Shown here: positions 1 to 64,000 of the stretch, piece by piece
Numbering within the stretch: the first letter of the stretch is position 1
How the letters are laid out: the number at the start of each line of letters is the position of its first letter
Origin: Asticcacaulis sp. AND118
GTDB lineage: Bacteria; Pseudomonadota; Alphaproteobacteria; Caulobacterales; Caulobacteraceae
NCBI RefSeq assembly: GCF_020535245.1
Contig: NZ_CP084910.1
Span: forward strand, 2,456,501-2,520,500
Direction of reading: 5' to 3'
DNA: 64,000 nucleotides
The notes under the pieces: model-generated
Databases searched by the model: none
What the model saw: only the letters and a program-made list of their open reading frames with translations
What the model was told of the DNA's origin: nothing
Made by a program: the position numbers and the translations under genes

Positions 1-1367
1 AATCGAACGGCACGCTGGCCGGCGTGGTGGTGCAGTTCGGCGGCCAGACGCCGCTGAAGCTGGCTCAGGCGCTCGAAGACGAAGGCATCCCCATCCTCGG
101 CACCTCGCCGGACGCCATCGATCTGGCCGAAGACCGCGAGCGCTTCCAGCAACTGCTGAAGCAGATCAACCTGACCCAGCCGGTCAACGCCATCGCGCGC
201 ACCCCGGAAGAAGCCTTCAAGGCGGCGCATGAGGTCGGCTACCCCATCGTCATCCGTCCGTCCTACGTGCTGGGCGGCCGCGCCATGGAAATCATCCGCG
301 ACGACGAGCAACTGACCCGCTATGTGCGCGAAGCCGTGCAGGTGTCGGGCGACTCGCCGGTCCTGATCGATCAGTACCTGAGCGCCGCCATCGAGGTCGA
401 CGCCGACGCACTGGCCGACGGCACGGGCGCGGTCTTCGTTGCCGGCATTATGGAGCACATCGAAGAGGCGGGCGTGCACTCAGGCGACTCAGCCTGTTCG
501 CTGCCGCCCTTCTCGCTGAAGCCGGAAACCGTGAAGGAGCTTGAGCGTCAGACGGTCGAACTGGCCAGGGCGCTGAAGGTCAAGGGGCTGATGAACGTGC
601 AGTTCGCCATCATGAACCCCTATACCGACCCCAAGATCTACGTCCTTGAGGTCAATCCGCGCGCCTCGCGCACCGTGCCCTTCGTGGCCAAGACCCTGGG
701 CAAGCCGCTGGCCGGCATCGCCGCCAAGGTCATGGCCGACACGCCGCTCTCGACCTTCGGCCTGACGCCGCGCGACTACCGCCACGTGGCGGTCAAGGAA
801 GCCGTCTTCCCGTTCGCGCGCTTCGCCAATGTCGATACGGTGCTGGGGCCGGAGATGCGCTCGACCGGCGAGGTCATGGGCCTCGACTGGGTGCGCGACG
901 GCGAAGAGATGATCGACGCCTTCTCGCGCGCCTTCGCCAAGTCGCAACTGGGTGGCGGCACCAAGCTGCCCGCTTCGGGCAAGGTCTTCGTCTCGGTCAA
1001 GGATCAGGACAAGCCCGTGATCGTCGACGCCATCCGCACCCTTCTGACCCTCGGCTTCGAGGTCTGCGGCACATCGGGTACAGCGGATTATCTGGCGGCG
1101 CAGGGCGTGAAGATCGAGACCATCAAGAAGGTGCTCGAAGGCCGTCCTAACATTCAGGATGCGATCAAGAACGGTGAAATTGCGCTGGTCTTCAACACCA
1201 CCGAAGGCAAGCAGGCCATCCTCGACTCCTTCTCGATCCGTCGCACCGCGCTGATGACCAAGGTGCCCTATTACACCACCGCCAACGGCGCGGTGGCGGC
1301 GGTCCGGGCCATCGCGGCCAGCCTCAAGGGCGAACTGGACGTCCGGTCCATTCAGGAATACGCGTAA
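1..1367 (+). CDS. carB: carbamoyl-phosphate synthase large subunit, 3' part
   Basis: The frame is open from the window edge, so the N-terminal half lies outside; 454 residues are visible. The large subunit makes carbamoyl phosphate from bicarbonate, ammonia and two ATP for arginine and pyrimidine synthesis in the cytoplasm. What is seen is the second ATP-grasp half ([19 protein letters not shown], then [17 protein letters not shown] with the metal-binding E and N) followed by the C-terminal MGS-like allosteric domain ([33 protein letters not shown]). The C-terminus is complete and is followed at once by a strong terminator. Identity is very secure. Confidence 0.97.
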
Positions 1368-1368
1368 G

Positions 1369-1400
1369 AAAAAGCCCCGGTTTTTACCGGGGCTTTTTCT
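1369..1400 (+). terminator. rho-independent terminator of carB
   Basis: A perfect stem AAAAAGCCCCGG / CCGGGGCTTTTT with a short TTTTTA loop begins just after the carB stop codon and ends in a T-run. The A-run on the left side means it could also work for minus-strand transcripts arriving from the wHTH operon. Confidence 0.9.
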
Positions 1401-1412
1401 TAGATCTTTTCA

Positions 1413-1587
1413 TACCTCCCCAGTTACTGGGGAGGGGGACCGCACGACGCTTGCGTAGCAAGCTAGATGCGGTGGTGGGGGGTCTTACTTAAATTATCGG
1501 ACCGAGAAGGTGGACATATCGCAAGATACCCCACCACCATCTTCGCTACGCTTGATGGTCCCCCTCCCCGACAAGTCGGGGAGGTAT
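1413..1587. repeat. GC-rich compound inverted repeat (CCTCCCC family)
   Basis: About 175 bases that start with TACCTCCCC..GGGGAGGGGGACC and end with the inverted counterpart GGTCCCCCTCCCC..GGGGAGGTATA. Between them are GGTGGTGGGG and CCCCACCACC arms. A second copy at 17927-18100 shares the arms and an inner TATCGCAAGATA-like segment in opposite orientation. It lies between the convergent 3' ends of carB and the wHTH gene. Confidence 0.75.
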
Positions 1588-1596
1588 AAGAACCGT

Positions 1597-1905
1597 CTAC
1601 CCCGCCTCGTCGATCAGCTTACGCATGGCGTCGAGATAGGCCACAAACGCCGTCCGCCCGGCCTCCGTCAAGGTGATGGTCGTCACCGGCTTCTTGCCGA
1701 CAAAGGCCTTGTCCACCGTGACATAGCCCGCCTCTTCCAGCTTGCGTACCTGCACCGACAGGTTGCCGTCGGAAGACTGGGTCTTGGCCTTGAGCGTGGT
1801 GAAGTCGGCGGCCCCGGCGGTCGACAGATAGGCCATGATGCCCAGCCTCAGCCGTCCGTGGATCACATCGTCGATGCGCTCGATATTGAATTCGTCCTCG
1901 GGCAT
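1597..1905 (-). CDS. small winged-helix transcriptional regulator
   Basis: A 102-residue protein made almost only of one winged-helix domain (IDDVIHGRLRLGIMAYLSTA, then GNLSVQVRKLEEAGYVTVDK as recognition region and a wing with KKPVTTITLTEAGR). This resembles the ArsR/MarR-like stand-alone helix-turn-helix proteins that repress a neighbouring membrane-protein gene. The start at 1905 follows the upstream membrane gene by only 2 bases, so an ATG further upstream in the same frame is rejected. It is the last gene of a three-gene minus-strand operon. The likely target is the long inverted repeat at 3174-3204. The ligand is unknown. Confidence 0.8.
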   Translation of the reverse strand: MPEDEFNIERIDDVIHGRLRLGIMAYLSTAGAADFTTLKAKTQSSDGNLSVQVRKLEEAGYVTVDKAFVGKKPVTTITLTEAGRTAFVAYLDAMRKLIDEAG

Positions 1906-1907
1906 GC

Positions 1908-2519
1908 TCACCCCCGTTCGGCGCGCAGCAGGATCAGGCCGGGAATGGTGGCGAACAGGTTGAGCGCCACCGCATAGGCCAGCATCTGCACCGCCTGATG
2001 CCCCAGAAGCCCCAGGACCGGCGCGCCGATCAGGCATCCGAAGGCGACCATCCGCAACCAGGCCTGCCCCGACACGACCGAAGCCACCCACCAGCCGACG
2101 CCGTACAACAGCAGGATCATCGGCGCGATGAGCGCCGACAGAACTTCGAGCGCCTTGAATTGAGTGCCGGCGGCAATGAGGGTCACGAACAGGGCGAAGA
2201 TGGCGATGCCGACGCCCGACCATGCGGCGGAAACAGCGCGGTTCATGGCGTTACCGCAGCCGTAGCGACGTTTGGCGGCGGCGATCGACAGATAGCCCAG
2301 AACAGCATAGGCCAAGCCCGCCATCAGCCACAGCCCGGTTATGAACCACGGGTTGGGGATGGGAACGATGCCGAGCATGATGCCATAGTGGACCACAGCG
2401 GCGGCCGAGAAGCAGATACCGGCCCAGAACAGGCTGCCGCCGTTCATGATGGGGGCGCGGCTGCCGTCTTCCGCCAGGGATTTGAGGTAGTCGATCTGAT
2501 CGTGAAGTTGCGAGGACAT
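1908..2519 (-). CDS. integral membrane protein, function unknown (paralogue 1)
   Basis: A 203-residue protein with about six hydrophobic segments. Its start at 2519 (MSSQLHDQIDYL) is chosen because CAGGAAAT stands just upstream and the earlier in-frame start lies inside the neighbouring gene. It is similar to the gene before it: both have an N-terminal G-S-LFWAG / G-S-PMFWAG segment, a YGVGWW / YAVGWR segment and a C-terminal hydrophobic stretch ending in PGLILL / PGLALIL. It is a middle gene of the operon with the winged-helix regulator. I do not recognise a family with a known role. Confidence 0.75.
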   Translation of the reverse strand: MSSQLHDQIDYLKSLAEDGSRAPIMNGGSLFWAGICFSAAAVVHYGIMLGIVPIPNPWFITGLWLMAGLAYAVLGYLSIAAAKRRYGCGNAMNRAVSAAWSGVGIAIFALFVTLIAAGTQFKALEVLSALIAPMILLLYGVGWWVASVVSGQAWLRMVAFGCLIGAPVLGLLGHQAVQMLAYAVALNLFATIPGLILLRAERG

Positions 2520-2541
2520 GACGTGATTTCCTGAGAGAGGA

Positions 2542-3138
2542 TTAGTTGCGGCTGTTGAGGATGAGCGCAAGGCCCGGGGCGGCGGCCAGTATGAACAGCA
2601 CCAGTGCATAGGCCAGAGCCTGCCAGGCGGGTCCGGCATAGACGGCCACGACGGTCAGTCCCGCCGCCGCCGCAAGCGCCGCCACGGACAGGCCGTTGAA
2701 GCCCGCGCGCCCGCTGCTCACGGCCGCCATGCGCCAGCCGACGGCATAGACGATGAGGGCCAGTGGCGCCGGGACGACCGGCATCAGGGCATAGAGCTTC
2801 AGATAGCCAAGCACGCCCACGACGACACCGATCAGAAGGCCACCACCGAGGATCAGAAGGCCCCACTGTTTGCGGAAAGCCCTGACCTCCGGCTGTGCGC
2901 GGAAGGCGGCGCTCGACCCGATCTTGAGGACAAAGGCGGCCATGATGAAGGTGAACAGCGCCCCCATCCACATCAGTCCAATCACCGGGCCGGGGGTTTG
3001 CGCATAACCTGAGCGGATGGCGAACTGCACGATATTCATGCTGCCGAAGATCAGGCCGGCCCAGAACATGGGCGAACCGTCGATGGGCGTGGACGCCGGA
3101 CGCACAGGCGTATCGATGGAAAGAGCGGTGGCGGTCAT
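2542..3138 (-). CDS. integral membrane protein, function unknown (paralogue 2)
   Basis: A 198-residue protein with about six membrane segments. MTATALS at 3138 is taken as the start because the AGGGGATTGCC stretch fits a ribosome binding site. It is the first gene of the operon, 22 bases before its paralogue at 2519. The shared FWAG and YAVGWR segments point to tandem duplication. The promoter region in front of it holds a strong inverted repeat that could be the operator of the downstream regulator. Function is not known. Confidence 0.75.
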   Translation of the reverse strand: MTATALSIDTPVRPASTPIDGSPMFWAGLIFGSMNIVQFAIRSGYAQTPGPVIGLMWMGALFTFIMAAFVLKIGSSAAFRAQPEVRAFRKQWGLLILGGGLLIGVVVGVLGYLKLYALMPVVPAPLALIVYAVGWRMAAVSSGRAGFNGLSVAALAAAAGLTVVAVYAGPAWQALAYALVLFILAAAPGLALILNSRN

Positions 3139-3173
3139 GTGGCAATCCCCTGAAAGCGATGACCAGAACATGA

Positions 3174-3204
3174 ATGAAGTACTTTATTTTGTAAAGTTCT
3201 TCAT
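3174..3204. promoter_or_regulatory. 31-bp inverted repeat, candidate operator of the wHTH operon
   Basis: ATGAAGTACTTTA at 3174-3186 and TAAAGTTCTTCAT at 3192-3204 pair with one mismatch around a TTTTG spacer. It lies 36 bases upstream of the first gene of the minus-strand operon and about 105 bases upstream of the plus-strand peptidase. The size fits a dimeric winged-helix repressor. Assignment to the regulator at 1597-1905 is by proximity. Confidence 0.65.
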
Positions 3205-3308
3205 TTGCACCATTTATTACATTTTCGTAAGCTTCGCTCCCGACGCTTGCCAAGACGGTCCATTGCAGGGTTAGTTTCAGGGAAAACCAACTGCGGGAAA
3301 TCATTCAC

Positions 3309-5495
3309 ATGTCAAAGACTTCCTTGTCGCGTCGGGCCTTGCGCATGGCGGCGTCCCTCCTCATCTTGGGGGCTCTGCCCCTTTCCGCACAGGCCCAGAT
3401 GACCAATATCACCACCGTCGCCAAGGAAACTCCGGCCAATCCCGCCAAACTGGCCCCCGATGCCGCTGATCCGCGTCAGTACCTCGAAGAGGTCGAAGGC
3501 GAAAAAGCGCTGACCTGGGTCAAGTCCCAGAACGAGCGCAGCCTGAAGCACCTCATGAACGATCCGCGCTTCGCCGGCTATGAGGCCGACGTGCTGAAGA
3601 TCGTCGAAGCCACCGACCGCATCCCCTCGCCCGGCTTCGCCACCGGCGGCTTCATCGACAATTTCTGGCAGGACAAGGACCATGTGCGCGGCATCTGGCG
3701 TCGCACCGACAAGGCCTCCTATCTGGCCGGCGCGCCCAAATGGGATATCCTGCTAGACTTCGACACACTGGCCAAGGCCGAAGGCCAGAACTGGGTCTAT
3801 AAGGGGGCGTCGTGCCTGCCGCCGGAAAACACCCGCTGCCTGATCAATCTGTCGAACGGCGGCAAGGACGCCGTAACGGTGCGCGAATACGACCTGAAGA
3901 CCAAGTCCTTTGTCGATGGGGGTTTCAGCCTGCCCGAAGGCAAGCAGATCGTCACCTGGAAGGACAAGGACACGCTCTATGTGGCGCGCGAATGGACGCC
4001 GGGCGAAGTGACGCCGTCGGGCTACGCCTTCGTCACCAAGGTGCTGAAGCGCGGTCAAAGCCTCGATCAGGCCGTCGAAATCCATCGCGGCGACAAGGCC
4101 GACATGATGGCCTATCGCACCGTGCTGCGTGACATCGACGGCCATTTCGTCATGGATTATGCCGAGCGCCGCCCGACCTTCTTCGAAGTCGACACGACGT
4201 GGTTCACCGACGCGGGTGAGGTCAAGCTGCCCCTGCCGCTGACCTCGGAAATGAACGCCTATTACAAGGGGCAGGCCGTCTTCTCGCTTAAGGACGAATG
4301 GACCAGCGCCAGGGGCACCAAGTACCCGTCGGGTGCGGTCATCGCCTTCGACCTCAAGGCGGCACTGAAAGACCCTAAGAACCTCGAACCGTCGGTTATC
4401 TTTGCGCCGGATGAGCACCAGAGCGTTCAGGGCATCGGCCAGACGAAGAACCATCTGCTCCTGTCAATCCTGTCCAACGTCACCGGTCAGGTGCAGTCGG
4501 TCAGCCTCGTCAACGGCAAGTGGGTGCTGAAACCTCTGCCCCTGCCCGAAAACTCCTCGCTCAGCCTCGGCTCGGCCGACGACGAGTCGGATCAGCTCTT
4601 CGCCTGGTCGACCGGCTATCTGCAGCCCTCGACCCTCTATATCGCCGATGCCGACAAGACAACGGTCACCAAGCTGAAGGCCAGCCCGGAGCGTTTCAAC
4701 GCCGAAGGCCTCAAGGTCGAGCAGCACTGGGCCACGTCGAAGGACGGCACCAGGGTTCCGTACTTCGTCGTCATGCGCCAGGATGCCAGACTGGACGGCA
4801 ATACGCCGACCCTGCTCTACGCTTACGGCGGTTTCGAGATTTCGCTGACCCCGTCCTATTCGGGCGCGATTGGCAAGCTGTGGCTGGAAAAGGGCGGCGC
4901 CTACGTGCTGGCCAATATCCGCGGCGGCGGCGAATTCGGGCCCAAGTGGCACGAAGCGGGCCTCAAGACCAAGCGTCAGGTCATCTATGACGACTTCCAG
5001 GCCGTGGCCGAAGACCTGATCAAGACCAAGATCACCTCGCCGCGTCGCCTCGGCATCATGGGCGGCTCGAACGGCGGCCTTTTGATGGGCGTGCAACTGA
5101 CCCAACGTCCGGACCTGTGGAACGCCGTCGTGGTTCAGGTGCCGCTGCTCGACATGCTGCGCTACCACACCCTGCTGGCCGGTGCGTCGTGGCAGGGCGA
5201 ATACGGCCGTCCGGACGACGCCACCGAAGGCGCCTTCCTCAAGACGATCTCGCCCTATCATAACCTCAAGGCCGGGGTGAAGTATCCGGAGCCTTTCTTC
5301 GTCACCTCGACCAAGGACGATCGCGTCCACCCGGGCCACGCCCGCAAGATGGCGGCGCTGATGGGGGATATGGGCCTGCCCTTCCTCTATTATGAGAATA
5401 TCGACGGCGGTCACTCGGCCGCCGCCAACCTCAAGGAAACCGCCAAGCGCAATGCGTTGGAATATACGTATCTTACGCAAAAGCTGGTGGACTAA
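3309..5495 (+). CDS. exported prolyl oligopeptidase-family serine peptidase (S9A)
   Basis: A 728-residue protein with a signal peptide (basic MSKTSLSRRALR, hydrophobic core, cleavage near AQAQ), so it is expected in the periplasm. The N-terminal 400 or so residues form the beta-propeller region and the C-terminal part is the alpha/beta hydrolase domain. The catalytic triad is visible: Ser587 in GGSNGG, Asp670 in KDDRVH and His702 in GGHSAA. The family cleaves after proline in short peptides. It is divergent from the membrane-protein operon and is followed by a GC-rich hairpin. The exact substrate is not predicted. Confidence 0.92.
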   Translation: MSKTSLSRRALRMAASLLILGALPLSAQAQMTNITTVAKETPANPAKLAPDAADPRQYLEEVEGEKALTWVKSQNERSLKHLMNDPRFAGYEADVLKIVEATDRIPSPGFATGGFIDNFWQDKDHVRGIWRRTDKASYLAGAPKWDILLDFDTLAKAEGQNWVYKGASCLPPENTRCLINLSNGGKDAVTVREYDLKTKSFVDGGFSLPEGKQIVTWKDKDTLYVAREWTPGEVTPSGYAFVTKVLKRGQSLDQAVEIHRGDKADMMAYRTVLRDIDGHFVMDYAERRPTFFEVDTTWFTDAGEVKLPLPLTSEMNAYYKGQAVFSLKDEWTSARGTKYPSGAVIAFDLKAALKDPKNLEPSVIFAPDEHQSVQGIGQTKNHLLLSILSNVTGQVQSVSLVNGKWVLKPLPLPENSSLSLGSADDESDQLFAWSTGYLQPSTLYIADADKTTVTKLKASPERFNAEGLKVEQHWATSKDGTRVPYFVVMRQDARLDGNTPTLLYAYGGFEISLTPSYSGAIGKLWLEKGGAYVLANIRGGGEFGPKWHEAGLKTKRQVIYDDFQAVAEDLIKTKITSPRRLGIMGGSNGGLLMGVQLTQRPDLWNAVVVQVPLLDMLRYHTLLAGASWQGEYGRPDDATEGAFLKTISPYHNLKAGVKYPEPFFVTSTKDDRVHPGHARKMAALMGDMGLPFLYYENIDGGHSAAANLKETAKRNALEYTYLTQKLVD

Positions 5496-5503
5496 CGTCT
5501 CCT

Positions 5504-5533
5504 CCCCCTCTCCCCGCCTGCGGGGAGAGGGGG
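5504..5533. repeat. GC-rich hairpin (CCCCCTCTCCCCG type)
   Basis: A perfect 13-bp inverted repeat with a CCTG loop, 8 bases after the peptidase stop codon. It has no T-run, so it is listed as a repeat of the CTCCCCG family (compare 7028-7053 and 14300-14330) that may also act as a transcript end stabiliser. Confidence 0.6.
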
Positions 5534-5635
5534 CAACTCCTTCCTTATCATTAACGCGCGATAAGGGCCGATCTGATCGCTTCCTTACACCCCGGCTGAT
5601 ACCTCCCTATTCATCCTATTATGGAGGAACATCCC

Positions 5636-6031
5636 ATGCGTAAGATCGCCACCGCCGTCGCCCTGCTGGCCCTGTCCGCCGCCTCGCTGTCGGCCTGCTC
5701 CAAGCCCGAAGCCCAGCAAGCCGTAGAGGAAGTGCAGGAAACCACTTCGGAAATCGCCACCGACGCCAAGGACGCCATGTCGTCGGCCGCCGCCGATTTC
5801 GCCGTTTCCGATCCGATCAGCTATAGCTGCGCGCTTGGCACCAAGCTGTCGGTTGTCTTCTCGGACGACAAGGCCGACGTCACCGTCCTGTCCGACAACA
5901 ACCGCAAGGTCACGTTGCTGAAGAGCACCTCCGGCGACGGCACCCTCTATCAGGCCACGGGCTACAGCCTGCACACCAAGGGCAATGACGCCACCTGGGG
6001 CTCGGCCGACGAAGCCTGCACCAAGTCGTAA
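5636..6031 (+). CDS. MliC-like lipoprotein (lysozyme-inhibitor fold)
   Basis: A 131-residue lipoprotein: the signal peptide ends in LSAC with the lipidated cysteine at residue 21. The start at 5636 has GGAGG about 9 bases upstream, better than the ATG at 5621. The C-terminal 70 residues show the MliC pattern: YSCALGTKLSVVF, a strand with VTLL, SG-G-LYQA-GY-LHTKGNDATW and a final Cys (EAC) that would pair with the Cys in YSC. MliC proteins bind and block c-type lysozyme at the outer membrane. An Ala/Glu/Ser-rich linker separates lipid anchor and domain. Binding activity itself is inferred. Confidence 0.75.
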   Translation: MRKIATAVALLALSAASLSACSKPEAQQAVEEVQETTSEIATDAKDAMSSAAADFAVSDPISYSCALGTKLSVVFSDDKADVTVLSDNNRKVTLLKSTSGDGTLYQATGYSLHTKGNDATWGSADEACTKS

Positions 6032-6061
6032 TCCACTTCTGACTTTACCGGGCGGGTTTCT

Positions 6062-6074
6062 GGAAATAGTTTCC
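6062..6074. promoter_or_regulatory. IclR-type operator upstream of the iclR-like gene
   Basis: GGAAATAGTTTCC, flanked by T and A. This fits 14 of 15 positions of the TGGAAATnATTTCCA box known for E. coli IclR (recalled from the literature). It ends 22 bases before the regulator's start, which suggests autorepression. A matching site stands upstream of malate synthase. Confidence 0.7.
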
Positions 6075-6096
6075 ATTTCACACAGGAATGGTAGCC

Positions 6097-6960
6097 ATGA
6101 CCGAACCCGCCCCCTCCCGTCCGCGCGGCCGCCCGCGCGAAGACAAGCTCAAGCCCGAAGCGCCGGCGGCCAATCAGTCGCTGGAAAAAGCGCTGGGCCT
6201 GCTAAAAGCCCTCTCGGCCCGTGACGGCATGAGCCTGACCGAACTGTCGCGCGAAGCGGGTCTGGCGGCATCGACCGCACACCGCCTGATGGCGACATTA
6301 TCCGCCCATGATCTGGTGGCGTGGGACGAGCCGTCACAAAAATGGTCGATCGGCATCGAATCCCTCCGCATCGGCATGGCTTTCCAGCGCCGCAACCGTA
6401 TCCTTACGGCGGGCCGGCCGGACATGCTGCGCCTGATGGAGGCGACGGGCGAGACGGTCAATCTGGCCATGCTCGACGGCTTCGAAGTGGTGTTCGTCGC
6501 ACAGGTCGAATGCGAGGCCCCTATCCGCGCCTTTTTCCGCATCGGCGACCGCCGCTCGGCTCACGCTTCGGGCATAGGCAAGGCGCTGCTGTCCCAACTT
6601 GATGACCCGGCGCTGGATGCCCTGCTGAAACGCCGGGATTTGCCACGCTATACGCCGAAGACCCTCACTACACCGGACAGCCTGCGCGCCGATCTGAGCG
6701 TCATCTGCGAACGCGGCTGGTCGCTGGATGACGAGGAAGCCCATAGGGGGATGCGCTGTGTCGCCGCCCCGGTGTTCAACGAGTTCGGCGAGGCCCGCGC
6801 CGGGATTTCGCTGTCGGGCCCCTCCTTACGCATCAGCGACGCGCGCCTGCCGGAACTGGCGCAACAGGTGCGCGAAACGGCGGCGCGGATTACGGAACGG
6901 ATCGGCGGGCACCTACTTAACCCTTCTCCCCGTTCACGGGGAGTAGGTGGCCCAGTGTAA
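6097..6960 (+). CDS. IclR-family transcriptional regulator
   Basis: A 287-residue protein. The start MTEPAPS at 6097 is preferred over the ATG at 6088 because AGGA lies a normal distance in front of it. After a basic N-terminus comes the helix-turn-helix (LSLEKALGLLKALS-like region, LTELSREAGLAASTAHRLMATL, about residues 28-75) and then the effector domain (ASGIGKALLSQL, GMRCVAAPVFNEFGEARAGISLSGP). It faces malate synthase convergently and both genes carry the same operator, so it probably controls the glyoxylate shunt. The last 15 or so residues are encoded by a GC-rich hairpin repeat and look like an added tail. Confidence 0.88.
   Translation: MTEPAPSRPRGRPREDKLKPEAPAANQSLEKALGLLKALSARDGMSLTELSREAGLAASTAHRLMATLSAHDLVAWDEPSQKWSIGIESLRIGMAFQRRNRILTAGRPDMLRLMEATGETVNLAMLDGFEVVFVAQVECEAPIRAFFRIGDRRSAHASGIGKALLSQLDDPALDALLKRRDLPRYTPKTLTTPDSLRADLSVICERGWSLDDEEAHRGMRCVAAPVFNEFGEARAGISLSGPSLRISDARLPELAQQVRETAARITERIGGHLLNPSPRSRGVGGPV
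6926..6943. repeat. GC-rich hairpin inside the 3' end of the IclR gene
   Basis: CTCCCCG TTCA CGGGGAG, a member of the CTCCCCG hairpin family, with outer CCTAC..GTAGG arms. It is read through by the IclR frame and supplies its final residues. Confidence 0.6.
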
Positions 6961-7027
6961 CGAGGTCCAGTGTAACGCGGTCAGATGAGGGGTAAGACAC
7001 ACGAAGAAAGACAGCCCCTCACCCCAG

Positions 7028-7053
7028 CCCTCTCCCCGTAAACGGGGAGAGGG
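7028..7053. repeat. GC-rich hairpin between convergent iclR-like and glcB genes
   Basis: A perfect 11-bp stem CCCTCTCCCCG / CGGGGAGAGGG with a TAAA loop, in the short gap between two convergent genes. It is the same repeat family as at 5504 and 14300. Confidence 0.6.
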
Positions 7054-7056
7054 GGT

Positions 7057-9171
7057 TTATGCCGTGCCCAACACCCTTTTCACCGCCCGCCTGCGGTCGT
7101 GCAGAATGAACTCCGTATAGCCATTGGCCTGCTTCGCGCCCTCGAAACACAGATCGCAGGCCGCTTTGAACGCCTCGCCGTCAAAGCCCGGCGACATCGG
7201 CACATAGGCTGTATCCCCGGCGTTCTGCGCATCGACCACCCCGGCCATGTGGCGCAACCGCGCCCGCACCTGTGCCTCTGACACCAGCCCGTGACGCAGC
7301 CAGTTGGCCACGTGCTGGCTGGAGATACGCAGCGTGGCGCGGTCCTCCATCAGTCCGACATCGTGGATATCCGGCACCTTGGAGCAGCCCACCCCCTGAT
7401 CGACCCAGCGCACCACATAGCCCAGGATGCCTTGCAGATTATTGTCCAGTTCCTCGGCGATCTCTTCGGGGCTGTAGTTGCGGGTGGCCAGCGGCGGCGT
7501 CAGTATATCATCCACCGAAGCGCGCTTGCGCGTCCCTAATTCCGTCTGCATCACCGCCACATCGACGCGGTGGTAATGCAGGGCGTGCAGGGTGGCCGCC
7601 GTCGGAGACGGCACCCAGGCGGTCGAGGCCCCGGCCTTCGGATGGCCGAGTTTCTGCGTCATCATGTCGGCCATCATGTCCGGCGCCGCCCACATGCCCT
7701 TGCCGATCTGGGCATGGCCGGGCAGGCCCGCCCAGAGGCCACAATCGACGTTGGACTCCTCATAGGCCCTGATCCACACCGCACCCTTGATCTCGCCCTT
7801 GCGCAGGACGGGACCGGCCTCCATAGAGGTATGGATTTCGTCGCCCGTGCGATCGAGGAAGCCCGTATTGATGAAGAAAACGCGGTCTTTCGCATGCTCG
7901 ATACAGGCCCTCAGATTGACGCTGGTGCGGCGCTCCTCATCCATAATGCCGATTTTGAGCGTGCGCTCAGGCAAACCCAGAGCGCGCTCGGCGAAGGCAA
8001 ACGTCTCAACGGCGAAGGCCACCTCGTCCGGCCCGTGCATCTTGGGCTTGACGATATAGGCTGAACCGGCGCGGCTGTTGGTCCCGGCATCGTGGCGCGC
8101 GATCAGGGCCGTGACCATCAGATCGATCAAACCTTCCGGCACGGTCCGACCGTCGTGGCGCACCATGTCGCTGTAAATGTGCAGGCCGACATTGCGCGCC
8201 AGCATCAGGCTGCGGCCATGCAGGGTGAAGGCGCTGCCGTCGGGCGCGGTATAGGCGCGGTCGGGATTGAGACGGCGCGTCTGAGCCTGGCCGCCCTTGG
8301 TGAAATGCTCCGTCAGATCGCCGCGCGTCAGGCCCAGCCAGTTGCGGTACAGCCCGACCTTGTCCGCCGCATCGACGGCGGCGACGCTGTCCTCCATATC
8401 CATGATGGCCGACAGGGCGGCTTCGAGCACCACATCGGCAACGCCCGCCGCATCGGCGACGGGACTGTCGTGGTCGATGCGAATGTCGATGTGCAGGCCA
8501 TTATGGCGCAGCAAAATCGACTGCGGCGCATGGGGTGCGCCAGCAAAACCGGCAAACTGCGACGGGTCTTTCAGCGGGGCGCCGTTGGCCCGCAACTGCC
8601 CGTCCACCACCGCATAGGCCGTAGCGTCGGCATGGCTGAAGCCCTCCAGCGGCACGAACTTATCGAGATACGCCTTGGCCGCCGCCTGCACCGCCGCCCC
8701 GCGCGCCGTATCGTAACCGCCGCCTGTCGGAACCGGCCCCAGCACATCCGTGCCATAGAGCGCGTCGTAAAGGCTGCCCCAGCGGGCATTGGCGGCGTTC
8801 AGCGCGTACCGGGCATTGGACACCGGGACGACCAGTTGCGGCCCGGCCATATGCGCGATCTCGTCATCGACGCGATCCGTGGTGACGCTGAACGGCACCG
8901 GTTCGGGCAGGAGATAGCCGATCTCGCTCAGAAAGGCCTTATAGGCAGCCGGCTCAAAGGCGTGGGTGCGATGCCAGTCATCGATCTGCGCCTGCAAGGC
9001 GTCACGACGCGCCAGAAGCTGCGCATTGCGCGGGCCGAAGTCGCGGATCAGCGCCACAAGCCCGCCCCAGAAGGCCGCCGCCGCCACGCCCGAACCGGGC
9101 AGGGCCTCTTCGCTGATGAAGCGGAACAGGGTCTCATCGACCTCGATACCGGAGACGATCTTATGCGCCAT
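7057..9171 (-). CDS. glcB: malate synthase G
   Basis: A 704-residue cytoplasmic enzyme that condenses glyoxylate with acetyl-CoA to malate, the second step of the glyoxylate shunt. Length and sequence fit the monomeric G form (about 720 residues): the N-terminal [14 protein letters not shown] region, the barrel with [30 protein letters not shown] and [13 protein letters not shown], and the C-terminal [21 protein letters not shown]-type segment with the catalytic region. GAAAGG precedes the ATG. The IclR-type operator 64 bases upstream suggests repression by the neighbouring regulator. No isocitrate lyase gene lies in the window. Confidence 0.96.
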
Positions 9172-9234
9172 GACGGTTGCCTTTCTGATAGGTCATCAGA
9201 ATAACGCGCCCCACGGATCGGGGTCAATTTTTCC

Positions 9235-9247
9235 GGAAATTATTTCC
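9235..9247. promoter_or_regulatory. IclR-type operator upstream of glcB
   Basis: GGAAATTATTTCC, flanked by C and A. This fits 14 of 15 positions of the E. coli IclR box and matches the site at 6062-6074 in both half-sites. It lies 64 bases upstream of the glcB start in an AT-rich promoter region. Confidence 0.72.
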
Positions 9248-9302
9248 AAAATCCGATTTAAATAATAAATATCTGTAAAATATAATTTTCCGGTTTCCAG
9301 TT

Positions 9303-10628
9303 TCAGAAACTACCGGTCAAGGCCAGCGAAACATACCGCGTATCGCCCGTTCTGGGGGCATTGGGTGCCTCGGTCAGAAAGCGGCCCTTGGCGATCCAGG
9401 CGGCATTGATCTCGGCGCGCAGCTTTTTCGGTTTGACCCAGTAGCGGAAACGGCCCTCCAACTGATGGCCGGAAAAGGTTCCCGCGCGGCCTGAGGCGTC
9501 GCGCACGCCCGTGGTGGAGAAGGCGTCGGTGCGTTCGGCAAGCCACATCGGCCTGTAAACCGCGAAGGCGTCCCAGCGCGGATCAGGCGCGATCTCCAGC
9601 CGCACGCCGGGCGTCGATATATTGGCGCGCCCGATCTGGGCATAGACGCCCGCCGGGGCAAAATCGGCGCGACGCATGCCGTAAAGCGTATCGAACCGGC
9701 CGTACCTCCCGCCCGGACCGTCGCCGCTGACCCAGTCATATTCAAGCGATAGGCGCGCCTTCAGCGGTCCCCGAAAGCTGTAGCCGGCATCGAGATGGAC
9801 AAAACCTGCGCGCACATCCAGACGGGGCGCGGTGGCCGCCATCGAGGCGCTGAGGGTCCCGGTCTGAACGACCGCCTCGGCCTCATAATCGAAACGTCCC
9901 ACCGCCGGCTCACGCAGAATCCGGCCGCCGAAACTGTGCAGGTGGCGGTCGCGCGTCGGCCTTCCGCCATCGTCCTTTTCCCCGAAACCGATATAGGTCA
10001 GTTCACCGCGCACCTGATCTGCGACCGAGGCGGACACCACGCCGCCCCACAACCGGGTATCGACGCTTTCCCGATCCATACGCGTCCGGTTGTCCAGTAT
10101 GGACGCCCTGTCCTCCGGCCGCCGCGTCTGGGGCAGAACATAGATCAGGGTCGCCGCCATACCACCGCTGCCGGTGAAATCGCCCCGCAGGCCGGTATAG
10201 CCGTTGGTCGTATTGCGATAATCGTCCGCCGCCACCAGACGGCGCGAGCCCAGATTGAGCGTAAATCGTCCCGCCTGCCAGTTTGCCTTACCCTTCAGAC
10301 CGAACGGTTCGGAAAGCGAACCGGCCACATAGGCCTGAACAAATTCCAAGGTATTGACCTCACCCGTGCCGACGGCGCTGTCCGGTTCGCTGCCCCAGGC
10401 ACGGCTGTCATAGAGTTCAGCGGCTACACGAAGGTCGTTATCCAGCCGGTATTCGGCCAGAACCACCGTCCGCAGGCTCACCAGATCATCGGATTCGCCG
10501 AAACCCGCCCGGGCCTGTCCTTCCAGGGTCTCATAGCGCAGGCGCACGCTGCCGGATATTTTCAGAGCCTCCTCCGCCTGAGCGGAACCGGCGGTCAAAA
10601 GGACAAGCGGAAGCAGGGCGCGGCGCAT
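9303..10628 (-). CDS. outer-membrane beta-barrel protein, alginate-export/porin type
   Basis: A 441-residue protein with a signal peptide (cleavage near SAQAEE). It consists of alternating short beta strands and ends in the aromatic residue F typical for barrel insertion (SLALTGSF). The pattern near the N-terminus (GSVRLRYETLEGQ, LRTVVLAEYRL, ELYDSRAW) and LVAADDYRNTTNGY further on fits the alginate-export barrel family, which forms anion-selective sugar-acid channels. It lies just downstream of the lactonase-type enzyme on the same strand (107-base gap), so uptake of a sugar or sugar acid is a reasonable guess. The substrate is not determined. Confidence 0.8.
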   Translation of the reverse strand: MRRALLPLVLLTAGSAQAEEALKISGSVRLRYETLEGQARAGFGESDDLVSLRTVVLAEYRLDNDLRVAAELYDSRAWGSEPDSAVGTGEVNTLEFVQAYVAGSLSEPFGLKGKANWQAGRFTLNLGSRRLVAADDYRNTTNGYTGLRGDFTGSGGMAATLIYVLPQTRRPEDRASILDNRTRMDRESVDTRLWGGVVSASVADQVRGELTYIGFGEKDDGGRPTRDRHLHSFGGRILREPAVGRFDYEAEAVVQTGTLSASMAATAPRLDVRAGFVHLDAGYSFRGPLKARLSLEYDWVSGDGPGGRYGRFDTLYGMRRADFAPAGVYAQIGRANISTPGVRLEIAPDPRWDAFAVYRPMWLAERTDAFSTTGVRDASGRAGTFSGHQLEGRFRYWVKPKKLRAEINAAWIAKGRFLTEAPNAPRTGDTRYVSLALTGSF

Positions 10629-10735
10629 GGCGACTCTCTCTATGCTGTGGGGAAACCCGCGGCCGCGTACCGTAGGGCACGCGCATCATAAAGGGCTTCG
10701 CGGCGGCGGGCACCTCTTTTTTCAGCCTCCCGCTT

Positions 10736-11647
10736 TCAGGCGCCCCGCGTATTGACATAGAGCGCAAACAGCGACTGCCCCGCCGTCATGAACAGACGGT
10801 TGCGCGCCTTCCCGCCGAAGACCAGATTGGCGCAACGATTGGGCAGATGGATATGGCCGATGGCCACACCGTCCGGTGCAAAAACGCGCACGCCGTTCAG
10901 CCCTTCGCCACCGCCCCAACCGCACCACAGATTGCCGTCCTCGTCGCATCGAAAGCCGTCCGGCATCCCCGGCGCGCAATCGACAAAGATACGCCCGTTG
11001 GCCAGCGTATCTCCCGTCACATCAAAGACCCAGATGCGCTTGGGCTCGCCCGACTGCGCAATATAACAAAGCCGCTCATCCGGCGAAAAGCAGATGCCGT
11101 TGGGCCGGTCGATGGCGTCGCTCACCACGGTCAGCCCCGCTTCGGTCCAACGATAGACATTCGTCGGCAGTTCGGGCTCGGCGCGATAACCTTCGTAGTC
11201 GCTGAGGATTCCGAACGGCGGATCGGTGAACCACACGCTGCCATCGCTTTTCACCGTCACATCATTGGGCGAGTTGAGCCGCTTACCGTCGTAATGGCTG
11301 GCCAGTGTGGTGATATTTCCGTCATATTCTGTGCGGGTGACGCTGCGCGTGCCGTGCTGGCAGGTGATCAGCCGTCCCTGCCGGTCGCGGGTGTTGCCAT
11401 TGGCGAAGTCCGAGGGCTTGCGAAAGACCGACACAGACCCGGTCTCCTCGTCCCAGCGCAGCACGCGGTTATTGGGGATGTCGCTCCACAGCAGATAGCG
11501 TCCGTCGCCGAACCACACCGGCCCCTCGCCCCAGCGCGTACCTTCAAACAGCTTCTCGACCGCCGTCAGGGCTAGGCGATACTTGTCGAAGCGCGGGTCG
11601 AGGCTTTCGATGGACGGGTCGGGGTAGATTGCGGACGGTTGCCACAT
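10736..11647 (-). CDS. SMP-30/gluconolactonase-family lactonase
   Basis: A 303-residue protein without a signal peptide. It shows the six-bladed propeller pattern of SMP-30/gluconolactonase enzymes: EGPVWFGDGRYLLWSDIPNNRVLRWD, the metal-binding SPNDVTVKSDGSVWFTDPPFG loop, DRPNGICFSPDE and PDGFRCDEDGNLW. Such enzymes hydrolyse aldonolactones (glucono- or xylono-lactone) with a divalent cation. It is divergent from the GH2 gene, with a perfect palindrome between them. It may act on sugars released by the neighbouring glycosidases. The exact lactone is not known. Confidence 0.85.
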   Translation of the reverse strand: MWQPSAIYPDPSIESLDPRFDKYRLALTAVEKLFEGTRWGEGPVWFGDGRYLLWSDIPNNRVLRWDEETGSVSVFRKPSDFANGNTRDRQGRLITCQHGTRSVTRTEYDGNITTLASHYDGKRLNSPNDVTVKSDGSVWFTDPPFGILSDYEGYRAEPELPTNVYRWTEAGLTVVSDAIDRPNGICFSPDERLCYIAQSGEPKRIWVFDVTGDTLANGRIFVDCAPGMPDGFRCDEDGNLWCGWGGGEGLNGVRVFAPDGVAIGHIHLPNRCANLVFGGKARNRLFMTAGQSLFALYVNTRGA

Positions 11648-11743
11648 GACGGATCTCCGGTTTCCTTCTGGCTACACCGGACCGGGGGCGTAAAGCAAAC
11701 CCCACAATCATAGTATAAATTGCCTTGCGTAACGCTCAAAACC

Positions 11744-11757
11744 GGTCATTAATGACC
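11744..11757. promoter_or_regulatory. perfect 14-bp palindrome in the gnl-like/GH2 divergent promoter region
   Basis: GGTCATTAATGACC is fully self-complementary and lies about 88 bases upstream of the GH2 start and 97 bases upstream of the lactonase start. Such a site would suit a dimeric GntR- or LysR-type regulator. No such regulator is encoded next to it. Confidence 0.5.
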
Positions 11758-11844
11758 AAAAAAGCGCAGCGGTTCGACGGCACCAACGCCGTACCGCGTA
11801 GAATGACGGAAGCCGCATAAGCGGCGGGCTGACAGGGAAACAAC

Positions 11845-14211
11845 ATGCTAAAACGATACGCCGTGGTCATGGCTGCGCTGATGTTCGCCGCTTCGGGCGC
11901 GATTGCGGGCGAAACCCTCAACTTCGATGCCGGCTGGACCTTTGCCAGAGGCGACATCGAGGGGGCGGAAACGGTCGCGGGCGCCCCTGCTGACTGGCAA
12001 CCCGTCAACCTGCCGCACGACTGGGCCATTTCCGGGCCCTTCGATCAGAACGCCGCTTCGACCGGTTCCGGCGGCTGGCTGCCGACGGGCGTCGCCTGGT
12101 ATCGCAAGACCTTCCCCCTGACACCCGAACTGAAAGGCAAGCGCGTCTTTATCGAACTGGACGGCGTGATGGAACGCGGCGGCGTGTGGATCAACGGCAT
12201 GCACGTCGGCCATCGCCCCAACGGCTATTCCAGCGTGCGCTATGAGATCACCGACCATCTGAAGGACGGCGACAATGTTGTTTCGGTACGCGCCGACACT
12301 TCGGCCCAGCCGGCTTCGCGCTGGTACGCCGGGGGCGGCATCTATCGCCACGTCAAGCTGATCGTCAGCGGCGATATCCATGTCAATAGCTGGGGCACCT
12401 TCGTCACCACGCCCAGGATCGATGCGCAAAGCGCCGCGGTTAAGGTCGAAAGCGCTATTGTCAATCAGTCGAAAACCGACCGCACGGCGCATCTGGAAAT
12501 CGCCCTGACCGGCCCGGACGGCAAGCCCGCCGGCACCTTCAAGGGCCCGGCCCGGACCCTGCCCGCCGGGCGCTCGGTCAAGCTCGCTGCCGAAGGCGCG
12601 CTATCCAATCCGAAGCTGTGGGATGTCGGTCAGGGCAACCTCTATATCGCCGAAGTGAAGGTGATCGCGGACAATGGTGAAACGCTGGAAACGGACCGCG
12701 CCACCTTCGGCGTGCGCACTATCGAATTCCGTGCCGATACCGGCTTCTGGCTCAATGGCAAAAATATCAAGCTGAAAGGCACCGCCATCCACGCCGACGG
12801 CGGGGCTTTCGGCATGGCCGTGCCGTTGAGCTTCTACGAGCGTCGGCTGCGCGGCCTCCAGGCGCTGGGCGTCAACGCCATCCGCACCGCGCACCATCCG
12901 TTCTCGCCGGAATTCCTCGACCTGTGCGACCGTCTGGGCATCGTGGTGATGAACGAGGCCTTCGACATGTGGACGGTGGCCAAGAACCCGAAGGACTACC
13001 ACCTGTTCTTCACCGACTGGTCCTCACTGGATGCGCGCGATTTCGCCAAGCGCGACCGCAACCACCCTTCGGTCGTCATCTGGTCGATCGGCAACGAGAT
13101 CCACGATACGCCCTACCCCATCGTCGCCAAGTCGATCCTGACCCGCCTGCAAAACATCTTCCACGAAGAAGACCCGTCACGTCCGGTGACTATGGCCCTG
13201 TTCCGCCCCAACACCACGGGCGACTACAAGAACGGGCTGGCCGACCTGCTGGACGTGGTGGGTCAGAACTATCGCGAAAACGAGTTGGTGCAGGCCTCGA
13301 AGGACAAGCCGACGCGCAAGATCATCGGCACGGAAAACTCCAAGAACCGCGCGTCGTGGATTCCGGTGCGCGACTATGCCCCCTATGCCGGCATGTTCCT
13401 GTGGACCGGCGCGGACTATCTGGGCGAGGCCGACCGCGCGGGCTGGCCTTTCATCTCCAACCCGTCGGGGCTGGTCGACCGTACCGATGTCGTAACGCCC
13501 ATCGGGTGGGAGCGCGCCTCGTGGTGGGCGGAAGCGCCCGTGGTCAAGATCGGCCGCCGCGTCACCGAGGTCATCGACACCTCCGAACTGCCGACCATGG
13601 TGGGCGTGGCCATGCCTCAGCCCAAGGGGCCGGGCGTGCTCAACGACTGGACACCGGACGATTCGAACCCGCATACGGAAAAGGTCGAGATCGTCGCCAA
13701 TACGCCGACGGTCGAGCTGTTCCTCAATGGCAAGTCGCTGGGCAGGAAGCCCAAAAATGCCGACGACAGCGCCATCAAATACGACGTGCCTTATGCTGCC
13801 GGGACGGTCCGCGTAGTGGGCTACGACGCTGCGGGCAAGATCGTGGCGCAGGACGAACTGAAGACCGCCGGCCCCGCGGCTTCGGTGCGGCTGATTGCCG
13901 AACAGAAGGCGCTGACGCCCGGCTTCGATCACGTGGGCTATATCCGCGCCGAAGTGGTCGATGCCAGGGGCGTGCGCGTGCCCAATGCGGCTCAGGCACT
14001 GACCGTGGCAGTCGAAGGCGCGGGTACGCTGGCGGCGTTCGACAACGGTTCGCCGACGGATTCGACCGTGTTCTCGTCGCCGACGCGCAAGGCTTGGAAT
14101 GGCCGCGCGCTGGTCATGGTCCGCGCCACGGACACCAAAGGCAAGATCAAGGTCACGGTCTCCGGCGAAGGACTCAAGCCCGCGACGGTGACGCTGGACG
14201 CCAAAGAGTAG
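11845..14211 (+). CDS. exported glycoside hydrolase family 2 (beta-galactosidase type)
   Basis: A 788-residue enzyme with a signal peptide (MLKRYAVVMAALMFAASGAIAG). Domain order is as in GH2: sugar-binding sandwich (GWTF, LPHDWAISGPF, WYRKTF, GVWINGMHVG), immunoglobulin-like domain, TIM barrel, and C-terminal sandwich domains with an Ig-like repeat (PNAAQALTVAVEG). Catalytic residues are visible: acid/base Glu418 in WSIGNE and probable nucleophile Glu497 in IIGTEN, followed by FLWTGADYLGE. The closest type is the exported beta-galactosidase group; a related beta-glycosidase cannot be ruled out. It is the first gene of a cluster with GH39, hydrolase and SDR genes. Confidence 0.9.
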   Translation: MLKRYAVVMAALMFAASGAIAGETLNFDAGWTFARGDIEGAETVAGAPADWQPVNLPHDWAISGPFDQNAASTGSGGWLPTGVAWYRKTFPLTPELKGKRVFIELDGVMERGGVWINGMHVGHRPNGYSSVRYEITDHLKDGDNVVSVRADTSAQPASRWYAGGGIYRHVKLIVSGDIHVNSWGTFVTTPRIDAQSAAVKVESAIVNQSKTDRTAHLEIALTGPDGKPAGTFKGPARTLPAGRSVKLAAEGALSNPKLWDVGQGNLYIAEVKVIADNGETLETDRATFGVRTIEFRADTGFWLNGKNIKLKGTAIHADGGAFGMAVPLSFYERRLRGLQALGVNAIRTAHHPFSPEFLDLCDRLGIVVMNEAFDMWTVAKNPKDYHLFFTDWSSLDARDFAKRDRNHPSVVIWSIGNEIHDTPYPIVAKSILTRLQNIFHEEDPSRPVTMALFRPNTTGDYKNGLADLLDVVGQNYRENELVQASKDKPTRKIIGTENSKNRASWIPVRDYAPYAGMFLWTGADYLGEADRAGWPFISNPSGLVDRTDVVTPIGWERASWWAEAPVVKIGRRVTEVIDTSELPTMVGVAMPQPKGPGVLNDWTPDDSNPHTEKVEIVANTPTVELFLNGKSLGRKPKNADDSAIKYDVPYAAGTVRVVGYDAAGKIVAQDELKTAGPAASVRLIAEQKALTPGFDHVGYIRAEVVDARGVRVPNAAQALTVAVEGAGTLAAFDNGSPTDSTVFSSPTRKAWNGRALVMVRATDTKGKIKVTVSGEGLKPATVTLDAKE

Positions 14212-14216
14212 ACGCG

Positions 14217-14332
14217 CGTTCCCCTCTCCCTTGAGGGAGAGGGTGGCCGACAGGCCGGGTGAGGGAGAAATACCACCGCGCCCATCCCCCTCACCCCAGC
14301 CCTCTCCCCATAGGGAGAGGGGGTTACAGGAT
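14217..14332. repeat. GC-rich hairpin repeats between GH2 and GH39
   Basis: Two hairpins of the CTCCC family stand in tandem: CCCTCTCCC TTGA GGGAGAGGG at the left and CCCTCTCCCC AT A-GGGAGAGGG at the right, joined by GGCCGACAGGCC and CCCTCACCCCAGCC segments. They fill the whole gap between the two glycosidase genes. Confidence 0.65.
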
Positions 14333-14338
14333 AATAAA

Positions 14339-16007
14339 ATGCGCCATATCCTTACGCTTTCGGCGGCTCTGATCGCCCTCGCCCTGCCCGCCGCGGCACA
14401 GGACTTCTTCCCGGTCACCGTCACGGTCGACGCCTCGAAATCCACCGGCCCGCTCAAGCCCGTCTGGCGCTTCTTCGGCGCCGACCGATGAGCCCAACTA
14501 CGCCACCATGAAGGACGGGCAGAAACTGCTCGGTCATCTGGGCGAACTGAAGCCCAAGCAGGTTTATTTCCGCGCCCACAACCTGCTCAATACCGGCGAC
14601 GGCACGGCGGCCTTCAAGTGGGGCAGCACCAACGCCTATACCGAGGATAAGGACGGCAAGCCGGTCTATAACTGGATGATCACCGACATGATCATCGATT
14701 CGTATCTGGATCGCGGCGTGCGGCCGTATCTGCAGATCGGCTTCATGCCGCAAGCCCTGTCGTCTGCCCCCGAAGGCATGCCCTATCGCCACTCATGGCG
14801 GCCCGGCTTCAAGTACGAACTGATCGAAGGCGGGTGGAACTACCCGCCCAACGACTACAAAAAATGGGAAGAACTGGTCTATCAGTGGACCAGACACAAT
14901 GTCGAAAAGTACGGCAAGGACGAGGTCCTGACCTGGTATTTCGAGGTGTGGAACGAGCCCAACGGTCCGTCCTACTGGAAGGGCACGCCGGAAGAATTCT
15001 ACAAGACGCACGACTATGCCATCGCGGGCGTCAAACGCGCCCTGCCCGAAGCCCGCGTCGGCGGTCCGGACGTGGCGGGCTCCGGCGGGGCCTTCATGGA
15101 CGGCTTCCTGAAACACGTCGTCTCCGGCACCAACTACGCCACGGGTCAGACCGGCACGCCGACCGACTTCCTCGCCTTCCACGCCAAGGGCCAGCCCAAG
15201 TTTATTGACGGCCACGTTCGCATGGGCATGACCAGCCAACTCAAAGGCATAGATACCGGCTTCCGGAAGATCGCCGCCGTTCCCGAACTGAAAGACACGC
15301 CCATCGTCATCGGCGAGAGCGACCCCGAAGGGTGCGCGGCCTGTCCGGGTGCGGCCAACGGCTATCGCAACGGTACCATGTATTCGAGCTATACCGCCGC
15401 TTCTTTCGCCCGCATCTGGGAATTGTCTGAACGGCACAAGGTCAATCTGGAAGGCGTGCTGACCTGGGCCTTCACCTTCGAGGATCAGCCGTGGTTCGCC
15501 GGTTACCGCCAACTGGCCACCAATGGCGTCGACCTGCCCGTGCTCAACGTCTTTCGCATGTATGCGAAGCTGGGGCCGGACAAGCTCAGCGCCACCTCTT
15601 CGGCGCAGGTGCCGCTGGACGAGATGATCGCTACGGTGACGCAGAAGAACGATGTCGGCGTCATGGCCACCCGCGACGGCACGAAGGTCGCGATCCTGCT
15701 GTGGCACTATAATGACGACGACCTCAAAGGGCCGGATGCGCAGATCGCCGTCACTCTCAGCGGGCTCGGCAAGGCTGCATCGCGCAAGGTCACGCAATAC
15801 CTTGTCGATCCGCAAACCGCCAATGCCTATACGGCGTGGCAGAAGATGGGATCACCGCCATCGCCCGATCAGGACCAGTATAAACAGCTTGAAGCCGCCT
15901 CGGTCATGCAACCGGTTGCCTTGCCCGCCGTAGCGGTTAAGAAGGGACAGGCGACGCTCAACCTGACCCTCGTGCGTCAGGGCGTCACCCTGCTGATCAT
16001 CGAGTAA
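14339..16007 (+). pseudogene. glycoside hydrolase family 39 (beta-xylosidase type), frameshifted
   Basis: The 5' part starts at 14339 with a good signal peptide (MRHILTLSAALIALALPAAAQ) and runs to WRFFGAD, where TGA stops it at 14489. The rest of the protein continues in another frame from 14487 (DEPNYATMKDGQKLL). Related enzymes read FFGADEPNYA without a break, and a 4-base insertion (CGAT in GCCGACCGATGAG) explains the shift. The catalytic half is intact: acid/base Glu in FEVWNEPNG (14955-14957) and nucleophile Glu in VIGESDPEG (15315-15317). Repaired, the protein would have 554 residues. A start at 14508 would give a 499-residue enzyme without export signal. A sequencing error is possible. 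Confidence 0.8.
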
Positions 16008-16029
16008 CCGGCACCCGGAGGGGGAAAGC

Positions 16030-16845
16030 ATGAAGGGTTTGGTTCGCGCCGCCGTGGTGGCGCTCGGTCTGGCCGTGAGCCTGAGCGCCTGCGCCCCTGT
16101 GGTGCGCAGCAATATCTACTTCCCTGAGCCCCTGCCCGCCGCGCTTGAATGGCCCGCCGCTGCCCCGCGCGAGGTCAGCGTCACCACCGCCGACGGCCTG
16201 AGCCTCAAGGGCTATTACTATCCGCCGCGCGAGCCCGGAAAGCGCCTGATCGTCTTCTTCCACGGCAATGGCGGCAACCGTTACACCGCCGCGCGCTACG
16301 CCGCGCCTCTGACGCAGGAGGGCGACGGCCTGCTGATCGCCGACTATCGCGGCTATGGCGGCAATCCGGGCAAGCCCAGCGAAACGGGCCTGCGCGCCGA
16401 CGCCGCGGCCTTCATCGCCTATGGCCGCACCCTGCAACCCGGCGCACTCGTCTATCTGTTCGGTCACTCGCTGGGCGGTGGCGTGGTGCTCGATGCGGCG
16501 ACCCGCGAAGACATAGCCGGTGTGATTACGCTCGGTACCTTCTCGTCCTTGTCGGACATGGCACCGGCCTATGCGCGGCCAATCCTGCCCGACCGCTTCG
16601 ACAACCGCAAAGCCGTCACGCACCTGAAGGCCTCGCTTCTGCTGATCCACGGCACGGCGGATAATGTCGTGCCGTTCGCTCAGGGCAAGGCGCTCAACGA
16701 CGCGGCCACCACCGCCAATGCCGATGTGCGCTTCCTGCAGCTTAAGGGCGCCGACCACCATCCGGACTTTGCCAGGCTCGCGCCCTCAGTCCTCCAACAG
16801 ATCGGGCAGATGCCCTTCAACGATCGGAATATCCATGCTCAATGA
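16030..16845 (+). CDS. alpha/beta-hydrolase lipoprotein
   Basis: A 271-residue protein with a lipoprotein signal ending in LSAC (Cys21), so it is probably anchored in the outer or inner membrane. The alpha/beta-hydrolase fold shows the oxyanion region FFHGNGGN, the nucleophile Ser147 in GHSLGG, the acid in HGTADNVVP and the base in GADHHPD. It resembles the BEM46/YfhR-like hydrolases with unknown substrates; an esterase acting on acetylated or feruloylated sugars would fit the setting but is not shown. GGAGGGGGAAAG is a strong ribosome binding site. Its 3' end overlaps the next gene by 11 bases. Confidence 0.85.
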   Translation: MKGLVRAAVVALGLAVSLSACAPVVRSNIYFPEPLPAALEWPAAAPREVSVTTADGLSLKGYYYPPREPGKRLIVFFHGNGGNRYTAARYAAPLTQEGDGLLIADYRGYGGNPGKPSETGLRADAAAFIAYGRTLQPGALVYLFGHSLGGGVVLDAATREDIAGVITLGTFSSLSDMAPAYARPILPDRFDNRKAVTHLKASLLLIHGTADNVVPFAQGKALNDAATTANADVRFLQLKGADHHPDFARLAPSVLQQIGQMPFNDRNIHAQ

Positions 16846-17596
16846 CCTCAAAGGCAAATCCGTCCTCATCACCGGCGCGTCGTCGGGCATAGGTGCGGCG
16901 GTGGCCCAGGGCTTTGCCGAATACGGCGCTTCGGTCGCCGTCCACTATGCGTCGAACGCCGAAGGCGCTCAGGCCGTAGCCGACGCCATCATCGCGGCGG
17001 GCGGCACGGCGGTGATCGTTCAGGCCGATCTGACCGATCCGAAAACCGCCAAGGGCATGGTCGAAGAAGCCGCGCAAAAGCTGGGCAAGCTCAACATCCT
17101 CGTCAACAATGCCGGCAGCCTGTGCGGCCGCCGCCCGTTCATGGAGATAGATGACGAACTCTACGACAAGGTGATGAACCTCAATGTGCGCTCGGTGATC
17201 AACGCCTCTCAGGCGGCGGTGCCCCTGATCGAACAACAGGATGGCGGCGCCATCATCAATGTCGGCTCGATCGCCGGCAATGACGGCGGCGGACCGGGCT
17301 CAGGTCACTATGCCTGCGCCAAGGCCTATATTCACAACCTGACCCGCCATATGGCGCGCGATCTGGCCAAGCGCAGCATCCGCGTCAATGCCATCGCCCC
17401 GGGCGTCATCGGCACGCCCTTCCACGCGGCGACCCCTGCCGACCGCATGGAAGCGATGAAGAACTCGACGCAACTGGGGCGCATCGGCACGCCGGAAGAC
17501 TGCGTCGGCACGGTGCTCTATCTGGCGTCGGGGCGCATGAGCGGCTACGTGACGGGGCAGATCGTCCACATCAACGGCGGGCAGTATATGCCGTAA
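16835..17596 (+). CDS. SDR-family oxidoreductase
   Basis: A 253-residue classical short-chain dehydrogenase. The cofactor motif is GASSGIG (residues 14-20), followed by NNAG, Ser in INVGS, and YACAK with Tyr159 and Lys163. An Ala rather than an acidic residue near beta-2 (VAVHYASN) suggests NADP(H). The start at 16835 lies inside the hydrolase gene, so translation is probably coupled. In this cluster it may oxidise or reduce a sugar released by the glycosidases. The substrate is unknown. Confidence 0.88.
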   Translation: MLNDLKGKSVLITGASSGIGAAVAQGFAEYGASVAVHYASNAEGAQAVADAIIAAGGTAVIVQADLTDPKTAKGMVEEAAQKLGKLNILVNNAGSLCGRRPFMEIDDELYDKVMNLNVRSVINASQAAVPLIEQQDGGAIINVGSIAGNDGGGPGSGHYACAKAYIHNLTRHMARDLAKRSIRVNAIAPGVIGTPFHAATPADRMEAMKNSTQLGRIGTPEDCVGTVLYLASGRMSGYVTGQIVHINGGQYMP

Positions 17597-17599
17597 GCG

Positions 17600-17630
17600 T
17601 AAGGGCATTGCGCCCTTATGCCGGTTTTTC
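17600..17630 (+). terminator. terminator after the glycosidase/SDR cluster
   Basis: TAAGGGC ATTGC GCCCTTA forms a 7-bp hairpin right after the SDR stop codon, followed after 3 bases by GGTTTTTC. Confidence 0.6.
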
Positions 17631-17666
17631 GATCATGTACGCTCTTTTTCGTAAAGGAGCGTTCCC

Positions 17667-17918
17667 ATGATCGACGACATCAACACGGAAACCTTCGAAG
17701 ACGGCGAGCGCGTCGAGCACGCTGAAAAGGGCCTCGGCACGGTCAGTCACGACCCCGCGGACGAAGATCTGATCGTGCCACCCAAGGAAGAACGCAAGGG
17801 CGGTTCCGACATGGTCTATATCGTGTGGGACGACGACCGCTTCCCGGTCGGCAAGGTCCCGGTTTCGGAGTTGCAAAAGGTGCCCGACGCCACGGCGGCG
17901 ATTTCGACAGGGGTTTAG
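17667..17918 (+). CDS. small acidic hypothetical protein
   Basis: An 83-residue protein with a clear AAGGAG site upstream. The middle part (DGERVEHAEKGLGTV and MVYIVWDDDRFPVGKVPVSELQKV) looks like a short SH3-like beta-barrel of the kind found in CarD-like or DUF3553 proteins: a G-x-x-V-x-H-x-x-x-G-x-G-x-V start and a YIVWDDDR strand. No catalytic residues can be named. It stands alone between two terminator or repeat regions. Confidence 0.75.
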   Translation: MIDDINTETFEDGERVEHAEKGLGTVSHDPADEDLIVPPKEERKGGSDMVYIVWDDDRFPVGKVPVSELQKVPDATAAISTGV

Positions 17919-17926
17919 CCCTGTCA

Positions 17927-18100
17927 TACCTCCCCAACTTGTTGGGGAGGGGGACCGCGCCCGAAGGGCGGGGTGGTGGGGGTATCTTGCGATAGGTCCA
18001 CTGGTCCAGCCGGTTGGAATTTAGAAAGAAACCCCACCACCACATCTCACTTGCTTCGCAAGTTCGTGCGGCCCCCCTCCCCGGCATAGCCAGGGAGGAA
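17927..18100. repeat. GC-rich compound inverted repeat (second copy)
   Basis: The same architecture as at 1413-1587: TACCTCCCC..TTGGGGAGGGGGACC at the left, GGTGGTGGGG, an inner GGTATCTTGCGATA segment, then CCCCACCACC and GGCCCCCCTCCCC..AGGGAGG at the right. It again lies between two convergent genes, here the 83-residue gene and modC. Confidence 0.75.
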
Positions 18101-18103
18101 TGA

Positions 18104-18790
18104 TTACGAACCTAATGCCTTCAACGCCAGCGCCTCAATCTCAGCCTGAGACAGACCTTCAAGCGTCGCCGCCGGACGCTCACTCAGCCGCCCGTTCTGC
18201 ATATAGACCGCGTGCTCAGTTAGCCGCGCCACCTCCAGAGGATCGTGGCTGACGTACAGTACCGGCACGCGCGCGGCCAAGTCGCGGATCAGCGGCAATA
18301 TCTCCGCCCGCGCGGGCTGATCGAGGCTCGACAAAGGCTCGTCCATCAGCAGCAGGTCCGGCCCGGACAACAGGGCCCGCGCCATCGACACGCGCTGGCG
18401 CTCTCCGCCCGACAACCGCGCCACATTACGCGGCAGAAGCGCGTCGATGCGCAACAGATCGATAATCGCCACCTTGTCCGCACCTTTCGGATTGCGTTTA
18501 AGGGCAAAATCGAGATTGCCTTCGACCGACAGATGGCTGAACAACGACGGCTCCTGAAACACATAGCCGACCGCGCGTTTGTGGACCGGCAGGAAGCCCC
18601 GGCCATCCTGCCACACCGCATCCCCCACCTGAACCCGCCCGTTCAGTCGCTCCAGCCCGGCAATGGCGCGCAGCAGCGTCGTCTTGCCCGATCCCGACGG
18701 CCCCATGATCGCCGTGAGCCCCGCGCCTGCCTCGAAGGCCACGGCCAGGTCGAGATCGCCGATTTTTCCGCTCAGATCGATGCTGATCAT
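18104..18790 (-). CDS. modC: molybdate ABC transporter ATP-binding protein
   Basis: A 228-residue ATPase that powers molybdate import. Walker A is GPSGSGKTT, the signature is [15 protein letters not shown], Walker B is [12 protein letters not shown] and the H-loop is VLYVSHD. It is shorter than E. coli ModC (about 350 residues) because the C-terminal molybdate-binding regulatory domain is absent. The start at 18790 shares an ATGA overlap with the modB stop, so the two are translationally coupled. Confidence 0.88.
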
Positions 18791-19464
18791 GGACGTATCC
18801 CCGCCGAGCGCGCGCCGAAGCGTCGGTCGACGACCAGCATGATGATCAGGGCGACGAAGGCGAAGGCCAGCAGCCCGCCGGAAATCAGATGCGCCTCGGC
18901 AAAGTTCAGTTGCTCGACCGCCTGGAAGATGCGGATGGACACCACTTCGGTCTGGCCCGGAATGGCGCCGCCGATCATCAGCACCACGCCGAATTCCCCG
19001 ACCGTGTGGGCAAAGACCAGCAGGGCCGCGGTCACATAGCCACGCCGCGCCTGAGGCAGGGCTACCGACCAGAAGGCGTCCCAAGGCGAGGCGCGCAAGG
19101 TCGCGGCCACCTCCAGCGGACGCGGCCCCATGGCCTCGAACGCATTGCGGATGGGCTGCACCGCGAAGGGCAGCGAATAGACCAGAGACCCGATGACCAG
19201 CCCGGTAAAGGTAAAGGCCAGAGTGCGCACGCCGAAGGGCTGCAACAGCCCCATCAAAGGGCTGTTCGGACCCATGGCGATCAGCAGATAAAAGCCGAGC
19301 ACCGTCGGCGGCAGGACGATGGGGAGGGCGACCACGGCGGCCACCGTATCGCGGAACCACCCGTTCCCTTTTGCCAGCCACCACGCCAGCGGCGTCGCCA
19401 GCACCAGCAGAAGGGGCGTGGTCACGGCGGACAGCAGGAGCGTGACGCGGATGGCCTCCCACAT
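18787..19464 (-). CDS. modB: molybdate ABC transporter permease
   Basis: A 225-residue inner-membrane protein with about five or six membrane helices and the conserved cytoplasmic coupling loop ([23 protein letters not shown]). [11 protein letters not shown] and [13 protein letters not shown] are typical for ModB. The gene starts 4 bases after modA ends and overlaps modC by 4 bases, so the order is modA-modB-modC. Confidence 0.93.
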
Positions 19465-19468
19465 GCGG

Positions 19469-20224
19469 TTAGCGAACCTCGTAACCGTGCGAGCGGATGA
19501 TGGTCACCGCCTCCGGCGAGCGCAGGAAAGCCATATAGGCCTTGGCGGCGGGGTTATCCGCGCCGGTCTTGAGCAGCACGGCCTGCTGATCGATGGGGCT
19601 GTAGAGATTGGCCGGCACGACCCACGACGAGCCGCCCTTGCCCTGCGTCTGGGACAGGGCAACGAAACCCAGTTCCGCCGCGCCGGTGGCGATGAAGGTG
19701 TAGGTCTGAGCGATATTGCCGCCCTTGACGATCTTCGATTGCAGACGGTCGTAAAGACCGAGCCTGGTCAGGGTCTCCACCGCCGCCGCGCCGTAAGGGG
19801 CCGCCGCCGGATCGGCGATGGCCAGCTTGTCGAAAGTGCCCTTGCTGAGGACCGCGCCCTTGGCATCGACGCGCTTATCGGCGCTCCACAGCACCAGCTT
19901 GCCATAAGCGTAGACGAAGCGCGTGCCCTTTACCGTCAGGCCGTCGCTGTCGAGCCTGACCGGGCGTTCGGCGTCGGCGCTGAGGAAAACCTCGAACGGC
20001 GCGCCATGCGTGATCTGGGCGTAGAACTGTCCCGACGCGCCGAAGCTCTGCGTGACGGTGTGGCCGGTCTTCTTTTCGAAGGCGGTGGCGATCCGTTTGG
20101 CGGTTTCGGTGAAGTTGGCGGCGACGGCGACCTTGACCTCACCCGCCTGCGCAAACCCGGGCGCGACCAGAAGCGTCAGGGCGAGGCGTAAAGCCAAAGG
20201 CACGGAACGACGGAGGATTTGCAT
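19469..20224 (-). CDS. modA: periplasmic molybdate-binding protein
   Basis: A 251-residue solute-binding protein with a signal peptide ([27 protein letters not shown]). The mature part starts [28 protein letters not shown] and has [24 protein letters not shown], the anion-binding signature of ModA. The start at 20224 gives the best signal peptide, though no strong ribosome site is visible; an upstream in-frame ATG at 20269 lies in the inverted repeat and is less likely. It captures molybdate for ModBC. No Mo-responsive site was recognised in front. Confidence 0.9.
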
Positions 20225-20251
20225 GGCTTCATGCTGACATGGCGAAAGAAA

Positions 20252-20342
20252 TTTAGCCACGAAAAACACGAAAAGGCACGCACTTCATTGCGTGACCGCT
20301 TCGCGCGCAGCGTTCGTAATTTTCGTATTGTTCGTGGCTAAA
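20252..20342. repeat. imperfect inverted repeat between aroA and modA
   Basis: Two 23-base arms, 20252-20274 and 20320-20342, pair at 21 of 23 positions (TTTAGCCACGAA... and ...TTCGTGGCTAAA). The 45-base centre holds TTGCGTGACCGC and CGCGCGCAGCG. It fills most of the gap between the aroA end and the modA start. Confidence 0.7.
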
Positions 20343-20344
20343 CT

Positions 20345-21613
20345 TTACGGATGCTTTAACCCAACGCCCAAGCCTTCCAAAACATCCCAGTAGGTTGGAA
20401 AGGTCTTTGACACGCATTTGGGATTGTCGATCACCACGCCCGACATCATCAGCCCGGCAAGCGAGAAGCACATGGCAATGCGGTGGTCGTTATGCGTATC
20501 GATGACCGCCTTGGTGCGCGCGCCGATCAGCGCCGGATCGGCATGGACGATCAGATCATCGCCCTCTTCGTGCGCCAGCCCTGCACGGATCGCGTTCAAA
20601 CCGTCGCACACGGCGCTGACCCGGTCGCATTCCTTGACACGCAGATTCGCGATGCCCACGAAACGCACCGGCGTTGTGTTGAACGCCGCCAGCACGGCCA
20701 GGGTCGGCACGGCGTCCTGCATCTGGGAACCGTCGATCACCGCCGGCATGTTCGGCCAGGTCATGATGACGTCGCGCGCGCGGGCGTCCGGCTGGGTCAG
20801 GGCCGCGGTGTCCATCTGGAAGTCGATCTTGCCCCCCGTCAGCACCTCCGCCGCCCATAGATAGGTGCAGGAGGAGGCATCGGGTTCGATGGGATAATCA
20901 GCCGCCACATAGCCGGTCGGCTCGACGCGCCACACACCGTCCGAGGGCTGGGAGACCTTAGCGCCGAAGGCCTGCATAACGCCCAAGGTCAGGTCGATAT
21001 AGCCGCGCCCGCCGATGCCCTGATCGCCGCGCAACCTCACCTCGACCGCGTTGTCACCGCAGGCCGCCAGCATCAGCAGGGCCGACACATACTGGCTCGA
21101 CAGGCCGGCATCGATTTCCACCACATCGCCGGAAAAGCCGCCACGCGCCTTCACCGTCACCGGCGGGCAGCCGGTCGGGGCCGACACCTCGACCCCCAGC
21201 CGCGTCAGAGCCTCGACCAGCGGCAGGATCGGCCGCTTGCGCATGTGTTCGTCACCATCGATGACCACTTCACCGTCAGCCAGCGCCACCGCCGCCGTCA
21301 GGAAGCGCGTCGCCGTCCCGGCATTGCCGAGGAACAGCGGCTTGGCGGGCGCCTTGAGCTTGCCCAAAGAGCGCAGCTTCACTGTGGTGGCATCTTCGTG
21401 TTCGATCTCAACGCCCATGTCGCGCAGTGCGGTCGCCATATGCACCGTATCGTCGCTGGTCAGCACGCCCGACAGGGTGCTGTCGCCCTTCGCCAGCGCC
21501 GCGACCAGAAACGCCCGGTTGGTCAACGACTTGGAGCCCGGCACTACCACCGAACCGGTGATCGGTCCCGTGACCGGCACGATTTCAAGCTGGGGGAAGG
21601 CGTCGATATTCAT
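20345..21613 (-). CDS. aroA: 3-phosphoshikimate 1-carboxyvinyltransferase (EPSP synthase)
   Basis: A 422-residue cytoplasmic enzyme of the shikimate pathway; it joins shikimate 3-phosphate and phosphoenolpyruvate. The visible motifs are GSKSLTNRAFLVAALA, the PEP-binding LFLGNAGTATRFLTA, DGDEHMRKRPI, the SSQYVSALLMLA segment and RVKECDRV. LGNAGTATR keeps the Gly-Thr-Ala pattern of the usual class I enzyme. The start at MNIDAF (21613) is chosen because upstream residues do not match the family. Confidence 0.95.
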   Translation of the reverse strand: MNIDAFPQLEIVPVTGPITGSVVVPGSKSLTNRAFLVAALAKGDSTLSGVLTSDDTVHMATALRDMGVEIEHEDATTVKLRSLGKLKAPAKPLFLGNAGTATRFLTAAVALADGEVVIDGDEHMRKRPILPLVEALTRLGVEVSAPTGCPPVTVKARGGFSGDVVEIDAGLSSQYVSALLMLAACGDNAVEVRLRGDQGIGGRGYIDLTLGVMQAFGAKVSQPSDGVWRVEPTGYVAADYPIEPDASSCTYLWAAEVLTGGKIDFQMDTAALTQPDARARDVIMTWPNMPAVIDGSQMQDAVPTLAVLAAFNTTPVRFVGIANLRVKECDRVSAVCDGLNAIRAGLAHEEGDDLIVHADPALIGARTKAVIDTHNDHRIAMCFSLAGLMMSGVVIDNPKCVSKTFPTYWDVLEGLGVGLKHP

Positions 21614-21802
21614 GGGAACAGGCTCCGGTGTATCGGCGCTTCCTAAACACCTATGGCCGTTTCGTAAAGGGCGCGACGAAAGGCCGCTCACGCGGATGCA
21701 ATTGTTTTCATTGCATTTGAAACCGAACGCGCACGAAAACCTGACTAATGCTATCGGATAAAACCGTTGTCAGGACAGTTTCAATTGCGTAAGACCCAGT
21801 TT

Positions 21803-21815
21803 AAAATCATTCTCA
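21803..21815. promoter_or_regulatory. possible Fur-type site upstream of feoA
   Basis: The stretch around AAAATCATTCTCA matches 10 of 13 positions of a GATAATCATTATC Fur half. It lies about 40 bases before the feoA start, where an iron-dependent repressor is expected. The match is moderate and based on the E. coli consensus. Confidence 0.35.
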
Positions 21816-21853
21816 CTTGCAAGTTTGCGGATTTTTTGACTGGCGTCCCCGAT

Positions 21854-22090
21854 ATGAAACTCAGCGATCTGCCCCTGAACACTGCCGCCATCGTCGTCGA
21901 TGTCGCCGATCTCGGCACCGACGACCGCGTAGGCCGCCGCCTGCGCGAACTCGGCTTCGTCGCCGACGAGCCGGTGAAGGTGGTAGCCAAGGGGCCGTTC
22001 GGGGCCGAGCCTCTGCTGATCCAGATCGGTTTCACCCGCTTCGCGCTGCGCCGCGCCGAAGCCGAACGCGTCGACGTGCGTAAAGCGTAA
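21854..22090 (+). CDS. feoA: FeoA ferrous-iron transport accessory protein
   Basis: A 78-residue SH3-like cytosolic protein that supports FeoB: MKLSDLPLNTAAIV, a DRVGRRLRELGFV helix, then VKVVAKGPFGAEPLLIQIGFTRFALRRAEAERV, the full FeoA pattern. The ATG at 21854 is chosen because the residues before it are not conserved. The gene ends 16 bases before feoB. Confidence 0.93.
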   Translation: MKLSDLPLNTAAIVVDVADLGTDDRVGRRLRELGFVADEPVKVVAKGPFGAEPLLIQIGFTRFALRRAEAERVDVRKA

Positions 22091-22106
22091 GAGGGGATTG
22101 CCTGAG

Positions 22107-23939
22107 ATGTCCGGAATGTTGATCGCGCTCGTCGGGAACCCGAATTGCGGCAAGACCGCCCTGTTCAACCAGCTCACCGGCGCGCGGCAAAAGGTCGCCA
22201 ACTTCGCCGGCGTGACGGTCGAGCGCAAGGAGGGCAGCTTCACCGCCCCGTCCGGCCGCACGGTCAAGGTGCTGGACCTGCCCGGCGCCTACAGCCTCGA
22301 TGCGCTGGGTCCTGACGAAGTGATCACCCGCGACGTTTGTCTGGGCAAGGTGACCGAGGTCGGCGCGCCCGACGTGATCGTCTGCGTCGCTGACGCCACC
22401 AATCTGCGCCTGCACCTGCGCTTCGTTCTGGAAATCCGTAAGCTGGGCCGCCCGATGGTGCTGGCGCTCAACATGATGGATGCGGCCAAAAAGCGCGGCA
22501 TCCATATCGATCAGGAACAGCTTCAGGCCAAGCTGGGCGTCCCGGTCATTCAGACCATCGCCATCGCCAACGGCGGCGCAAAGCACCTGATCGAGCATAT
22601 TGACACCCAGACCATCGAGGCCCCCAGGGCCGCCGAAACCGGGCGCGACGTGCACATCGAAGTGCGCGACATCCTCAACGCCGCCGTCACCATGCCGAGC
22701 TTCACCGCGAAGCTCGACGATCAGATGGACGCTGTCCTCCTCAATCCTGTCTTCGGCCTGCCGATTCTGGCGGCACTGATGTTCGTGGTGTTTCAGGCCG
22801 TGTTTGCCTGGGCCACGCCGCTGATGGACGGCATCGAAGGCTTCTTCGGCTGGGCGGCGGAGATCGTGCGCGGCTACATGCCCGAAGGCCTGCTGCAAAG
22901 CTTCATCGCCGACGCCATGATCAGCGGGGTCGGTTCGGTGCTGGTCTTCCTGCCGCAGATCCTCATCCTGTTCTTCTTCATCCTGATCCTCGAAGAGTCG
23001 GGCTATCTCCCGCGCGCCGCCTTCCTGCTCGATACGCTGATGGCGCGGGCGGGCCTGACCGGGAGGGCCTTCATTCCGTTGCTGTCGTCGTTCGCCTGCG
23101 CCATTCCGGGCGTCATGGCTACGCGTTCGATCCACGACATCCGCGACCGTCTGACCACCATCATGATCGCCCCGCTGATGACCTGTTCGGCGCGCCTGCC
23201 GGTCTACGCCCTGCTCATCGCCGCCTTCATCCCCGAACGTCAGGTCTGGGGTATCCTCAGCTTTCAGGGCCTCGTCCTGTTCGGCCTCTATATTGCGGGC
23301 ATCCTGTCGGCCCTGATCGTGGCGTGGGTGATGAAGCTCCTGCGCAAGGACAAGACCCCGGCCATGCTGCTGATGGAGCTGCCGTCCTACCGCCTGCCCA
23401 ATCCGCGCAATCTGGCGCTGGGCCTGTGGGAGCGCGCCGGCATCTTTATGCGGAGAATTACCGGCGTCATCTTCGCCGCCAATACGCTGCTGTGGGTGCT
23501 GGCCACCTTCCCCAAGCCGCCCGCCGACGCCACCCTGCCCGATATCGACTATTCTTTCGCCGGCATGATCGGCCACGCCATCGAGCCCATCTTCCGCCCC
23601 ATCGGCTTCACGTGGGAAATCTGTATCGCCCTCATCCCCGGCATGGCCGCGCGTGAAGTCGCTGTCTCGGCGCTGGGGACGGTCTACGCCATTTCGGGCT
23701 CGGAAGATGCCGTAGCCAATCAGTTGCAAGCGACCGTCGCCTCGCAATGGTCGCTGGCCACCGGCTTCTCGCTGCTGGCCTGGTACATCTTCGCGCCGCA
23801 GTGCCTGTCGACCCTGGCCGTCATCAAGCGCGAAACCAATTCGTGGAAGTTCGTCGGCCTGACCACGGCCTACCTGTTCGCGCTGGCCTATCTGGCCTCG
23901 TTCCTCACCTATACGCTGACAAAGATGGTGGCCGGATGA
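22107..23939 (+). CDS. feoB: ferrous-iron transporter FeoB
   Basis: A 610-residue inner-membrane iron(II) importer. The N-terminal GTPase has G1 GNPNCGKT (residues 10-17), G3 DLPG and G4 NMMD. The membrane part has the Gate motifs (PLMTCSARLPVY, and AREVAVSALGTVYA with IAGMAAREV-like context). The start at 22107 has GAGGGG at a good distance; a TTG at 22098 is too close to it. It is shorter than E. coli FeoB (773), mostly through shorter loops and C-terminus. It overlaps the next gene by ATGA. Confidence 0.95.
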   Translation: MSGMLIALVGNPNCGKTALFNQLTGARQKVANFAGVTVERKEGSFTAPSGRTVKVLDLPGAYSLDALGPDEVITRDVCLGKVTEVGAPDVIVCVADATNLRLHLRFVLEIRKLGRPMVLALNMMDAAKKRGIHIDQEQLQAKLGVPVIQTIAIANGGAKHLIEHIDTQTIEAPRAAETGRDVHIEVRDILNAAVTMPSFTAKLDDQMDAVLLNPVFGLPILAALMFVVFQAVFAWATPLMDGIEGFFGWAAEIVRGYMPEGLLQSFIADAMISGVGSVLVFLPQILILFFFILILEESGYLPRAAFLLDTLMARAGLTGRAFIPLLSSFACAIPGVMATRSIHDIRDRLTTIMIAPLMTCSARLPVYALLIAAFIPERQVWGILSFQGLVLFGLYIAGILSALIVAWVMKLLRKDKTPAMLLMELPSYRLPNPRNLALGLWERAGIFMRRITGVIFAANTLLWVLATFPKPPADATLPDIDYSFAGMIGHAIEPIFRPIGFTWEICIALIPGMAAREVAVSALGTVYAISGSEDAVANQLQATVASQWSLATGFSLLAWYIFAPQCLSTLAVIKRETNSWKFVGLTTAYLFALAYLASFLTYTLTKMVAG

Positions 23940-24151
23940 GCTACGACCTGATCCAAACCCTTATCGTGGCTGCCATCGTGGCACTGGCCGCCGTGATGAT
24001 GGCGCGCCGCCTGTTCCCCAAAGCGTCGCAGGCGGTCGCCGGGCGTCTGGGGCTCAAGCCCGCCAGGAAGCCCGCCGCCGGCTGCGACTCCGGCTGTTCG
24101 TCGTGCAATGGCTGTAAGGCGCTGAATTTCGACCTGCCACCGAAGACCTAG
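23936..24151 (+). CDS. FeoB-associated Cys-rich membrane protein
   Basis: A 71-residue protein with one N-terminal membrane helix (LIQTLIVAAIVALAAVMM), a basic stretch and a cysteine cluster CDSGCSSCNGC. Small proteins with this layout often follow feoB and take the place of FeoC; the cysteines may bind iron or an Fe-S cluster. It overlaps feoB by ATGA. Its TAG stop is formed by the TA target site and the first G of the insertion sequence; without the element the stop would be TAA, so the protein is unchanged. Confidence 0.8.
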   Translation: MSYDLIQTLIVAAIVALAAVMMARRLFPKASQAVAGRLGLKPARKPAAGCDSGCSSCNGCKALNFDLPPKT

Positions 24152-24999
24152 GCTCAGGCCCTATTAATTAACACGAGGGATTCCCAAAGGGTGGGTGATG
24201 TGATTCACTTTTGGAAGGAGGTGGATCATGGATGAAGTGTTTTTGCTGTCTGAGGTGCAATTCAACCGGATACGCCGGTATTTTCCGTTGTCGCACGGCG
24301 TTCCTCGCGTGGATGATCTGCGCGTGGTCAGCGGGATTATTTACGTTATAAAACATGGTCTTCAGTGGAAGGATGCCCCCAAGGGCTATGGTCCGCACAA
24401 GACGCTTTATAACCGTTTCATGCGCTGGAGCCGGATGGGCGTTTTCAATAGGGTTTTCACCGCTCTGGCCTCGCAGGCTGGTGATCCGGAGCAACTGATT
24501 ATCGACGCCACGCATCTCAAAGCCCACCGCACCGCAGCCAGTCTGCTAAAAAAAGGGGATTTCCCCGCCTTCTCGGACGCACCAAAGGCGGCCTGAACTC
24601 CAAACTTCATGCGGTTACCGACCCGCGCGGCAGGCCTATCCGCCTGTTGCTGACCGCCGGACAGGTCAGCGACTTCAAGGGCGCAGCCTTGTTGTTGGAT
24701 ACACTGCCCAAAGCAAAAACTTTGCTGGGCGATCGGGGATATGACGCCAACTGGTTCCGTAACGCTCTGAAAGGTAAGGGAATAAATCTCTGCATCCCTT
24801 CAAAGCGTAATCGAAAAGTTCAGATCGAGCATGACAAAATACTCTATAAGCAACGCCATAAGGTCGAAAACATGTTCGCCAAACTCAAGGACTGGCGGCG
24901 CGTACACACTCGATACGACCGCTGTGCCCACACTTTCTTCTCTGCCATACTCATCGCCGCTACCGTCATCTTCTGGCTCTGATCAATGAGTCCTGAGCC
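24151..24999 (+). mobile_element. IS5-family insertion sequence (IS427-like group)
   Basis: An 849-bp element flanked by a TA duplication (24149-24150 and 25000-25001). The terminal inverted repeats start with GGCTCAGG and agree at 15 of the first 20 positions. Inside is a transposase in two frames joined at an A7 slippery run. TA duplication, size and two-frame layout fit the IS427 group of IS5. The copy looks intact. Group assignment is from memory of family features, not from a search. Confidence 0.82.
24228..24982 (+). CDS. IS5-family transposase, two frames joined by -1 frameshift
   Basis: Frame one runs 24228-24596 (122 residues, MDEVFLLSEVQFNRIRRYFP..) and contains the first catalytic Asp in IIDATHLKAHRTAAS. 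Frame two runs to 24982 and contains Asp in LLGDRGYD and Glu in QRHKVENMFAKLKDW, completing a DDE set. The join lies at CTAAAAAAAGGG (24546-24557): slipping back one base on the seven A residues fuses LLKK to RGFPRLLGRTKGGLNSKLHA, matching the family. GGAAGGAGGTGGATC before the ATG is a strong ribosome binding site. Without the shift the product is a 122-residue fragment. Confidence 0.85.
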
Positions 25000-25035
25000 T
25001 AATTCCCTCGAACTGACCTTACCGGAATTCCGGGC

Positions 25036-25063
25036 AAAAAAAAGCCGCGCATTGCGGCGCGGC
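25036..25063 (-). terminator. rho-independent terminator of the candidate small RNA (minus strand)
   Basis: On the minus strand GCCGCGC / GCGCGGC form a 7-bp stem with a CGCAAT loop, followed by eight T. No minus-strand protein gene lies between it and 25.77 kb, so it must end an otherwise unknown transcript. Confidence 0.8.
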
Positions 25064-25200
25064 CTTAAAGTTTACAGGGAGGAAACGCCCAGGAAGGGCA
25101 ATCAGCGCCGAAGCGCTGAACATCTCCAATTTAGTTTGCGACGCAGCAAAACGCAAGGCCTGATGCGTTAAGCATCTTCAACAAAAGTTACAAAAGCAAT
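25036..25200 (-). ncRNA. candidate small RNA with stacked anti-Shine-Dalgarno hairpin loops
   Basis: Read on the minus strand, three hairpins follow each other and end in the terminator at 25036-25063. First, TCAGCGC TTCG GCGCTGA (25102-25119), a 7-bp stem with a UUCG tetraloop. Second, GCCC TTCCT GGGC (25087-25099). Third, GTTT CCTCCCTGT AAAC (25070-25086), whose loop is complementary to a Shine-Dalgarno sequence. This order resembles the alphaproteobacterial RNAs with CCUCC loops (cuckoo/CcsR type). The 5' end is uncertain; 25200 is a rough limit. A 34-codon frame starting MFSASALIALPG after TTGGAG overlaps it and is the main alternative. Function is inferred. Confidence 0.6.
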
Positions 25201-25235
25201 TGTGTCTGTGATTGCAGCGCAGCACATAATTTCCC

Positions 25236-25332
25236 AGAGCGCTTCCCGCCAAAGTGGGCACCCTTTTAGGAAAGGAAGCGCGCGAAAATAAAACTTAGAG
25301 CCACGATCCGGCTGAACCGGATCGAGGTTCTA
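25236..25332. repeat. diverged palindromic half-element plus GATCCGG palindrome
   Basis: 25236-25284 is a diverged relative of the first hairpin of the 100-bp element (AAAGTGGGCACC conserved). It is followed by TAGAGCC-CGATCCGG ctgaa CCGGATCG-GG-TCTA (25294-25333), with a perfect GATCCGG/CCGGATC core at 25305-25323. The complete 100-bp element starts immediately after it. Confidence 0.65.
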
Positions 25333-25433
25333 GAGCGAGATGATTTTAAAGTGGAAACATCATCTCGCTCTCAGTTTTTGAGTGGTCGCGCAATTTTTCC
25401 GAAAAGGGGTGCCCACTTTAGCGGATTGCGCTC
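25333..25433 (-). mobile_element. 100-bp palindromic element, copy A (inverted)
   Basis: Two hairpins in tandem: one built on GCGCAATCCG..CGG-AAAATTGCGC with AAAGTGGGCACC in its arm, one built on GAGCGAGATGAT..ATCATCTCGCTC. Ends are GAGCG/CGCTC, and TA stands on both sides (25331-25332, 25434-25435). It is in opposite orientation to the other three copies. It resembles the short palindromic elements with GTGGGCACCAC seen in many rhizobia and relatives. Confidence 0.8.
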
Positions 25434-25524
25434 TAAGCTCATCCTTATAAACCGGGGGTCTTTCGGCACTGCGGATTACCTCGGTCAGACGCATAGTCTG
25501 ACGATCATCCGAAAGGAGTTCGTA

Positions 25525-25764
25525 ATGAGCTATCCCGAAGACCCGTTACATGCCCGCGGTGACGACGTCACCCGCGCCGGCCCCGAAGGCCCCGGCAACC
25601 TGCCTAAGCGTCGCCTGCCGTGGGGCGTCATTTCCTTGCTGGCAGTCATTGCCGGCTTTCTGATCGCTTTCACCGCCATGAACCGCGACAGTCCCACGGC
25701 CAAGGGGCCCGATGCCGCCTACGACGCCAACCGCGTCGAGGAGACCGGCACGTCGCATCCTTAG
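25525..25764 (+). CDS. small single-span membrane protein, hypothetical
   Basis: A 79-residue protein with a polar N-terminus, one membrane helix (WGVISLLAVIAGFLIAFTAM) and a short polar tail rich in D, A and T. The start at 25525 has GAAAGGAG at ideal distance. It converges with the purine permease, 5 bases between stops. It does not match a family I know; a role cannot be given. Confidence 0.75.
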   Translation: MSYPEDPLHARGDDVTRAGPEGPGNLPKRRLPWGVISLLAVIAGFLIAFTAMNRDSPTAKGPDAAYDANRVEETGTSHP

Positions 25765-25769
25765 CGGGC

Positions 25770-27089
25770 TCAACCCGCACTGAGCCAAACAAACCGCGCG
25801 ACAAACAGCCCGGCCAACACCAGCAGCAGCCAGTCGCTCAGGCGGGCCCGACCGCGCAACAACTTGATGACCACATAGGCCGTGATGCCGAAGGCCAAAC
25901 CGTTGGCGATGGAGAAGGTCAGCGGTATCCCGATCAGGATCAGGAAGGCCGGGACCGAGACCAGCGCGTCGTCCCAGTCGATTTCCTTCAGCGGCGCCAT
26001 CATCAGCGCGCCGACAATGATCAGGGCGGGCGCGGTGGCGGCCGTCGGAATGAACTGCGCATAGGGCGCGAAAAACAGCGCCACAAGGAACAGCAGACCC
26101 GTCACCACCGCCGTCAGCCCGGTGCGTCCGCCTTCGGCCACGCCCGCCGCGCTTTCGATATAGCTGGTGACGGTCGAGGTGCCCATGGCCGCCCCGGCCA
26201 TGGTGGCCACGGAGTCGGTGAACAGTATCTTGTTGAGGCGCGGAATGGTGCCGTCAGGCTGCATCAGGCCCGCACGCTTCGATACGCCGACCAGCGTGCC
26301 GACATTGTCGAACAGGTCGACAAACAGAAATACGAAGATGATTTCGAGGATGCCGAAGCCGGTCTTGCCGAGGTCCAGCGCCGCGGGAATATCCAGCGCA
26401 AAAGCCGTCGCCGTCAGCGATTTCAGGTCATAGGGCGTCGGTTGATAGGTCACGAGCCCGACGCCCCAGGCGACGGCGGTCGTAACCAGAATTCCGATCA
26501 GCACCGCGCCCTTGATACGCCAGGCGCTCAGCACCGCGATAATCAGCAAACCCAGCAGGGCCAGAGCCGCAGACGGGGCCTTGAGGTCGCCCAGCGCCAC
26601 CGTGGTGGCCGGATTGGCGACGATGATCCCCGCCTCTTTCAGACCGATAAAGGCGATGAACAGGCCGATGCCGCCCGCCACGGCGGCGAACAAAGGCTTG
26701 GGGATGGCGTTGACGATCATCTGCCGCACGCCGCCCAGCGTCAGCAGCAGGAAGCACACGCCCGACAGAAAGACGCAGCCCAGCGCCGTCTCCCACGGCA
26801 GGCCCATGCCTTTGACCACGGTGAAGGTGAAATAGGCGTTGAGCCCCATGCCGGGCGCCATGGCCAGCGGGTAGTTGGCGACCATGCCCATCAGGATCGA
26901 GGCGAAGGCCGCGGAGGCACAGGTCGCCGCCGCCACTGCCGCCAGCGGCATGCCGGTCTGCGACAGGATGGCCGGATTGACCAGCACGATATAGGCCATG
27001 GTCAGGAAGGTGGTGAAACCGGCCATGACCTCGGTGCGCACATTGGTCCCCTGCGCGCTCAGGCCGAAATATCTGTCGAGAAAGCCCAT
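25770..27089 (-). CDS. purine permease, NCS2/AzgA type
   Basis: A 439-residue inner-membrane transporter with about 12 to 14 hydrophobic segments. It has the AzgA/GhxP-type pattern: RTEVMAGFTTFLTMAYIVLVNPAIL, NYPLAMAPGMGLNAYF, IFVFLFVDLFDNVGTLVGVSKRAG and GTSTVTSYIESAAGVAEGGRTGLTA. Such proteins import adenine, hypoxanthine or guanine with protons. The start MGFLDRYFG at 27089 has GGGGA in front. The exported nucleosidase gene ends 26 bases upstream on the same strand, so the two likely form an operon for purine salvage. Confidence 0.9.
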   Translation of the reverse strand: MGFLDRYFGLSAQGTNVRTEVMAGFTTFLTMAYIVLVNPAILSQTGMPLAAVAAATCASAAFASILMGMVANYPLAMAPGMGLNAYFTFTVVKGMGLPWETALGCVFLSGVCFLLLTLGGVRQMIVNAIPKPLFAAVAGGIGLFIAFIGLKEAGIIVANPATTVALGDLKAPSAALALLGLLIIAVLSAWRIKGAVLIGILVTTAVAWGVGLVTYQPTPYDLKSLTATAFALDIPAALDLGKTGFGILEIIFVFLFVDLFDNVGTLVGVSKRAGLMQPDGTIPRLNKILFTDSVATMAGAAMGTSTVTSYIESAAGVAEGGRTGLTAVVTGLLFLVALFFAPYAQFIPTAATAPALIIVGALMMAPLKEIDWDDALVSVPAFLILIGIPLTFSIANGLAFGITAYVVIKLLRGRARLSDWLLLVLAGLFVARFVWLSAG

Positions 27090-27115
27090 ATCGTCCCCGC
27101 TGAAAAGCTGCCCGG

Positions 27116-28033
27116 TTATGGCAATGCCCGGATAAACCGGCACACCACCGCCGCCGAATTTTCCGACGCTAGCGCCATGAAGGTCGCCATCTGGTTGGCG
27201 TGTTCATCCCCGCCCGCCAGATCGGACAGGCTGCGGAAAACGATGAACGGCACGTCGTTGGCGAACGCCACCTGCCCCACCGCCGCGCTCTCCATATCGG
27301 CCACGCGCGCATTGAAGGCGCGATGCAGATAGTCGCGATAATCGGCATTATCGACAAAGGCCGGCGATGACACGGCATCCCCGCCGACATGCAGTTGCGG
27401 CTTGTGATCCAGACACCGCCCGTCGCTCGTGCAATGCGCCAGTTCGGTCTGCTCAAGCTGCGCGGCAACGGCCAGCATGGCCGGATCGGCCTCGAACCAC
27501 ACCTTGGGCTTTGGCGCGTGCTTGGCGCTGCCGACCACCACAGAATTGGGGATGAGCATGCCGTAGGCTTCTATGCCTTCCGGGGCCCAGGTCAGCCAGT
27601 CGGGCTTGACGAAACCCGTCGCCGTCTGGCGGCCCATAATGGTTTCCAGCGATTGCGCCCAGCGCGCCGGCGCGACCACGTCACCGATCTTCAGCGACGG
27701 GTCGATGCCGCCGGCAATGCCCGAAAAGACGATACGCTCGACGTGAAAGCGGTCGATGAGGATCTGGGTGTTCATGGCCGCATTGACCATGGACATGCTC
27801 GACATGGTCAGCACCACCGGCTTGTCTTCCAGCGTGCCGGTGACGAACTTCATGCCGTTGATGCTGTGGCTCCTGGCGTCCTTCAACCGTCCGATCAGGG
27901 CTTCCCACTCCGGCTCGAAGGCCGAGATGACGCCGATGCGCGGGGTCTTGTCCAGATATTCCGCCGCCCGCGCTTCCGTCGTCATCGCCACGCCCATCAC
28001 CATCGTCAGACAGAGGATCAAGACACGCCACAT
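27116..28033 (-). CDS. exported nucleosidase/phosphorylase of the MTA/SAH nucleosidase fold
   Basis: A 305-residue protein that begins with a signal peptide (MWRVLILCLTMVMGVAMTTEARA), so it should act in the periplasm. The rest has the PNP/MTAN fold: RIGVISAFEPEWEALIGRL, FSGIAGGIDPSLKIGDVV, the purine site VADMESAAVGQVAFANDVPFIVFRSLSDLAG with the conserved ME and the catalytic Asp. Cys pairs (HCTSDGRC) would suit an exported protein. It probably splits nucleosides and frees a base for the adjacent permease. AGGGGTGAT precedes the start. The in-frame ATG at 28180 lies within the lyase gene and is rejected. Confidence 0.85.
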   Translation of the reverse strand: MWRVLILCLTMVMGVAMTTEARAAEYLDKTPRIGVISAFEPEWEALIGRLKDARSHSINGMKFVTGTLEDKPVVLTMSSMSMVNAAMNTQILIDRFHVERIVFSGIAGGIDPSLKIGDVVAPARWAQSLETIMGRQTATGFVKPDWLTWAPEGIEAYGMLIPNSVVVGSAKHAPKPKVWFEADPAMLAVAAQLEQTELAHCTSDGRCLDHKPQLHVGGDAVSSPAFVDNADYRDYLHRAFNARVADMESAAVGQVAFANDVPFIVFRSLSDLAGGDEHANQMATFMALASENSAAVVCRFIRALP

Positions 28034-28091
28034 AATATCACCCCTTCGCAAATGCGAAAGGCTAACGCGCGACGGCGCAGGACGCAAACAA

Positions 28092-29957
28092 TTACTGCAC
28101 TTCGAGGCGGATGGCGTCGTACATGACCTGACCCGGCGCGGCGGTGCCGGGGGCCTGATCGTCATCGGCGGCCGCCGCATCGACGGCCTTGACCCGCGCC
28201 GGATCGAAGGCTTGACCGTCGGCGTGACGGAAGGTCAGATCGTTCTCGCCTTTGAGCAGCGCGGCATCGAAGCTCAGGGTTATGAGGTTATAGTTCTGAT
28301 CCTGCATGCCGCCGCGATAGCCGGCCGTGCCGGTCTTGGGCAGGCGGATGGCCCCGATCTCCTGACCGTTCAGCGCCACACGCACGTCGGTCAGCGTACC
28401 CTTTGCTGGCTGCGCCGAGGCGATGCCGATCGTCAGCGTCCCTTTACCGGCCTGCGGTGCGGCCTTGAAACGCAGGTGCCAAGCCGGGTCCTTAACGTAC
28501 CACGACCACTGCGCGTAGTTCCAGTCGCGGGCCGGCACGCTGCGGCCGATGGTGTAATCGACATCGTTGGGGAATTGCTGCGGGTAGAGGGTGAACATCT
28601 GATAGCCGCGCGAATCGTCGCCATTGCGGAACTCCGCCGCCTGACGGTCGAACGTCCCCAACTGCCACAGGGTCCTGCCGTGCGTTTGCCTGTCCCAGAA
28701 AATGGTGCCGGCATCCTGCTCGCCCGCGGTGATGGTCACGGTGCGGCCGGTCAGGTCGTTCGGCTGATCGGCGCCGGTAACGCTCAGCGCATAGGTCCCC
28801 GGCGCAATGCCGTCGATGCGGAACTGCCCGTCGGCATAGACGTCGCCCCAATAGTTATAACCCTTGACGCTGTCCGCCCAGTTGGCTTTCAGGTCCGACA
28901 GCACCACCTTGCTCTTGCCCGCCGCCGCGCCGTTCAGACGCACCTCACCGGTCAGGGTGCCGCGCTTTCTGGCGTATTCCGGCGCGCTGACGAAATCATA
29001 GGGCCATTGGGCCTTTTCCACCGCCAGTTGCCGGTCGATATCGAACCACAGGCGGTTGGGCGTCGACGCCGGATTGGCGTAGATCAGGAAGGGGCCATAG
29101 ACCTTGGACCAGTCTTCGCCCGCCTGCACATCAACGGATTTCGCGCCGAAATGCGCCGATTGCAGCACGCGCAGCAGCACATCGTCGTGCACGGTCTGGC
29201 CCTGCTTGATCGGTCCGCCATTGTGATATTCGGGCGAGGCCTCAATCATCCAGATGCCGCGGCTTCTGTCCGCCTCGACCGCCAGCGTGCCATAGGCCGA
29301 CACATCGCCCCAATAGACCGAATTGAGATATTTGGTCTTCACCGTCCCGTCGGCCAGCCGGAAGGTGGCGTCCATCAGCTTCTGCGTCACCTCGGCGCGC
29401 GGGATGCGGATGAGATTGTTGCGCGAAATGGTCCAGGCGTTGAACACGTCCGGCGAGGTGCGCAGGACAAAGCGCGTCTGCCACAACCGCGCCGCGGGCT
29501 GGTCGGCCGGATGCCGGAAGACCACATAGGCGTATAACCCCGGCAGGCCGTCCTTCATCACGTAATGCCGCTCGGCCTTGAACGGGAAATGCTCGGTCGG
29601 GCCGCTGGTGATCTTTACATCGGCCAGCGCCGCCGTGGCGGTGGTCAGTTCGACCGTCGTCGTCTGAGGGTTCGGGCGGTAATAGCCCTTCTTCGGCGCA
29701 GGCGTGATGGTCGGCCCCAGCGCCTCGGCATTGGCATCCCAGTAGAGTTTCTGGCCCTTTTGCACCATCTCCACCGCTCCGTCGCGCAGGTCCCTAAACG
29801 ACACCACATCGCCGTTGGCGTCGATCACCGCTTCGACCAGCCCGTTATTGAGCGTCAGCCGGCCCTCGACGCGGGTCGCCGTAACCTGAGCGGCGGCGGG
29901 CATAACACCCAGCAGGAGGAGAACCGGCAGGACGGCTTTGAGAGCAATGGATTTCAC
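28092..29957 (-). CDS. rhamnogalacturonan endolyase, polysaccharide lyase family 4
   Basis: A 621-residue exported enzyme (signal peptide MKSIALKAVLPVLLLLGVMPAAAQ). Three domains fit the PL4 layout: a large beta-sandwich lyase domain (about 25-330, with YNTNY-like and HFPFKAERHYVMKDGLPGLYAYVVFRHP segments), a fibronectin-type domain with GQFRIDGIAPGTYALSV (about 340-420), and a carbohydrate-binding domain (about 435-621, WYVKDPAWHLRFKA, GTLTIGIASAQ). It cuts the rhamnose-galacturonate backbone of pectin by beta-elimination. It shares its strand with the nucleosidase 58 bases downstream, but a functional link is not evident. Confidence 0.88.
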   Translation of the reverse strand: MKSIALKAVLPVLLLLGVMPAAAQVTATRVEGRLTLNNGLVEAVIDANGDVVSFRDLRDGAVEMVQKGQKLYWDANAEALGPTITPAPKKGYYRPNPQTTTVELTTATAALADVKITSGPTEHFPFKAERHYVMKDGLPGLYAYVVFRHPADQPAARLWQTRFVLRTSPDVFNAWTISRNNLIRIPRAEVTQKLMDATFRLADGTVKTKYLNSVYWGDVSAYGTLAVEADRSRGIWMIEASPEYHNGGPIKQGQTVHDDVLLRVLQSAHFGAKSVDVQAGEDWSKVYGPFLIYANPASTPNRLWFDIDRQLAVEKAQWPYDFVSAPEYARKRGTLTGEVRLNGAAAGKSKVVLSDLKANWADSVKGYNYWGDVYADGQFRIDGIAPGTYALSVTGADQPNDLTGRTVTITAGEQDAGTIFWDRQTHGRTLWQLGTFDRQAAEFRNGDDSRGYQMFTLYPQQFPNDVDYTIGRSVPARDWNYAQWSWYVKDPAWHLRFKAAPQAGKGTLTIGIASAQPAKGTLTDVRVALNGQEIGAIRLPKTGTAGYRGGMQDQNYNLITLSFDAALLKGENDLTFRHADGQAFDPARVKAVDAAAADDDQAPGTAAPGQVMYDAIRLEVQ

Positions 29958-30020
29958 GGAGACTTACCTGAGCGTTTTGTTTATCGCTCGTCAAACGTCA
30001 GGAATGCTCAAATTCCGTCG

Positions 30021-30464
30021 CTATCTCAAAGCAGCGGCGAGAGCGATCAAGGTAGCCCGCAGGTCGCGGATGCGGTCCTCACCGACCAGCGCCGCGCAGC
30101 GAGTTTCAAATTCCAGACTGATGCCGATCAGGTGCGATCGAACGCTCAGACCCCGTTCGGTCAGCATGACGCGCTTGGCGCGCCCGTCCTGCGGGTCCGG
30201 CCCGATCGTCACATAACCGAGCGCCTCCAGATCGGCGGTCAGATAGGCCATGCTCTGCTTGGTCATCTGCGCTGCTTCGGCCAGGTCCGACACGCGCGCC
30301 CCTTCGGGCGTCACATAACGGAACAGGCTCGAATGGGCCGGGCGAATGTCAGGGAAGCCGTGCGCCGCAAGGCTGGCATAGACTTCCTTTTGCAGCAGTT
30401 CGTAGGGCTGGCGCAGCAACTGGCCAAGGGTCGGGGTTTCGCTGAAAGGGGGCACATTACGCAT
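30021..30464 (-). CDS. MarR-family transcriptional regulator
   Basis: A 147-residue protein with the MarR winged helix: AHSSLFRYVTPEGARVSDLAEAAQMTKQSMAYLTADLEALGYVTIGPDPQDGRAKRVMLTERG, including the D-P-Q-D-G-R-A-K wing. It is divergent from the SnoaL-like gene. The 95-base intergenic region has two copies of GACAG-N5-CTG-A/T-C, so it probably controls both directions. The inducing ligand is unknown. Confidence 0.88.
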   Translation of the reverse strand: MRNVPPFSETPTLGQLLRQPYELLQKEVYASLAAHGFPDIRPAHSSLFRYVTPEGARVSDLAEAAQMTKQSMAYLTADLEALGYVTIGPDPQDGRAKRVMLTERGLSVRSHLIGISLEFETRCAALVGEDRIRDLRATLIALAAALR

Positions 30465-30484
30465 AATTAAGGCGATAGCAGATT

Positions 30485-30499
30485 GACAGACAAACTGTC
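30485..30499. promoter_or_regulatory. candidate MarR operator 1
   Basis: GACAG ACAAA CTGTC overlaps a TTGACA at 30483-30488 that could be the -35 box of the plus-strand gene, with TATAAG downstream at 30504-30509 (15-base spacing). Confidence 0.55.
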
Positions 30500-30522
30500 C
30501 ATATATAAGCGACGCTCAGTTA

Positions 30523-30537
30523 GTCAGATTATCTGTC
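30523..30537. promoter_or_regulatory. candidate MarR operator 2
   Basis: Read on the minus strand it is GACAG ATAAT CTGAC, the same half-sites and spacing as 30485-30499. The centres are 38 bases apart. Confidence 0.5.
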
Positions 30538-30559
30538 TTTTATTGAAACAGGATACGCT

Positions 30560-31030
30560 ATGACCGCCTTCGCCTATAAGTTACCCGACCATGACCGCAC
30601 GGAAGCCCCGATGACCCGCGACCAGATCCTCCAGCGCAATCTCGACATCGTCGACGCCCATATGAAGGGCGAAGGCCAAGACCCGGCCTCGGTCATGGAC
30701 CTCTACACCGACGACATCGTGCTGGAGATGCCGACCCGCGGCATGACCCTCACCGGCAAGGCCGCCATCGAGGCCAATTACCGCCGCATGTTCGGCGCGA
30801 TGGAGTTGCTGGGGTTCGAACCGATCGACCGCTTTGCCACCGAAGACCGCGTGGTCGACGACTGCCGCGTGCGTTTCAAACTGCTGCGCGAAGGTTTCGA
30901 CAAGGCACCTCTGCCTATCGGCTCGACCGTTGAACTGCGCCTCGTCCATATCTTCCATCTGCGCGACGGCCTGATCTGCCATGAGACCGTGGTCGAGGGC
31001 TGGACGCAGATCGAAGAACCTTCCCGATGA
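30560..31030 (+). CDS. SnoaL-like/NTF2-fold protein
   Basis: A 156-residue protein. After a short N-terminus, the SnoaL-like fold is seen: RNLDIVDAHMKGEGQDPASVMDLYTDDIVLEMPTRGMTLTGKAAIEANYRRMFGAM, followed by strands ending in LVHIFHLRDGLICHETVVEGW. The family includes isomerases, dehydratases and ligand-binding proteins. AGGATACGCT precedes the ATG. It is divergent from the MarR gene and overlaps a tiny downstream gene by ATGA. Its ligand is unknown. Confidence 0.8.
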   Translation: MTAFAYKLPDHDRTEAPMTRDQILQRNLDIVDAHMKGEGQDPASVMDLYTDDIVLEMPTRGMTLTGKAAIEANYRRMFGAMELLGFEPIDRFATEDRVVDDCRVRFKLLREGFDKAPLPIGSTVELRLVHIFHLRDGLICHETVVEGWTQIEEPSR

Positions 31031-31140
31031 CCGCGCGCTGGTTCCTGCGTCTGACTGTCGGCGGTTCGGTCATCACCTTCGGTTCGATGCTGCTCTTTGT
31101 ATGGATCGTCTTCCGCCACACGGGGCTACAACGGGCATAA
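31027..31140 (+). CDS. 37-residue single-span membrane peptide
   Basis: The frame starts in an ATGA overlap with the SnoaL-like gene and ends one base before the terminator hairpin. It encodes MTARWFLRLTVGG followed by a hydrophobic stretch (SVITFGSMLLFVWIVF) and a short basic end (RHTGLQRA). The coupling, the membrane segment and the exact fit up to the terminator argue for a real small gene; no family is recognised. Confidence 0.6.
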   Translation: MTARWFLRLTVGGSVITFGSMLLFVWIVFRHTGLQRA

Positions 31141-31172
31141 AAAAAAGCGCCCTTCGCAGGGCGCTTTTTCTT
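31141..31172. terminator. bidirectional terminator between the SnoaL unit and the symporter
   Basis: AAAAAAGCGCCCT TCGC AGGGCGCTTTTTC: a 7-bp GC stem with A-run and T-run on its two sides, located between convergent genes. Confidence 0.88.
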
Positions 31173-31187
31173 TTCCGGCGCGACAGT

Positions 31188-32777
31188 CTACCAAAGCAGG
31201 CCATAGAGCGCGACCAGCACGATCACCACGCCGATGGCCAGCACATTGAACGCCGTCGAGGTCTTGAAGCTCACCCCTTCCAGCGTCAGGGTCGAGACCG
31301 GCTTCCGGTTCGGCACGATCAGCGACACCAGCACGCATAGGGCCAGCGACGCCAGGAAGACATAGCCGACGCGGTCCATGAACGGCACGTCGGGCAGGAC
31401 GTATTTGGCGACGGTCGACAGGATGACCGACGCCGCCACGGCGACGAAGGCCCCGGCGGTCGAGCAACGCTTCCAGAACATGCCGAGAGCGAAGATGACC
31501 ACGATCCCCGGCGTGAAGAAGCCGGTGAATTCCTGGATGAACTGGAAGGCCTGATCGGTCTTGCCCAGCAGCGGTTGCGCCACGGCCATGGCCACGATCA
31601 CCGACACCACCGAGGCGATGCGGCCTACGGTGACCAGCTTCTGATCCGGGATGTCCTTCTTCAGCGGCGCGACCACATCCAGCGTGAAGATGGTCGAGAT
31701 CGAATTGATCTTCGACGCCAGCGAGGCGACGATCGCCGCCACCAGCGCCGCGAAGACCAGCCCCAGCAGGCCGTTCGGCAGAAGCTGCATCATGGCCGGA
31801 TAGGCGTGATCGGCCTTTTCGATATTCGGCGCAAGGATCAGCGCCGCGAGGCCCGGAAACACCACGATCACCGGCATCAGCAGCTTGAGATAGGCCGCAA
31901 ACGCAATGCCCTTCTGCGCCTCGCCCAGCGACTTGGCCGCCAGCGCGCGCTGGATGATGTACTGGTTGAAGCCCCAGTAGGAGATGTTCATGATCCACAG
32001 GCCGCCGACCAGAACGGCGATGCCGGGCAAGTCCATATAGTGCGGCGAGTCCTTCGACAGGATCATGTCGAAATGTTCGGGGAACTGCGTGTAGAGCGTA
32101 TTCAGACCGCCCATGACGCCCGCTTCTCCGCCGATCTTCGAAAAGGAGATAAAAACGATGATCAGGCCGCCGAGGATCAGCAGGAACACCTGCACGATGT
32201 CGGTCAGGGCCACGGCCTTCAGACCGCCATTGATCTGATAGGCCAGAGCGAACAGGCCTATGGCGATAATAGCGTAAATGGGCTCGACGCCGGTGACGCC
32301 TGAGATCGCCGTGGCCCCGAGCCACAGGATCGAGGTCAGGTTGACGAACACGTACAGCACCAGCCAGAAGATGGCCATCAGGTACTTCACGCTGGGGCCG
32401 AACCTCTGTTCCAGGAAGCCGGGCATGGTCATGACGCCGTTCTTGATGAAGACCGGCAGGAAATACTTGCCCACAATGATCAGGGTGATCGCCGCCATCC
32501 ATTCGTAGGAGGCGATGGCCAGACCGATGCGGAAACCGGAACCCGACATGCCGATGATCTGCTCGGCCGAGATATTGGCGGCGATGAGCGACGCCCCGAT
32601 GGCCCACCACGGCAACTGATTGCCGGCGAGGAAATAGCCCTTGGAGGTGACCGCCTCGTTGGTCTTGCGGCGCGACACCACCTGCGCCAGAATGAAGATG
32701 CCGACGATATAGGCCAGCAGTATGTAGAGATCGATGTCGGCCAGTATGTTGGTCGACGGTAGATAGCTTGACAGCAT
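31188..32777 (-). CDS. sodium/solute symporter (SSS family, SGLT type)
   Basis: A 529-residue inner-membrane protein with about 14 helices. The match is best to sodium/sugar symporters of the vSGLT type: SRRKTNEAVTSKGYFLAGNQLPWWAIGASLIAANISAEQIIGMSGSGF, then GFNQYIIQRALAAKSLGEAQKGI (the SSS signature) and SLASKINSISTIFTLDV with the Ser residues of the second sodium site. It likely imports a hexose or a related sugar. GGGGG precedes the ATG. It is divergent from the ThuA-like gene. Confidence 0.9.
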   Translation of the reverse strand: MLSSYLPSTNILADIDLYILLAYIVGIFILAQVVSRRKTNEAVTSKGYFLAGNQLPWWAIGASLIAANISAEQIIGMSGSGFRIGLAIASYEWMAAITLIIVGKYFLPVFIKNGVMTMPGFLEQRFGPSVKYLMAIFWLVLYVFVNLTSILWLGATAISGVTGVEPIYAIIAIGLFALAYQINGGLKAVALTDIVQVFLLILGGLIIVFISFSKIGGEAGVMGGLNTLYTQFPEHFDMILSKDSPHYMDLPGIAVLVGGLWIMNISYWGFNQYIIQRALAAKSLGEAQKGIAFAAYLKLLMPVIVVFPGLAALILAPNIEKADHAYPAMMQLLPNGLLGLVFAALVAAIVASLASKINSISTIFTLDVVAPLKKDIPDQKLVTVGRIASVVSVIVAMAVAQPLLGKTDQAFQFIQEFTGFFTPGIVVIFALGMFWKRCSTAGAFVAVAASVILSTVAKYVLPDVPFMDRVGYVFLASLALCVLVSLIVPNRKPVSTLTLEGVSFKTSTAFNVLAIGVVIVLVALYGLLW

Positions 32778-32928
32778 GACTGCCCCCTGTTTGTTTTTGC
32801 AGCGTCTGTTGCGCTACAATTGTCACACAATTAATCGAAATTTACGATTTGGCAATGTGCAATCGACGGCATGAACCCTCGTCCGCGTTATCAATAATAA
32901 TCGGCATTTATAACAACCGGGAGAAACC

Positions 32929-33771
32929 ATGCTGCGCTTCGTTGCGGTCACCGCCGCCCTCACCCTGAGCTTCGCCGCCGCCCCTGCCCTTGCTGAAACC
33001 AAACCCATCAAGGTGCTGATCGTCAGCGGCGGGTGCTGTCACGACTATCCGCAGCAGCGCGAGATACTGGAAACCGGGCTGAAGGCGCGGCTCAAGGTCG
33101 AGGTGTCGCACCTCTATTACGACCCGAAACCCGGCGAACAGGCGACGCGCCCCAAACTGCCCCTCTTCTCCGATCCGAACTATGGCGACGGATATGACGT
33201 GATCGTGCACAACGAATGCGCCGCCGATGAAAGCGATCCGGCCGTGCTCGATGCCGTTCTGGCCCCGCACCAAAAGGGCGTGCCGGGCGTCAACCTGCAC
33301 TGCGCCATGCACTCCTATCGTTCGGGTGCCTACCGTCAGCCGGTCGCAGCCGGTGACGCCAATGCGCGCTGGTTCGAATATGTCGGCATCCAGTCGTCGG
33401 GCCACGGGCCGCAGTCGCCGATCACTCTGAGCATCGCCGATGCGGCCCATCCGATCACGCGCGGCCTCAGCGGTTGGACGACGACGAAGGACGAGCTTTA
33501 CAACAACCTCACCCAGTTCGGCGTGACGCCGTTGATCACCGGCATTCAGCCCGAAGCCGTCAAGCCGGAAGAGCGCAGTCTGCGTTACACGGTGGCGTGG
33601 ACGCACAGCTATGGCCCGAAACAGGCGCGCGTCTTTTCGACGACGCTGGCTCACAATGAGGCCAATATGCGCGAAGCCGCCTATCTCGATCTGGTGGCCC
33701 GCGGCGTGGCCTGGGCTACCGGGCATCTGACCGCAGACGGGCAGATCGATAAAAAATACGCGGCAGAGTGA
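32929..33771 (+). CDS. exported ThuA-like protein
   Basis: A 280-residue protein with a signal peptide (MLRFVAVTAALTLSFAAAPALA). The ThuA fold, a class I glutamine-amidotransferase-like domain, is seen in KPIKVLIVSGGCCHDYPQQREIL, YDVIVHNECAADESD, GVPGVNLHCAMHSYR and a late HSYGPKQARVFSTTLAHNEANM segment. ThuA-like proteins are linked to trehalose or other sugar use; their reaction is not well established. It is divergent from the sugar symporter, which supports a role in sugar metabolism. Confidence 0.85.
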   Translation: MLRFVAVTAALTLSFAAAPALAETKPIKVLIVSGGCCHDYPQQREILETGLKARLKVEVSHLYYDPKPGEQATRPKLPLFSDPNYGDGYDVIVHNECAADESDPAVLDAVLAPHQKGVPGVNLHCAMHSYRSGAYRQPVAAGDANARWFEYVGIQSSGHGPQSPITLSIADAAHPITRGLSGWTTTKDELYNNLTQFGVTPLITGIQPEAVKPEERSLRYTVAWTHSYGPKQARVFSTTLAHNEANMREAAYLDLVARGVAWATGHLTADGQIDKKYAAE

Positions 33772-33791
33772 TCTGCCGCGTATCGTTTTCG
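33756..33791. terminator. terminator between thuA-like and GH3 genes
   Basis: A perfect 12-bp stem ATACGCGGCAGA / TCTGCCGCGTAT with a GTGA loop, followed by CGTTTTC. The loop holds the ThuA stop codon, so the last codons of the gene form the left arm. It lies between convergent genes. Confidence 0.8.
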
Positions 33792-33806
33792 GTCCTATGA
33801 CTTAGC

Positions 33807-36392
33807 CTATTTCGGGCAGACTGCGTCGCCTTCGTTGGAGGCCAGCTTCACCGCCGTATAGGTCAGTTTCAGTGGCTGTTCGGAACGCAGCGCGAAGGGC
33901 ATGCCGATCTGCGTCGTGTTCAGCCCGATCGCCGCGAAGCAGTTCAGCTTGACCTTCAGCGTATGGAACTGACCGTCGGCCTTGAGCAGCTTGGCCACAT
34001 CCACCTGCTGATCGACGAAGCGGTCGCGACCCAGGGCCAGCATGACCGGGCCGGTCGGCGCCGAATCCAGCTTATAGGTGATGGAGATGGCCAGTTCACC
34101 CGTCGTCTGACGGCTGAGGTCAACCGTATCGCCAGCGAAATAGGCTTCGCCCTTGCCCTGACCGGTGAAGGTCAGCAGGCGGCCATTTTCCTGAGCCCCG
34201 GCATCGACCGTCGCCTGAGTGACCACGCCCTTGGGCGATTTGAGAGTGCCGTGATCGCCCTCGACTGCGCCATCCGTATCGGCGAGGTAGAACTTCCACG
34301 GGGCCCGCACGCGACCGGCGTTGAAATAGGTGTCGACATTGACCACGCCGGCGTCTTTCAGACCGGCCTCTTCCGACAGGGGCAGAAGGTCGCCCTTATC
34401 GGCATAGGTCAGGCCGTAGCCATAGGCGAACAGCGGATCGTAGCCCGGCGTGCCGACATTGAGCGGCAGACCGGTGGCGGTCTTCGGCCACGAGAAGCTG
34501 AGCTTGCCCTTGAAGTCGTTGCGCGCCTTGCCGGCCTTGTCGCCGATCAGCACGTCGGCCACGCCCCCGCCTTCAGTACCCGGCAGGAAGGCCGCGACGA
34601 AGGCGTCCGACGCGTTGATTTCCGGGTTCACCCACATCGGACGGCCCGACAGGAAGACGGTGACGACCGGAATGCCGGCCTTTTTGAGCTTCTTGATCAG
34701 CGCCAGATCCTTGCGGTCGCCCGGCTGATAGTCCAGCGTCGGACGGTCGCCCTGGAATTCGGCATAGGGGTCTTCGCCGACCACGACGATGGCGACGTCC
34801 GGCTTCTTGCCCTTATAAGTACCGTCGGCCGACAAGGTGGCCTTGCCGCCCGACGCCTTCACCGCCTCGCTGATGCCGCCGAAGATCGACTGACCGTTGG
34901 GGAAGTCGGAATTGGCATTGCCCGTGCCCTGCCAGGTAATGGTCCAGCCGCCCGACTGCTTGCCGATATTGTCGGCGCCGTCACCGGTGACCAGCACGTT
35001 CGCGCCGCCCTTGACCGGCAGCAGAGAGCCGTTGTTCTTCAGCAGGACCAGAGATTCACGCACGGCCTGACGGGCCACGGCGCGGTTTTCGGCCTTGCCC
35101 AGATTCTCCCAGTGACCGGCAATCGCGCGATCCTTAGGCGCGCCCAGGGTGAACAGACCGCCCTTGATCTTGGCGCGCAGAATGCGGCGCACGGCGTCAT
35201 CGAGGCGCGCTTGCGAGATTTCGCCCGACTTCACCTGAGCCAGGGTGTTCTCGTAGATGCCCTTCCACGAATCCGGGGCCATGAACATGTCGATGCCGGC
35301 ATTGAAGGCCTGCGGACAGGAAACCGTGGTGCAGCCCGGCACCTGACCTTGCGCGTTCCAGTCGGAAACGACGAAGCCGTTGAAGCCCATGCGGTGCTTG
35401 AGCACGTCGGTCAGCAGATATTTGCTGCCGGTCAGCTTCTCGCCGTTCCAGCTCGAAAACGACGCCATGACCGACAGGGCCCCGGCTTCGATCGACGGCG
35501 GGTAACCGGCATTGTGGATGTTGGCCAGTTCCTCTTCGCTGATCTGGGCGTCGCCCTGATCCTTGCCGTTCAGCGTGCCGCCGTCGCCAAGGAAGTGCTT
35601 GGCCGAGGCCATGATATGACCCGGCTGGATGCCTTCGTCGCCGCCCTTTTCGCCCTGCAGGCCCTCGACCACCTTGCCGGCGAAGGCCGCCACATCGGCG
35701 GGGTTTTCGGAATAGGACTCATAGGCGCGGCCCCAGCGCTTGTCGCGCGACACGGCCACGGTCGGGGCGAAGGTCCAGTCGACGCCCGCCAGCGACATCT
35801 CGTAGGCGGTGACGCGGGCGATGTCCTTCATCAGTTGCGGATTGCGCGTGGCGCCCAGACCGACATTGTGCGGGAAGATGATGGCGCCGACGAGGTTCGA
35901 GTGACCGTGCACGGCGTCGATGCCGAACAGCAGCGGGATGCGGGTCTTCGACGGATATTCGAGCGAGGCGCGCCAGTAGGCGTCGGCCAGATCGAGCCAT
36001 TCCTGCGGCGTGGCGCGCTCATTGCCGCCGGGCGACGAGTTGCCGCCGGCGAGGATCGAGCCCAGCGGATACGTTTTCAGGTCTTCCGGCTTCACGGCGG
36101 AAATGTCGCCCTGCACGGTCTGACCGACCTTCTCCTCGACGGTCATGTCGGCCATGATGGCGTCGATCTTCGCCTCGACATCGGCGTCGATCAGACCGGC
36201 GTCCTTGGTCGTCGGCCATACCGGATTGACCCTCACCTCGGCCGGTTCCGCCGCCGCGACGGGGGCCGCGGTGGCGGGTTCAGCCGTGCCGCTCTTATCG
36301 ATAATGGTGACGCAGCCCGAAGTCGCCAGCGCCGTCAGCAAAAGGCCTGCGGACACGCCGCCTTTCAGCGCGCCCTTCAAAGATTTCCGCAT
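33807..36392 (-). CDS. GH3 beta-glucosidase-type lipoprotein
   Basis: An 861-residue protein. The signal peptide ends in ATSGC, a lipobox, so the enzyme is probably membrane-anchored and faces the periplasm or outside. GH3 domains follow: the barrel (PLLFGIDAVHGHSNLVGAIIFPHNVGLGATRN, KHFLGDGGT), the nucleophile Asp344 in GFVVSDWNAQG, the second domain (ESLVLLKNNGSLLPVKGG, VVVGEDPYAEFQGDR) and a C-terminal extension of about 200 residues that looks like a carbohydrate-binding sandwich. It likely releases glucose from beta-glucans or cellodextrins. AGGAAGAG precedes the start at 36392. A LacI-type operator lies about 100 bases upstream. Confidence 0.92.
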   Translation of the reverse strand: MRKSLKGALKGGVSAGLLLTALATSGCVTIIDKSGTAEPATAAPVAAAEPAEVRVNPVWPTTKDAGLIDADVEAKIDAIMADMTVEEKVGQTVQGDISAVKPEDLKTYPLGSILAGGNSSPGGNERATPQEWLDLADAYWRASLEYPSKTRIPLLFGIDAVHGHSNLVGAIIFPHNVGLGATRNPQLMKDIARVTAYEMSLAGVDWTFAPTVAVSRDKRWGRAYESYSENPADVAAFAGKVVEGLQGEKGGDEGIQPGHIMASAKHFLGDGGTLNGKDQGDAQISEEELANIHNAGYPPSIEAGALSVMASFSSWNGEKLTGSKYLLTDVLKHRMGFNGFVVSDWNAQGQVPGCTTVSCPQAFNAGIDMFMAPDSWKGIYENTLAQVKSGEISQARLDDAVRRILRAKIKGGLFTLGAPKDRAIAGHWENLGKAENRAVARQAVRESLVLLKNNGSLLPVKGGANVLVTGDGADNIGKQSGGWTITWQGTGNANSDFPNGQSIFGGISEAVKASGGKATLSADGTYKGKKPDVAIVVVGEDPYAEFQGDRPTLDYQPGDRKDLALIKKLKKAGIPVVTVFLSGRPMWVNPEINASDAFVAAFLPGTEGGGVADVLIGDKAGKARNDFKGKLSFSWPKTATGLPLNVGTPGYDPLFAYGYGLTYADKGDLLPLSEEAGLKDAGVVNVDTYFNAGRVRAPWKFYLADTDGAVEGDHGTLKSPKGVVTQATVDAGAQENGRLLTFTGQGKGEAYFAGDTVDLSRQTTGELAISITYKLDSAPTGPVMLALGRDRFVDQQVDVAKLLKADGQFHTLKVKLNCFAAIGLNTTQIGMPFALRSEQPLKLTYTAVKLASNEGDAVCPK

Positions 36393-36489
36393 GTCTTCTC
36401 TTCCTTCTTCCCGCAGCGTTTGAACGCCGGTCTTTATTTGTATCCCAAGCGCTTGAGGGCATGAAATCCCCTCTGGCATTCACACTTAA

Positions 36490-36503
36490 TGACAGCGCTA
36501 TCA
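36490..36503. promoter_or_regulatory. LacI-type operator in the GH3 promoter
   Basis: TGACAGCGCTATCA differs by one base from the perfect palindrome at 36689 and 44213. It sits between a minus-strand TTGACG (36509-36514) and CATTAA (36486-36491), where a bound repressor would block RNA polymerase. A second perfect palindrome, CGCTATC A GATAGCG, overlaps it at 36496-36510. Confidence 0.68.
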
Positions 36504-36688
36504 GATAGCGTCAAGTCGCGAGCGGCGCTCAGGCCCGCCATTCGCACGGGTGAAAACGATTTTACTACCTCATCCGTCAAAAAGGGCTGCGCCTTTAAAT
36601 TATTGACATAAAGAGGATTTCGGCGCGGTTTTTCACGTCTGCGCCGAAAATCGACACGCTTAATCGCCGGCAATGTCAAAAACATGCT

Positions 36689-36702
36689 TGACAGCGCTGT
36701 CA
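36689..36702. promoter_or_regulatory. LacI-type operator overlapping the small-RNA promoter
   Basis: TGACAGCGCTGTCA is a perfect palindrome identical to the zwf operator at 44213-44226. It overlaps a TTGACA (36688-36693) that could be a -35 box for plus-strand transcription; a weak CAAATT stands 17 bases further on. Confidence 0.72.
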
Positions 36703-36716
36703 GATTAAAGCAAATT

Positions 36717-36921
36717 CGAGTTACCCGTTGGTGCTCCTTTTTGAACGGTCCCTCCGACCGTTCGAATCCGAGTTTAAGATCCTGGCTGAGCGCGACTTCT
36801 TTCCCTTTTTCACGGTCGCGCGTCCGCAGGGTTTTAAATCGTCATCTGGATTTGGCATTATTCAGATGGCAATGGCCTTATATCCGGCAGCCCGGTTTTT
36901 CCGGACTGCCGGTTTTTTTTT
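36717..36921 (+). ncRNA. candidate LacI-controlled small RNA with CCTCC hairpin loop
   Basis: The interval from the operator to the terminator at 36921 has no convincing protein gene. Near its 5' end is a perfect 8-bp hairpin GAACGGTC CCTCC GACCGTTC (36743-36763) whose loop is an exact anti-Shine-Dalgarno sequence. A second possible pairing is ATCTG..CAGAT near 36844-36866. It ends in a strong terminator. The 5' end at about 36717 is a guess from the promoter position. The layout, a repressible promoter, an exposed CCUCC loop and an intrinsic terminator, is what a trans-acting RNA would need; the function is inferred. Confidence 0.6.
36884..36921 (+). terminator. strong rho-independent terminator of the candidate small RNA
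   Basis: CCGGCAG c CCGG TTTTT CCGG a CTGCCGG: two stacked stems followed by nine T. No protein gene ends in front of it on the plus strand. Confidence 0.85.
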
Positions 36922-36939
36922 ACTCAAATCCGGAAATTA

Positions 36940-37039
36940 GAGCGCAATCCGATAAAGTGGGCACCACTTTTCGGAAAAATTGCGCGACCACTCAAAAACT
37001 GAGAGCGAGATGATGTTTCCACTTTAAATCATTTCGCTC
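36940..37039 (+). mobile_element. 100-bp palindromic element, copy B
   Basis: The same two-hairpin element as copies A, C and D, with GAGCGCAATCC at the left and CATTTCGCTC at the right. TA precedes it, while TG follows, so the duplication has decayed. It ends 11 bases before the lacI-type stop codon. Confidence 0.8.
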
Positions 37040-37050
37040 TGGCCTCGAAA

Positions 37051-38097
37051 TCAGGCTCTACGCACCGACTGGCGTTCGATCAGCGCAAACGGCAGCAGCC
37101 GGTCGGGCGATACCCCCTCTTCGACCTCTTCCCGCGTCAGCAGAATATCGGCGGCGGCATAGGCCAGGGCTTCGACCGGCTGGCGGATGGTGGTGACGTG
37201 CGGCCAGACCAGCATCGCGCCCGGCACATCGTCGAACCCCGTGATTGAAACCTCGTCAGGGACCCGGATACCGGCCTGCTGAGCCGCCGCCATGACGCCG
37301 AAGGACATGTAGTCGTTGGAGGAAAAAACCGCCGTCGGCCGGGTCTTTTCGGCGAACAGGGCGCGCCCGGCCTCGACGCCGGATTCGTAGGAGAAATAGC
37401 CCTGCTTGATCCATTCCGGACGCGGCTCAATCCCGCTTTCGCGCAAGCCCCGCACGAAACCTTCATAGCGTTGATGGCTGCCCCCGTGTTCGGGGTGCCC
37501 CATAATAAAGCCGATATCCTTATGCCCCATGCCGATCAGGTGCCGGGTCATCTCATAGGCGGCCTGGGTCTCGTCCATGCGTACGCAGGGCGAACGGCCC
37601 GGATTGAGGAAGGGCGAAACCCGCACATAGGGCACGCCCGCGGCTTCGATGGCGTGCAGCACCACCGCCATGTCGCACAAAGGCGGCGTCAGGATGACGC
37701 CGTCGAGACGGATGGTGGCCAGCAGGCTCGAAATCTTCGACACCAGATCCGGCGCATGGCTGTCCTGCGGCTCGATCAGCAGGTGATAGCCCTCTTCGCG
37801 TGCCCGCGTAATGACGCCGCGCTGCATGTCGGTGATGTAGGCGGCGTTGGGGTTGTCGTAGAACAGGCCGATCAGGAAACTGCGCGAGCCGGCCAGCGAG
37901 CGGGCCAGCAGGTTCGGACGGTAATGCAGCAGATTGGCGGCTTCCTGAACCTTCTGCCGCGTTTCGGGCCGCACATTGGGTTCGTTGTTCATAACGCGCG
38001 AGACGGTCTTGATCGACACGCCCGCCAGCCGCGCCACGTCGTTGATGGTCGAGGTGCCTCCTGCGCCCGGCACGCCGCGGTCCTTCGGTGTTCTCAT
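37051..38097 (-). CDS. LacI-family transcriptional regulator
   Basis: A 348-residue repressor. The N-terminal helix-turn-helix is TINDVARLAGVSIKTVSRVMNNEPNVRPETRQKVQEAANLLHYRPNLLARSL (about residues 16-68), with the hinge helix at LLARSL. The sugar-binding domain follows (FLIGLFYDNPNAAYITDMQRG, VRMDETQAAYEMTRHLIGMGHKDIGFIMGHP, FSSNDYMSFGVMAA, SITGFDDVPGAMLVWPHVTTIRQP). It lies between the GH3 gene and the Entner-Doudoroff genes; the three TGACAGCGCTGTCA-like sites are its likely targets. The inducer may be glucose or a pathway intermediate such as KDPG. Confidence 0.9.
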   Translation of the reverse strand: MRTPKDRGVPGAGGTSTINDVARLAGVSIKTVSRVMNNEPNVRPETRQKVQEAANLLHYRPNLLARSLAGSRSFLIGLFYDNPNAAYITDMQRGVITRAREEGYHLLIEPQDSHAPDLVSKISSLLATIRLDGVILTPPLCDMAVVLHAIEAAGVPYVRVSPFLNPGRSPCVRMDETQAAYEMTRHLIGMGHKDIGFIMGHPEHGGSHQRYEGFVRGLRESGIEPRPEWIKQGYFSYESGVEAGRALFAEKTRPTAVFSSNDYMSFGVMAAAQQAGIRVPDEVSITGFDDVPGAMLVWPHVTTIRQPVEALAYAAADILLTREEVEEGVSPDRLLPFALIERQSVRRA

Positions 38098-38162
38098 GCC
38101 CGAAGTCCCTTCGTGCGGTGTTTATGCTGCGCGGCCAATCCCCTGATTCCCTTCGTGTCCTT

Positions 38163-38177
38163 TTTGGTCAGACCAAA
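38163..38177. promoter_or_regulatory. 15-bp palindrome upstream of the lacI-type gene
   Basis: TTTGGTC A GACCAAA is perfect and lies 66 bases upstream of the lacI-type start. It resembles GntR/PdhR-type sites (TTGGT-N3-ACCAA). No GntR gene is in the window, so its regulator is unknown. Confidence 0.45.
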
Positions 38178-38181
38178 GAAG

Positions 38182-38219
38182 AACGGCGCAGCCCCTCTTG
38201 TCAAGAAGACTGCGCCGTT
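38182..38219 (-). terminator. hairpin after eda, probable terminator
   Basis: AACGGCGCAG and CTGCGCCGTT form a 10-bp stem, extended by TCTTG/CAAGA inside. On the minus strand it is followed by CTTCTTTGG, only moderately T-rich. It would separate eda from the lacI-type gene. Confidence 0.55.
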
Positions 38220-38261
38220 ATGCTTCGTATCTGAACCTGACTGATGAGAATATCTGTCTTA

Positions 38262-38891
38262 CTAACCGGCGAACTTTTGCACCGCTTCGGCCGCCAGCCT
38301 GGAAATCTCGGCCCACTGGCCTTCCTTCATCGCCTTTTCCGGCGCAACCCACGAGCCCCCGACGCACAGGACATTGTCCAGCGCCAGAAAGTCGGCTGCA
38401 TTATTGAGGCCGATGCCGCCGGTCGGGCAGAACTTGACCTGCGGCAGCGGGCCGCCGATGCCCTTCAGCATGGGCACGCCGCCGGCAGGCACCGCCGGGA
38501 AGAACTTCAGACGCTCGAAGCCCCATTCCAGCGCCTTCATCACTTCCGAAGCCGTGGAAACGCCCGGCAGCAGCGGCAGAGCATCCTGCTTGGCCAGAGT
38601 CTTGGTCAGGCCCGGCGACACGCCGAACTTGGCGCCGGCTTCAGCGGCCTTTTCGGCGTCCCTGGGGGTCAGCAGGGTGCCCGCGCCGACGATGGCGTCG
38701 GGACGCTCCTTGGCGATCAGGCGGATGGCGTCCAGCGCGCAGTCGGTGCGCAGGGTTATTTCCAGCACCTTGATGCCGCCGGCCATCAGGGCGTCGGCCA
38801 GAGGCAGGGCCATCTCGATGTCAGGGATGACCATGACCGGCAGGACAGGTCCGGTGGTCATGATGGAGTGAACGTCGAGCGGCTTGGTCAT
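38262..38891 (-). CDS. eda: 2-dehydro-3-deoxy-phosphogluconate (KDPG) aldolase
   Basis: A 209-residue cytoplasmic class I aldolase that splits KDPG into pyruvate and glyceraldehyde 3-phosphate, the last Entner-Doudoroff step. It shows PVMVIPDIEMALPLADALMAGGIKVLEITLRT with the catalytic Glu, VGAGTLLT, KFGVSPGLT, and the Schiff-base Lys in RLKFFPA, then FCPTGGIGLNNAADFLAL. AAGGAAATGCC precedes the ATG. It follows glk on the same strand after a repeat region of 153 bases, so it may be read from its own promoter or with the operon. Confidence 0.95.
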   Translation of the reverse strand: MTKPLDVHSIMTTGPVLPVMVIPDIEMALPLADALMAGGIKVLEITLRTDCALDAIRLIAKERPDAIVGAGTLLTPRDAEKAAEAGAKFGVSPGLTKTLAKQDALPLLPGVSTASEVMKALEWGFERLKFFPAVPAGGVPMLKGIGGPLPQVKFCPTGGIGLNNAADFLALDNVLCVGGSWVAPEKAMKEGQWAEISRLAAEAVQKFAG

Positions 38892-38910
38892 GGCATTTCC
38901 TTGTTAATTA

Positions 38911-39034
38911 TCCGCCCCTGCAAAGCGGGGGAGGTGTCAGCGAAGCTGACGGAGGAGGCGTTCTTTGCGTAACCTGCCCCTCCGCCCCTTCGTGGTCCCC
39001 TCCCCCGTACGCTTCGCTACAGGGGAGGATGTTA
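38911..39034. repeat. GC-rich inverted repeat between eda and glk
   Basis: CCGCCCCTGCAAAGCGGGGGAGG at the left and CCCCTCCCCCGT..ACAGGGGAGG at the right, with GGAGGAGGCG and CCTCCGCCCC arms between. It belongs to the same broad CCTCCCC repeat family as 1413 and 17927. Confidence 0.6.
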
Positions 39035-39044
39035 TGCTGTGGCA

Positions 39045-40061
39045 CTAAGCCGTTATCTCGGCATCCGTCAAGGCGTTCGCAGCCCCGACCAGGGCGGCGC
39101 ATTCGTGGGTAATCACCCGCGACGGAATGGTCTCAACCAGAGCCGTCATCGGGGCCTTGGCCTCCATGCGCGCCCGGAAACGGCTCTCATCGATATAGCG
39201 CAGCAGTTTCGGCGTGATGCCGCCGGCGATGAACATGCCGCCCGTCGCGCCGTGGAACAGGGCGAGGTCGCCGCAGACGGAGGCCAGAATGTCGAGGAAG
39301 GTTTCCACCGTATAGCGAGACCCCTGCGCGTCAGGACCGTCCAGATGCGTGATCTGGGCCGGGGTCAGGTCCAGCGTCGGTTCGCCACGCACATTGGTCA
39401 CGGCCCTGTACAGATTGACGAGGCCCGGACCCGACAGGACCATTTCGATGGTCACCCGGCCGTGCTTTTTCGACAGGAAGCGGTGGATTTCGCGTTCGAA
39501 ATCGTTGACCGGCGCCCAGGACGGGTGCCCGCTCTCGGTAGACAGGCAATAGGGACCGTGCGGTCCGTCGATCAGCACCGAAGCGCCGAAGCCCGTCCCC
39601 GCGCCCATGACCGACAGCGGCCCCGGCTTGGCGGTCTTTACCGGACCGATGGTCCGGGTATCTTCGTCGGTCAGGTGCGGCAGGGAATAGGCGATCGAGG
39701 CCAGATCGTTGATCAGGCGGGATTTGCGCGCGCCCGTATGCCTGGCCAGTTCCGTTTCGGTGACCAGCCAGTCGAGATTGGTGAACTTTATGCTGCCGTC
39801 CACCACCGGGCCGGCCACGGCGGCCACGGCGAAGTCGAACTCAGGACGCGCGTCGAGCCCTTTCAGATAGTCGCCGATGACTTCATAGAGATCGTTATAG
39901 CCGTGCGTCTCGAAGCTTTTGAAATCCGACAGCTTGGTATGGCCGTCGCCGCGTTCGGCTACGGCAAAGCGCGCATTGGTTCCGCCGATATCACCGACAA
40001 GGCCTTTGAACACCTGAGACGAGGCTGAAAAAGTGGTCTGATTGTCAAAAAGCGCCGTCAT
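39045..40061 (-). CDS. glk: glucokinase
   Basis: A 338-residue cytoplasmic kinase that phosphorylates glucose with ATP. It belongs to the E. coli Glk type, not ROK: GLVGDIGGTNARFAVAE (phosphate loop), FTNLDWLVTETEL, LINDLASIAYSLP with the catalytic Asp, GAGTGFGASVL, STESGHPSWAP and MFIAGGITPKLL. It lies 6 bases downstream of edd and is the last gene of the zwf-pgl-edd-glk run. It links sugar uptake and glycosidase action to the pathway. Confidence 0.95.
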   Translation of the reverse strand: MTALFDNQTTFSASSQVFKGLVGDIGGTNARFAVAERGDGHTKLSDFKSFETHGYNDLYEVIGDYLKGLDARPEFDFAVAAVAGPVVDGSIKFTNLDWLVTETELARHTGARKSRLINDLASIAYSLPHLTDEDTRTIGPVKTAKPGPLSVMGAGTGFGASVLIDGPHGPYCLSTESGHPSWAPVNDFEREIHRFLSKKHGRVTIEMVLSGPGLVNLYRAVTNVRGEPTLDLTPAQITHLDGPDAQGSRYTVETFLDILASVCGDLALFHGATGGMFIAGGITPKLLRYIDESRFRARMEAKAPMTALVETIPSRVITHECAALVGAANALTDAEITA

Positions 40062-40067
40062 TATACC

Positions 40068-41885
40068 TTACCAGAAAACGGAACCGCCCGAGACGGCTTC
40101 GCCGACCAGACGCCTGAACGGCGCGAACAGTTCTCGCCCCAGACCGTTGGCATCCGCCGGTCGGGGCGCGCTTTCCCGCGCCATCAATTGCGCTTCATCA
40201 CCTATGAAGCTCAGGTTCCCGTTTTCACAGTCAACGCGCACTATATCCCCTGACCGTAGTTTTGAGATCGGTCCGCCGTCAACGGCTTCTGGGGTCAAAT
40301 GTATGGCTGAGGCCACCTTACCACTGGCCCCCGACATGCGTCCATCCGAGACGAGGGCCACCTTGCGGCCCTGATCCAGCATGGCCGACAGCGAGGGCGT
40401 CAGGCTGTGCAACTCAGGCATACCATTGGCTTTTGGCCCCTGAAAACGCACAACGCAAATGAAATCGCCTTCCGGGAGCGCATTTTCCTTGAACGCCTTC
40501 AGGAAATCGTCCTGATCGTCAAAAACCGCGCACGGGCCTTCGATGAAGCGATGCTCCGGCTTGACCGCCGAAATCTTGGTCACCGCCACGCCGAGATTGC
40601 CGGTCAGTTCGCGCAGGCCCCCTTCGGGCGAGAAGGGATTGGTCACGGGGCGCAGAATGTCGGCGTCCAGCGTTTCCGCCGGGGCGTCGATCCACACCAG
40701 CTCGCCATCGCGTAAGGTAGGCTCCTTGCCATAGGCGGCCAGACCCTTGCCCCAGATGGTGTTGACGTCGGCGTGGAGCAGGCCGGCGGATAGCAGTTCC
40801 TTGATCACGAAACCCATGCCGCCCGCGGCGTGGAAGTGGTTCACATCGGCCGAGCCGTTGGGATAGACGCGCGCCAGCAGCGGCACGACGCCCGACAGAT
40901 CGTTCATATCCTCCGGCTTGAGGATGATGCCCGCCGCGCGCGCCATGGCCGGCAGGTGCAGGGCGTGATTGGTCGAGCCGCCGGTGGCCAGAAGGCCCAC
41001 CACGCCGTTGACGATGGCGCGTTCGTCGATGACATCGGCCATATAGGCCGGCGCATCGCTCAGGGCCGAGGCCCTGGCGGCGCGTTCGACCGCGGCGCGG
41101 GTCAGGGCGTCGCGCAGTTCGCCGCGCGGCGGCACGAAGGCCGCGCCCGGCACGTGCAGGCCCATGATTTCCATCAGCATCTGGTTGGAATTGGCCGTGC
41201 CGTAGAAGGTGCAGGTGCCTTCGGCGTGATAGGACGCCATTTCGGCAGCCAGCAGCGCGTCGCGGCCGACCTCGCCCTTGGCGTACTGGGTGCGAATCCT
41301 GGCCTTTTCCGGATTGGGCAGGCCCGACGACATCGGACCCGACGGCACGAAGATGACCGGCAGGTGCCCGAAGGCCAGCGCGCCCATCACCAGACCCGGC
41401 ACGATCTTGTCGCAGATGCCCAGCATCAGGGCGGAATCGAAGGCGTCGTGGCTGAGCGCGATAACCGTGCCCATGGCGATGACGTCGCGGGAGAACAGGC
41501 TCAACTCCATGCCCGGCTTGCCCTGGGTCACGCCGTCGCACATGGCGGGCACGCCGCCGGCGACCTGAGACGTGGCGCCTGAATGACGGGCGTAGTCGAG
41601 TATTTTTTCCGGATAACGGTAATAGGGCGCGTGCGCCGACAGCATGTCATTATAGGCGGTGACCACGCCGATATTCGGCACCTTGTCCAGCGCCAGAGAC
41701 AGCTTGTCCGCCTCGGTCATCGGCGCGGCGACGTGGGCGTAATTGGCGCAGGACAGTTTCTTGCGGCGCGGCTCGCGCGACTTGTAACGCTCGACGCGCG
41801 CCAGATATTCTGTGCGCGTGGCCTTCGACCGCTCGATGATGCGATCGGTGACAGATTTGAGGACGGGATGAAGCTCGGTGGTCAT
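40068..41885 (-). CDS. edd: 6-phosphogluconate dehydratase
   Basis: A 605-residue cytoplasmic enzyme of the IlvD/Edd family; it dehydrates 6-phosphogluconate to KDPG. Cysteines for the iron-sulfur cluster are seen in GGVPAMCDGVTQGKPGMELSLFSRD, LMLGICDKIVPG and EGTCTFYGTANSNQMLMEIMG. The C-terminal swivel domain has VALVSDGRMSGASGKVASAIHLTPEA. The length fits the family. It lies 32 bases after pgl and 6 bases before glk. Confidence 0.96.
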   Translation of the reverse strand: MTTELHPVLKSVTDRIIERSKATRTEYLARVERYKSREPRRKKLSCANYAHVAAPMTEADKLSLALDKVPNIGVVTAYNDMLSAHAPYYRYPEKILDYARHSGATSQVAGGVPAMCDGVTQGKPGMELSLFSRDVIAMGTVIALSHDAFDSALMLGICDKIVPGLVMGALAFGHLPVIFVPSGPMSSGLPNPEKARIRTQYAKGEVGRDALLAAEMASYHAEGTCTFYGTANSNQMLMEIMGLHVPGAAFVPPRGELRDALTRAAVERAARASALSDAPAYMADVIDERAIVNGVVGLLATGGSTNHALHLPAMARAAGIILKPEDMNDLSGVVPLLARVYPNGSADVNHFHAAGGMGFVIKELLSAGLLHADVNTIWGKGLAAYGKEPTLRDGELVWIDAPAETLDADILRPVTNPFSPEGGLRELTGNLGVAVTKISAVKPEHRFIEGPCAVFDDQDDFLKAFKENALPEGDFICVVRFQGPKANGMPELHSLTPSLSAMLDQGRKVALVSDGRMSGASGKVASAIHLTPEAVDGGPISKLRSGDIVRVDCENGNLSFIGDEAQLMARESAPRPADANGLGRELFAPFRRLVGEAVSGGSVFW

Positions 41886-41917
41886 TTTTTATCGTTTCGC
41901 TGTGGAGTTTCCGGCCC

Positions 41918-42655
41918 TTACGGACACCAGACGATGTCGATGGGCACGGGGCATTGGGCGAGGAATGCGCCTATGGGCGCAGTACCGGGATCGGGGTCGG
42001 CGACGGCGGCTTTCAGCGCCTCAAGCTTTTCCTGACCGGTAATGTATAGCACGATGCGGCGGGAGCCGTTGAGGGCCTTCACGCTCAATGTGATGCGCGG
42101 AAGCTTGGGTTCAGTCCCGCCCGTCGCCGGTTCGACCGGCAGGACCAGCGTTTCGGTGTCGTAGACCGTGGCGTTGATCGGATGGCCGGGGAAGATCGAG
42201 GCGTAGTGCTTGTCCGGCCCCATACCCATCAGGGTCAGATCGAATGCGGGCGCTTCGCCGGCGTTGAAACCTCTTAGCAGAGCTTCAGCCTTTTCAGCGG
42301 ACGCACCGGCATCATTGATGTCGCGGATCAGGGTTTCGAACACCATGCCTTTGGCGATCACCGGCGCGGCGGCTTCGGCCATCATCTTTGTGTTGGACGC
42401 CGCGTCATCGACGGGCACGAAGCGCTCATCGACCTGAGACAGGATGACCTTGTCCCACGGCAGGTCGAGCGTATCGAGTTGCTGATAGACGGGCTTGGGC
42501 GTGCCGCCCCCTGCCCCGATCCACAGCGCCCGGCCGCGTTCGGCAATGGCGGCGGACAGCGCCTCACCGATGGCGGCGAGGACGGCTTTTTCCGCCTGCG
42601 CCGCGCTGGCGAAAGACCGTACCGCGTGCTTACCGAAGGTGAGCGCCTCAGTCAT
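41918..42655 (-). CDS. pgl: 6-phosphogluconolactonase
   Basis: A 245-residue cytoplasmic enzyme that hydrolyses 6-phosphogluconolactone. The NagB-like fold shows ALWIGAGGGTPKPVYQQL (phosphate site), DKVILSQVDERFVPVDDAASNTKM and DLTLMGMGPDKHYASIFPG. The usual GLG-x-DGH motif reads GMGPDKHYAS here, with Lys in place of Gly. The gene overlaps zwf by 8 bases, so translation is coupled. Confidence 0.93.
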   Translation of the reverse strand: MTEALTFGKHAVRSFASAAQAEKAVLAAIGEALSAAIAERGRALWIGAGGGTPKPVYQQLDTLDLPWDKVILSQVDERFVPVDDAASNTKMMAEAAAPVIAKGMVFETLIRDINDAGASAEKAEALLRGFNAGEAPAFDLTLMGMGPDKHYASIFPGHPINATVYDTETLVLPVEPATGGTEPKLPRITLSVKALNGSRRIVLYITGQEKLEALKAAVADPDPGTAPIGAFLAQCPVPIDIVWCP

Positions 42656-44126
42656 TCCACACCCGCTTGTCGCGGTCGAGCAGCATATAGGCGCTCATCG
42701 GGCCATTGGTCCCGGCGGGATAGATTTGCGGCTTGGGATAGGCTTCGGCCCACGCGGCCGAAATGCCATCGACCCAGGCCCAGGCGGCTTCGACTTCGTC
42801 ACGGCGGACGAAGGCGGCGTTGTTGCCGTTCAGCGCGTCGAGGATCAGGCGCTCATAGGCGATGCGGCGGCGCGGCGGCTTGTCGCCGTTCCCGTCGAAC
42901 GCGCTTTGCAGCGACAGCGACAGGTCGAGCGGCTGAAGCTGCATCCCGTCGGCACTGAGGCCGGGGGCTTTGTTCATCACCGTCAGCTTGATGTCTTCGT
43001 CGGGTTGCAGGCGGATGACCAGACGGTTCGGCTGAGCCGACGCGCCGAAGATCGAATGCGGCACCGGCCGGAACTGGATCACCACCTCGGTGGTGCGCGA
43101 CGGCAGGGTCTTGCCGGTGCGCAGATAGAAGGGCGTGCCGGCCCAGCGCCAGTTGGCGATCTCGGCCTTGATGGCGACATAGGTTTCGGTGTTCGACGGC
43201 GAGCCCTTTTCGGCCTCGTAACCGGCGACCTGCTTGCCTTCGGCAAAGCCCGGACCGTACTGGCCGCGCGCGGTGACGTCGCGCACGTTCTCGGCGGTGA
43301 TAGGTTTCAGAGAGCGCAGCACCTTGACCTTTTCGTCGCGCAGGGCGTCGGCATTGAAGTTCGACGGCGGCTCCATGGCCAGCAGGCAGACCAGTTGCAG
43401 CAGGTGGTTCTGCACCATGTCGCGCAGCGCGCCGTAATCGTCGTAATAGCCGAGGCGGTCGCCCGTGCCGACGGTTTCGGACACCGTCACCTGAACGTGG
43501 TCGATCGACTGAGCGTTCCACAGGGGCTCGAACACGGTATTAGCGAAGCGCAGGGCCAGCAGGTTCTGCACCGTCTCCTTGCCGAGATAGTGGTCGATAC
43601 GGAAGGTGCGCGCTTCATCGAAGGCGTGGGCGACCGAGTCGTTGATGACCTTCGAAGACGGCAGATCGCGGCCCAGCGGCTTTTCGATAATGACGCGGTT
43701 CGGGGCCTTGCTCAGGCCGGCGGCTTCCAGATGCTCGCAGATCGGCTTGAACAGCGACGGCGAGACGGAGAGGAAATAGACGACCTCCAGCGCATCGACC
43801 TCACCCAGTTCGGCCTTCAGCTTGGCGCCCCATTCCGGGTCGGAGGCGTCGAGCGCGATATGGCTGAGGCGCGGCAGGAAACGGTCGAGCGTGGCGGTTT
43901 CGAGATCGCCGCCGATGCGCTTTTGCACGGCGGTGCGCACGCGCTCGACAAAGGCCGCGCGGTCCACCGCTTCACGCGCCACGGAGACGATGCGCAGATC
44001 GTTGGCCAGAAACCCGTCCTGATCGAGCATGGCCAGAGACGGCCACAACATGCGCAGGGCCAGATCGCCGGTGCCGCCAACGAGGACGAAGACGGGTTTA
44101 CGAACGGAGGAGGTCGATGGGCTCAC
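42648..44126 (-). CDS. zwf: glucose-6-phosphate 1-dehydrogenase
   Basis: A 492-residue cytoplasmic enzyme that oxidises glucose 6-phosphate with NAD(P). It shows the nucleotide site FVLVGGTGDLALRMLWPSL (a variant of GASGDLA), VIIEKPLGRDL, the catalytic RIDHYLGKETVQNLLALRF and VQVTVSET. The start codon is GTG at 44126 with AGGA about 9 bases upstream. It is the first gene of the Entner-Doudoroff operon and has a perfect LacI-type operator 87 bases upstream. Confidence 0.95.
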   Translation of the reverse strand: MSPSTSSVRKPVFVLVGGTGDLALRMLWPSLAMLDQDGFLANDLRIVSVAREAVDRAAFVERVRTAVQKRIGGDLETATLDRFLPRLSHIALDASDPEWGAKLKAELGEVDALEVVYFLSVSPSLFKPICEHLEAAGLSKAPNRVIIEKPLGRDLPSSKVINDSVAHAFDEARTFRIDHYLGKETVQNLLALRFANTVFEPLWNAQSIDHVQVTVSETVGTGDRLGYYDDYGALRDMVQNHLLQLVCLLAMEPPSNFNADALRDEKVKVLRSLKPITAENVRDVTARGQYGPGFAEGKQVAGYEAEKGSPSNTETYVAIKAEIANWRWAGTPFYLRTGKTLPSRTTEVVIQFRPVPHSIFGASAQPNRLVIRLQPDEDIKLTVMNKAPGLSADGMQLQPLDLSLSLQSAFDGNGDKPPRRRIAYERLILDALNGNNAAFVRRDEVEAAWAWVDGISAAWAEAYPKPQIYPAGTNGPMSAYMLLDRDKRVWND

Positions 44127-44212
44127 AATAGGGTTCCTGGGTCTTTGCGTGGTGGCGTCCAGCCTTTGAGGCGGGCGTTTTTATGCGGACGACACGGCGC
44201 GTCAAAAATATT

Positions 44213-44226
44213 TGACAGCGCTGTCA
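44213..44226. promoter_or_regulatory. LacI-type operator upstream of zwf
   Basis: TGACAGCGCTGTCA, a perfect palindrome, lies 87 bases upstream of the zwf start and is identical to the site at 36689-36702. It probably places zwf-pgl-edd-glk under the LacI-type regulator at 37051-38097. Confidence 0.72.
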
Positions 44227-44356
44227 TAACCCCCGCACGCCCTCAGGTCAAGCCGCGATTTACGCTTTTGGCCTAAACGGTTTTCCTTAAGAAAACGATA
44301 GAGAATCGAGGCTTCGCGGCAAAGGTAGGCGGAAGTCGTGACAGTTTCGAGTAACC

Positions 44357-47029
44357 TTACCCCGTATTGCGCAAAGCCGAGGCTATGCCGTTGACCGTCA
44401 GTTGCATGGCCAGCTTGACCAGCTTGTGCTGATTGCCCTCCCGGCGCTTCTTGAGCAGCTTGACCTGCATGCGGTTCAGTGTCTGCAACAAGGCGCTGGA
44501 ACGCTCGATCGAGCCGCGCAACTGTTCGTGCGTGGACAGCAGCGTCCCGGCCTTGCGGATACGCTTGGCCAGATCGCTCATCTCGGCGTGCTCCTGACGG
44601 ATGGTGGCGAAGATGCGCTGCGCTTCTTCCGGATTGGTGGCCATACCTGCATAAAGCGCGGCCATTTCCATGTCCGACTTGGCCAGCGCCATTTCCATAT
44701 TGGCCAGGAAGACCTCGAAGAAATCCCACTCGTTACACATGTCGATCAGGGTCTGATCGTCCACGCCCAGTTTCTTGACTGCCGCGTTGAAGCCGTAGAA
44801 GCCCGGCAGCACCATGCGCGACTGCGACCACGAAAATACCCATGGAATGGCGCGCAGGTCCTCGATCTTGCCCGACTTGGTGCGCGAGGCCGGGCGCGAG
44901 CCGATCTTGAGGTCGGAAATTTCCGAAATCGGCGTCACCGAACGGAAGAATTCCAGAAAATGCGGGTCGTCATAGACCAGGCCGCGATAGGCTTCGAACG
45001 AGGCCTGACACAGCTTGTCCATCAGCGGCGCGTACTTGGCCTCGGCCTCCGCCTCCTTGGTGTGGTGCGCGTCGCGCTCTTTCACGGGAAGCGAGGCGAG
45101 GAAGACGGCGGCGGCGAACGAGTCGAGCGTCTTGCCCGCCGTGGTCTTGTTGCCGAACTTGCGCGCGATCATCTCGCCCTGTTCGGTGACGCGGATCTGA
45201 CCGCCGACCGTGCCTTCGGGCTGAGCCATGATAGCGTTGAACGACGGCCCGCCACCGCGTCCGACCGAGCCGCCGCGACCGTGGAACAGGCGCAGGGCCA
45301 CGCCCTTCTGATTGCACACCGCCTTGATGGCCGAGGACGCCTTGTGCAGGCTCCAGCGCGAGGCCGTGTAACCGCCGTCCTTGTTCGAATCCGAATAGCC
45401 GAGCATGACCTCCTGCACCGCCGGACGCCCCATCAGCGAGCGCATGGCCGGTAAGCCGAGCCAGCGCTTCATGATGTCCGGCGCGGCCTCAAGGTCTTCG
45501 ATGGTCTCAAACAGCGGCGAAACGCGAATCATGGTGTGCGGCGAAGGCCCGCCATAGACGAGGCCTGCCTGTTTCAGCAGCACCAGCGGCTCCAGGATGT
45601 CGGACACCGACTTGGCCATCGACACCACATAGGCCCCGATGGCGTCGGGCCCGAAGGTGCGGATCACCTCGGCCGCCGCGTCGATGATGCGCAGTTCGCG
45701 GCGCGTCTCGTCGGAATATTTGGCGAAGGGCCAGCGCAACAGACGATCATTGGTCAGTTCGGCCACCAGCGCCGAGACGCGCTCATTCTCCGACAGGGCG
45801 GTATAGTCGAGCAGTTCCGACGACTGGGCGAACAGTTCGGCGATGACCCGCTCATGGATGGCGGAGTTCTGACGCATGTCGAGCGACAGCAGGTGGAAAC
45901 CGCAGGAGCGGGCGATCTGGATGGTGGTCTTCAGCGTGCGCCCGACCAGCCGCTTGCCGCCGGACTCGATCAGCGAATCGCGGATGATCAGCAGGTCGCG
46001 CACGAAATTGTCCGACGTCTCATAGGCCCCGGCCAGCGGTGAAGCCAGCGGATGCGGCAGCTTGAGGATGGCCTGCGACGTCGAGGCCAGCCGCGTCTTG
46101 ATGAAGGTCAGCGCGCGGCGATAGGGCTCATCGACGCGGTGGACATTGGTGTCCGACGACTTGCGCGCCAGTTCCAGCAGGGCGTCGGTGACCGGCGCCA
46201 GTTCCTCGGACAGGGTCAGTTCGATATCGAGCTTGTCGAGTTGCTGGAAATAGAAGTCGAGCACCAGCTTCGCCTGATTGTGGAAGGCGAAGTTCATGGT
46301 GGTGTCGTCGACGTGCGGGTGGCCGTCGCGGTCGCCGCCGATCCACGAACCGAGCTTCAGCACGCTGGGAAGTTCGCCGTCCAGCTCGATTTCACGGTTC
46401 CAGTCGCCATAAAGCTCGACCAGCGCCGGCAGGATGGCGCGGCGCACCGCCCCCAGCGAGTTCTGGATTTCGTCGCCGACCGTGATGCGTTCGGGGCGGT
46501 TGAGGCGGGTGTTGAACAGCAGCGCCACGGCGCGGAACAGGTCTTCTTCCAGCGCCTTCCTGTCCGAAGCGCGCGTCGTACGCTCATAGGCCGAGAGGAA
46601 CTGCGTGATGTCGTATTCGCGCTCCACCACCGAGGCGCGGCGCATTTCGGTGGGGTGAGCGGTAAAGACCGGCGAGGCGAGGATGCCGTTCAGGGTGTCT
46701 TCGATCTCGGCCTGCGAATAGCCCTTGTCGCGCGCCTGAGCCACGGCATTGGCCAGGGTAATGGCCTCCTGCGTGCCGGGAAAGGTCTCGACGCGCTTGA
46801 GATTGGCCACATCCTCGGACAAGACGGTCAGGGTCGACAGGCAGGTCAGGATGCGGGCGGCGTGGGCGGCCTCGGACTCGCTCAGATCGTCGACATCGGC
46901 GTCATCGGCGCGCAGGGCCTCGATCTTGGACAATACGCCGCCTCGGCCGAAGCTCCTGACCGCGTCGGTCAGGAAGCCTTCCAGCATGGCGGTGTTCTGC
47001 TTGACATGATCGATCATGGCGTCGGTCAT
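44357..47029 (-). CDS. ppc: phosphoenolpyruvate carboxylase
   Basis: An 890-residue cytoplasmic enzyme that carboxylates phosphoenolpyruvate to oxaloacetate and refills the TCA cycle. It has the first catalytic His in VFTAHPTEMRRASVV, GSWIGGDRDGHPHV, the mobile-loop region GYSDSNKDGGYTASRW, the FHGRGGSVGRGGGP motif and the conserved C-terminal end RNTG. The start at MTDAMIDH (47029) is chosen because the upstream extension is not family-like. A CTGACAG-G-CTGTCAG palindrome lies 64 bases upstream. It fits the pathway context by using the phosphoenolpyruvate made downstream of the Entner-Doudoroff route. Confidence 0.96.
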   Translation of the reverse strand: MTDAMIDHVKQNTAMLEGFLTDAVRSFGRGGVLSKIEALRADDADVDDLSESEAAHAARILTCLSTLTVLSEDVANLKRVETFPGTQEAITLANAVAQARDKGYSQAEIEDTLNGILASPVFTAHPTEMRRASVVEREYDITQFLSAYERTTRASDRKALEEDLFRAVALLFNTRLNRPERITVGDEIQNSLGAVRRAILPALVELYGDWNREIELDGELPSVLKLGSWIGGDRDGHPHVDDTTMNFAFHNQAKLVLDFYFQQLDKLDIELTLSEELAPVTDALLELARKSSDTNVHRVDEPYRRALTFIKTRLASTSQAILKLPHPLASPLAGAYETSDNFVRDLLIIRDSLIESGGKRLVGRTLKTTIQIARSCGFHLLSLDMRQNSAIHERVIAELFAQSSELLDYTALSENERVSALVAELTNDRLLRWPFAKYSDETRRELRIIDAAAEVIRTFGPDAIGAYVVSMAKSVSDILEPLVLLKQAGLVYGGPSPHTMIRVSPLFETIEDLEAAPDIMKRWLGLPAMRSLMGRPAVQEVMLGYSDSNKDGGYTASRWSLHKASSAIKAVCNQKGVALRLFHGRGGSVGRGGGPSFNAIMAQPEGTVGGQIRVTEQGEMIARKFGNKTTAGKTLDSFAAAVFLASLPVKERDAHHTKEAEAEAKYAPLMDKLCQASFEAYRGLVYDDPHFLEFFRSVTPISEISDLKIGSRPASRTKSGKIEDLRAIPWVFSWSQSRMVLPGFYGFNAAVKKLGVDDQTLIDMCNEWDFFEVFLANMEMALAKSDMEMAALYAGMATNPEEAQRIFATIRQEHAEMSDLAKRIRKAGTLLSTHEQLRGSIERSSALLQTLNRMQVKLLKKRREGNQHKLVKLAMQLTVNGIASALRNTG

Positions 47030-47363
47030 CGCGGGGCCTCGTGCGCTAATATGTCGGTGCGGCTTAAGGACGTGTGCGGGAACCGGGCGGGTCTGACAGG
47101 CTGTCAGTTTCAGGCGGGGCTGAGGACACACAAAACCTGCCGACGGACGACAGACCTCAAGCGGGATTTTCTCCACCCTAGCGCAAAATTTGTGCGCCGC
47201 AAGAGCGGTCAGACGCAGATTTTTGCACCGCGATAATATGACGAATGATTACAAACGGTTGCCGGACACACACGTGTCAACAAAATTGGCGTGCGGCTAA
47301 ATGTCTGACGATAAAGAGAAAAACAGGTTTAACTTGAAACATATACTGTATCCGAAGATAACG
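47030..47363. other. 334-base interval between ppc and the hemoglobin gene
   Basis: It contains the ppc leader with the palindrome at 47093-47107, a GCGCA AAATTTG TGCGC inverted repeat near 47180-47196, and an AT-rich stretch after 47230 downstream of the hemoglobin gene. No gene or RNA was recognised in it. Confidence 0.6.
47093..47107. promoter_or_regulatory. 15-bp palindrome upstream of ppc
   Basis: CTGACAG G CTGTCAG is perfect. Its TGACAG half-site is the same as in the LacI-type operators, but the spacing is one base shorter, so another regulator may be involved. Confidence 0.45.
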
Positions 47364-47768
47364 CTACCATTCGTTTGAAGGCCTTATCGTCTCCTGCATC
47401 GCCTGCGCGGCCTGAAACGATTGACCGATACGCCACGCCTTCTCCCGCAGCGCTTCGGCGCGCGGGGCGTCGAACATCTCGCCTGTCGTTTCCGCCCACA
47501 GATCGAGCCAACGGTCGAAGTGCGCGGCGCGCAGGGGGAGCGCCAGATGCTTGGGCAGGGGCCGGCCCTTGAACACCGGCATGTCCGGACGCGGGCCGTT
47601 CATCACGAGGCTCCAGAAGGTCGTCAGCATGTCGAAATGTTCGGGCCAGTCGTAGACCGCCGCCTCGAAAACCGGGCCCAGAAGGTCGTCGCCGCGCGCC
47701 CGCTCGTAGAAGCGTTCGACCAGCCGGCGCAGGTCATCAGGGGAATAGGTTGCATCGCTGATGGTCAT
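47364..47768 (-). CDS. group III truncated hemoglobin
   Basis: A 134-residue globin. The group III pattern is seen: LVERFYERARGDDLLGPVFEAAV, WPEHFDMLTTFWSLVMNG, LPLRAAHFDRWLDLWAETT, with the proximal His most likely in AAHFDRWLDLW. Members bind oxygen or nitric oxide; their roles are mostly in detoxifying NO or in low-oxygen growth. It is a single gene with no linked regulator. Confidence 0.88.
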   Translation of the reverse strand: MTISDATYSPDDLRRLVERFYERARGDDLLGPVFEAAVYDWPEHFDMLTTFWSLVMNGPRPDMPVFKGRPLPKHLALPLRAAHFDRWLDLWAETTGEMFDAPRAEALREKAWRIGQSFQAAQAMQETIRPSNEW

Positions 47769-47932
47769 GGTAAAACGCCGTTAACCCTTCTCTCTCATCA
47801 AATCCTAAAGCCTGCCTGTTAGGCTCAACCGTTGGCGCTATTTCCGACTAATATAGTCAGGCAATCGGCGCCATGCGACAAATTCGCCCGCGGGACACGG
47901 GCGTATCTTATCTGCGTAAAGGGACATGAGTA

Positions 47933-48538
47933 ATGGCCAAGGCTATCTTTCACCGTCATCAGCGCGTCTATGTCGAGCCCGTAGGCACCTGGGCCGTCAT
48001 CGAAGTGGTCAAGCCCGTGTGGGTCGCCGGCTTCGATGAGCCGATCCGCGTCACCTACGACTGCGGGCTGGGCCGCGATTTTCGCGCCGAAGAACTGACG
48101 GCGGAAACCGAAATCGAGTCCACGCCGGGCGAAGCGCCGGGCAATACGCCGTGGCGGCTGATGCGCGCGCGCAACCGCGTACAGGCGACCGAAGAATGCG
48201 CCCATCACCCCTATCCCGGCACCTATCCGGTCATCGTCACCGACCCCAACGACTGGGGCGGCTGGCGCGTGCCGGGCGCCGAATACGACCGCGATCCGGC
48301 CCTGATCGAAATGCAGGCCCGCCTGATCACCGCCGCCCCGCGCTTTTTCAAGCTGGCCCGCGAACTGAGCGACTATGTCAAGAGCGAGGCGTCCCCGCTC
48401 CTGCCTGAAGAGGTCGTGCGCATCGCCCGCCGCTTCGAGCAGTTGCGCCGCGTCATCGAAACGCCGCCGCCGGAAGCGCAGACGCGCCCTCTGGACCCCC
48501 AGTCGGAGCCGGAAGTCACGGCCACCGCTGCACAATAG
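47933..48538 (+). CDS. conserved-looking hypothetical protein
   Basis: A 201-residue soluble protein without signal peptide or membrane segment. The first half is beta-rich (RVYVEPVGTWAVIEVVKPVWVAGFDEPIRVTYDCGLGRDFRAEEL), the middle has WRLMRARNR and HPYPGTYPVIVTDPNDWGGWRVPGAEYDRDP, and a helical part ends in a Pro/Glu-rich tail. I do not recognise the family. Codon use is like its neighbours and it is followed by its own terminator, which supports a real gene. Confidence 0.75.
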   Translation: MAKAIFHRHQRVYVEPVGTWAVIEVVKPVWVAGFDEPIRVTYDCGLGRDFRAEELTAETEIESTPGEAPGNTPWRLMRARNRVQATEECAHHPYPGTYPVIVTDPNDWGGWRVPGAEYDRDPALIEMQARLITAAPRFFKLARELSDYVKSEASPLLPEEVVRIARRFEQLRRVIETPPPEAQTRPLDPQSEPEVTATAAQ

Positions 48539-48560
48539 GCCTTTTTAAGGCAGAGGGCGC

Positions 48561-48598
48561 GGCATACCCAATTTTCGGTATGCCCCCCTCATCTTTTT
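48561..48598 (+). terminator. terminator after the 201-residue hypothetical gene
   Basis: GGCATACC CAATTTTC GGTATGCC forms an 8-bp stem, followed by CCCCTC and a T-rich end ATCTTTTT. Confidence 0.75.
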
Positions 48599-48682
48599 GC
48601 AAGACTATGTAAAAACGCGAAGCTAATCTGGGGCGGGCAGGTAATCTGATCCCGCCTTTTTTAGTTCTGCGAGACTGCGCGC

Positions 48683-51286
48683 ATGTACCGTACCGATATC
48701 GCCCGTCCTATCCGCCTCACCGACTATCGCGCGCCGGATTTTCACATCACCGACACGCGGCTGGACTTCGACCTCCACCCGACGCAGACGCAGGTGAAGG
48801 CGACCTACAGCGTGGAACGCCGCGGCGCCGAAGATGCGCCGCTGGTGCTGCTGGGCGAGCGGCTGACGCTGAAAACCGTCCGTCTCGACGGCGCAGATCT
48901 GACGCCCGCCGACTATCAGGTGACCGCCGAAACCCTGACTATCAAAAGCGTACCGGATCGATTCAAACTGGAAATCGCGGTCGAGATCAATCCGCAGGAC
49001 AACAAAACGCTGGAAGGCCTCTACATGTCCTCCGGCCGCTACTGCACCCAGTGCGAGGCCGAGGGTTTCCGCAAGATCGTCTACTTCCCCGACCGACCGG
49101 ACGTGCTGTCGAAATATACGGTTCGCATGCGCGCCCCCAAAGCCGGCTTCCCGCGCCTTCTGTCCAACGGCAATCTGATCGAAACGGGTGAAGACGGCGA
49201 CGCGCACTACGCCGTTTGGGAAGACCCCTTCCCCAAGCCGGCCTATCTGTTCGCGCTGGTCGCCGGCGAACTGGACGTGCTCGAAGACCGTTTCACCACG
49301 ATGTCGGGCCGCACGGTCGAGCTGAAAATCTTCGTCGATACAGGCATGAGCGCGCGCGCCGAATACGCCATGGACGCGCTGAAACGCTCGATGAGGTGGG
49401 ACGAAGACGCCTATGGCCGCGAATACGATCTCGACCTGTTCATGATCGTCGCCGTACGCGATTTCAATTTCGGCGCGATGGAAAACAAGGGTCTGAACAT
49501 CTTCAACGCCTCGCTGCTGCTGGCCGATCCGGAAACGGCCACCGACCTCGATTACGAGCGCATCGAAAGCGTCGTCGCCCACGAATATTTCCACAACTGG
49601 TCCGGCAACCGCGTCACGTGCCGCGACTGGTTCCAACTGTGCCTCAAGGAAGGCCTGACCGTCTTCCGCGATCAAAGCTTTTCCGGCGATCAGCGCGGCC
49701 ACGCGGTTCAGCGCATCAAGGACGTAAAAATGCTGCGCGCGCGGCAGTTCCCGGAAGACGCAGGGCCGCTGGCCCATCCGGTGCGCCCGGCCTCCTATCT
49801 GAAGATCGACAACTTCTACACCGCGACCATCTACGAAAAGGGCGCGGAAATCGTCGGCATGTTGAAAACCGTCGTCGGACCGGACGTCTATCGCCGCGCG
49901 CTCGACCACTATTTCGAGACGAATGACGGCACGGCGGCGACCCTGGAAGACTTTCTCACAAGCTTCGAGGCCGTAACGGGTGAAGATTTCGCCCCGTGGC
50001 TGAAATGGTACGTGCAGGCCGGCACCCCGACGCTCGGCATCGGCGTGACCTATGATGCCGCTTCGAAACGCCTGACGCTCAACCTGTCGCAGCAGACCCC
50101 GCCGACGCCGACCCAGGCCCACAAATCGCCTGTGCCCATTCCCGTGCGCCTCGGCCTGCTGACGCAAGACGGTGCGCCGTTAAGCTTCGTGCACGACGGC
50201 GCGACGGTGACAGACACCCTGTTCCTGCTGACCGGTGAGCGCGCGCAACTGATCTTCGAAGACGTCGCCGAAGCGCCGGTCGTCTCGGCCCTGCGCGGCT
50301 TCTCCGCCCCGGTGAAACTGAGGCTGGACGAGCCCGAAGCGCACCGTTTCGCCCGCTTCCGCGGCGATCCCGATCCGTTCAACCGCTGGGAAGCGGCCCA
50401 GAGCCTCGCCAAGGCGCTGATCCTTGATCCGCAGGGATCCGCCGCCGACTATGCCGAGGCCCTGCGCGCCACGCTGAGCGACGCGACGCTCGATGCGGCC
50501 TTCAAGGCGCTGATGACCGCCCTGCCGACCGAGATGGATCTGGCCCAGAGCCTGACGCCTGTCGATCCGGCCTTCATCCACGCTCGCCGCAAGGCCTTCA
50601 AGACCGAACTGGCGGCGGCGCTGAAAACCGATGCGCAGGCGCTATACGATGCCGTGCCGGCCGAAGTTCAATTCAGCCCGGACGCCGCCTCGGCGGGACG
50701 CCGCGCGTTGCGTAACGCGCTACTGGACCTGATCGTCTCAGTCGATCCGAACACGGCGACCACCCTCGCTGAGACACATTACCGATCCGCCACCAATATG
50801 ACCGACATGATCGCCGGTCTGAACGCCCTGTCGCAAATCCACGGAGAGCCCTACCAACGGGCGCTGGACCACTTCTATGAGCGTTACAAGTTCGAGCCGC
50901 TGGTGCTCGACAAATGGTTCGCGGTGCAGGCCGCCTGCGCGCACCCCGAAACGCTGGAGCGCGTGCGCCGCCTGATCGCCCACCCCGATTTCGACCGCAA
51001 GGTGCCCAATCGCTGGCGCTCGGTGGCGCAGGCCTTCGCCGCCAACAATCCCGCCGTCTTCCACGATATTTCGGGCGAAGGCTACGCCTTCATCGCCGAC
51101 GAGATCCTTAGTGTGGATCGCTTCAATCCCATGACGGCGGCGCGCCTGATCGAAGCCTTCGGCGGCTTCAAGCGTTATGCCGAGCCCCATGCAGGACTGA
51201 TGAAGGCCGTGCTGGAGCGCATCGTGGCCACGGACGGGTTGTCCAAAAACGTGGCTGAGCTGGCCGGAAAGGCGCTGGCCGGCTAA
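48683..51286 (+). CDS. pepN: aminopeptidase N
   Basis: An 867-residue M1 zinc aminopeptidase that removes N-terminal residues from peptides in the cytoplasm. It has the substrate-binding GAMEN (residues 264-268) and the zinc site HEYFH (300-304) with Glu323, 18 residues after the second His. TTMSGRTVELKIFVD and RDQSFSGDQRGHAVQRIKDVKMLRARQFPEDAGPLAHPVRP are typical of the E. coli PepN branch, and the C-terminal helical domain is complete. No signal peptide is present. Confidence 0.95.
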   Translation: MYRTDIARPIRLTDYRAPDFHITDTRLDFDLHPTQTQVKATYSVERRGAEDAPLVLLGERLTLKTVRLDGADLTPADYQVTAETLTIKSVPDRFKLEIAVEINPQDNKTLEGLYMSSGRYCTQCEAEGFRKIVYFPDRPDVLSKYTVRMRAPKAGFPRLLSNGNLIETGEDGDAHYAVWEDPFPKPAYLFALVAGELDVLEDRFTTMSGRTVELKIFVDTGMSARAEYAMDALKRSMRWDEDAYGREYDLDLFMIVAVRDFNFGAMENKGLNIFNASLLLADPETATDLDYERIESVVAHEYFHNWSGNRVTCRDWFQLCLKEGLTVFRDQSFSGDQRGHAVQRIKDVKMLRARQFPEDAGPLAHPVRPASYLKIDNFYTATIYEKGAEIVGMLKTVVGPDVYRRALDHYFETNDGTAATLEDFLTSFEAVTGEDFAPWLKWYVQAGTPTLGIGVTYDAASKRLTLNLSQQTPPTPTQAHKSPVPIPVRLGLLTQDGAPLSFVHDGATVTDTLFLLTGERAQLIFEDVAEAPVVSALRGFSAPVKLRLDEPEAHRFARFRGDPDPFNRWEAAQSLAKALILDPQGSAADYAEALRATLSDATLDAAFKALMTALPTEMDLAQSLTPVDPAFIHARRKAFKTELAAALKTDAQALYDAVPAEVQFSPDAASAGRRALRNALLDLIVSVDPNTATTLAETHYRSATNMTDMIAGLNALSQIHGEPYQRALDHFYERYKFEPLVLDKWFAVQAACAHPETLERVRRLIAHPDFDRKVPNRWRSVAQAFAANNPAVFHDISGEGYAFIADEILSVDRFNPMTAARLIEAFGGFKRYAEPHAGLMKAVLERIVATDGLSKNVAELAGKALAG

Positions 51287-51415
51287 TGGCCTGTCGGCGA
51301 CCCAGGCCTTGTCACAATCCTTAAGACATTGACAAACTTTACCGCTTAAAACCATCCACAGGGCCGCTCCCCACGGCCTGGATTGAGTATACGGCGTAAA
51401 GGGAGGCGATGGAAA

Positions 51416-51964
51416 TTGGCTGGGCTTGAGCGCGTCCGGTTCATGGTGGTGGATGACAACACCCACATGATCCATATCGTCAAAACCATTCTGCGCGGCT
51501 TCGGCGCGGCGAATGTCTTCGAGGCGCGCGATGCAGGCGACGCCTTTCAACGTCTGCGCAACGACGCTATCGACATCGTTATCGTCGACTTCATGATGGA
51601 AGTGCTCGACGGGGTCGAGTTCGTGCACATGGTGCGCAATTCCTCCGACAGTCCCAACCGCTACGTGCCCATCATCATGCTGACGGCGCATTCCGAACGT
51701 TCGCGCGTCACCGCGGCCCGCGACGCCGGCGTCAACGAATTCTGCGCCAAGCCGGTGACGGCGCTGGAACTGTACAAGAAGGTCGCCGCCGTCATCGACC
51801 GTCCGCGCCCCTTCATCAAGACCGGTTCCTATTTCGGACCCGACCGCCGCCGTCGTCAGGACCCGAAATATCAGGGCCGCGAGCGCCGCGAAGGCTGGAG
51901 CGAGGATCACAAACCGCCAGCCAAGGATGGAACGCCGGTGACAGGCGAAAACGCTGCCGGATAA
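51416..51964 (+). CDS. single-domain response regulator
   Basis: A 182-residue protein. The start is taken as TTG at 51416 because GGGAGG stands 9 bases upstream; the ATG at 51409 is in a frame that stops at once. The receiver domain fills residues 5-125: acidic pair in VVDDN, phospho-acceptor Asp58 in IVIVDFMM, Thr in IIMLTAHS and Lys in CAKPV. After it comes a basic tail (GPDRRRRQDPKYQGRERREGW) without a DNA-binding or enzyme domain. It lies 168 bases before the PleC-like kinase and may be its partner. Confidence 0.85.
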   Translation: MAGLERVRFMVVDDNTHMIHIVKTILRGFGAANVFEARDAGDAFQRLRNDAIDIVIVDFMMEVLDGVEFVHMVRNSSDSPNRYVPIIMLTAHSERSRVTAARDAGVNEFCAKPVTALELYKKVAAVIDRPRPFIKTGSYFGPDRRRRQDPKYQGRERREGWSEDHKPPAKDGTPVTGENAAG

Positions 51965-52048
51965 AGGACTGTCCACATGGGAGATTTTTTGCCCACAGCG
52001 CATTGAAGCCAAAGTCGTTTCGCGGCGACCTGGACTCTCGACAAAGGG

Positions 52049-52064
52049 TTAACGCGCCGTTTAC
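52049..52064 (+). promoter_or_regulatory. possible CtrA-type site upstream of the pleC-like gene
   Basis: TTAA CGCGCCG TTTAC matches the TTAA-N7-TTAAC pattern of the cell-cycle regulator CtrA with one mismatch. It lies about 70 bases before the kinase start. A further TTAAC follows at 52069. The match is suggestive only. Confidence 0.35.
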
Positions 52065-52132
52065 CTTTTTAACTGTACCCGAATCACTCCGGTGGCCGCT
52101 TTTTCGCCCCCTTCACGGATCGCCAGACGCGC

Positions 52133-54727
52133 ATGCAGTTCTTTTCGCCACGACCCGACAGCGACGGAGCCGGAAGCGGCCTTCGCCTGCGACTGGGTGG
52201 CGGCAGCGAACGCTCGCTGAAATCGAGCCTTCTGGCGCAGGTCAGCCCGCGTATGCCGCTGTGGATGCGCATTGGGGGCCTCAGCCTGGCGCTCGGTCTG
52301 ATGCTTTTCGCCGGGATTACCTCGGCCCGTCTGCAGGACGATCTGAATTCCGGTCAGGCCGCGCGCGACGCGTCCGCCTATGCACAGGCGCGCCTGAACG
52401 CCCTGCGCGCGGACAAGGCCGTGTCGGTAGCGCGCGCCGCCATGGAGGGCGCTCTGTCCACTTATGACGCCCAGCCCAGCGCGGCGCAGGCGGCCGTTCA
52501 GAAGGCCCTCGACGCCTCCGGCGGGGCTCTGGCCTCGCTGGCCCTGATCGATGCGCAGGGCCAAATCCTCGCCCGCGCCGGCCACGACGAAACCGACCTG
52601 CTGACCGAGGCCGCCAAATCCGAAGACAAGGGCTTTACCGCTCTGGCGCTCGGCTCGCGGCTGACGCGCACCGCCCGCTCCTATCTGGTGCGCACGCCCG
52701 CCCCGGGACGGGTGCGCGCCGTGGCCCGCCTCAACAATCCGCTGCGCGCCGCTGAAAACACCCGCGATAATCAGGTGCTGCTGATCAACGGCGCGGGCGA
52801 CATTGTCGGCGCGTCGGACGACAGGCTGACCGGCGAGAATATCCGCATCGCCCTGACCGTCACGCCGGAAGTTATACGCGACACCGCCAACAGCGCGCGC
52901 CTGACGGAAGGCACGCTGGAAGAAAAGGGCTTCGTACGCATCGCCGCCGCCCGCGAAGGCGAAAACGGCCTGACCACGCTCTACCTCATTCCTTCTGACG
53001 GCAGCGCAGGCGCGGGTTGGCTCAGCACCGCCGCGCTGTTTATCGGCCCGCTGGTCATCGGGGCGCTTTTCGGCCTTCTGCTGATCATGCAAGGGCGCCG
53101 CAATTCCGAAGCGGCGCGCCAGTATCAGGTCAAGGAGACGCGCTATCAGGCCGCCGTCGAAGCGGCGCGTTGCGGCATCTGGGAATGGGACCTCGAAAGC
53201 GATCAGATCTTCATGTCCGAAGTCACCGGCGTCATGTTCGGCTGGGGCGGCAGCGGCGTGGCGACGACGAGCGAAGTCCTGCTGCGCATCGCCCCGGAGC
53301 AGCGCGACGCCGTGCGCAGGGCGCTGGTCAATGCTCAGGGTAACGGCGCGCTCGACGTCTCCTTCCGCGTGCCGGGCGAAAACGGCCGCGCCATCTGGAT
53401 CGATGCGCGCGGACAGGCGACCGGCCCGCGCGGCATGACCGGCTTCACCCGCCTGTCCGGCGTGGCGCTCGATGTCTCCGAAGAACGCGCGGCCCAGTCG
53501 CGGGCTCAGCGCGCCGAAGCGCGTCTGACCGACGCTATCAACTCGGTCTCCGACGCCTTCGTCCTGTGGGATCGTCGCGGCAAGCTGGTCATGTGGAACG
53601 CCGTCTTCGGTCAGACCTTCAATATCGACCCGCGCTTCCTCAAGCCCGGCACCTCGCGCGAACTGATCGAAAAGGTCATGGCCATCGCCATCCGCCGCAA
53701 GGAGCCGGTCGCCGACGGCCGCGAAGGCGTGGTCGAGGCCGAACTCAACGACGGGCGCTGGATTCAGATTTCCGAAAGCCGCACGCTGGAAGGCGGCATG
53801 GTCGTTACGGGTGCGGACATCACCGCCATCAAGGTGCAGGAGGAGATGAGCCGGCGCAACGAAGAGCAGCTTCAGGGCATGGTCGACAAGCTGGAGCAAA
53901 GCCGCCGCATCCAGACCGACCTCGCCAAAAAGTACGAAATGGCCAAGATCCGCGCCGAACAGGCCAATCACGCCAAGTCGGAATTCCTGGCAAATATGAG
54001 CCACGAACTGCGTACGCCGCTCAACGCCATCAATGGCTTTTCCGAAATCATGGCGGGCGAGATGTTCGGGCCACTGGGTCACGCGCGTTACAAGGAATAC
54101 GCCACCGACATCCATTCGTCGGGTCAGCATCTGCTGGCGCTGATCAACGACATTCTCGACATGTCGAAGATCGAAGCGGGCAAGCTTACGCTGAAATTCG
54201 AGCCGGTCTCGGTCGAAGAGGTGGTCGACGACACCCTGCGCCTGGTGCGTCAGCGGGCGGAGAAGGCCGGGCTGAAGATGCGGGTCCACCTGCCGCAACT
54301 GCCTGACATTCAGGCCGATTATCGCGCCCTCAAACAGGTCCTGCTCAACATCCTGACCAACGCCATCAAGTTTACCCCGTCGGGCGGCACGATCACCGTT
54401 TCGGCGGTCCCGACCGACAGCTTCCTGCACCTCTATGTTGCCGATACCGGCATCGGCATCGCGCCGAAGGATATGGAGCGTCTGGCCCGTCCGTTCGAGC
54501 AGATCGAGAACCAGTTCTCGCGCACCAAGGAAGGCACGGGCCTGGGTCTGGCCCTGACCAAGTCGCTGATCGAGATGCATTCCGGTCGTCTGGAAGTCGA
54601 TTCACATGTGGGTCAGGGCACGACGGTCAGCGTTATCCTGCCCTTCACCCAGACCACCCCCGGCGCCAGCGCCGACGACACGCCCGAAACCCCTGACAGG
54701 GCTTCGGACGGTATCGCCGCCGCCTGA
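52133..54727 (+). CDS. pleC: PleC-like sensor histidine kinase/phosphatase
   Basis: An 864-residue inner-membrane protein: first membrane helix near residues 43-63, a periplasmic sensor region to about 300, a second helix (ALFIGPLVIGALFGLLLIM), two PAS-like regions (about 340-455 and 460-580), then HisKA with His624 in NMSHELRTPLNAINGFSEIM and the HATPase domain (NILTNAIKFTP, DTGIGIAPKDMERLARPFEQIE, GTGLGLALTKSLIEMHSG). The dimerisation motif and GPLGHARYKEYATDIHSSGQHLLALINDILDMSKIEAGK are those of PleC/DivJ; length and layout fit PleC, which dephosphorylates DivK and PleD in Caulobacter. The orthology is an inference. Confidence 0.8.
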   Translation: MQFFSPRPDSDGAGSGLRLRLGGGSERSLKSSLLAQVSPRMPLWMRIGGLSLALGLMLFAGITSARLQDDLNSGQAARDASAYAQARLNALRADKAVSVARAAMEGALSTYDAQPSAAQAAVQKALDASGGALASLALIDAQGQILARAGHDETDLLTEAAKSEDKGFTALALGSRLTRTARSYLVRTPAPGRVRAVARLNNPLRAAENTRDNQVLLINGAGDIVGASDDRLTGENIRIALTVTPEVIRDTANSARLTEGTLEEKGFVRIAAAREGENGLTTLYLIPSDGSAGAGWLSTAALFIGPLVIGALFGLLLIMQGRRNSEAARQYQVKETRYQAAVEAARCGIWEWDLESDQIFMSEVTGVMFGWGGSGVATTSEVLLRIAPEQRDAVRRALVNAQGNGALDVSFRVPGENGRAIWIDARGQATGPRGMTGFTRLSGVALDVSEERAAQSRAQRAEARLTDAINSVSDAFVLWDRRGKLVMWNAVFGQTFNIDPRFLKPGTSRELIEKVMAIAIRRKEPVADGREGVVEAELNDGRWIQISESRTLEGGMVVTGADITAIKVQEEMSRRNEEQLQGMVDKLEQSRRIQTDLAKKYEMAKIRAEQANHAKSEFLANMSHELRTPLNAINGFSEIMAGEMFGPLGHARYKEYATDIHSSGQHLLALINDILDMSKIEAGKLTLKFEPVSVEEVVDDTLRLVRQRAEKAGLKMRVHLPQLPDIQADYRALKQVLLNILTNAIKFTPSGGTITVSAVPTDSFLHLYVADTGIGIAPKDMERLARPFEQIENQFSRTKEGTGLGLALTKSLIEMHSGRLEVDSHVGQGTTVSVILPFTQTTPGASADDTPETPDRASDGIAAA

Positions 54728-55744
54728 TTACCGCTTTGGGTCGCCGTTAAGCGTACGCCACTGGGCCGGCGTCACGCCCTCCCAAGCCCGGAAGGCGCGG
54801 TAGAAGGAACGGGCGTCCTGAAACCCCATTAAAAACGCGATCCCCTCGATGCCGTTCTGCGCGTCCGACAGCAGGTGCCGGCTCATCTCCCGCCGCGCCT
54901 CGTCGAGCAGGTCACGATAGCTCGATCCCTGTTCGGTGATCCGGCGTTGCAGCGTCCGTTCGCTCATCCCGAATTCGCGGGCGATCTCGACAATGTCCGG
55001 CTTGCCGCTGGCGATGCGGCGCTTGATCAGGCGCTTGACCTGGTCCGTCAGCGAAACCTGTGCGTCGACCTCGCTCAACGACGCGGTCAGCGACGGATCG
55101 AGCATGGTCAGCAGTTCGGGATTATGCGCGGCGAAAGGCAGGTCCAGATCGCTCAGGCGCAGTATGATGGCATTATGCCCGGCTCCGGTGCGGACGGGCG
55201 CGTTGAAATAGGCCTGATGCGCTGCGCTGACCGGGCCGGCGCGGGTCATCTCAACGCGGAGCGGCGCGATGTCCCGCCCCGTCCCGCGCCGCCCCAGTTC
55301 AAGCACCGCGGCGAAGGTGATGTCGGCTGCGAAATCAGGTTCGGGATCATCGGTATGCAGCCAGCGCACGCTGATCCGGCATTCGCCGTCCCCTTCGCTT
55401 GCGGTCAGTTCCTCCGGCGTACACAGGCGCTTGAACCGCGCCAGTCGGCGAAGCCCGTCACGATAGTCCCGCGCGAAGAAGGCGGAAATAGTGGCCGGCG
55501 GATGCACCGAGACGTCGGTTTCGGCCATCATGCGCAGACCGACCGCCGGGTCGGATGACACGGCTTCGACGGCCCGCCACAAGGCGAAATACTGCGCGGT
55601 CGTCAGCCATGTATCGGGGGAAACGGGCAGCATGGCCGGGAGCTTCGCCTGACGCAGGATCGCCGGAACGGGCAGTCCCATGCGCTCCGCCGTCCGCCAG
55701 AAGGCCTGCGGCAATCGGCATCTGTCTGCGGTGTCTCGCGTCAT
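54728..55744 (-). CDS. AraC-family regulator with Arabinose_bd-like N-terminus
   Basis: A 338-residue regulator. The N-terminal domain (LPVPAILRQAKLPAMLP, TAQYFALWRAVEAVSSDPAVGLRM) is the kind found in OruR/ArgR-like AraC proteins. The C-terminal double helix-turn-helix is DIVEIAREFGMSERTLQRRITEQGSSYRDLLDEARREMSRHLL and IEGIAFLMGFQDARSFYRAFRAWEGVTPAQWR. It lies 10 bases after an SDR gene on the same strand and probably forms a unit with it. Its stop directly abuts the pleC stop. Confidence 0.9.
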   Translation of the reverse strand: MTRDTADRCRLPQAFWRTAERMGLPVPAILRQAKLPAMLPVSPDTWLTTAQYFALWRAVEAVSSDPAVGLRMMAETDVSVHPPATISAFFARDYRDGLRRLARFKRLCTPEELTASEGDGECRISVRWLHTDDPEPDFAADITFAAVLELGRRGTGRDIAPLRVEMTRAGPVSAAHQAYFNAPVRTGAGHNAIILRLSDLDLPFAAHNPELLTMLDPSLTASLSEVDAQVSLTDQVKRLIKRRIASGKPDIVEIAREFGMSERTLQRRITEQGSSYRDLLDEARREMSRHLLSDAQNGIEGIAFLMGFQDARSFYRAFRAWEGVTPAQWRTLNGDPKR

Positions 55745-55754
55745 CGTCGTCTAC

Positions 55755-56582
55755 CTACATCTGGCTCCGGATCAGCCGGTCGAAGGCGCGATCGCCCAGC
55801 CACTTGCGCACCCATATCATCGATTTCGCGTACCTGCCCGCGACATAACGGGTTTTAGGGCGTTTCGAGCGGATCGCGCCGCCGACCACGCCGGCAATGA
55901 CTTCCGGCCGGGTCGCCCCGCCGCGGCCATAGGTCCGGGTCACGGAATCCGCCACGCTGCGCACCAGCTTGCCATAAGGGCCTTCACCGAAGCGCTCCAC
56001 CAGACCGCTCAGCGCGACATCGCCAAAGCCCGTGTCGATCACTCCCGGCTCGACGACGACGACACGGATGCCCGACGATTCGACCTCCAGCCGCAGGCAG
56101 TCCGACCAGCCCTCCAGCGCGTGTTTGGTGGCGTGATACCACGCACCGAGGGGCGTGTAGATCTTGCCGCCCATGGAGGTGATGTTGACGATCGTACCCG
56201 ACCGTCGCGCCCGTATCGCCGGCAGGAGAAGCTGGGTCAGGCGGGCCGTGCCGAAGAGATTGACCTCGAACTGATAACGGGCGTCATCGAGCGGAATTTC
56301 CTCCACCGGTCCATACAGCCCGAAGCCGGCATTATTGACCAGTATATCGACCCCGCCGGATCGTTCGGCGATGACCTGCACCGCCGCCACGATGTCCTCG
56401 TCTTTTGAGATGTCCATGCGCAGCGGGATGGCGCCCTGGGCGACCAGATCGGCCATCCTGTCGACGCCGCGCGCCGCGACATAGACCAGATACCCGTCGG
56501 CGATCAGGCGTCTGGCGATGCTCTTGCCCATGCCGGACGACGCGCCGGTGACCAGAGCCGTAAGTTTTGATTTCAGTTTCAT
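55755..56582 (-). CDS. SDR-family oxidoreductase
   Basis: A 275-residue classical short-chain dehydrogenase: TALVTGASSGMGKSIARRL, VDILVNNAGFGLYGPVEEIP, IVNITSMGG and the catalytic YHATK (Tyr, Lys). The Arg after beta-2 (VAARG) hints at NADP. The start MKLKSKL at 56582 has AAGGGTGCTGAT upstream and is preferred to an in-frame ATG at 56726. Its partner in the unit is the AraC-type regulator. The substrate is unknown. Confidence 0.88.
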   Translation of the reverse strand: MKLKSKLTALVTGASSGMGKSIARRLIADGYLVYVAARGVDRMADLVAQGAIPLRMDISKDEDIVAAVQVIAERSGGVDILVNNAGFGLYGPVEEIPLDDARYQFEVNLFGTARLTQLLLPAIRARRSGTIVNITSMGGKIYTPLGAWYHATKHALEGWSDCLRLEVESSGIRVVVVEPGVIDTGFGDVALSGLVERFGEGPYGKLVRSVADSVTRTYGRGGATRPEVIAGVVGGAIRSKRPKTRYVAGRYAKSMIWVRKWLGDRAFDRLIRSQM

Positions 56583-56807
56583 ATCAGCACCCTTTGGTTT
56601 TGCGATGAAGGCAGGATAGCTGACACAAGGCGCCATATCAGTCGCAGACGCCGCCACTTCTGTCACCGAAAACGCCAACCTTGCCGGTAACGTCCGGTTT
56701 GCGTCCGGGTCTGGCGGAACGAACACGATGGTAAAGGCCGGATGCCGTCACAAAAAAACAGGAGACGGTATCAAGATAGACGCCGCGTTCCGGTATATAC
56801 GGCGTCC

Positions 56808-57737
56808 ATGACCGATAAACGCATGATCTGGGGCATAGGCAGCGGCGTCATCGCCGGCGCGCTGTGGGGCCTCGTCTTCCTCACCCCCGAACTGGCGGCG
56901 GGCTTCACGCCGCTGCAACTGTCCGCCGGGCGCTACGTCGCTTACGGCCTGATCGCCGCCGCGCTGATCGCGCCGCGCTGGAACAGCGTGCGCAAGCGGG
57001 TCGATGCAAAAGGCTGGCGCGCCCTGATCTGGCTCAGCCTGCTCGGCAATATCCTGTACTATATCTGTCTGGCGCAGGCCGTGCAGTCGGGTGGCGTGGC
57101 CATGACCACCCTGATCATCGGACTGCTCCCCGTCACCGTCGCCGTCATGGGCCGCCGCGATCATGGCTCTGTGCCATTGAAGCGGCTGGCCCTGCCGCTA
57201 GGCCTTGGTGTGGCCGGCATCGCCTGTACCGCGTGGGGCAGCCTCAGCGGGCCGTCGGGGCCGGATTCAGGGGCGGGGTTCGGGCTTCTGTGCGCCTTCG
57301 GGGCCTTAGCCTCGTGGACACTCTACGCCGTGGAAAACAGCCGATGGCTCACCCGTCTCCATACGGTGTCGTCGCAGGACTGGAGCCTGCTGACCGGCCT
57401 CGTTACCGGCGCTCTGGCCCTCATCCTCGCCGTCCCGGCCTTCGTGCTGTCGCCGGGCGCGCATACGAACGGCCAGTGGGGGAGCTTTATCGGTTTGATG
57501 GCGGCGGTGGCGCTGCTGTGCTCGGTCATCGGCAACGCCTTCTGGAACCGCGCCAGCCGCCTTTTGCCCATGACGCTGATGGGACAGATGATTCTGTTCG
57601 AGACCCTGTTCGCCCTGCTCTACGGCTTCCTGTGGGAAGGCCGCTGGCCGACGGTGAGCGAAGGCGTCGCCATCGCGCTCCTGTGCGCCAGCGTGCTGAC
57701 CTGCGCCGCCGCGCATCGTCCGGAAAAGCGTCAGTGA
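56808..57737 (+). CDS. DMT-superfamily (EamA) transporter
   Basis: A 309-residue inner-membrane protein with ten predicted helices in two EamA repeats: GIGSGVIAGALWGLVFLTPEL.., QLSAGRYVAYGLIAAALI, and in the second half LMGQMILFETLFALLYGFLWEGRWPTVSEGVAIALL. Such proteins usually export amino acids or other metabolites. The start MTDKRM at 56808 is chosen because helix one follows directly. Its end overlaps the metal-sensor gene by 7 bases, tail to tail. Confidence 0.88.
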   Translation: MTDKRMIWGIGSGVIAGALWGLVFLTPELAAGFTPLQLSAGRYVAYGLIAAALIAPRWNSVRKRVDAKGWRALIWLSLLGNILYYICLAQAVQSGGVAMTTLIIGLLPVTVAVMGRRDHGSVPLKRLALPLGLGVAGIACTAWGSLSGPSGPDSGAGFGLLCAFGALASWTLYAVENSRWLTRLHTVSSQDWSLLTGLVTGALALILAVPAFVLSPGAHTNGQWGSFIGLMAAVALLCSVIGNAFWNRASRLLPMTLMGQMILFETLFALLYGFLWEGRWPTVSEGVAIALLCASVLTCAAAHRPEKRQ

Positions 57738-58303
57738 GATGAACTGGAGGCCGAAGCCGAGGCTTTCGCCTTTTCTTCGGCCTTTTTCACATCATAGAGC
57801 GCCTTGGCCCGCGCCCGGAAAGGCGTCTTGATCAGCGGTTCGGCGACCTTGGCGCGTTCCTCGACCGGCAACTGCATCAGCAGCGAAATTACCGCCGTCT
57901 CGATCTTGTCCTTGGCCGAAGATTCCGCGCGGCGCGCCTTGGTGATCTCGGCCTGAATGGCCACCGGATCGGGCGTCGGTTGCAGCATCAGTTCCGCCGC
58001 CGCCTTGCGGAAACTGCGGCTCTGATCCATGTCGCTTTCACCGGCCAGCGCCGCATCGGTCAGAATCTGACGCGCTGTTTCCTGATTGGCGGGGCTGAGG
58101 CCTTCGGTCATGTGCAGCAGGGCGGGGCCCGTCTTGTCAGGCCTGGGTTTGAAATGTTTAGACGCGATGACGCCGACACCGATCAGCGAACCCAAAAGGA
58201 AGACGTTGAGCGCGATCGATACCGCCAGCCAGGTCTTCGGGCCCGCTTTCTTCTTCGGCCCAGGCGTGTTCGGCCCAGACGCGTTCGGCGATACGTCGGC
58301 CAT
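57731..58303 (-). CDS. periplasmic heavy-metal-sensor-like protein
   Basis: A 190-residue protein with a Pro/Lys-rich cytoplasmic start, one membrane helix (TWLAVSIALNVFLLGSLIGVGVIA) and a helical periplasmic part (GLSPANQETARQILTDAAL, SRSFRKAAAELMLQPTPDPVAIQAEITKARRAESSAKDKIETAVISLLMQLPVEERAKVAEPL). This is the Metal_resist/CnrX-like pattern. Its start overlaps the stop of the anti-sigma gene (TAATG), so it is the third gene of the ECF operon and probably helps sense stress for the anti-sigma factor. Confidence 0.82.
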   Translation of the reverse strand: MADVSPNASGPNTPGPKKKAGPKTWLAVSIALNVFLLGSLIGVGVIASKHFKPRPDKTGPALLHMTEGLSPANQETARQILTDAALAGESDMDQSRSFRKAAAELMLQPTPDPVAIQAEITKARRAESSAKDKIETAVISLLMQLPVEERAKVAEPLIKTPFRARAKALYDVKKAEEKAKASASASSSSH

Positions 58304-58734
58304 TACCAGTTATCCACTTCCGTCAGGCTGGCCGAGGCCAGCACTGCTTCGGCGCGGGCTTCCGAGGTGGTCGCCAGCCCGACATTGACGCCGAAAATGA
58401 TCCCGGCGGCGCAGGCGGCGGCCAGACCGATCCCGGCCATCCAGCGGCGACGCGGGCGTACAGATAAGGGGGCGGCCATCTTCGCGACGACCCCGGCGGG
58501 GGCCATATGCGCCAGGATTTCCCATTGCAGCGCCACGGAGGGTTCGGGCTCTTCCGCCGCCGACAGCCAGGCGTCGAGCGTACGCGCTTCGGCCATTACG
58601 CGACGGGCGGTTTCCGGATGTTGCTGCATGAACAGCCGCGCGGCGGCGCGCTCGTCCTGCGGCCAGCGCTGCGCATCGGCTCCATAGGCGTCGACGATCG
58701 CTTCGAAGCGTTCGGATGAGATTTGATTTTGCAT
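58303..58734 (-). CDS. anti-sigma factor, membrane-bound
   Basis: A 143-residue protein: a cytoplasmic N-terminal region (ISSERFEAIVDAYGADAQRWPQDERAAARLFMQQHPETARRVM), a single membrane helix (WMAGIGLAAACAAGIIFGVNVGL) and a short periplasmic end. It lacks the HxxxCxxC zinc motif. Position between the ECF sigma and the metal sensor, size and topology identify it as the anti-sigma factor. The start MQNQISS has GAAAGGAG upstream. It is separated from the sigma gene by a 100-bp repeat element. Confidence 0.78.
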   Translation of the reverse strand: MQNQISSERFEAIVDAYGADAQRWPQDERAAARLFMQQHPETARRVMAEARTLDAWLSAAEEPEPSVALQWEILAHMAPAGVVAKMAAPLSVRPRRRWMAGIGLAAACAAGIIFGVNVGLATTSEARAEAVLASASLTEVDNW

Positions 58735-58753
58735 CGTCACAGCTCCTTTCCTA

Positions 58754-58853
58754 AAGCACAATCCGATAAGGTGGGCACCACTTTTCGGAAAAATTGCGCG
58801 ACCACTCAAAAACGGAGAGCGGAATGATGTGTTTATCTGAAATCATTTCGCTC
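58754..58853 (+). mobile_element. 100-bp palindromic element, copy C
   Basis: The two-hairpin element, here starting AAGCACAATCC and ending TTTCGCTC, with TA on both sides (58752-58753 and 58854-58855). It fills the gap between the ECF sigma and anti-sigma genes. Its last base supplies the G of the sigma gene's TAG stop. Confidence 0.82.
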
Positions 58854-59521
58854 TAGACCTTGCTGCCCGTAATGACTTTCAGAACCGGCTTGCCGCCGGA
58901 AGCGGTGCCCCCCCCGATCAGATCGGCGCGGGAGTCCGCCAGTTTCGCCTTCAGTTGCCGCCGGCCGCGTGAGAGCAGGCTTTCCAGCGCCTCGACCGAA
59001 ACCTCCATCAGGGCCGCCGCTTCGATGTTCGACAGTTCCTGATAATAGCAGAGCACAAGGGCCAGTCTTTGCCGCTCCGGCAGGGACTGCAACGCCGCCT
59101 CCACCGTCTGGCTGACCTGCGTCTGATCCAGCCGTTTGGCCGGACTCGCCGCCGGATCGGCCAGTTCGATCTCGGTGTGATCCACCGTGTCGCGGCGGCG
59201 TCTCAGCCGGTCGTAACACAGATTGACCGCCACCTTGTGCAGCCAGGTGTCGACCTTGGCGCGGCCCGGCACCCAGTGCGGCGCCTGTTTCCACAACCGC
59301 AGCAGGGCCTCCTGCGCCACGTCCTCGGCCTCGGCGGGATCGTTGAGCAAGCGCCGCGCCAGAGACAGCACCCGCGGCAGCTTGCGCGCCACGAGGTTTT
59401 GCGTGGCCGCCGCGTCACCGCGCGCCACTGCCTCGATCTGCGCCTCGTCCGGGTCGGTCCCAGCGGTCATGGTCTGGCTTATCCAACGACGGTTTTCCGC
59501 CTCATGTGTCACATTACTCAT
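58853..59521 (-). CDS. ECF-type RNA polymerase sigma factor
   Basis: A 222-residue sigma factor with region 2 (LVARKLPRVLSLARRLLNDPAEAEDVAQEALLRLWKQAPHW, VDTWLHKVAVNLCYDRLRRRRD) and region 4 (LQSLPERQRLALVLCYYQELSNIEAAALMEVSVEALESLLSRGRRQLKAKL). It starts the operon with the anti-sigma and metal-sensor-like genes, so it probably responds to an envelope or metal stress. The start may be 59521 or the ATG at 59470 (MTAGTD). Its stop codon lies at the edge of repeat copy C. Confidence 0.92.
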   Translation of the reverse strand: MSNVTHEAENRRWISQTMTAGTDPDEAQIEAVARGDAAATQNLVARKLPRVLSLARRLLNDPAEAEDVAQEALLRLWKQAPHWVPGRAKVDTWLHKVAVNLCYDRLRRRRDTVDHTEIELADPAASPAKRLDQTQVSQTVEAALQSLPERQRLALVLCYYQELSNIEAAALMEVSVEALESLLSRGRRQLKAKLADSRADLIGGGTASGGKPVLKVITGSKV

Positions 59522-59633
59522 AAGCGGGGCCTTTACGCAACAACGGGGCAGGCAACCGTTTGCGATCCGCCGATCGTCCGGTCTTCACCCATTTTCACGC
59601 AGAACGGCCGGTAATCCGTCGCTTTTGGAGCTA

Positions 59634-59733
59634 GAGCGCAATCCGATAAAGTGGGCACCACTTTTCGGAAAAATGGCGCGACCACTCAAAAACTGAGAGC
59701 GAGATGATGTTTCCACTTTAAATCATCTCGCTC
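59634..59733 (+). mobile_element. 100-bp palindromic element, copy D
   Basis: The two-hairpin element with GAGCGCAATCC at the left and CATCTCGCTC at the right, with TA on both sides (59632-59633, 59734-59735). Its last base and the following TA make up the glnE stop codon. With copy B it represents the best preserved form. Confidence 0.85.
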
Positions 59734-62687
59734 TAGTCTTTAGGCGCAACCACGGTTTCAAAGGCGTTACGCGCCCGTTTGCGCAGCTCTTTCAGCTTCT
59801 TTTCCAGTGTATCGAGACGCCGCGTATGCACGGCGCGCGCCAGTTTTCTCTGGAAGGCTTCGGGTTCTTTCGACGGGTCGTCATTAGCGTCGAGCGACAC
59901 GCGCATCACCTGCGCCAGACTTTGCTGCACCCGCCAGGCGGCGCTCAGGGCTTCGATGTCCTCGGCGCTGGCCAGACCGGCGCGCTGCATGGCCTGCAAG
60001 GCGGCGATGGTGCCCACCCGCAGCGGCCCGCCATTGGCCGCGTGAACCAGTTGCAGGTACTGGGCGGCGAACTCGCAATCCACCTGTCCGCCGACGATCA
60101 GCTTGAAGTCCCAGAAGCTCTTGGCGGGGCGTTCCTTTTCCATCAGGGCGCGCATGTTGAGCACGTCCAGCGCCGTGCGCGCTTCGGACCGCGTGGCGCG
60201 CAGGATGGTCTCCAGCTTCAGCCGCACGAGGTCGGCGAAATCTTCGGACGTCGCCCACACCACGCGGGCGCGCGTCAGGGCCTGAAACTCCCAGGTGTCG
60301 GCGTCCTTGGTGTAGTAGTTTTCAAACGCCGCCAGCGATACGGCCACCGGTCCCTTGGCCCCGGTGGGGCGCAGCTTCATATCGATCTCGTAAAGCGTGC
60401 CTTCGTGCGTCGGGGCCGACAGGGCGGCAATCAGGCGCTGCGTAAAGCGGCCGAAGAAGGTTTCCGCCCCCCAGCCCTTGATCGACGACATTTCCGACGG
60501 ATCGTCGGGTAGATAAACCGCCATCAGGTCGAGGTCTGAGCGCGCCGTCATCTCCTGCCCGCCCAGCTTGCCCAGCGCCAGAATGGCCACCTGTCCCGAC
60601 AGGTTACCCCCCAGCCGCCGCACCTCCTCCAGCGCCAGCGGCGCCAGGTGGTTGATGCAGGCATCGGCCAGACGCGCATAGGCCGCGCCCGCCGCTTCGG
60701 TCGTCAGGCGGCCGTTGAGAATCTGCATCCCGATGCGGAACTGCTGCTCGCGGCAGATGCGGCGCAGCGCGTTCATGACGTTTTCCAGCGCGTTTTCCGG
60801 GTCGGGCGGCACGCGCTCGACCTCCGCCTGAATCAAACGGTCCAGTTCCTCGCCCATCGGGTCGTAGAAGCCGGCGTCGAGCATGGCGTCGAAAATGGTC
60901 GGGTGCCGCGACAGGAACTGCGCCAGACGCGGGCTGAACCCCATGATCTCGACAATCGCCTTGAACAGCTTGGAATTGGCGAGAAACAGCGACTGAATCT
61001 GCACCCCGGCGCTGAGGCCGGAGAAGAAGACGGCGAAGCGCGTGAAGGCGATGTCCGGCGCGCCGGTCTCATTCAGCGCCTCCAAAAGGCGCGGCACCAG
61101 CCGCGTGAACAGTTCGCGGCCGCGCGGCGTGCGCGTCGCCGGGATGCGCCCATGGTGCCAGCCGCGGATGGTCGCCGAAATCTGTTCCGGATGCTCGAAG
61201 CCCATGCGGGCAAGCGTTTTCAGGGTTTCGGGATCGTCCTCGACCCCGGTGAAGACCAGACTGCCGAAGGACGAAGAGAGGTCTTCGGAGTCCGAGAACA
61301 ATTCGCCGTAGTGGCCGTTGACCAGACGCAAAGTCCGCGACACGGCCAGATCGAAACGGCTGAGGTTCGAGAAGCCGCACATGGCGGCGACGCGCATCCG
61401 CTCGTCCTCGGCTTCGGGCAGGGTATGGGTCTGCTCGTCGGCGATCATCTGCACGCGGTGTTCCCAGTCGCGCAGGCGCACATAGGCCTGTTTCAGTTCC
61501 TTGGCGACGGCGGGGGCCAGATGCCCGGCCCGGCGCAGGGCATCAAGCGCATCGAGCGTGCGGCGCGACCGCAGGGACGGGTCGCGCCCGCCGAGGATCA
61601 GTTGCTGGGTCTGAACGAAGAATTCGATCTCGCGGATGCCGCCGACGCCCAGCTTGAGATTGGCCCCGGCAGGATCGAGCCGCTCATCGACCTTATAGGT
61701 ATGGATCTGGCGCTTGATCGACTGAATATCGGCAATGGCCGGATAGTCGAGGCTGCGGCGCCAGATGAAGGGCGACAGGGCCTGCATGAAGGCCTTGGCC
61801 TCGACCATGTCCCCGGCGATGGGCCGCGCCTTGATAAAGGCGGCGCGCTCCCAGTTCTGACCCACCGTCTCGTAATAGTTCAGGGCGAAGGGCACGCTGA
61901 CCACGGTCGGCGTCGAGGACGGATCGGGACGCAGACGCAGATCGACGCGGAAGACGTAGCCGTCACCCGTGCGCTCGCTGAGGATGTTCGACACACGGCG
62001 CGCCAGCCGGTCGACGAAAACCTGCGCCTCGACGCCTTCTTTCAGCGGCAGAGCGTCCAACTCGGCGAAGAAGGTGATGTCGATGTCCGACGAATAGTTG
62101 AGTTCCCCCGCCCCGTGCTTGCCCATGGCCAGCACGAACAGGCCGGGCATGATGCCGCGCTCGCCCTTGATGTCGTAATCGATCAGGCGACCGCGGTCGC
62201 GTTCCTCGCGCACGGCCAGAGCGATGCCCGCGTGGGTCACGGCATCGGCGAAACGCGTCAGGGCGGCGGTGACGTGATCCAGCTTCCACACGTCGCCCAG
62301 GTCGGCCAGCGCCGTCAGGAGGTGGGTATCGGCCTTAAGGTGGCGCAAGACGCGCTTGGCGGCATCGACATCGAGGGTTTCGACCGTGTCGGCCTGATCG
62401 GCCAGCGCCTCGGTAGCCAGCAATATGGCCTTCAGCCGCGCCTCGGGCGGCGACATCAGCGTCTCGCGCAGACGCTGCGGTTCGCGCCGCATCAGTCCGG
62501 CCAGATAGGGCGAGGCCCCCAGCACCGGCATCAGGGCCGGGCCGGCGCGTTGCAGCAGGTCGGGCCAACCTTCGGCTTCGGCCACTTCGGCGATCGTCTC
62601 ATAGGCGTAGAGCGCCGCCCCGTCGTTCAGCACCGGGCCGCAGGGATGGAGGCGATCCACCAGCGAGGAGAAAAGAATATCCGCCAT
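59733..62687 (-). CDS. glnE: bifunctional glutamine synthetase adenylyltransferase/deadenylase
   Basis: A 984-residue cytoplasmic protein that switches glutamine synthetase activity by adding or removing AMP. It has two nucleotidyltransferase domains: the N-terminal one with GAGELNYSSDIDITFF (deadenylation) and the C-terminal one with KLGGQEMTARSDLDLMAVY (adenylylation), each followed by a helical GlnD/PII-interacting region (LGVGGIREIEFFVQTQQLILGG, FKLIVGGQVDCEFAAQYLQL). The length is in the normal range. The stop overlaps repeat copy D. Confidence 0.95.
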   Translation of the reverse strand: MADILFSSLVDRLHPCGPVLNDGAALYAYETIAEVAEAEGWPDLLQRAGPALMPVLGASPYLAGLMRREPQRLRETLMSPPEARLKAILLATEALADQADTVETLDVDAAKRVLRHLKADTHLLTALADLGDVWKLDHVTAALTRFADAVTHAGIALAVREERDRGRLIDYDIKGERGIMPGLFVLAMGKHGAGELNYSSDIDITFFAELDALPLKEGVEAQVFVDRLARRVSNILSERTGDGYVFRVDLRLRPDPSSTPTVVSVPFALNYYETVGQNWERAAFIKARPIAGDMVEAKAFMQALSPFIWRRSLDYPAIADIQSIKRQIHTYKVDERLDPAGANLKLGVGGIREIEFFVQTQQLILGGRDPSLRSRRTLDALDALRRAGHLAPAVAKELKQAYVRLRDWEHRVQMIADEQTHTLPEAEDERMRVAAMCGFSNLSRFDLAVSRTLRLVNGHYGELFSDSEDLSSSFGSLVFTGVEDDPETLKTLARMGFEHPEQISATIRGWHHGRIPATRTPRGRELFTRLVPRLLEALNETGAPDIAFTRFAVFFSGLSAGVQIQSLFLANSKLFKAIVEIMGFSPRLAQFLSRHPTIFDAMLDAGFYDPMGEELDRLIQAEVERVPPDPENALENVMNALRRICREQQFRIGMQILNGRLTTEAAGAAYARLADACINHLAPLALEEVRRLGGNLSGQVAILALGKLGGQEMTARSDLDLMAVYLPDDPSEMSSIKGWGAETFFGRFTQRLIAALSAPTHEGTLYEIDMKLRPTGAKGPVAVSLAAFENYYTKDADTWEFQALTRARVVWATSEDFADLVRLKLETILRATRSEARTALDVLNMRALMEKERPAKSFWDFKLIVGGQVDCEFAAQYLQLVHAANGGPLRVGTIAALQAMQRAGLASAEDIEALSAAWRVQQSLAQVMRVSLDANDDPSKEPEAFQRKLARAVHTRRLDTLEKKLKELRKRARNAFETVVAPKD

Positions 62688-62814
62688 AGCCTTCTGTTAG
62701 GCGAATCGCACCGCAGACACAAGGTGCGGGTTGGGGTTTCCGGCAGGGCACACCTTATCCGGTCACCGGCGACAGCTCGCGCGATCTGGACGCATATCGC
62801 TATATCTGCAAATA

Positions 62815-62910
62815 CACCTTAATTCTCGAATAATAGAAAAATCTGAAAATAAGAAATCAATAGAATTATACTCTACATTCGCCAATTAACCGGTTATAAA
62901 ACCTGAACCG
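62815..62910. other. AT-rich stretch in the glnE/small-gene intergenic region
   Basis: A run with far more A and T than its surroundings (TAATAGAAAAATCTGAAAATAAG..), ending in TTAACCGGTTATAA with an AACCGGTT palindrome. It may hold promoters for the 67-residue gene or bind a nucleoid protein such as MucR or GapR; no clear -35/-10 pair stands out. Confidence 0.4.
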
Positions 62911-62951
62911 TTATTACAGCGTTATCCGCCATTCTCGAAAGTATCGCGTCC

Positions 62952-63155
62952 ATGTCTTTTGCCCAAACGCTCCTGATGCCGAAGAAAATCCTCATCGCGG
63001 GATGGGTCATGATCGCCACCTTGTGGCTGGCTATCGCCGTCGAACGCTTCACGCAGGTGGAAACCCTGCCTTTTGTGAAGACGGTCTTCTTTTATCTGCT
63101 GCTGGACTATGCCTGGAGCACCTTCTACCGCCAATGGCGCGGCGGTCAGGCTTAA
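62952..63155 (+). CDS. small membrane protein, hypothetical
   Basis: A 67-residue protein with two likely membrane segments (ILIAGWVMIATLWLAIAV and FVKTVFFYLLLDYAWSTFY) and a basic end (RQWRGGQA). The ribosome site is weak, but the frame stops cleanly and the amino-acid pattern is membrane-like. No known family. Confidence 0.55.
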   Translation: MSFAQTLLMPKKILIAGWVMIATLWLAIAVERFTQVETLPFVKTVFFYLLLDYAWSTFYRQWRGGQA

Positions 63156-63162
63156 GCCGAAT

Positions 63163-63291
63163 TCAGTTCGCGCCCGGATAGATCGGGGGCGGCTCGAACA
63201 GCGGCTCTTCGCGCTCTTTTTCCGTATCTGGCCGGTGCTCGGGCGTCTTCGGTTCACGGGAGGGATCGACGGACGGTTTTTCCTTTTCCAT
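63163..63291 (-). CDS. small charged Pro/Glu-rich protein, hypothetical
   Basis: A 42-residue frame (MEKEKPSVDPSREPKTPEH.. ending PPIYPGAN) that starts 5 bases after the stop of the SDR gene on the same strand. It is rich in E, K, P and R and probably disordered. There is no clear ribosome binding site; coupling to the upstream gene would be needed. Confidence 0.4.
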   Translation of the reverse strand: MEKEKPSVDPSREPKTPEHRPDTEKEREEPLFEPPPIYPGAN

Positions 63292-63296
63292 GACGC

Positions 63297-64000
63297 TTAA
63301 CGCCGCCGGCTGAGCAGGGCCAGTGCGACGCCGCCCAACGCCGCCATGCCGACCACGGCGGCGGCCGTCATCTGCGGATGCAGTTGCGCCTGCGTATAGA
63401 GGCTCTGCCCCGCCACGGCCATGTCGCCACGCGTGCGGCCGTTGTCGCGCGGGCGGTACAGATTGCCTTCGGTTGGCTTCGGCACGGCGCGTTTGCGCTT
63501 TTGCGCGCCAGCGGCGGCGATGCGCTCGTACAGTTCCGGCAGAACGCGGGCGAAGCCGGTAAACATGATCAGCCCCGCCGACCCCACGGTCACTTCACGA
63601 ATAGGGCGCACGGCGGCGGTCAGTATGGCCCCGGCCACCAGTTCAGGCGCGACGCCCTTATCGACCCTCAGTGCATAGGCGCCTGTGCTCTGCGAATGAT
63701 CGACCGGCCCCGGCGTGGCCACGGCGGACGGCTTGACCAGCGTCACCGCCACCGGATCGCCCTCGGCCAGCACCTCCAGCCGCAGCGACTGCGTATAGGC
63801 GGCGACCGCGTGCTTGGTGGCGGAATGCACGGTCATCAGGGGGACAGACAGGTCCGACACCACCGAACCGATATTGATGATCGCCCCGGCCTCGCCGCTT
63901 TTTCGGAAATGGCGCAGCGCCGCCAGCGAGCCGAACACCGTGCCCCAGTAATCGGTCTTGAGGATGCGCTCATGATCCGGGGTCCTGAGTTCGCTGGGGT
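63297..64000 (-). CDS. SDR-family oxidoreductase with C-terminal membrane anchor, partial
   Basis: The frame is open to the window edge, so the N-terminus with the nucleotide-binding GxxxGxG is outside. Visible are LKTDYWGTVFGSLAALRHF, INIGSVVSDLSVPLMTVHSATKHAVAAYTQSL, VTLVKPSAVATPG and a long C-terminal part. The canonical YxxxK appears as HSATK, with His at the Tyr position. The protein ends in a membrane helix (MTAAAVVGMAALGGVALALLSRRR) with an Arg tail, so it may be bound to the inner membrane. Substrate unknown. Confidence 0.8.
   Translation of the reverse strand, partial: PSELRTPDHERILKTDYWGTVFGSLAALRHFRKSGEAGAIINIGSVVSDLSVPLMTVHSATKHAVAAYTQSLRLEVLAEGDPVAVTLVKPSAVATPGPVDHSQSTGAYALRVDKGVAPELVAGAILTAAVRPIREVTVGSAGLIMFTGFARVLPELYERIAAAGAQKRKRAVPKPTEGNLYRPRDNGRTRGDMAVAGQSLYTQAQLHPQMTAAAVVGMAALGGVALALLSRRR

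Follow-up and report, generated by a model that had tools for sequence, protein, structure and literature searches.

Sugar-induced small RNAs (sRNAs) that oppose gluconeogenesis are, to our knowledge, little known outside Gammaproteobacteria and Firmicutes. One gluconeogenic enzyme is pyruvate phosphate dikinase, encoded by ppdK. In Caulobacter, the LacI-family regulator GluR adjoins the same Entner-Doudoroff operon that figures in this work; its predicted regulon comprises zwf-pgl-edd-glk, pykA, gnl-gfo, ppdK and sucABCD, and glucose is proposed to release GluR from DNA (PMC4052901). The alpha-r8 sRNAs have been described in all Alphaproteobacteria save Rickettsiales, and one of them, SisA of Caulobacter crescentus, has a role in carbon starvation, as has its sponge CrfA (PMC12559287). 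In Staphylococcus aureus, the sRNA RsaI is repressed by the LacI-family protein CcpA, pairs with the Shine-Dalgarno (SD) sequences of glcU_2 and fn3K, and blocks their translation (PMC9266662).

The locus described here was found in a window of 64,000 nucleotides (the whole stretch of DNA that was analysed) from Asticcacaulis sp. AND118, genome G000 below, at G000:C1:2456501-2520500. A plus-strand unit sits between a GH3 gene (minus strand; start 36392) and a LacI-family gene (37051-38097, minus strand), and consists of an operator/-35 element TTGACAGCGCTGTCA (36688-36702), an RNA of about 200 nt and a nine-T terminator ending at 36921. The features of the locus are given below, where members are the Asticcacaulis genomes in which the RNA was found.

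33807-36392, minus strand: divergent GH3 beta-glucosidase-like gene (Pfam PF00933/PF01915; divergent homologue in 23/23 members)
36490-36503, minus strand: GH3 operator TGACAGCGCTATCA (exact in 23/23 members, 98-199 bp from the sRNA operator)
36688-36702, plus strand: LacI-type operator TTGACAGCGCTGTCA fused to the sRNA -35 box (from sequence; above chance in the window; 23/23 members)
36710-36717, plus strand: probable -10 box GCAAATTC (read by eye; 6/8 match to the Caulobacter consensus)
36723-36921, plus strand: predicted small RNA of about 199 nt (fold z, homologues in 23/25 genus genomes, covariation; 5' end inferred)
36740-36766, plus strand: hairpin 1, with loop CCTCC at 36751-36755, lineage-specific (fold; in 5/23 members)
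36772-36839, plus strand: hairpin 2, a long stem with a 16-nt open loop (18 consensus pairs, 11 changed on both sides)
36798-36812, plus strand: conserved pyrimidine-rich loop TCTTTCCCTTTTTCA, the proposed pairing seed (identical in 21/23 members)
36841-36870, plus strand: hairpin 3, with conserved loop TTGGCATT (10 pairs, 7 changed on both sides; 100% of cells paired)
36884-36921, plus strand: intrinsic terminator and nine T (sequence, fold; 3/6 consensus stem pairs changed on both sides)
37051-38097, minus strand: gene of a LacI-family repressor that is probably GluR, oriented convergently to the sRNA (PF00356/PF13377; beside eda and zwf-pgl-edd-glk)
38262-44126, minus strand: Entner-Doudoroff genes eda, glk, edd, pgl and zwf (NCBIfam and Pfam)
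44213-44226, minus strand: perfect operator upstream of zwf (palindrome scan, sequence)

Compared by description, the predicted RNA resembles RsaI as a free-standing sRNA under a LacI-family sugar regulator that would pair with SD sequences, whereas RsaI is repressed in abundant glucose and produced under starvation, the reverse of the sign proposed for the Asticcacaulis RNA, and works in a different host (PMC9266662). RsaI further has G-rich regions for other sRNAs (PMC8216469). RoxS/RsaE and its sponge RosA in Bacillus, likened by description as well, have unpaired C-rich regions that act on central-metabolism mRNAs and a sugar-linked control through CcpA and RosA; RoxS itself, however, is under Rex and ResD, and no link to ppdK was seen in that source's account of RoxS/RsaE (PMC8216469). 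By analogy, the Asticcacaulis RNA is proposed to work like these SD-blocking metabolic sRNAs. With the alpha-r8 sRNAs it shares an alphaproteobacterial origin, an exposed C/U-rich segment and an intrinsic terminator (PMC12559287). The alpha-r8 core is UUUCCUCCCU, in a 77-nt model, as against a core of UCUUUCCCUUUUUCA in a genus-restricted RNA of about 200 nt. RF00519 (suhB/mmgR), which we take to be the Rfam family of the alpha-r8 sRNAs (SisA-D), gave no match at E <= 5 at 36400-37100 or at E <= 0.5 in the loci of 12 other members; the whole of Rfam likewise gave no meaningful match to the locus at the gathering level (window) or at E <= 5 (36400-37100), and nothing at E <= 0.5 in those 12 loci. 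Nor was a single-stranded UUUCCUCCCU core found, CCTCC occurring in 7/23 transcripts outside that context. Judged by model match or by core, the Asticcacaulis RNA is not an alpha-r8 member.

A true RF00519 sRNA is present elsewhere in the window (25029-25106, minus strand; 62.4 bits), the sole gathering-level Rfam match there. It has the TTTCCTCCCT core described for Caulobacter SisA-D (PMC12559287) and is flanked by transposase-like ORF pieces (24228-24982, by eye) and a purine permease gene.

Two elements of the unit had been named in the first-pass annotation and were confirmed. The LacI-type palindrome overlaps TTGACA as claimed (TGACAGCGCTGTCA at 36689-36702, TTGACA at 36688-36693), and the double-stem terminator is formed by a nested stem at 36884-36912 followed by nine T at 36913-36921. 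The -10 box was judged against GCTANAWC, presumably the Caulobacter -10 consensus, and in the relative G020 it reads GCTAAATC. A consensus scan of 36400-37100, which requires an E. coli-type -10 and short loops, returned zero promoters and zero terminators. By sequence, a putative promoter (operator/-35) and a terminator of its own were recognized in the intergenic region in 23/23 members. The GH3 start codon was picked by a script with the help of the SD sequence, and the GH3 ORF extends to 36479. Directly past the terminator lies a palindromic repeat (36937-36986, plus strand) that looks like a dispersed repeat and weakly matches one end of the Brucella sRNA family RF02599 (27.3 bits, where the gathering score is 398).

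The 209-nt strand at 36715-36923 folds at -86.5 kcal/mol, compared with -56.9 +/- 3.9 for shuffled sequences (z -7.56, 0/200), forming in succession hairpin 1 (loop CCTCC), hairpin 2 (open loop of 16 nt), hairpin 3 and the terminator. The hairpins at 36772-36839 and 36841-36870 had been missed on first reading and are conserved far more than the CCTCC hairpin. A DNA similarity search found the RNA in 22/100 genomes at E <= 0.01, 21 of them in the genus; the match in G096, from another genus, covers 23 nt only. The covariance-model search of relatives, suggested in the first-pass annotation, revealed a genus-restricted family: a model built from 21 members found the RNA in 23/25 genus genomes, at E <= 4.7e-26 and in one copy per genome, and in none of the 274 genomes from elsewhere in the family that completed the sample of 299, which was searched with stricter filters. 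In the alignment of these 21 of the 23 members, on which the covariation counts rest, 97.7% of cells pair and 21/34 pairs carry double-sided changes; 0/500 shuffles equalled any of five measures, and sliding the partners by one base lowered pairing to 53-58%. A pattern scan of contigs returned 36 stretches, 10 in Asticcacaulis and 26 in unrelated taxa that were taken as chance. Near the GluR-like genes of other genera (10/30 loci, about 1.5 kb on each side) some operators were seen but no such RNA unit. Of the literature matches listed, none dealt with an sRNA of Asticcacaulis or with one that targets ppdK.

The statement that the interval held no credible gene was borne out. The sole ORF of at least 100 aa over it (36684-37013, 109 aa) has no Pfam or NCBIfam match; its ATG is present in 1/23 members and the frame stays open for more than 80 codons in 6/23. 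Among ORFs starting and stopping inside the transcript, no internal frame recurs across the 23 members. The coding reading was rejected on these counts, and the comparison marks the 109-aa ORF as a chance product of this genome. Structure is conserved where no coding frame is. Compensatory changes support the helices, and reading frames are not maintained; the interval is, as far as comparison of these genomes goes, an undescribed family of non-coding RNA, so far seen only in Asticcacaulis.

Which part of this RNA would act is answered differently by conservation than by the window's sequence. An 8-bp hairpin with a CCTCC loop complementary to the SD core had been described near the 5' end, and it is indeed present (GAACGGTC-CCTCC-GACCGTTC at 36743-36763, extending to 11 bp at 36740-36766 when folded). 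As the conserved working part of the RNA it does not hold up, because 5/23 members have the hairpin and 7/23 have CCTCC at any position of the transcript; the two further members carry it in another 5' hairpin's loop (G015) or in a mostly unpaired stretch (G012). The CCTCC loop was therefore rejected as the conserved seed. What survives of the earlier claim is a loop able to pair with SD sequences, the conserved one being TCTTTCCCTTTTTCA at 36798-36812. Its two variants are a single T-to-C change in G010 and alterations at both edges in G015. The pairing part of the loop had a computed opening cost of 0.0 kcal/mol in 23/23 members. This conserved unpaired seed is accompanied by complementary sites at candidate target starts, weakly so in the window's own genome.

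Operators of the same type connect the RNA with sugar genes. Allowing two or fewer mismatches, the window contains the palindrome 3 times, the expected number being 0.21. The sRNA operator, TTGACAGCG[CT]TGTCA, is kept in 23/23 members, all of which also have the second operator TGACAGCGCTATCA (one mismatch to the palindrome) with the divergent GH3 homologue. DNA looping between the sRNA and GH3 operators was considered and rejected, as their spacing of 98-199 bp follows no phase rule. Perfect 15-mer operators were found at three places in this genome: at the sRNA, at zwf-pgl-edd-glk, and before a putative transcript with two tiny ORFs. The palindrome shared among these sites and the repressor gene adjoining zwf-pgl-edd-glk (with eda intervening here) are both as expected of a GluR regulon. 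A LacI-family gene beside Entner-Doudoroff genes is found in Asticcacaulis as in Caulobacter, whose predicted regulon holds ppdK; the words 'small RNA' do not occur in the main text of the Caulobacter paper (PMC4052901). On operator evidence, the predicted sRNA is part of a LacI-family regulon with the GH3 gene and zwf-pgl-edd-glk, and in this respect the first-pass claim of a sugar-controlled RNA is supported; in our proposal, sugar would control it.

The repressor acting on the sRNA operator is probably the neighbouring GluR-type LacI-family protein. Its gene is convergent with the sRNA in 22/23 members, at distances of 15 nt to a few kb, and in G005 lies 10 kb off on the same strand as the sRNA. 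Four LacI-family genes of this genome match at E <= 1e-60, the neighbour at 37051-38097 among them. As for the two genus genomes in which no RNA was found, G017 has a GluR-like gene with no operator in the locus around it, and G023 (a 370-contig assembly) has no close GluR match (best 43% identity).

Further operators were noticed outside the unit. The third perfect one, outside the window at G000:C1:1256160-1256480 (locus L289, from about 1512), precedes about 300 nt that hold two 24-aa ORFs, MEKLIERF... and MKYLANLA..., and end in what resembles a terminator. This stretch has DNA matches, some of them short, in 18/25 genus genomes and no Pfam match. The MEKLIERF... peptide or a close variant is readable in most of 16 loci, MKYLANLA... 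being swapped for another small ORF in some. This stretch is possibly a sugar-induced micropeptide pair. One-mismatch or perfect operators at G000:C1:2417070 (L119) and, in other genera, at L340/L341 lie close to genes resembling MFS-type sugar transporters by eye, which suggests that the regulon may include sugar uptake in more than one genus.

The exact 13-mer complement of the loop, GAAAAAGGGAAAG, occurs at 27 places in the 25 genus genomes, 22 in the RNA and 5 outside it. One outside site is the ppdK ribosome-binding site of G020 (GTGAAAAAGGGAAAG TTC ATG); three (G001, G006 and G023) represent a single Lys-rich coding site, in frame and repeated between these genomes, which is not a start, and the fifth (G000) does not lie at an evident start. 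The 11-mer AAAAGGGAAAG has 24 sites in six whole genomes: 6 in the RNA, 6 at ppdK and 12 elsewhere. No recurrence was seen among the last 12, one of which (G016) precedes a plausible start of a gene that is TonB-receptor-like by eye.

ppdK is present in 25/25 genus genomes, and its leader can form at least ten contiguous pairs (G-U allowed) with the common loop in 24/25, and nine in this genome. A script that anchors on the closest ATG extracted the leaders of ppdK and kduD, and the same common loop was used for their energies in every genome, also in G010 and G015, whose loops differ slightly, and in G017 and G023. The mean for ppdK leaders was -14.7 kcal/mol in 25 Asticcacaulis genomes (worst -10.8) and -7.1 in 30 other Caulobacteraceae (best -10.5; the mean includes one mis-anchored leader, L270), with no overlap between the two ranges. 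None of 1000 shuffled loops reached the observed mean, and single leaders were equalled at frequencies of up to 0.17, the ppdK statistics being descriptive and not probabilities because relatives share descent. Counting against ppdK as the target, its site persists in G017 and G023, in neither of which the RNA was found.

Among sampled gene starts, ppdK ranked 1/315 in G020, 1/317 in G022 and 44/391 (-10.8) in G000, against a background of 20 stretches of 20 kb from each genome (for G000 also the window), with genes called by a home-made caller; the stretches were evenly spaced, but that of ppdK, and in G020 and G022 that of the sRNA, were deliberately included. With opening energies, calculated for starts with a duplex of -8 or below, ppdK kept first place among the 74 starts scored in G020 and the 64 scored in G022, and stood at 15/125 in G000 (-5.6); its net energy was also weak in G001 (-4.4) and G011 (-5.3). 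SD sequences are purine-rich in any case, which counts against the specificity of the ppdK match. Across the genus, ppdK is the best-supported candidate target.

Within about 490 nt upstream of ppdK no operator was found in any of the 25 Asticcacaulis genomes, in a scan that started 600 nt before a motif about 35 codons inside the gene, nor was the ppdK operator reported for Caulobacter seen in the 30 leaders from other genera with the consensus used. The lack of a nearby operator in Asticcacaulis makes indirect control of ppdK plausible. In Caulobacter ppdK is a predicted direct target of GluR (PMC4052901), whereas in our proposal the Asticcacaulis gene would be reached through the RNA.

In this genome a second candidate target, kduD, appears stronger than ppdK by predicted pairing. 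Net energies among the 125 starts scored were -15.1 for kduD, -12.6 for GH3, -11.0 for murE and -5.6 for ppdK. Across the genus kduD is only partly supported as a target, with a match at -12 or below in 12/23 readable leaders (10/40 kduD-like matches had no locus, and 7/30 loci were unreadable and were dropped). A broader range of purine-rich leaders may be within reach of the pyrimidine loop. Just upstream of several called genes of this genome (loci L193, L196, L198, L199 and L205) are repeats of the type CCCTCAAGGGAGAGGGGG, which match pyrimidine loops strongly, and probably spuriously.

We propose, at a probability of roughly two in three, that the RNA is a free-standing, trans-acting sRNA that is released by sugar from a GluR-type repressor and blocks translation of gluconeogenic or alternative-carbon mRNAs (ppdK; kduD here). 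Without sugar, the LacI-family repressor would sit on the operator over the -35 box and block sRNA transcription. Sugar would release the repressor, and the RNA would be made alongside the GH3 glucosidase and the Entner-Doudoroff enzymes. Its long stem would hold the pyrimidine-rich loop UCUUUCCCUUUUUCA open at the tip, where it may pair with purine-rich ribosome-binding sites. By occluding that of ppdK (in some species that of kduD or others), the loop would shut the pyruvate-to-PEP route during sugar burning. The RNA would in this way invert the repressor's sign, so that gluconeogenesis or other carbon use is turned off when sugar breakdown is turned on. More tentatively, and at slightly under even odds, we suggest a genus-wide rewiring, in which a repressor of glycolytic genes reaches ppdK with opposite sign by de-repressing a newly evolved sRNA and not at the ppdK promoter, as was predicted in Caulobacter.

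Other readings differ from the proposed SD-blocking sRNA mainly in what the loop would meet. A real sugar-controlled sRNA might have a main function other than ppdK, its loop being broadly anti-SD (kduD, GH3, murE, transporters) or directed at another RNA. The higher net energies of kduD, GH3 and murE in this genome, the 11-mer before the TonB-receptor-like start in G016 and, for an RNA partner, the sponging of the Caulobacter alpha-r8 RNA SisA by CrfA (PMC12559287) speak for such a function; we nevertheless think it fairly unlikely, since ppdK alone recurs in the six-genome 11-mer search and its leaders separate cleanly from those of the outgroup, in a comparison that covered ppdK. If the RNA instead served to titrate a protein, pyrimidine-binding or Hfq/CsrA-like, as a decoy and did not function by base pairing, an exposed loop that is nearly all pyrimidine, and identical in 21/23 members while the stems vary, would be expected as well. 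The strong purine tract at ppdK in the RNA-bearing genus, absent from the 30 outgroup leaders, makes this quite improbable.

Action in cis only, as antisense to or a transcription roadblock against the downstream LacI gene, is suggested by the convergent orientation in 22/23 members and by a LacI gene merely 15-25 nt past the terminator in G020, G006 and G001. In this genome, however, about 130 nt separate the end of the terminator from the LacI stop codon, the spacing ranges from 15 nt to about 10 kb, the gene is on the same strand in G005, and the sequence of the RNA is conserved throughout; we regard cis action as highly improbable. The chance that the interval is a small protein gene or its leader is close to negligible: a 109-aa ORF does cover the region, but its ATG is found in this genome alone, lengths vary across members without a triplet rule, and the sequence changes keep pairing.

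The proposed trans-acting sRNA would constitute a new, well-delimited sRNA family in Caulobacterales, with an operator, a structure, a seed and a candidate target tied to the switch between glycolysis and gluconeogenesis. The loop and the target permit a direct reporter test. Comparison with Caulobacter, in which GluR is predicted to act on ppdK directly (PMC4052901), could show a regulon trading a DNA site for an RNA.
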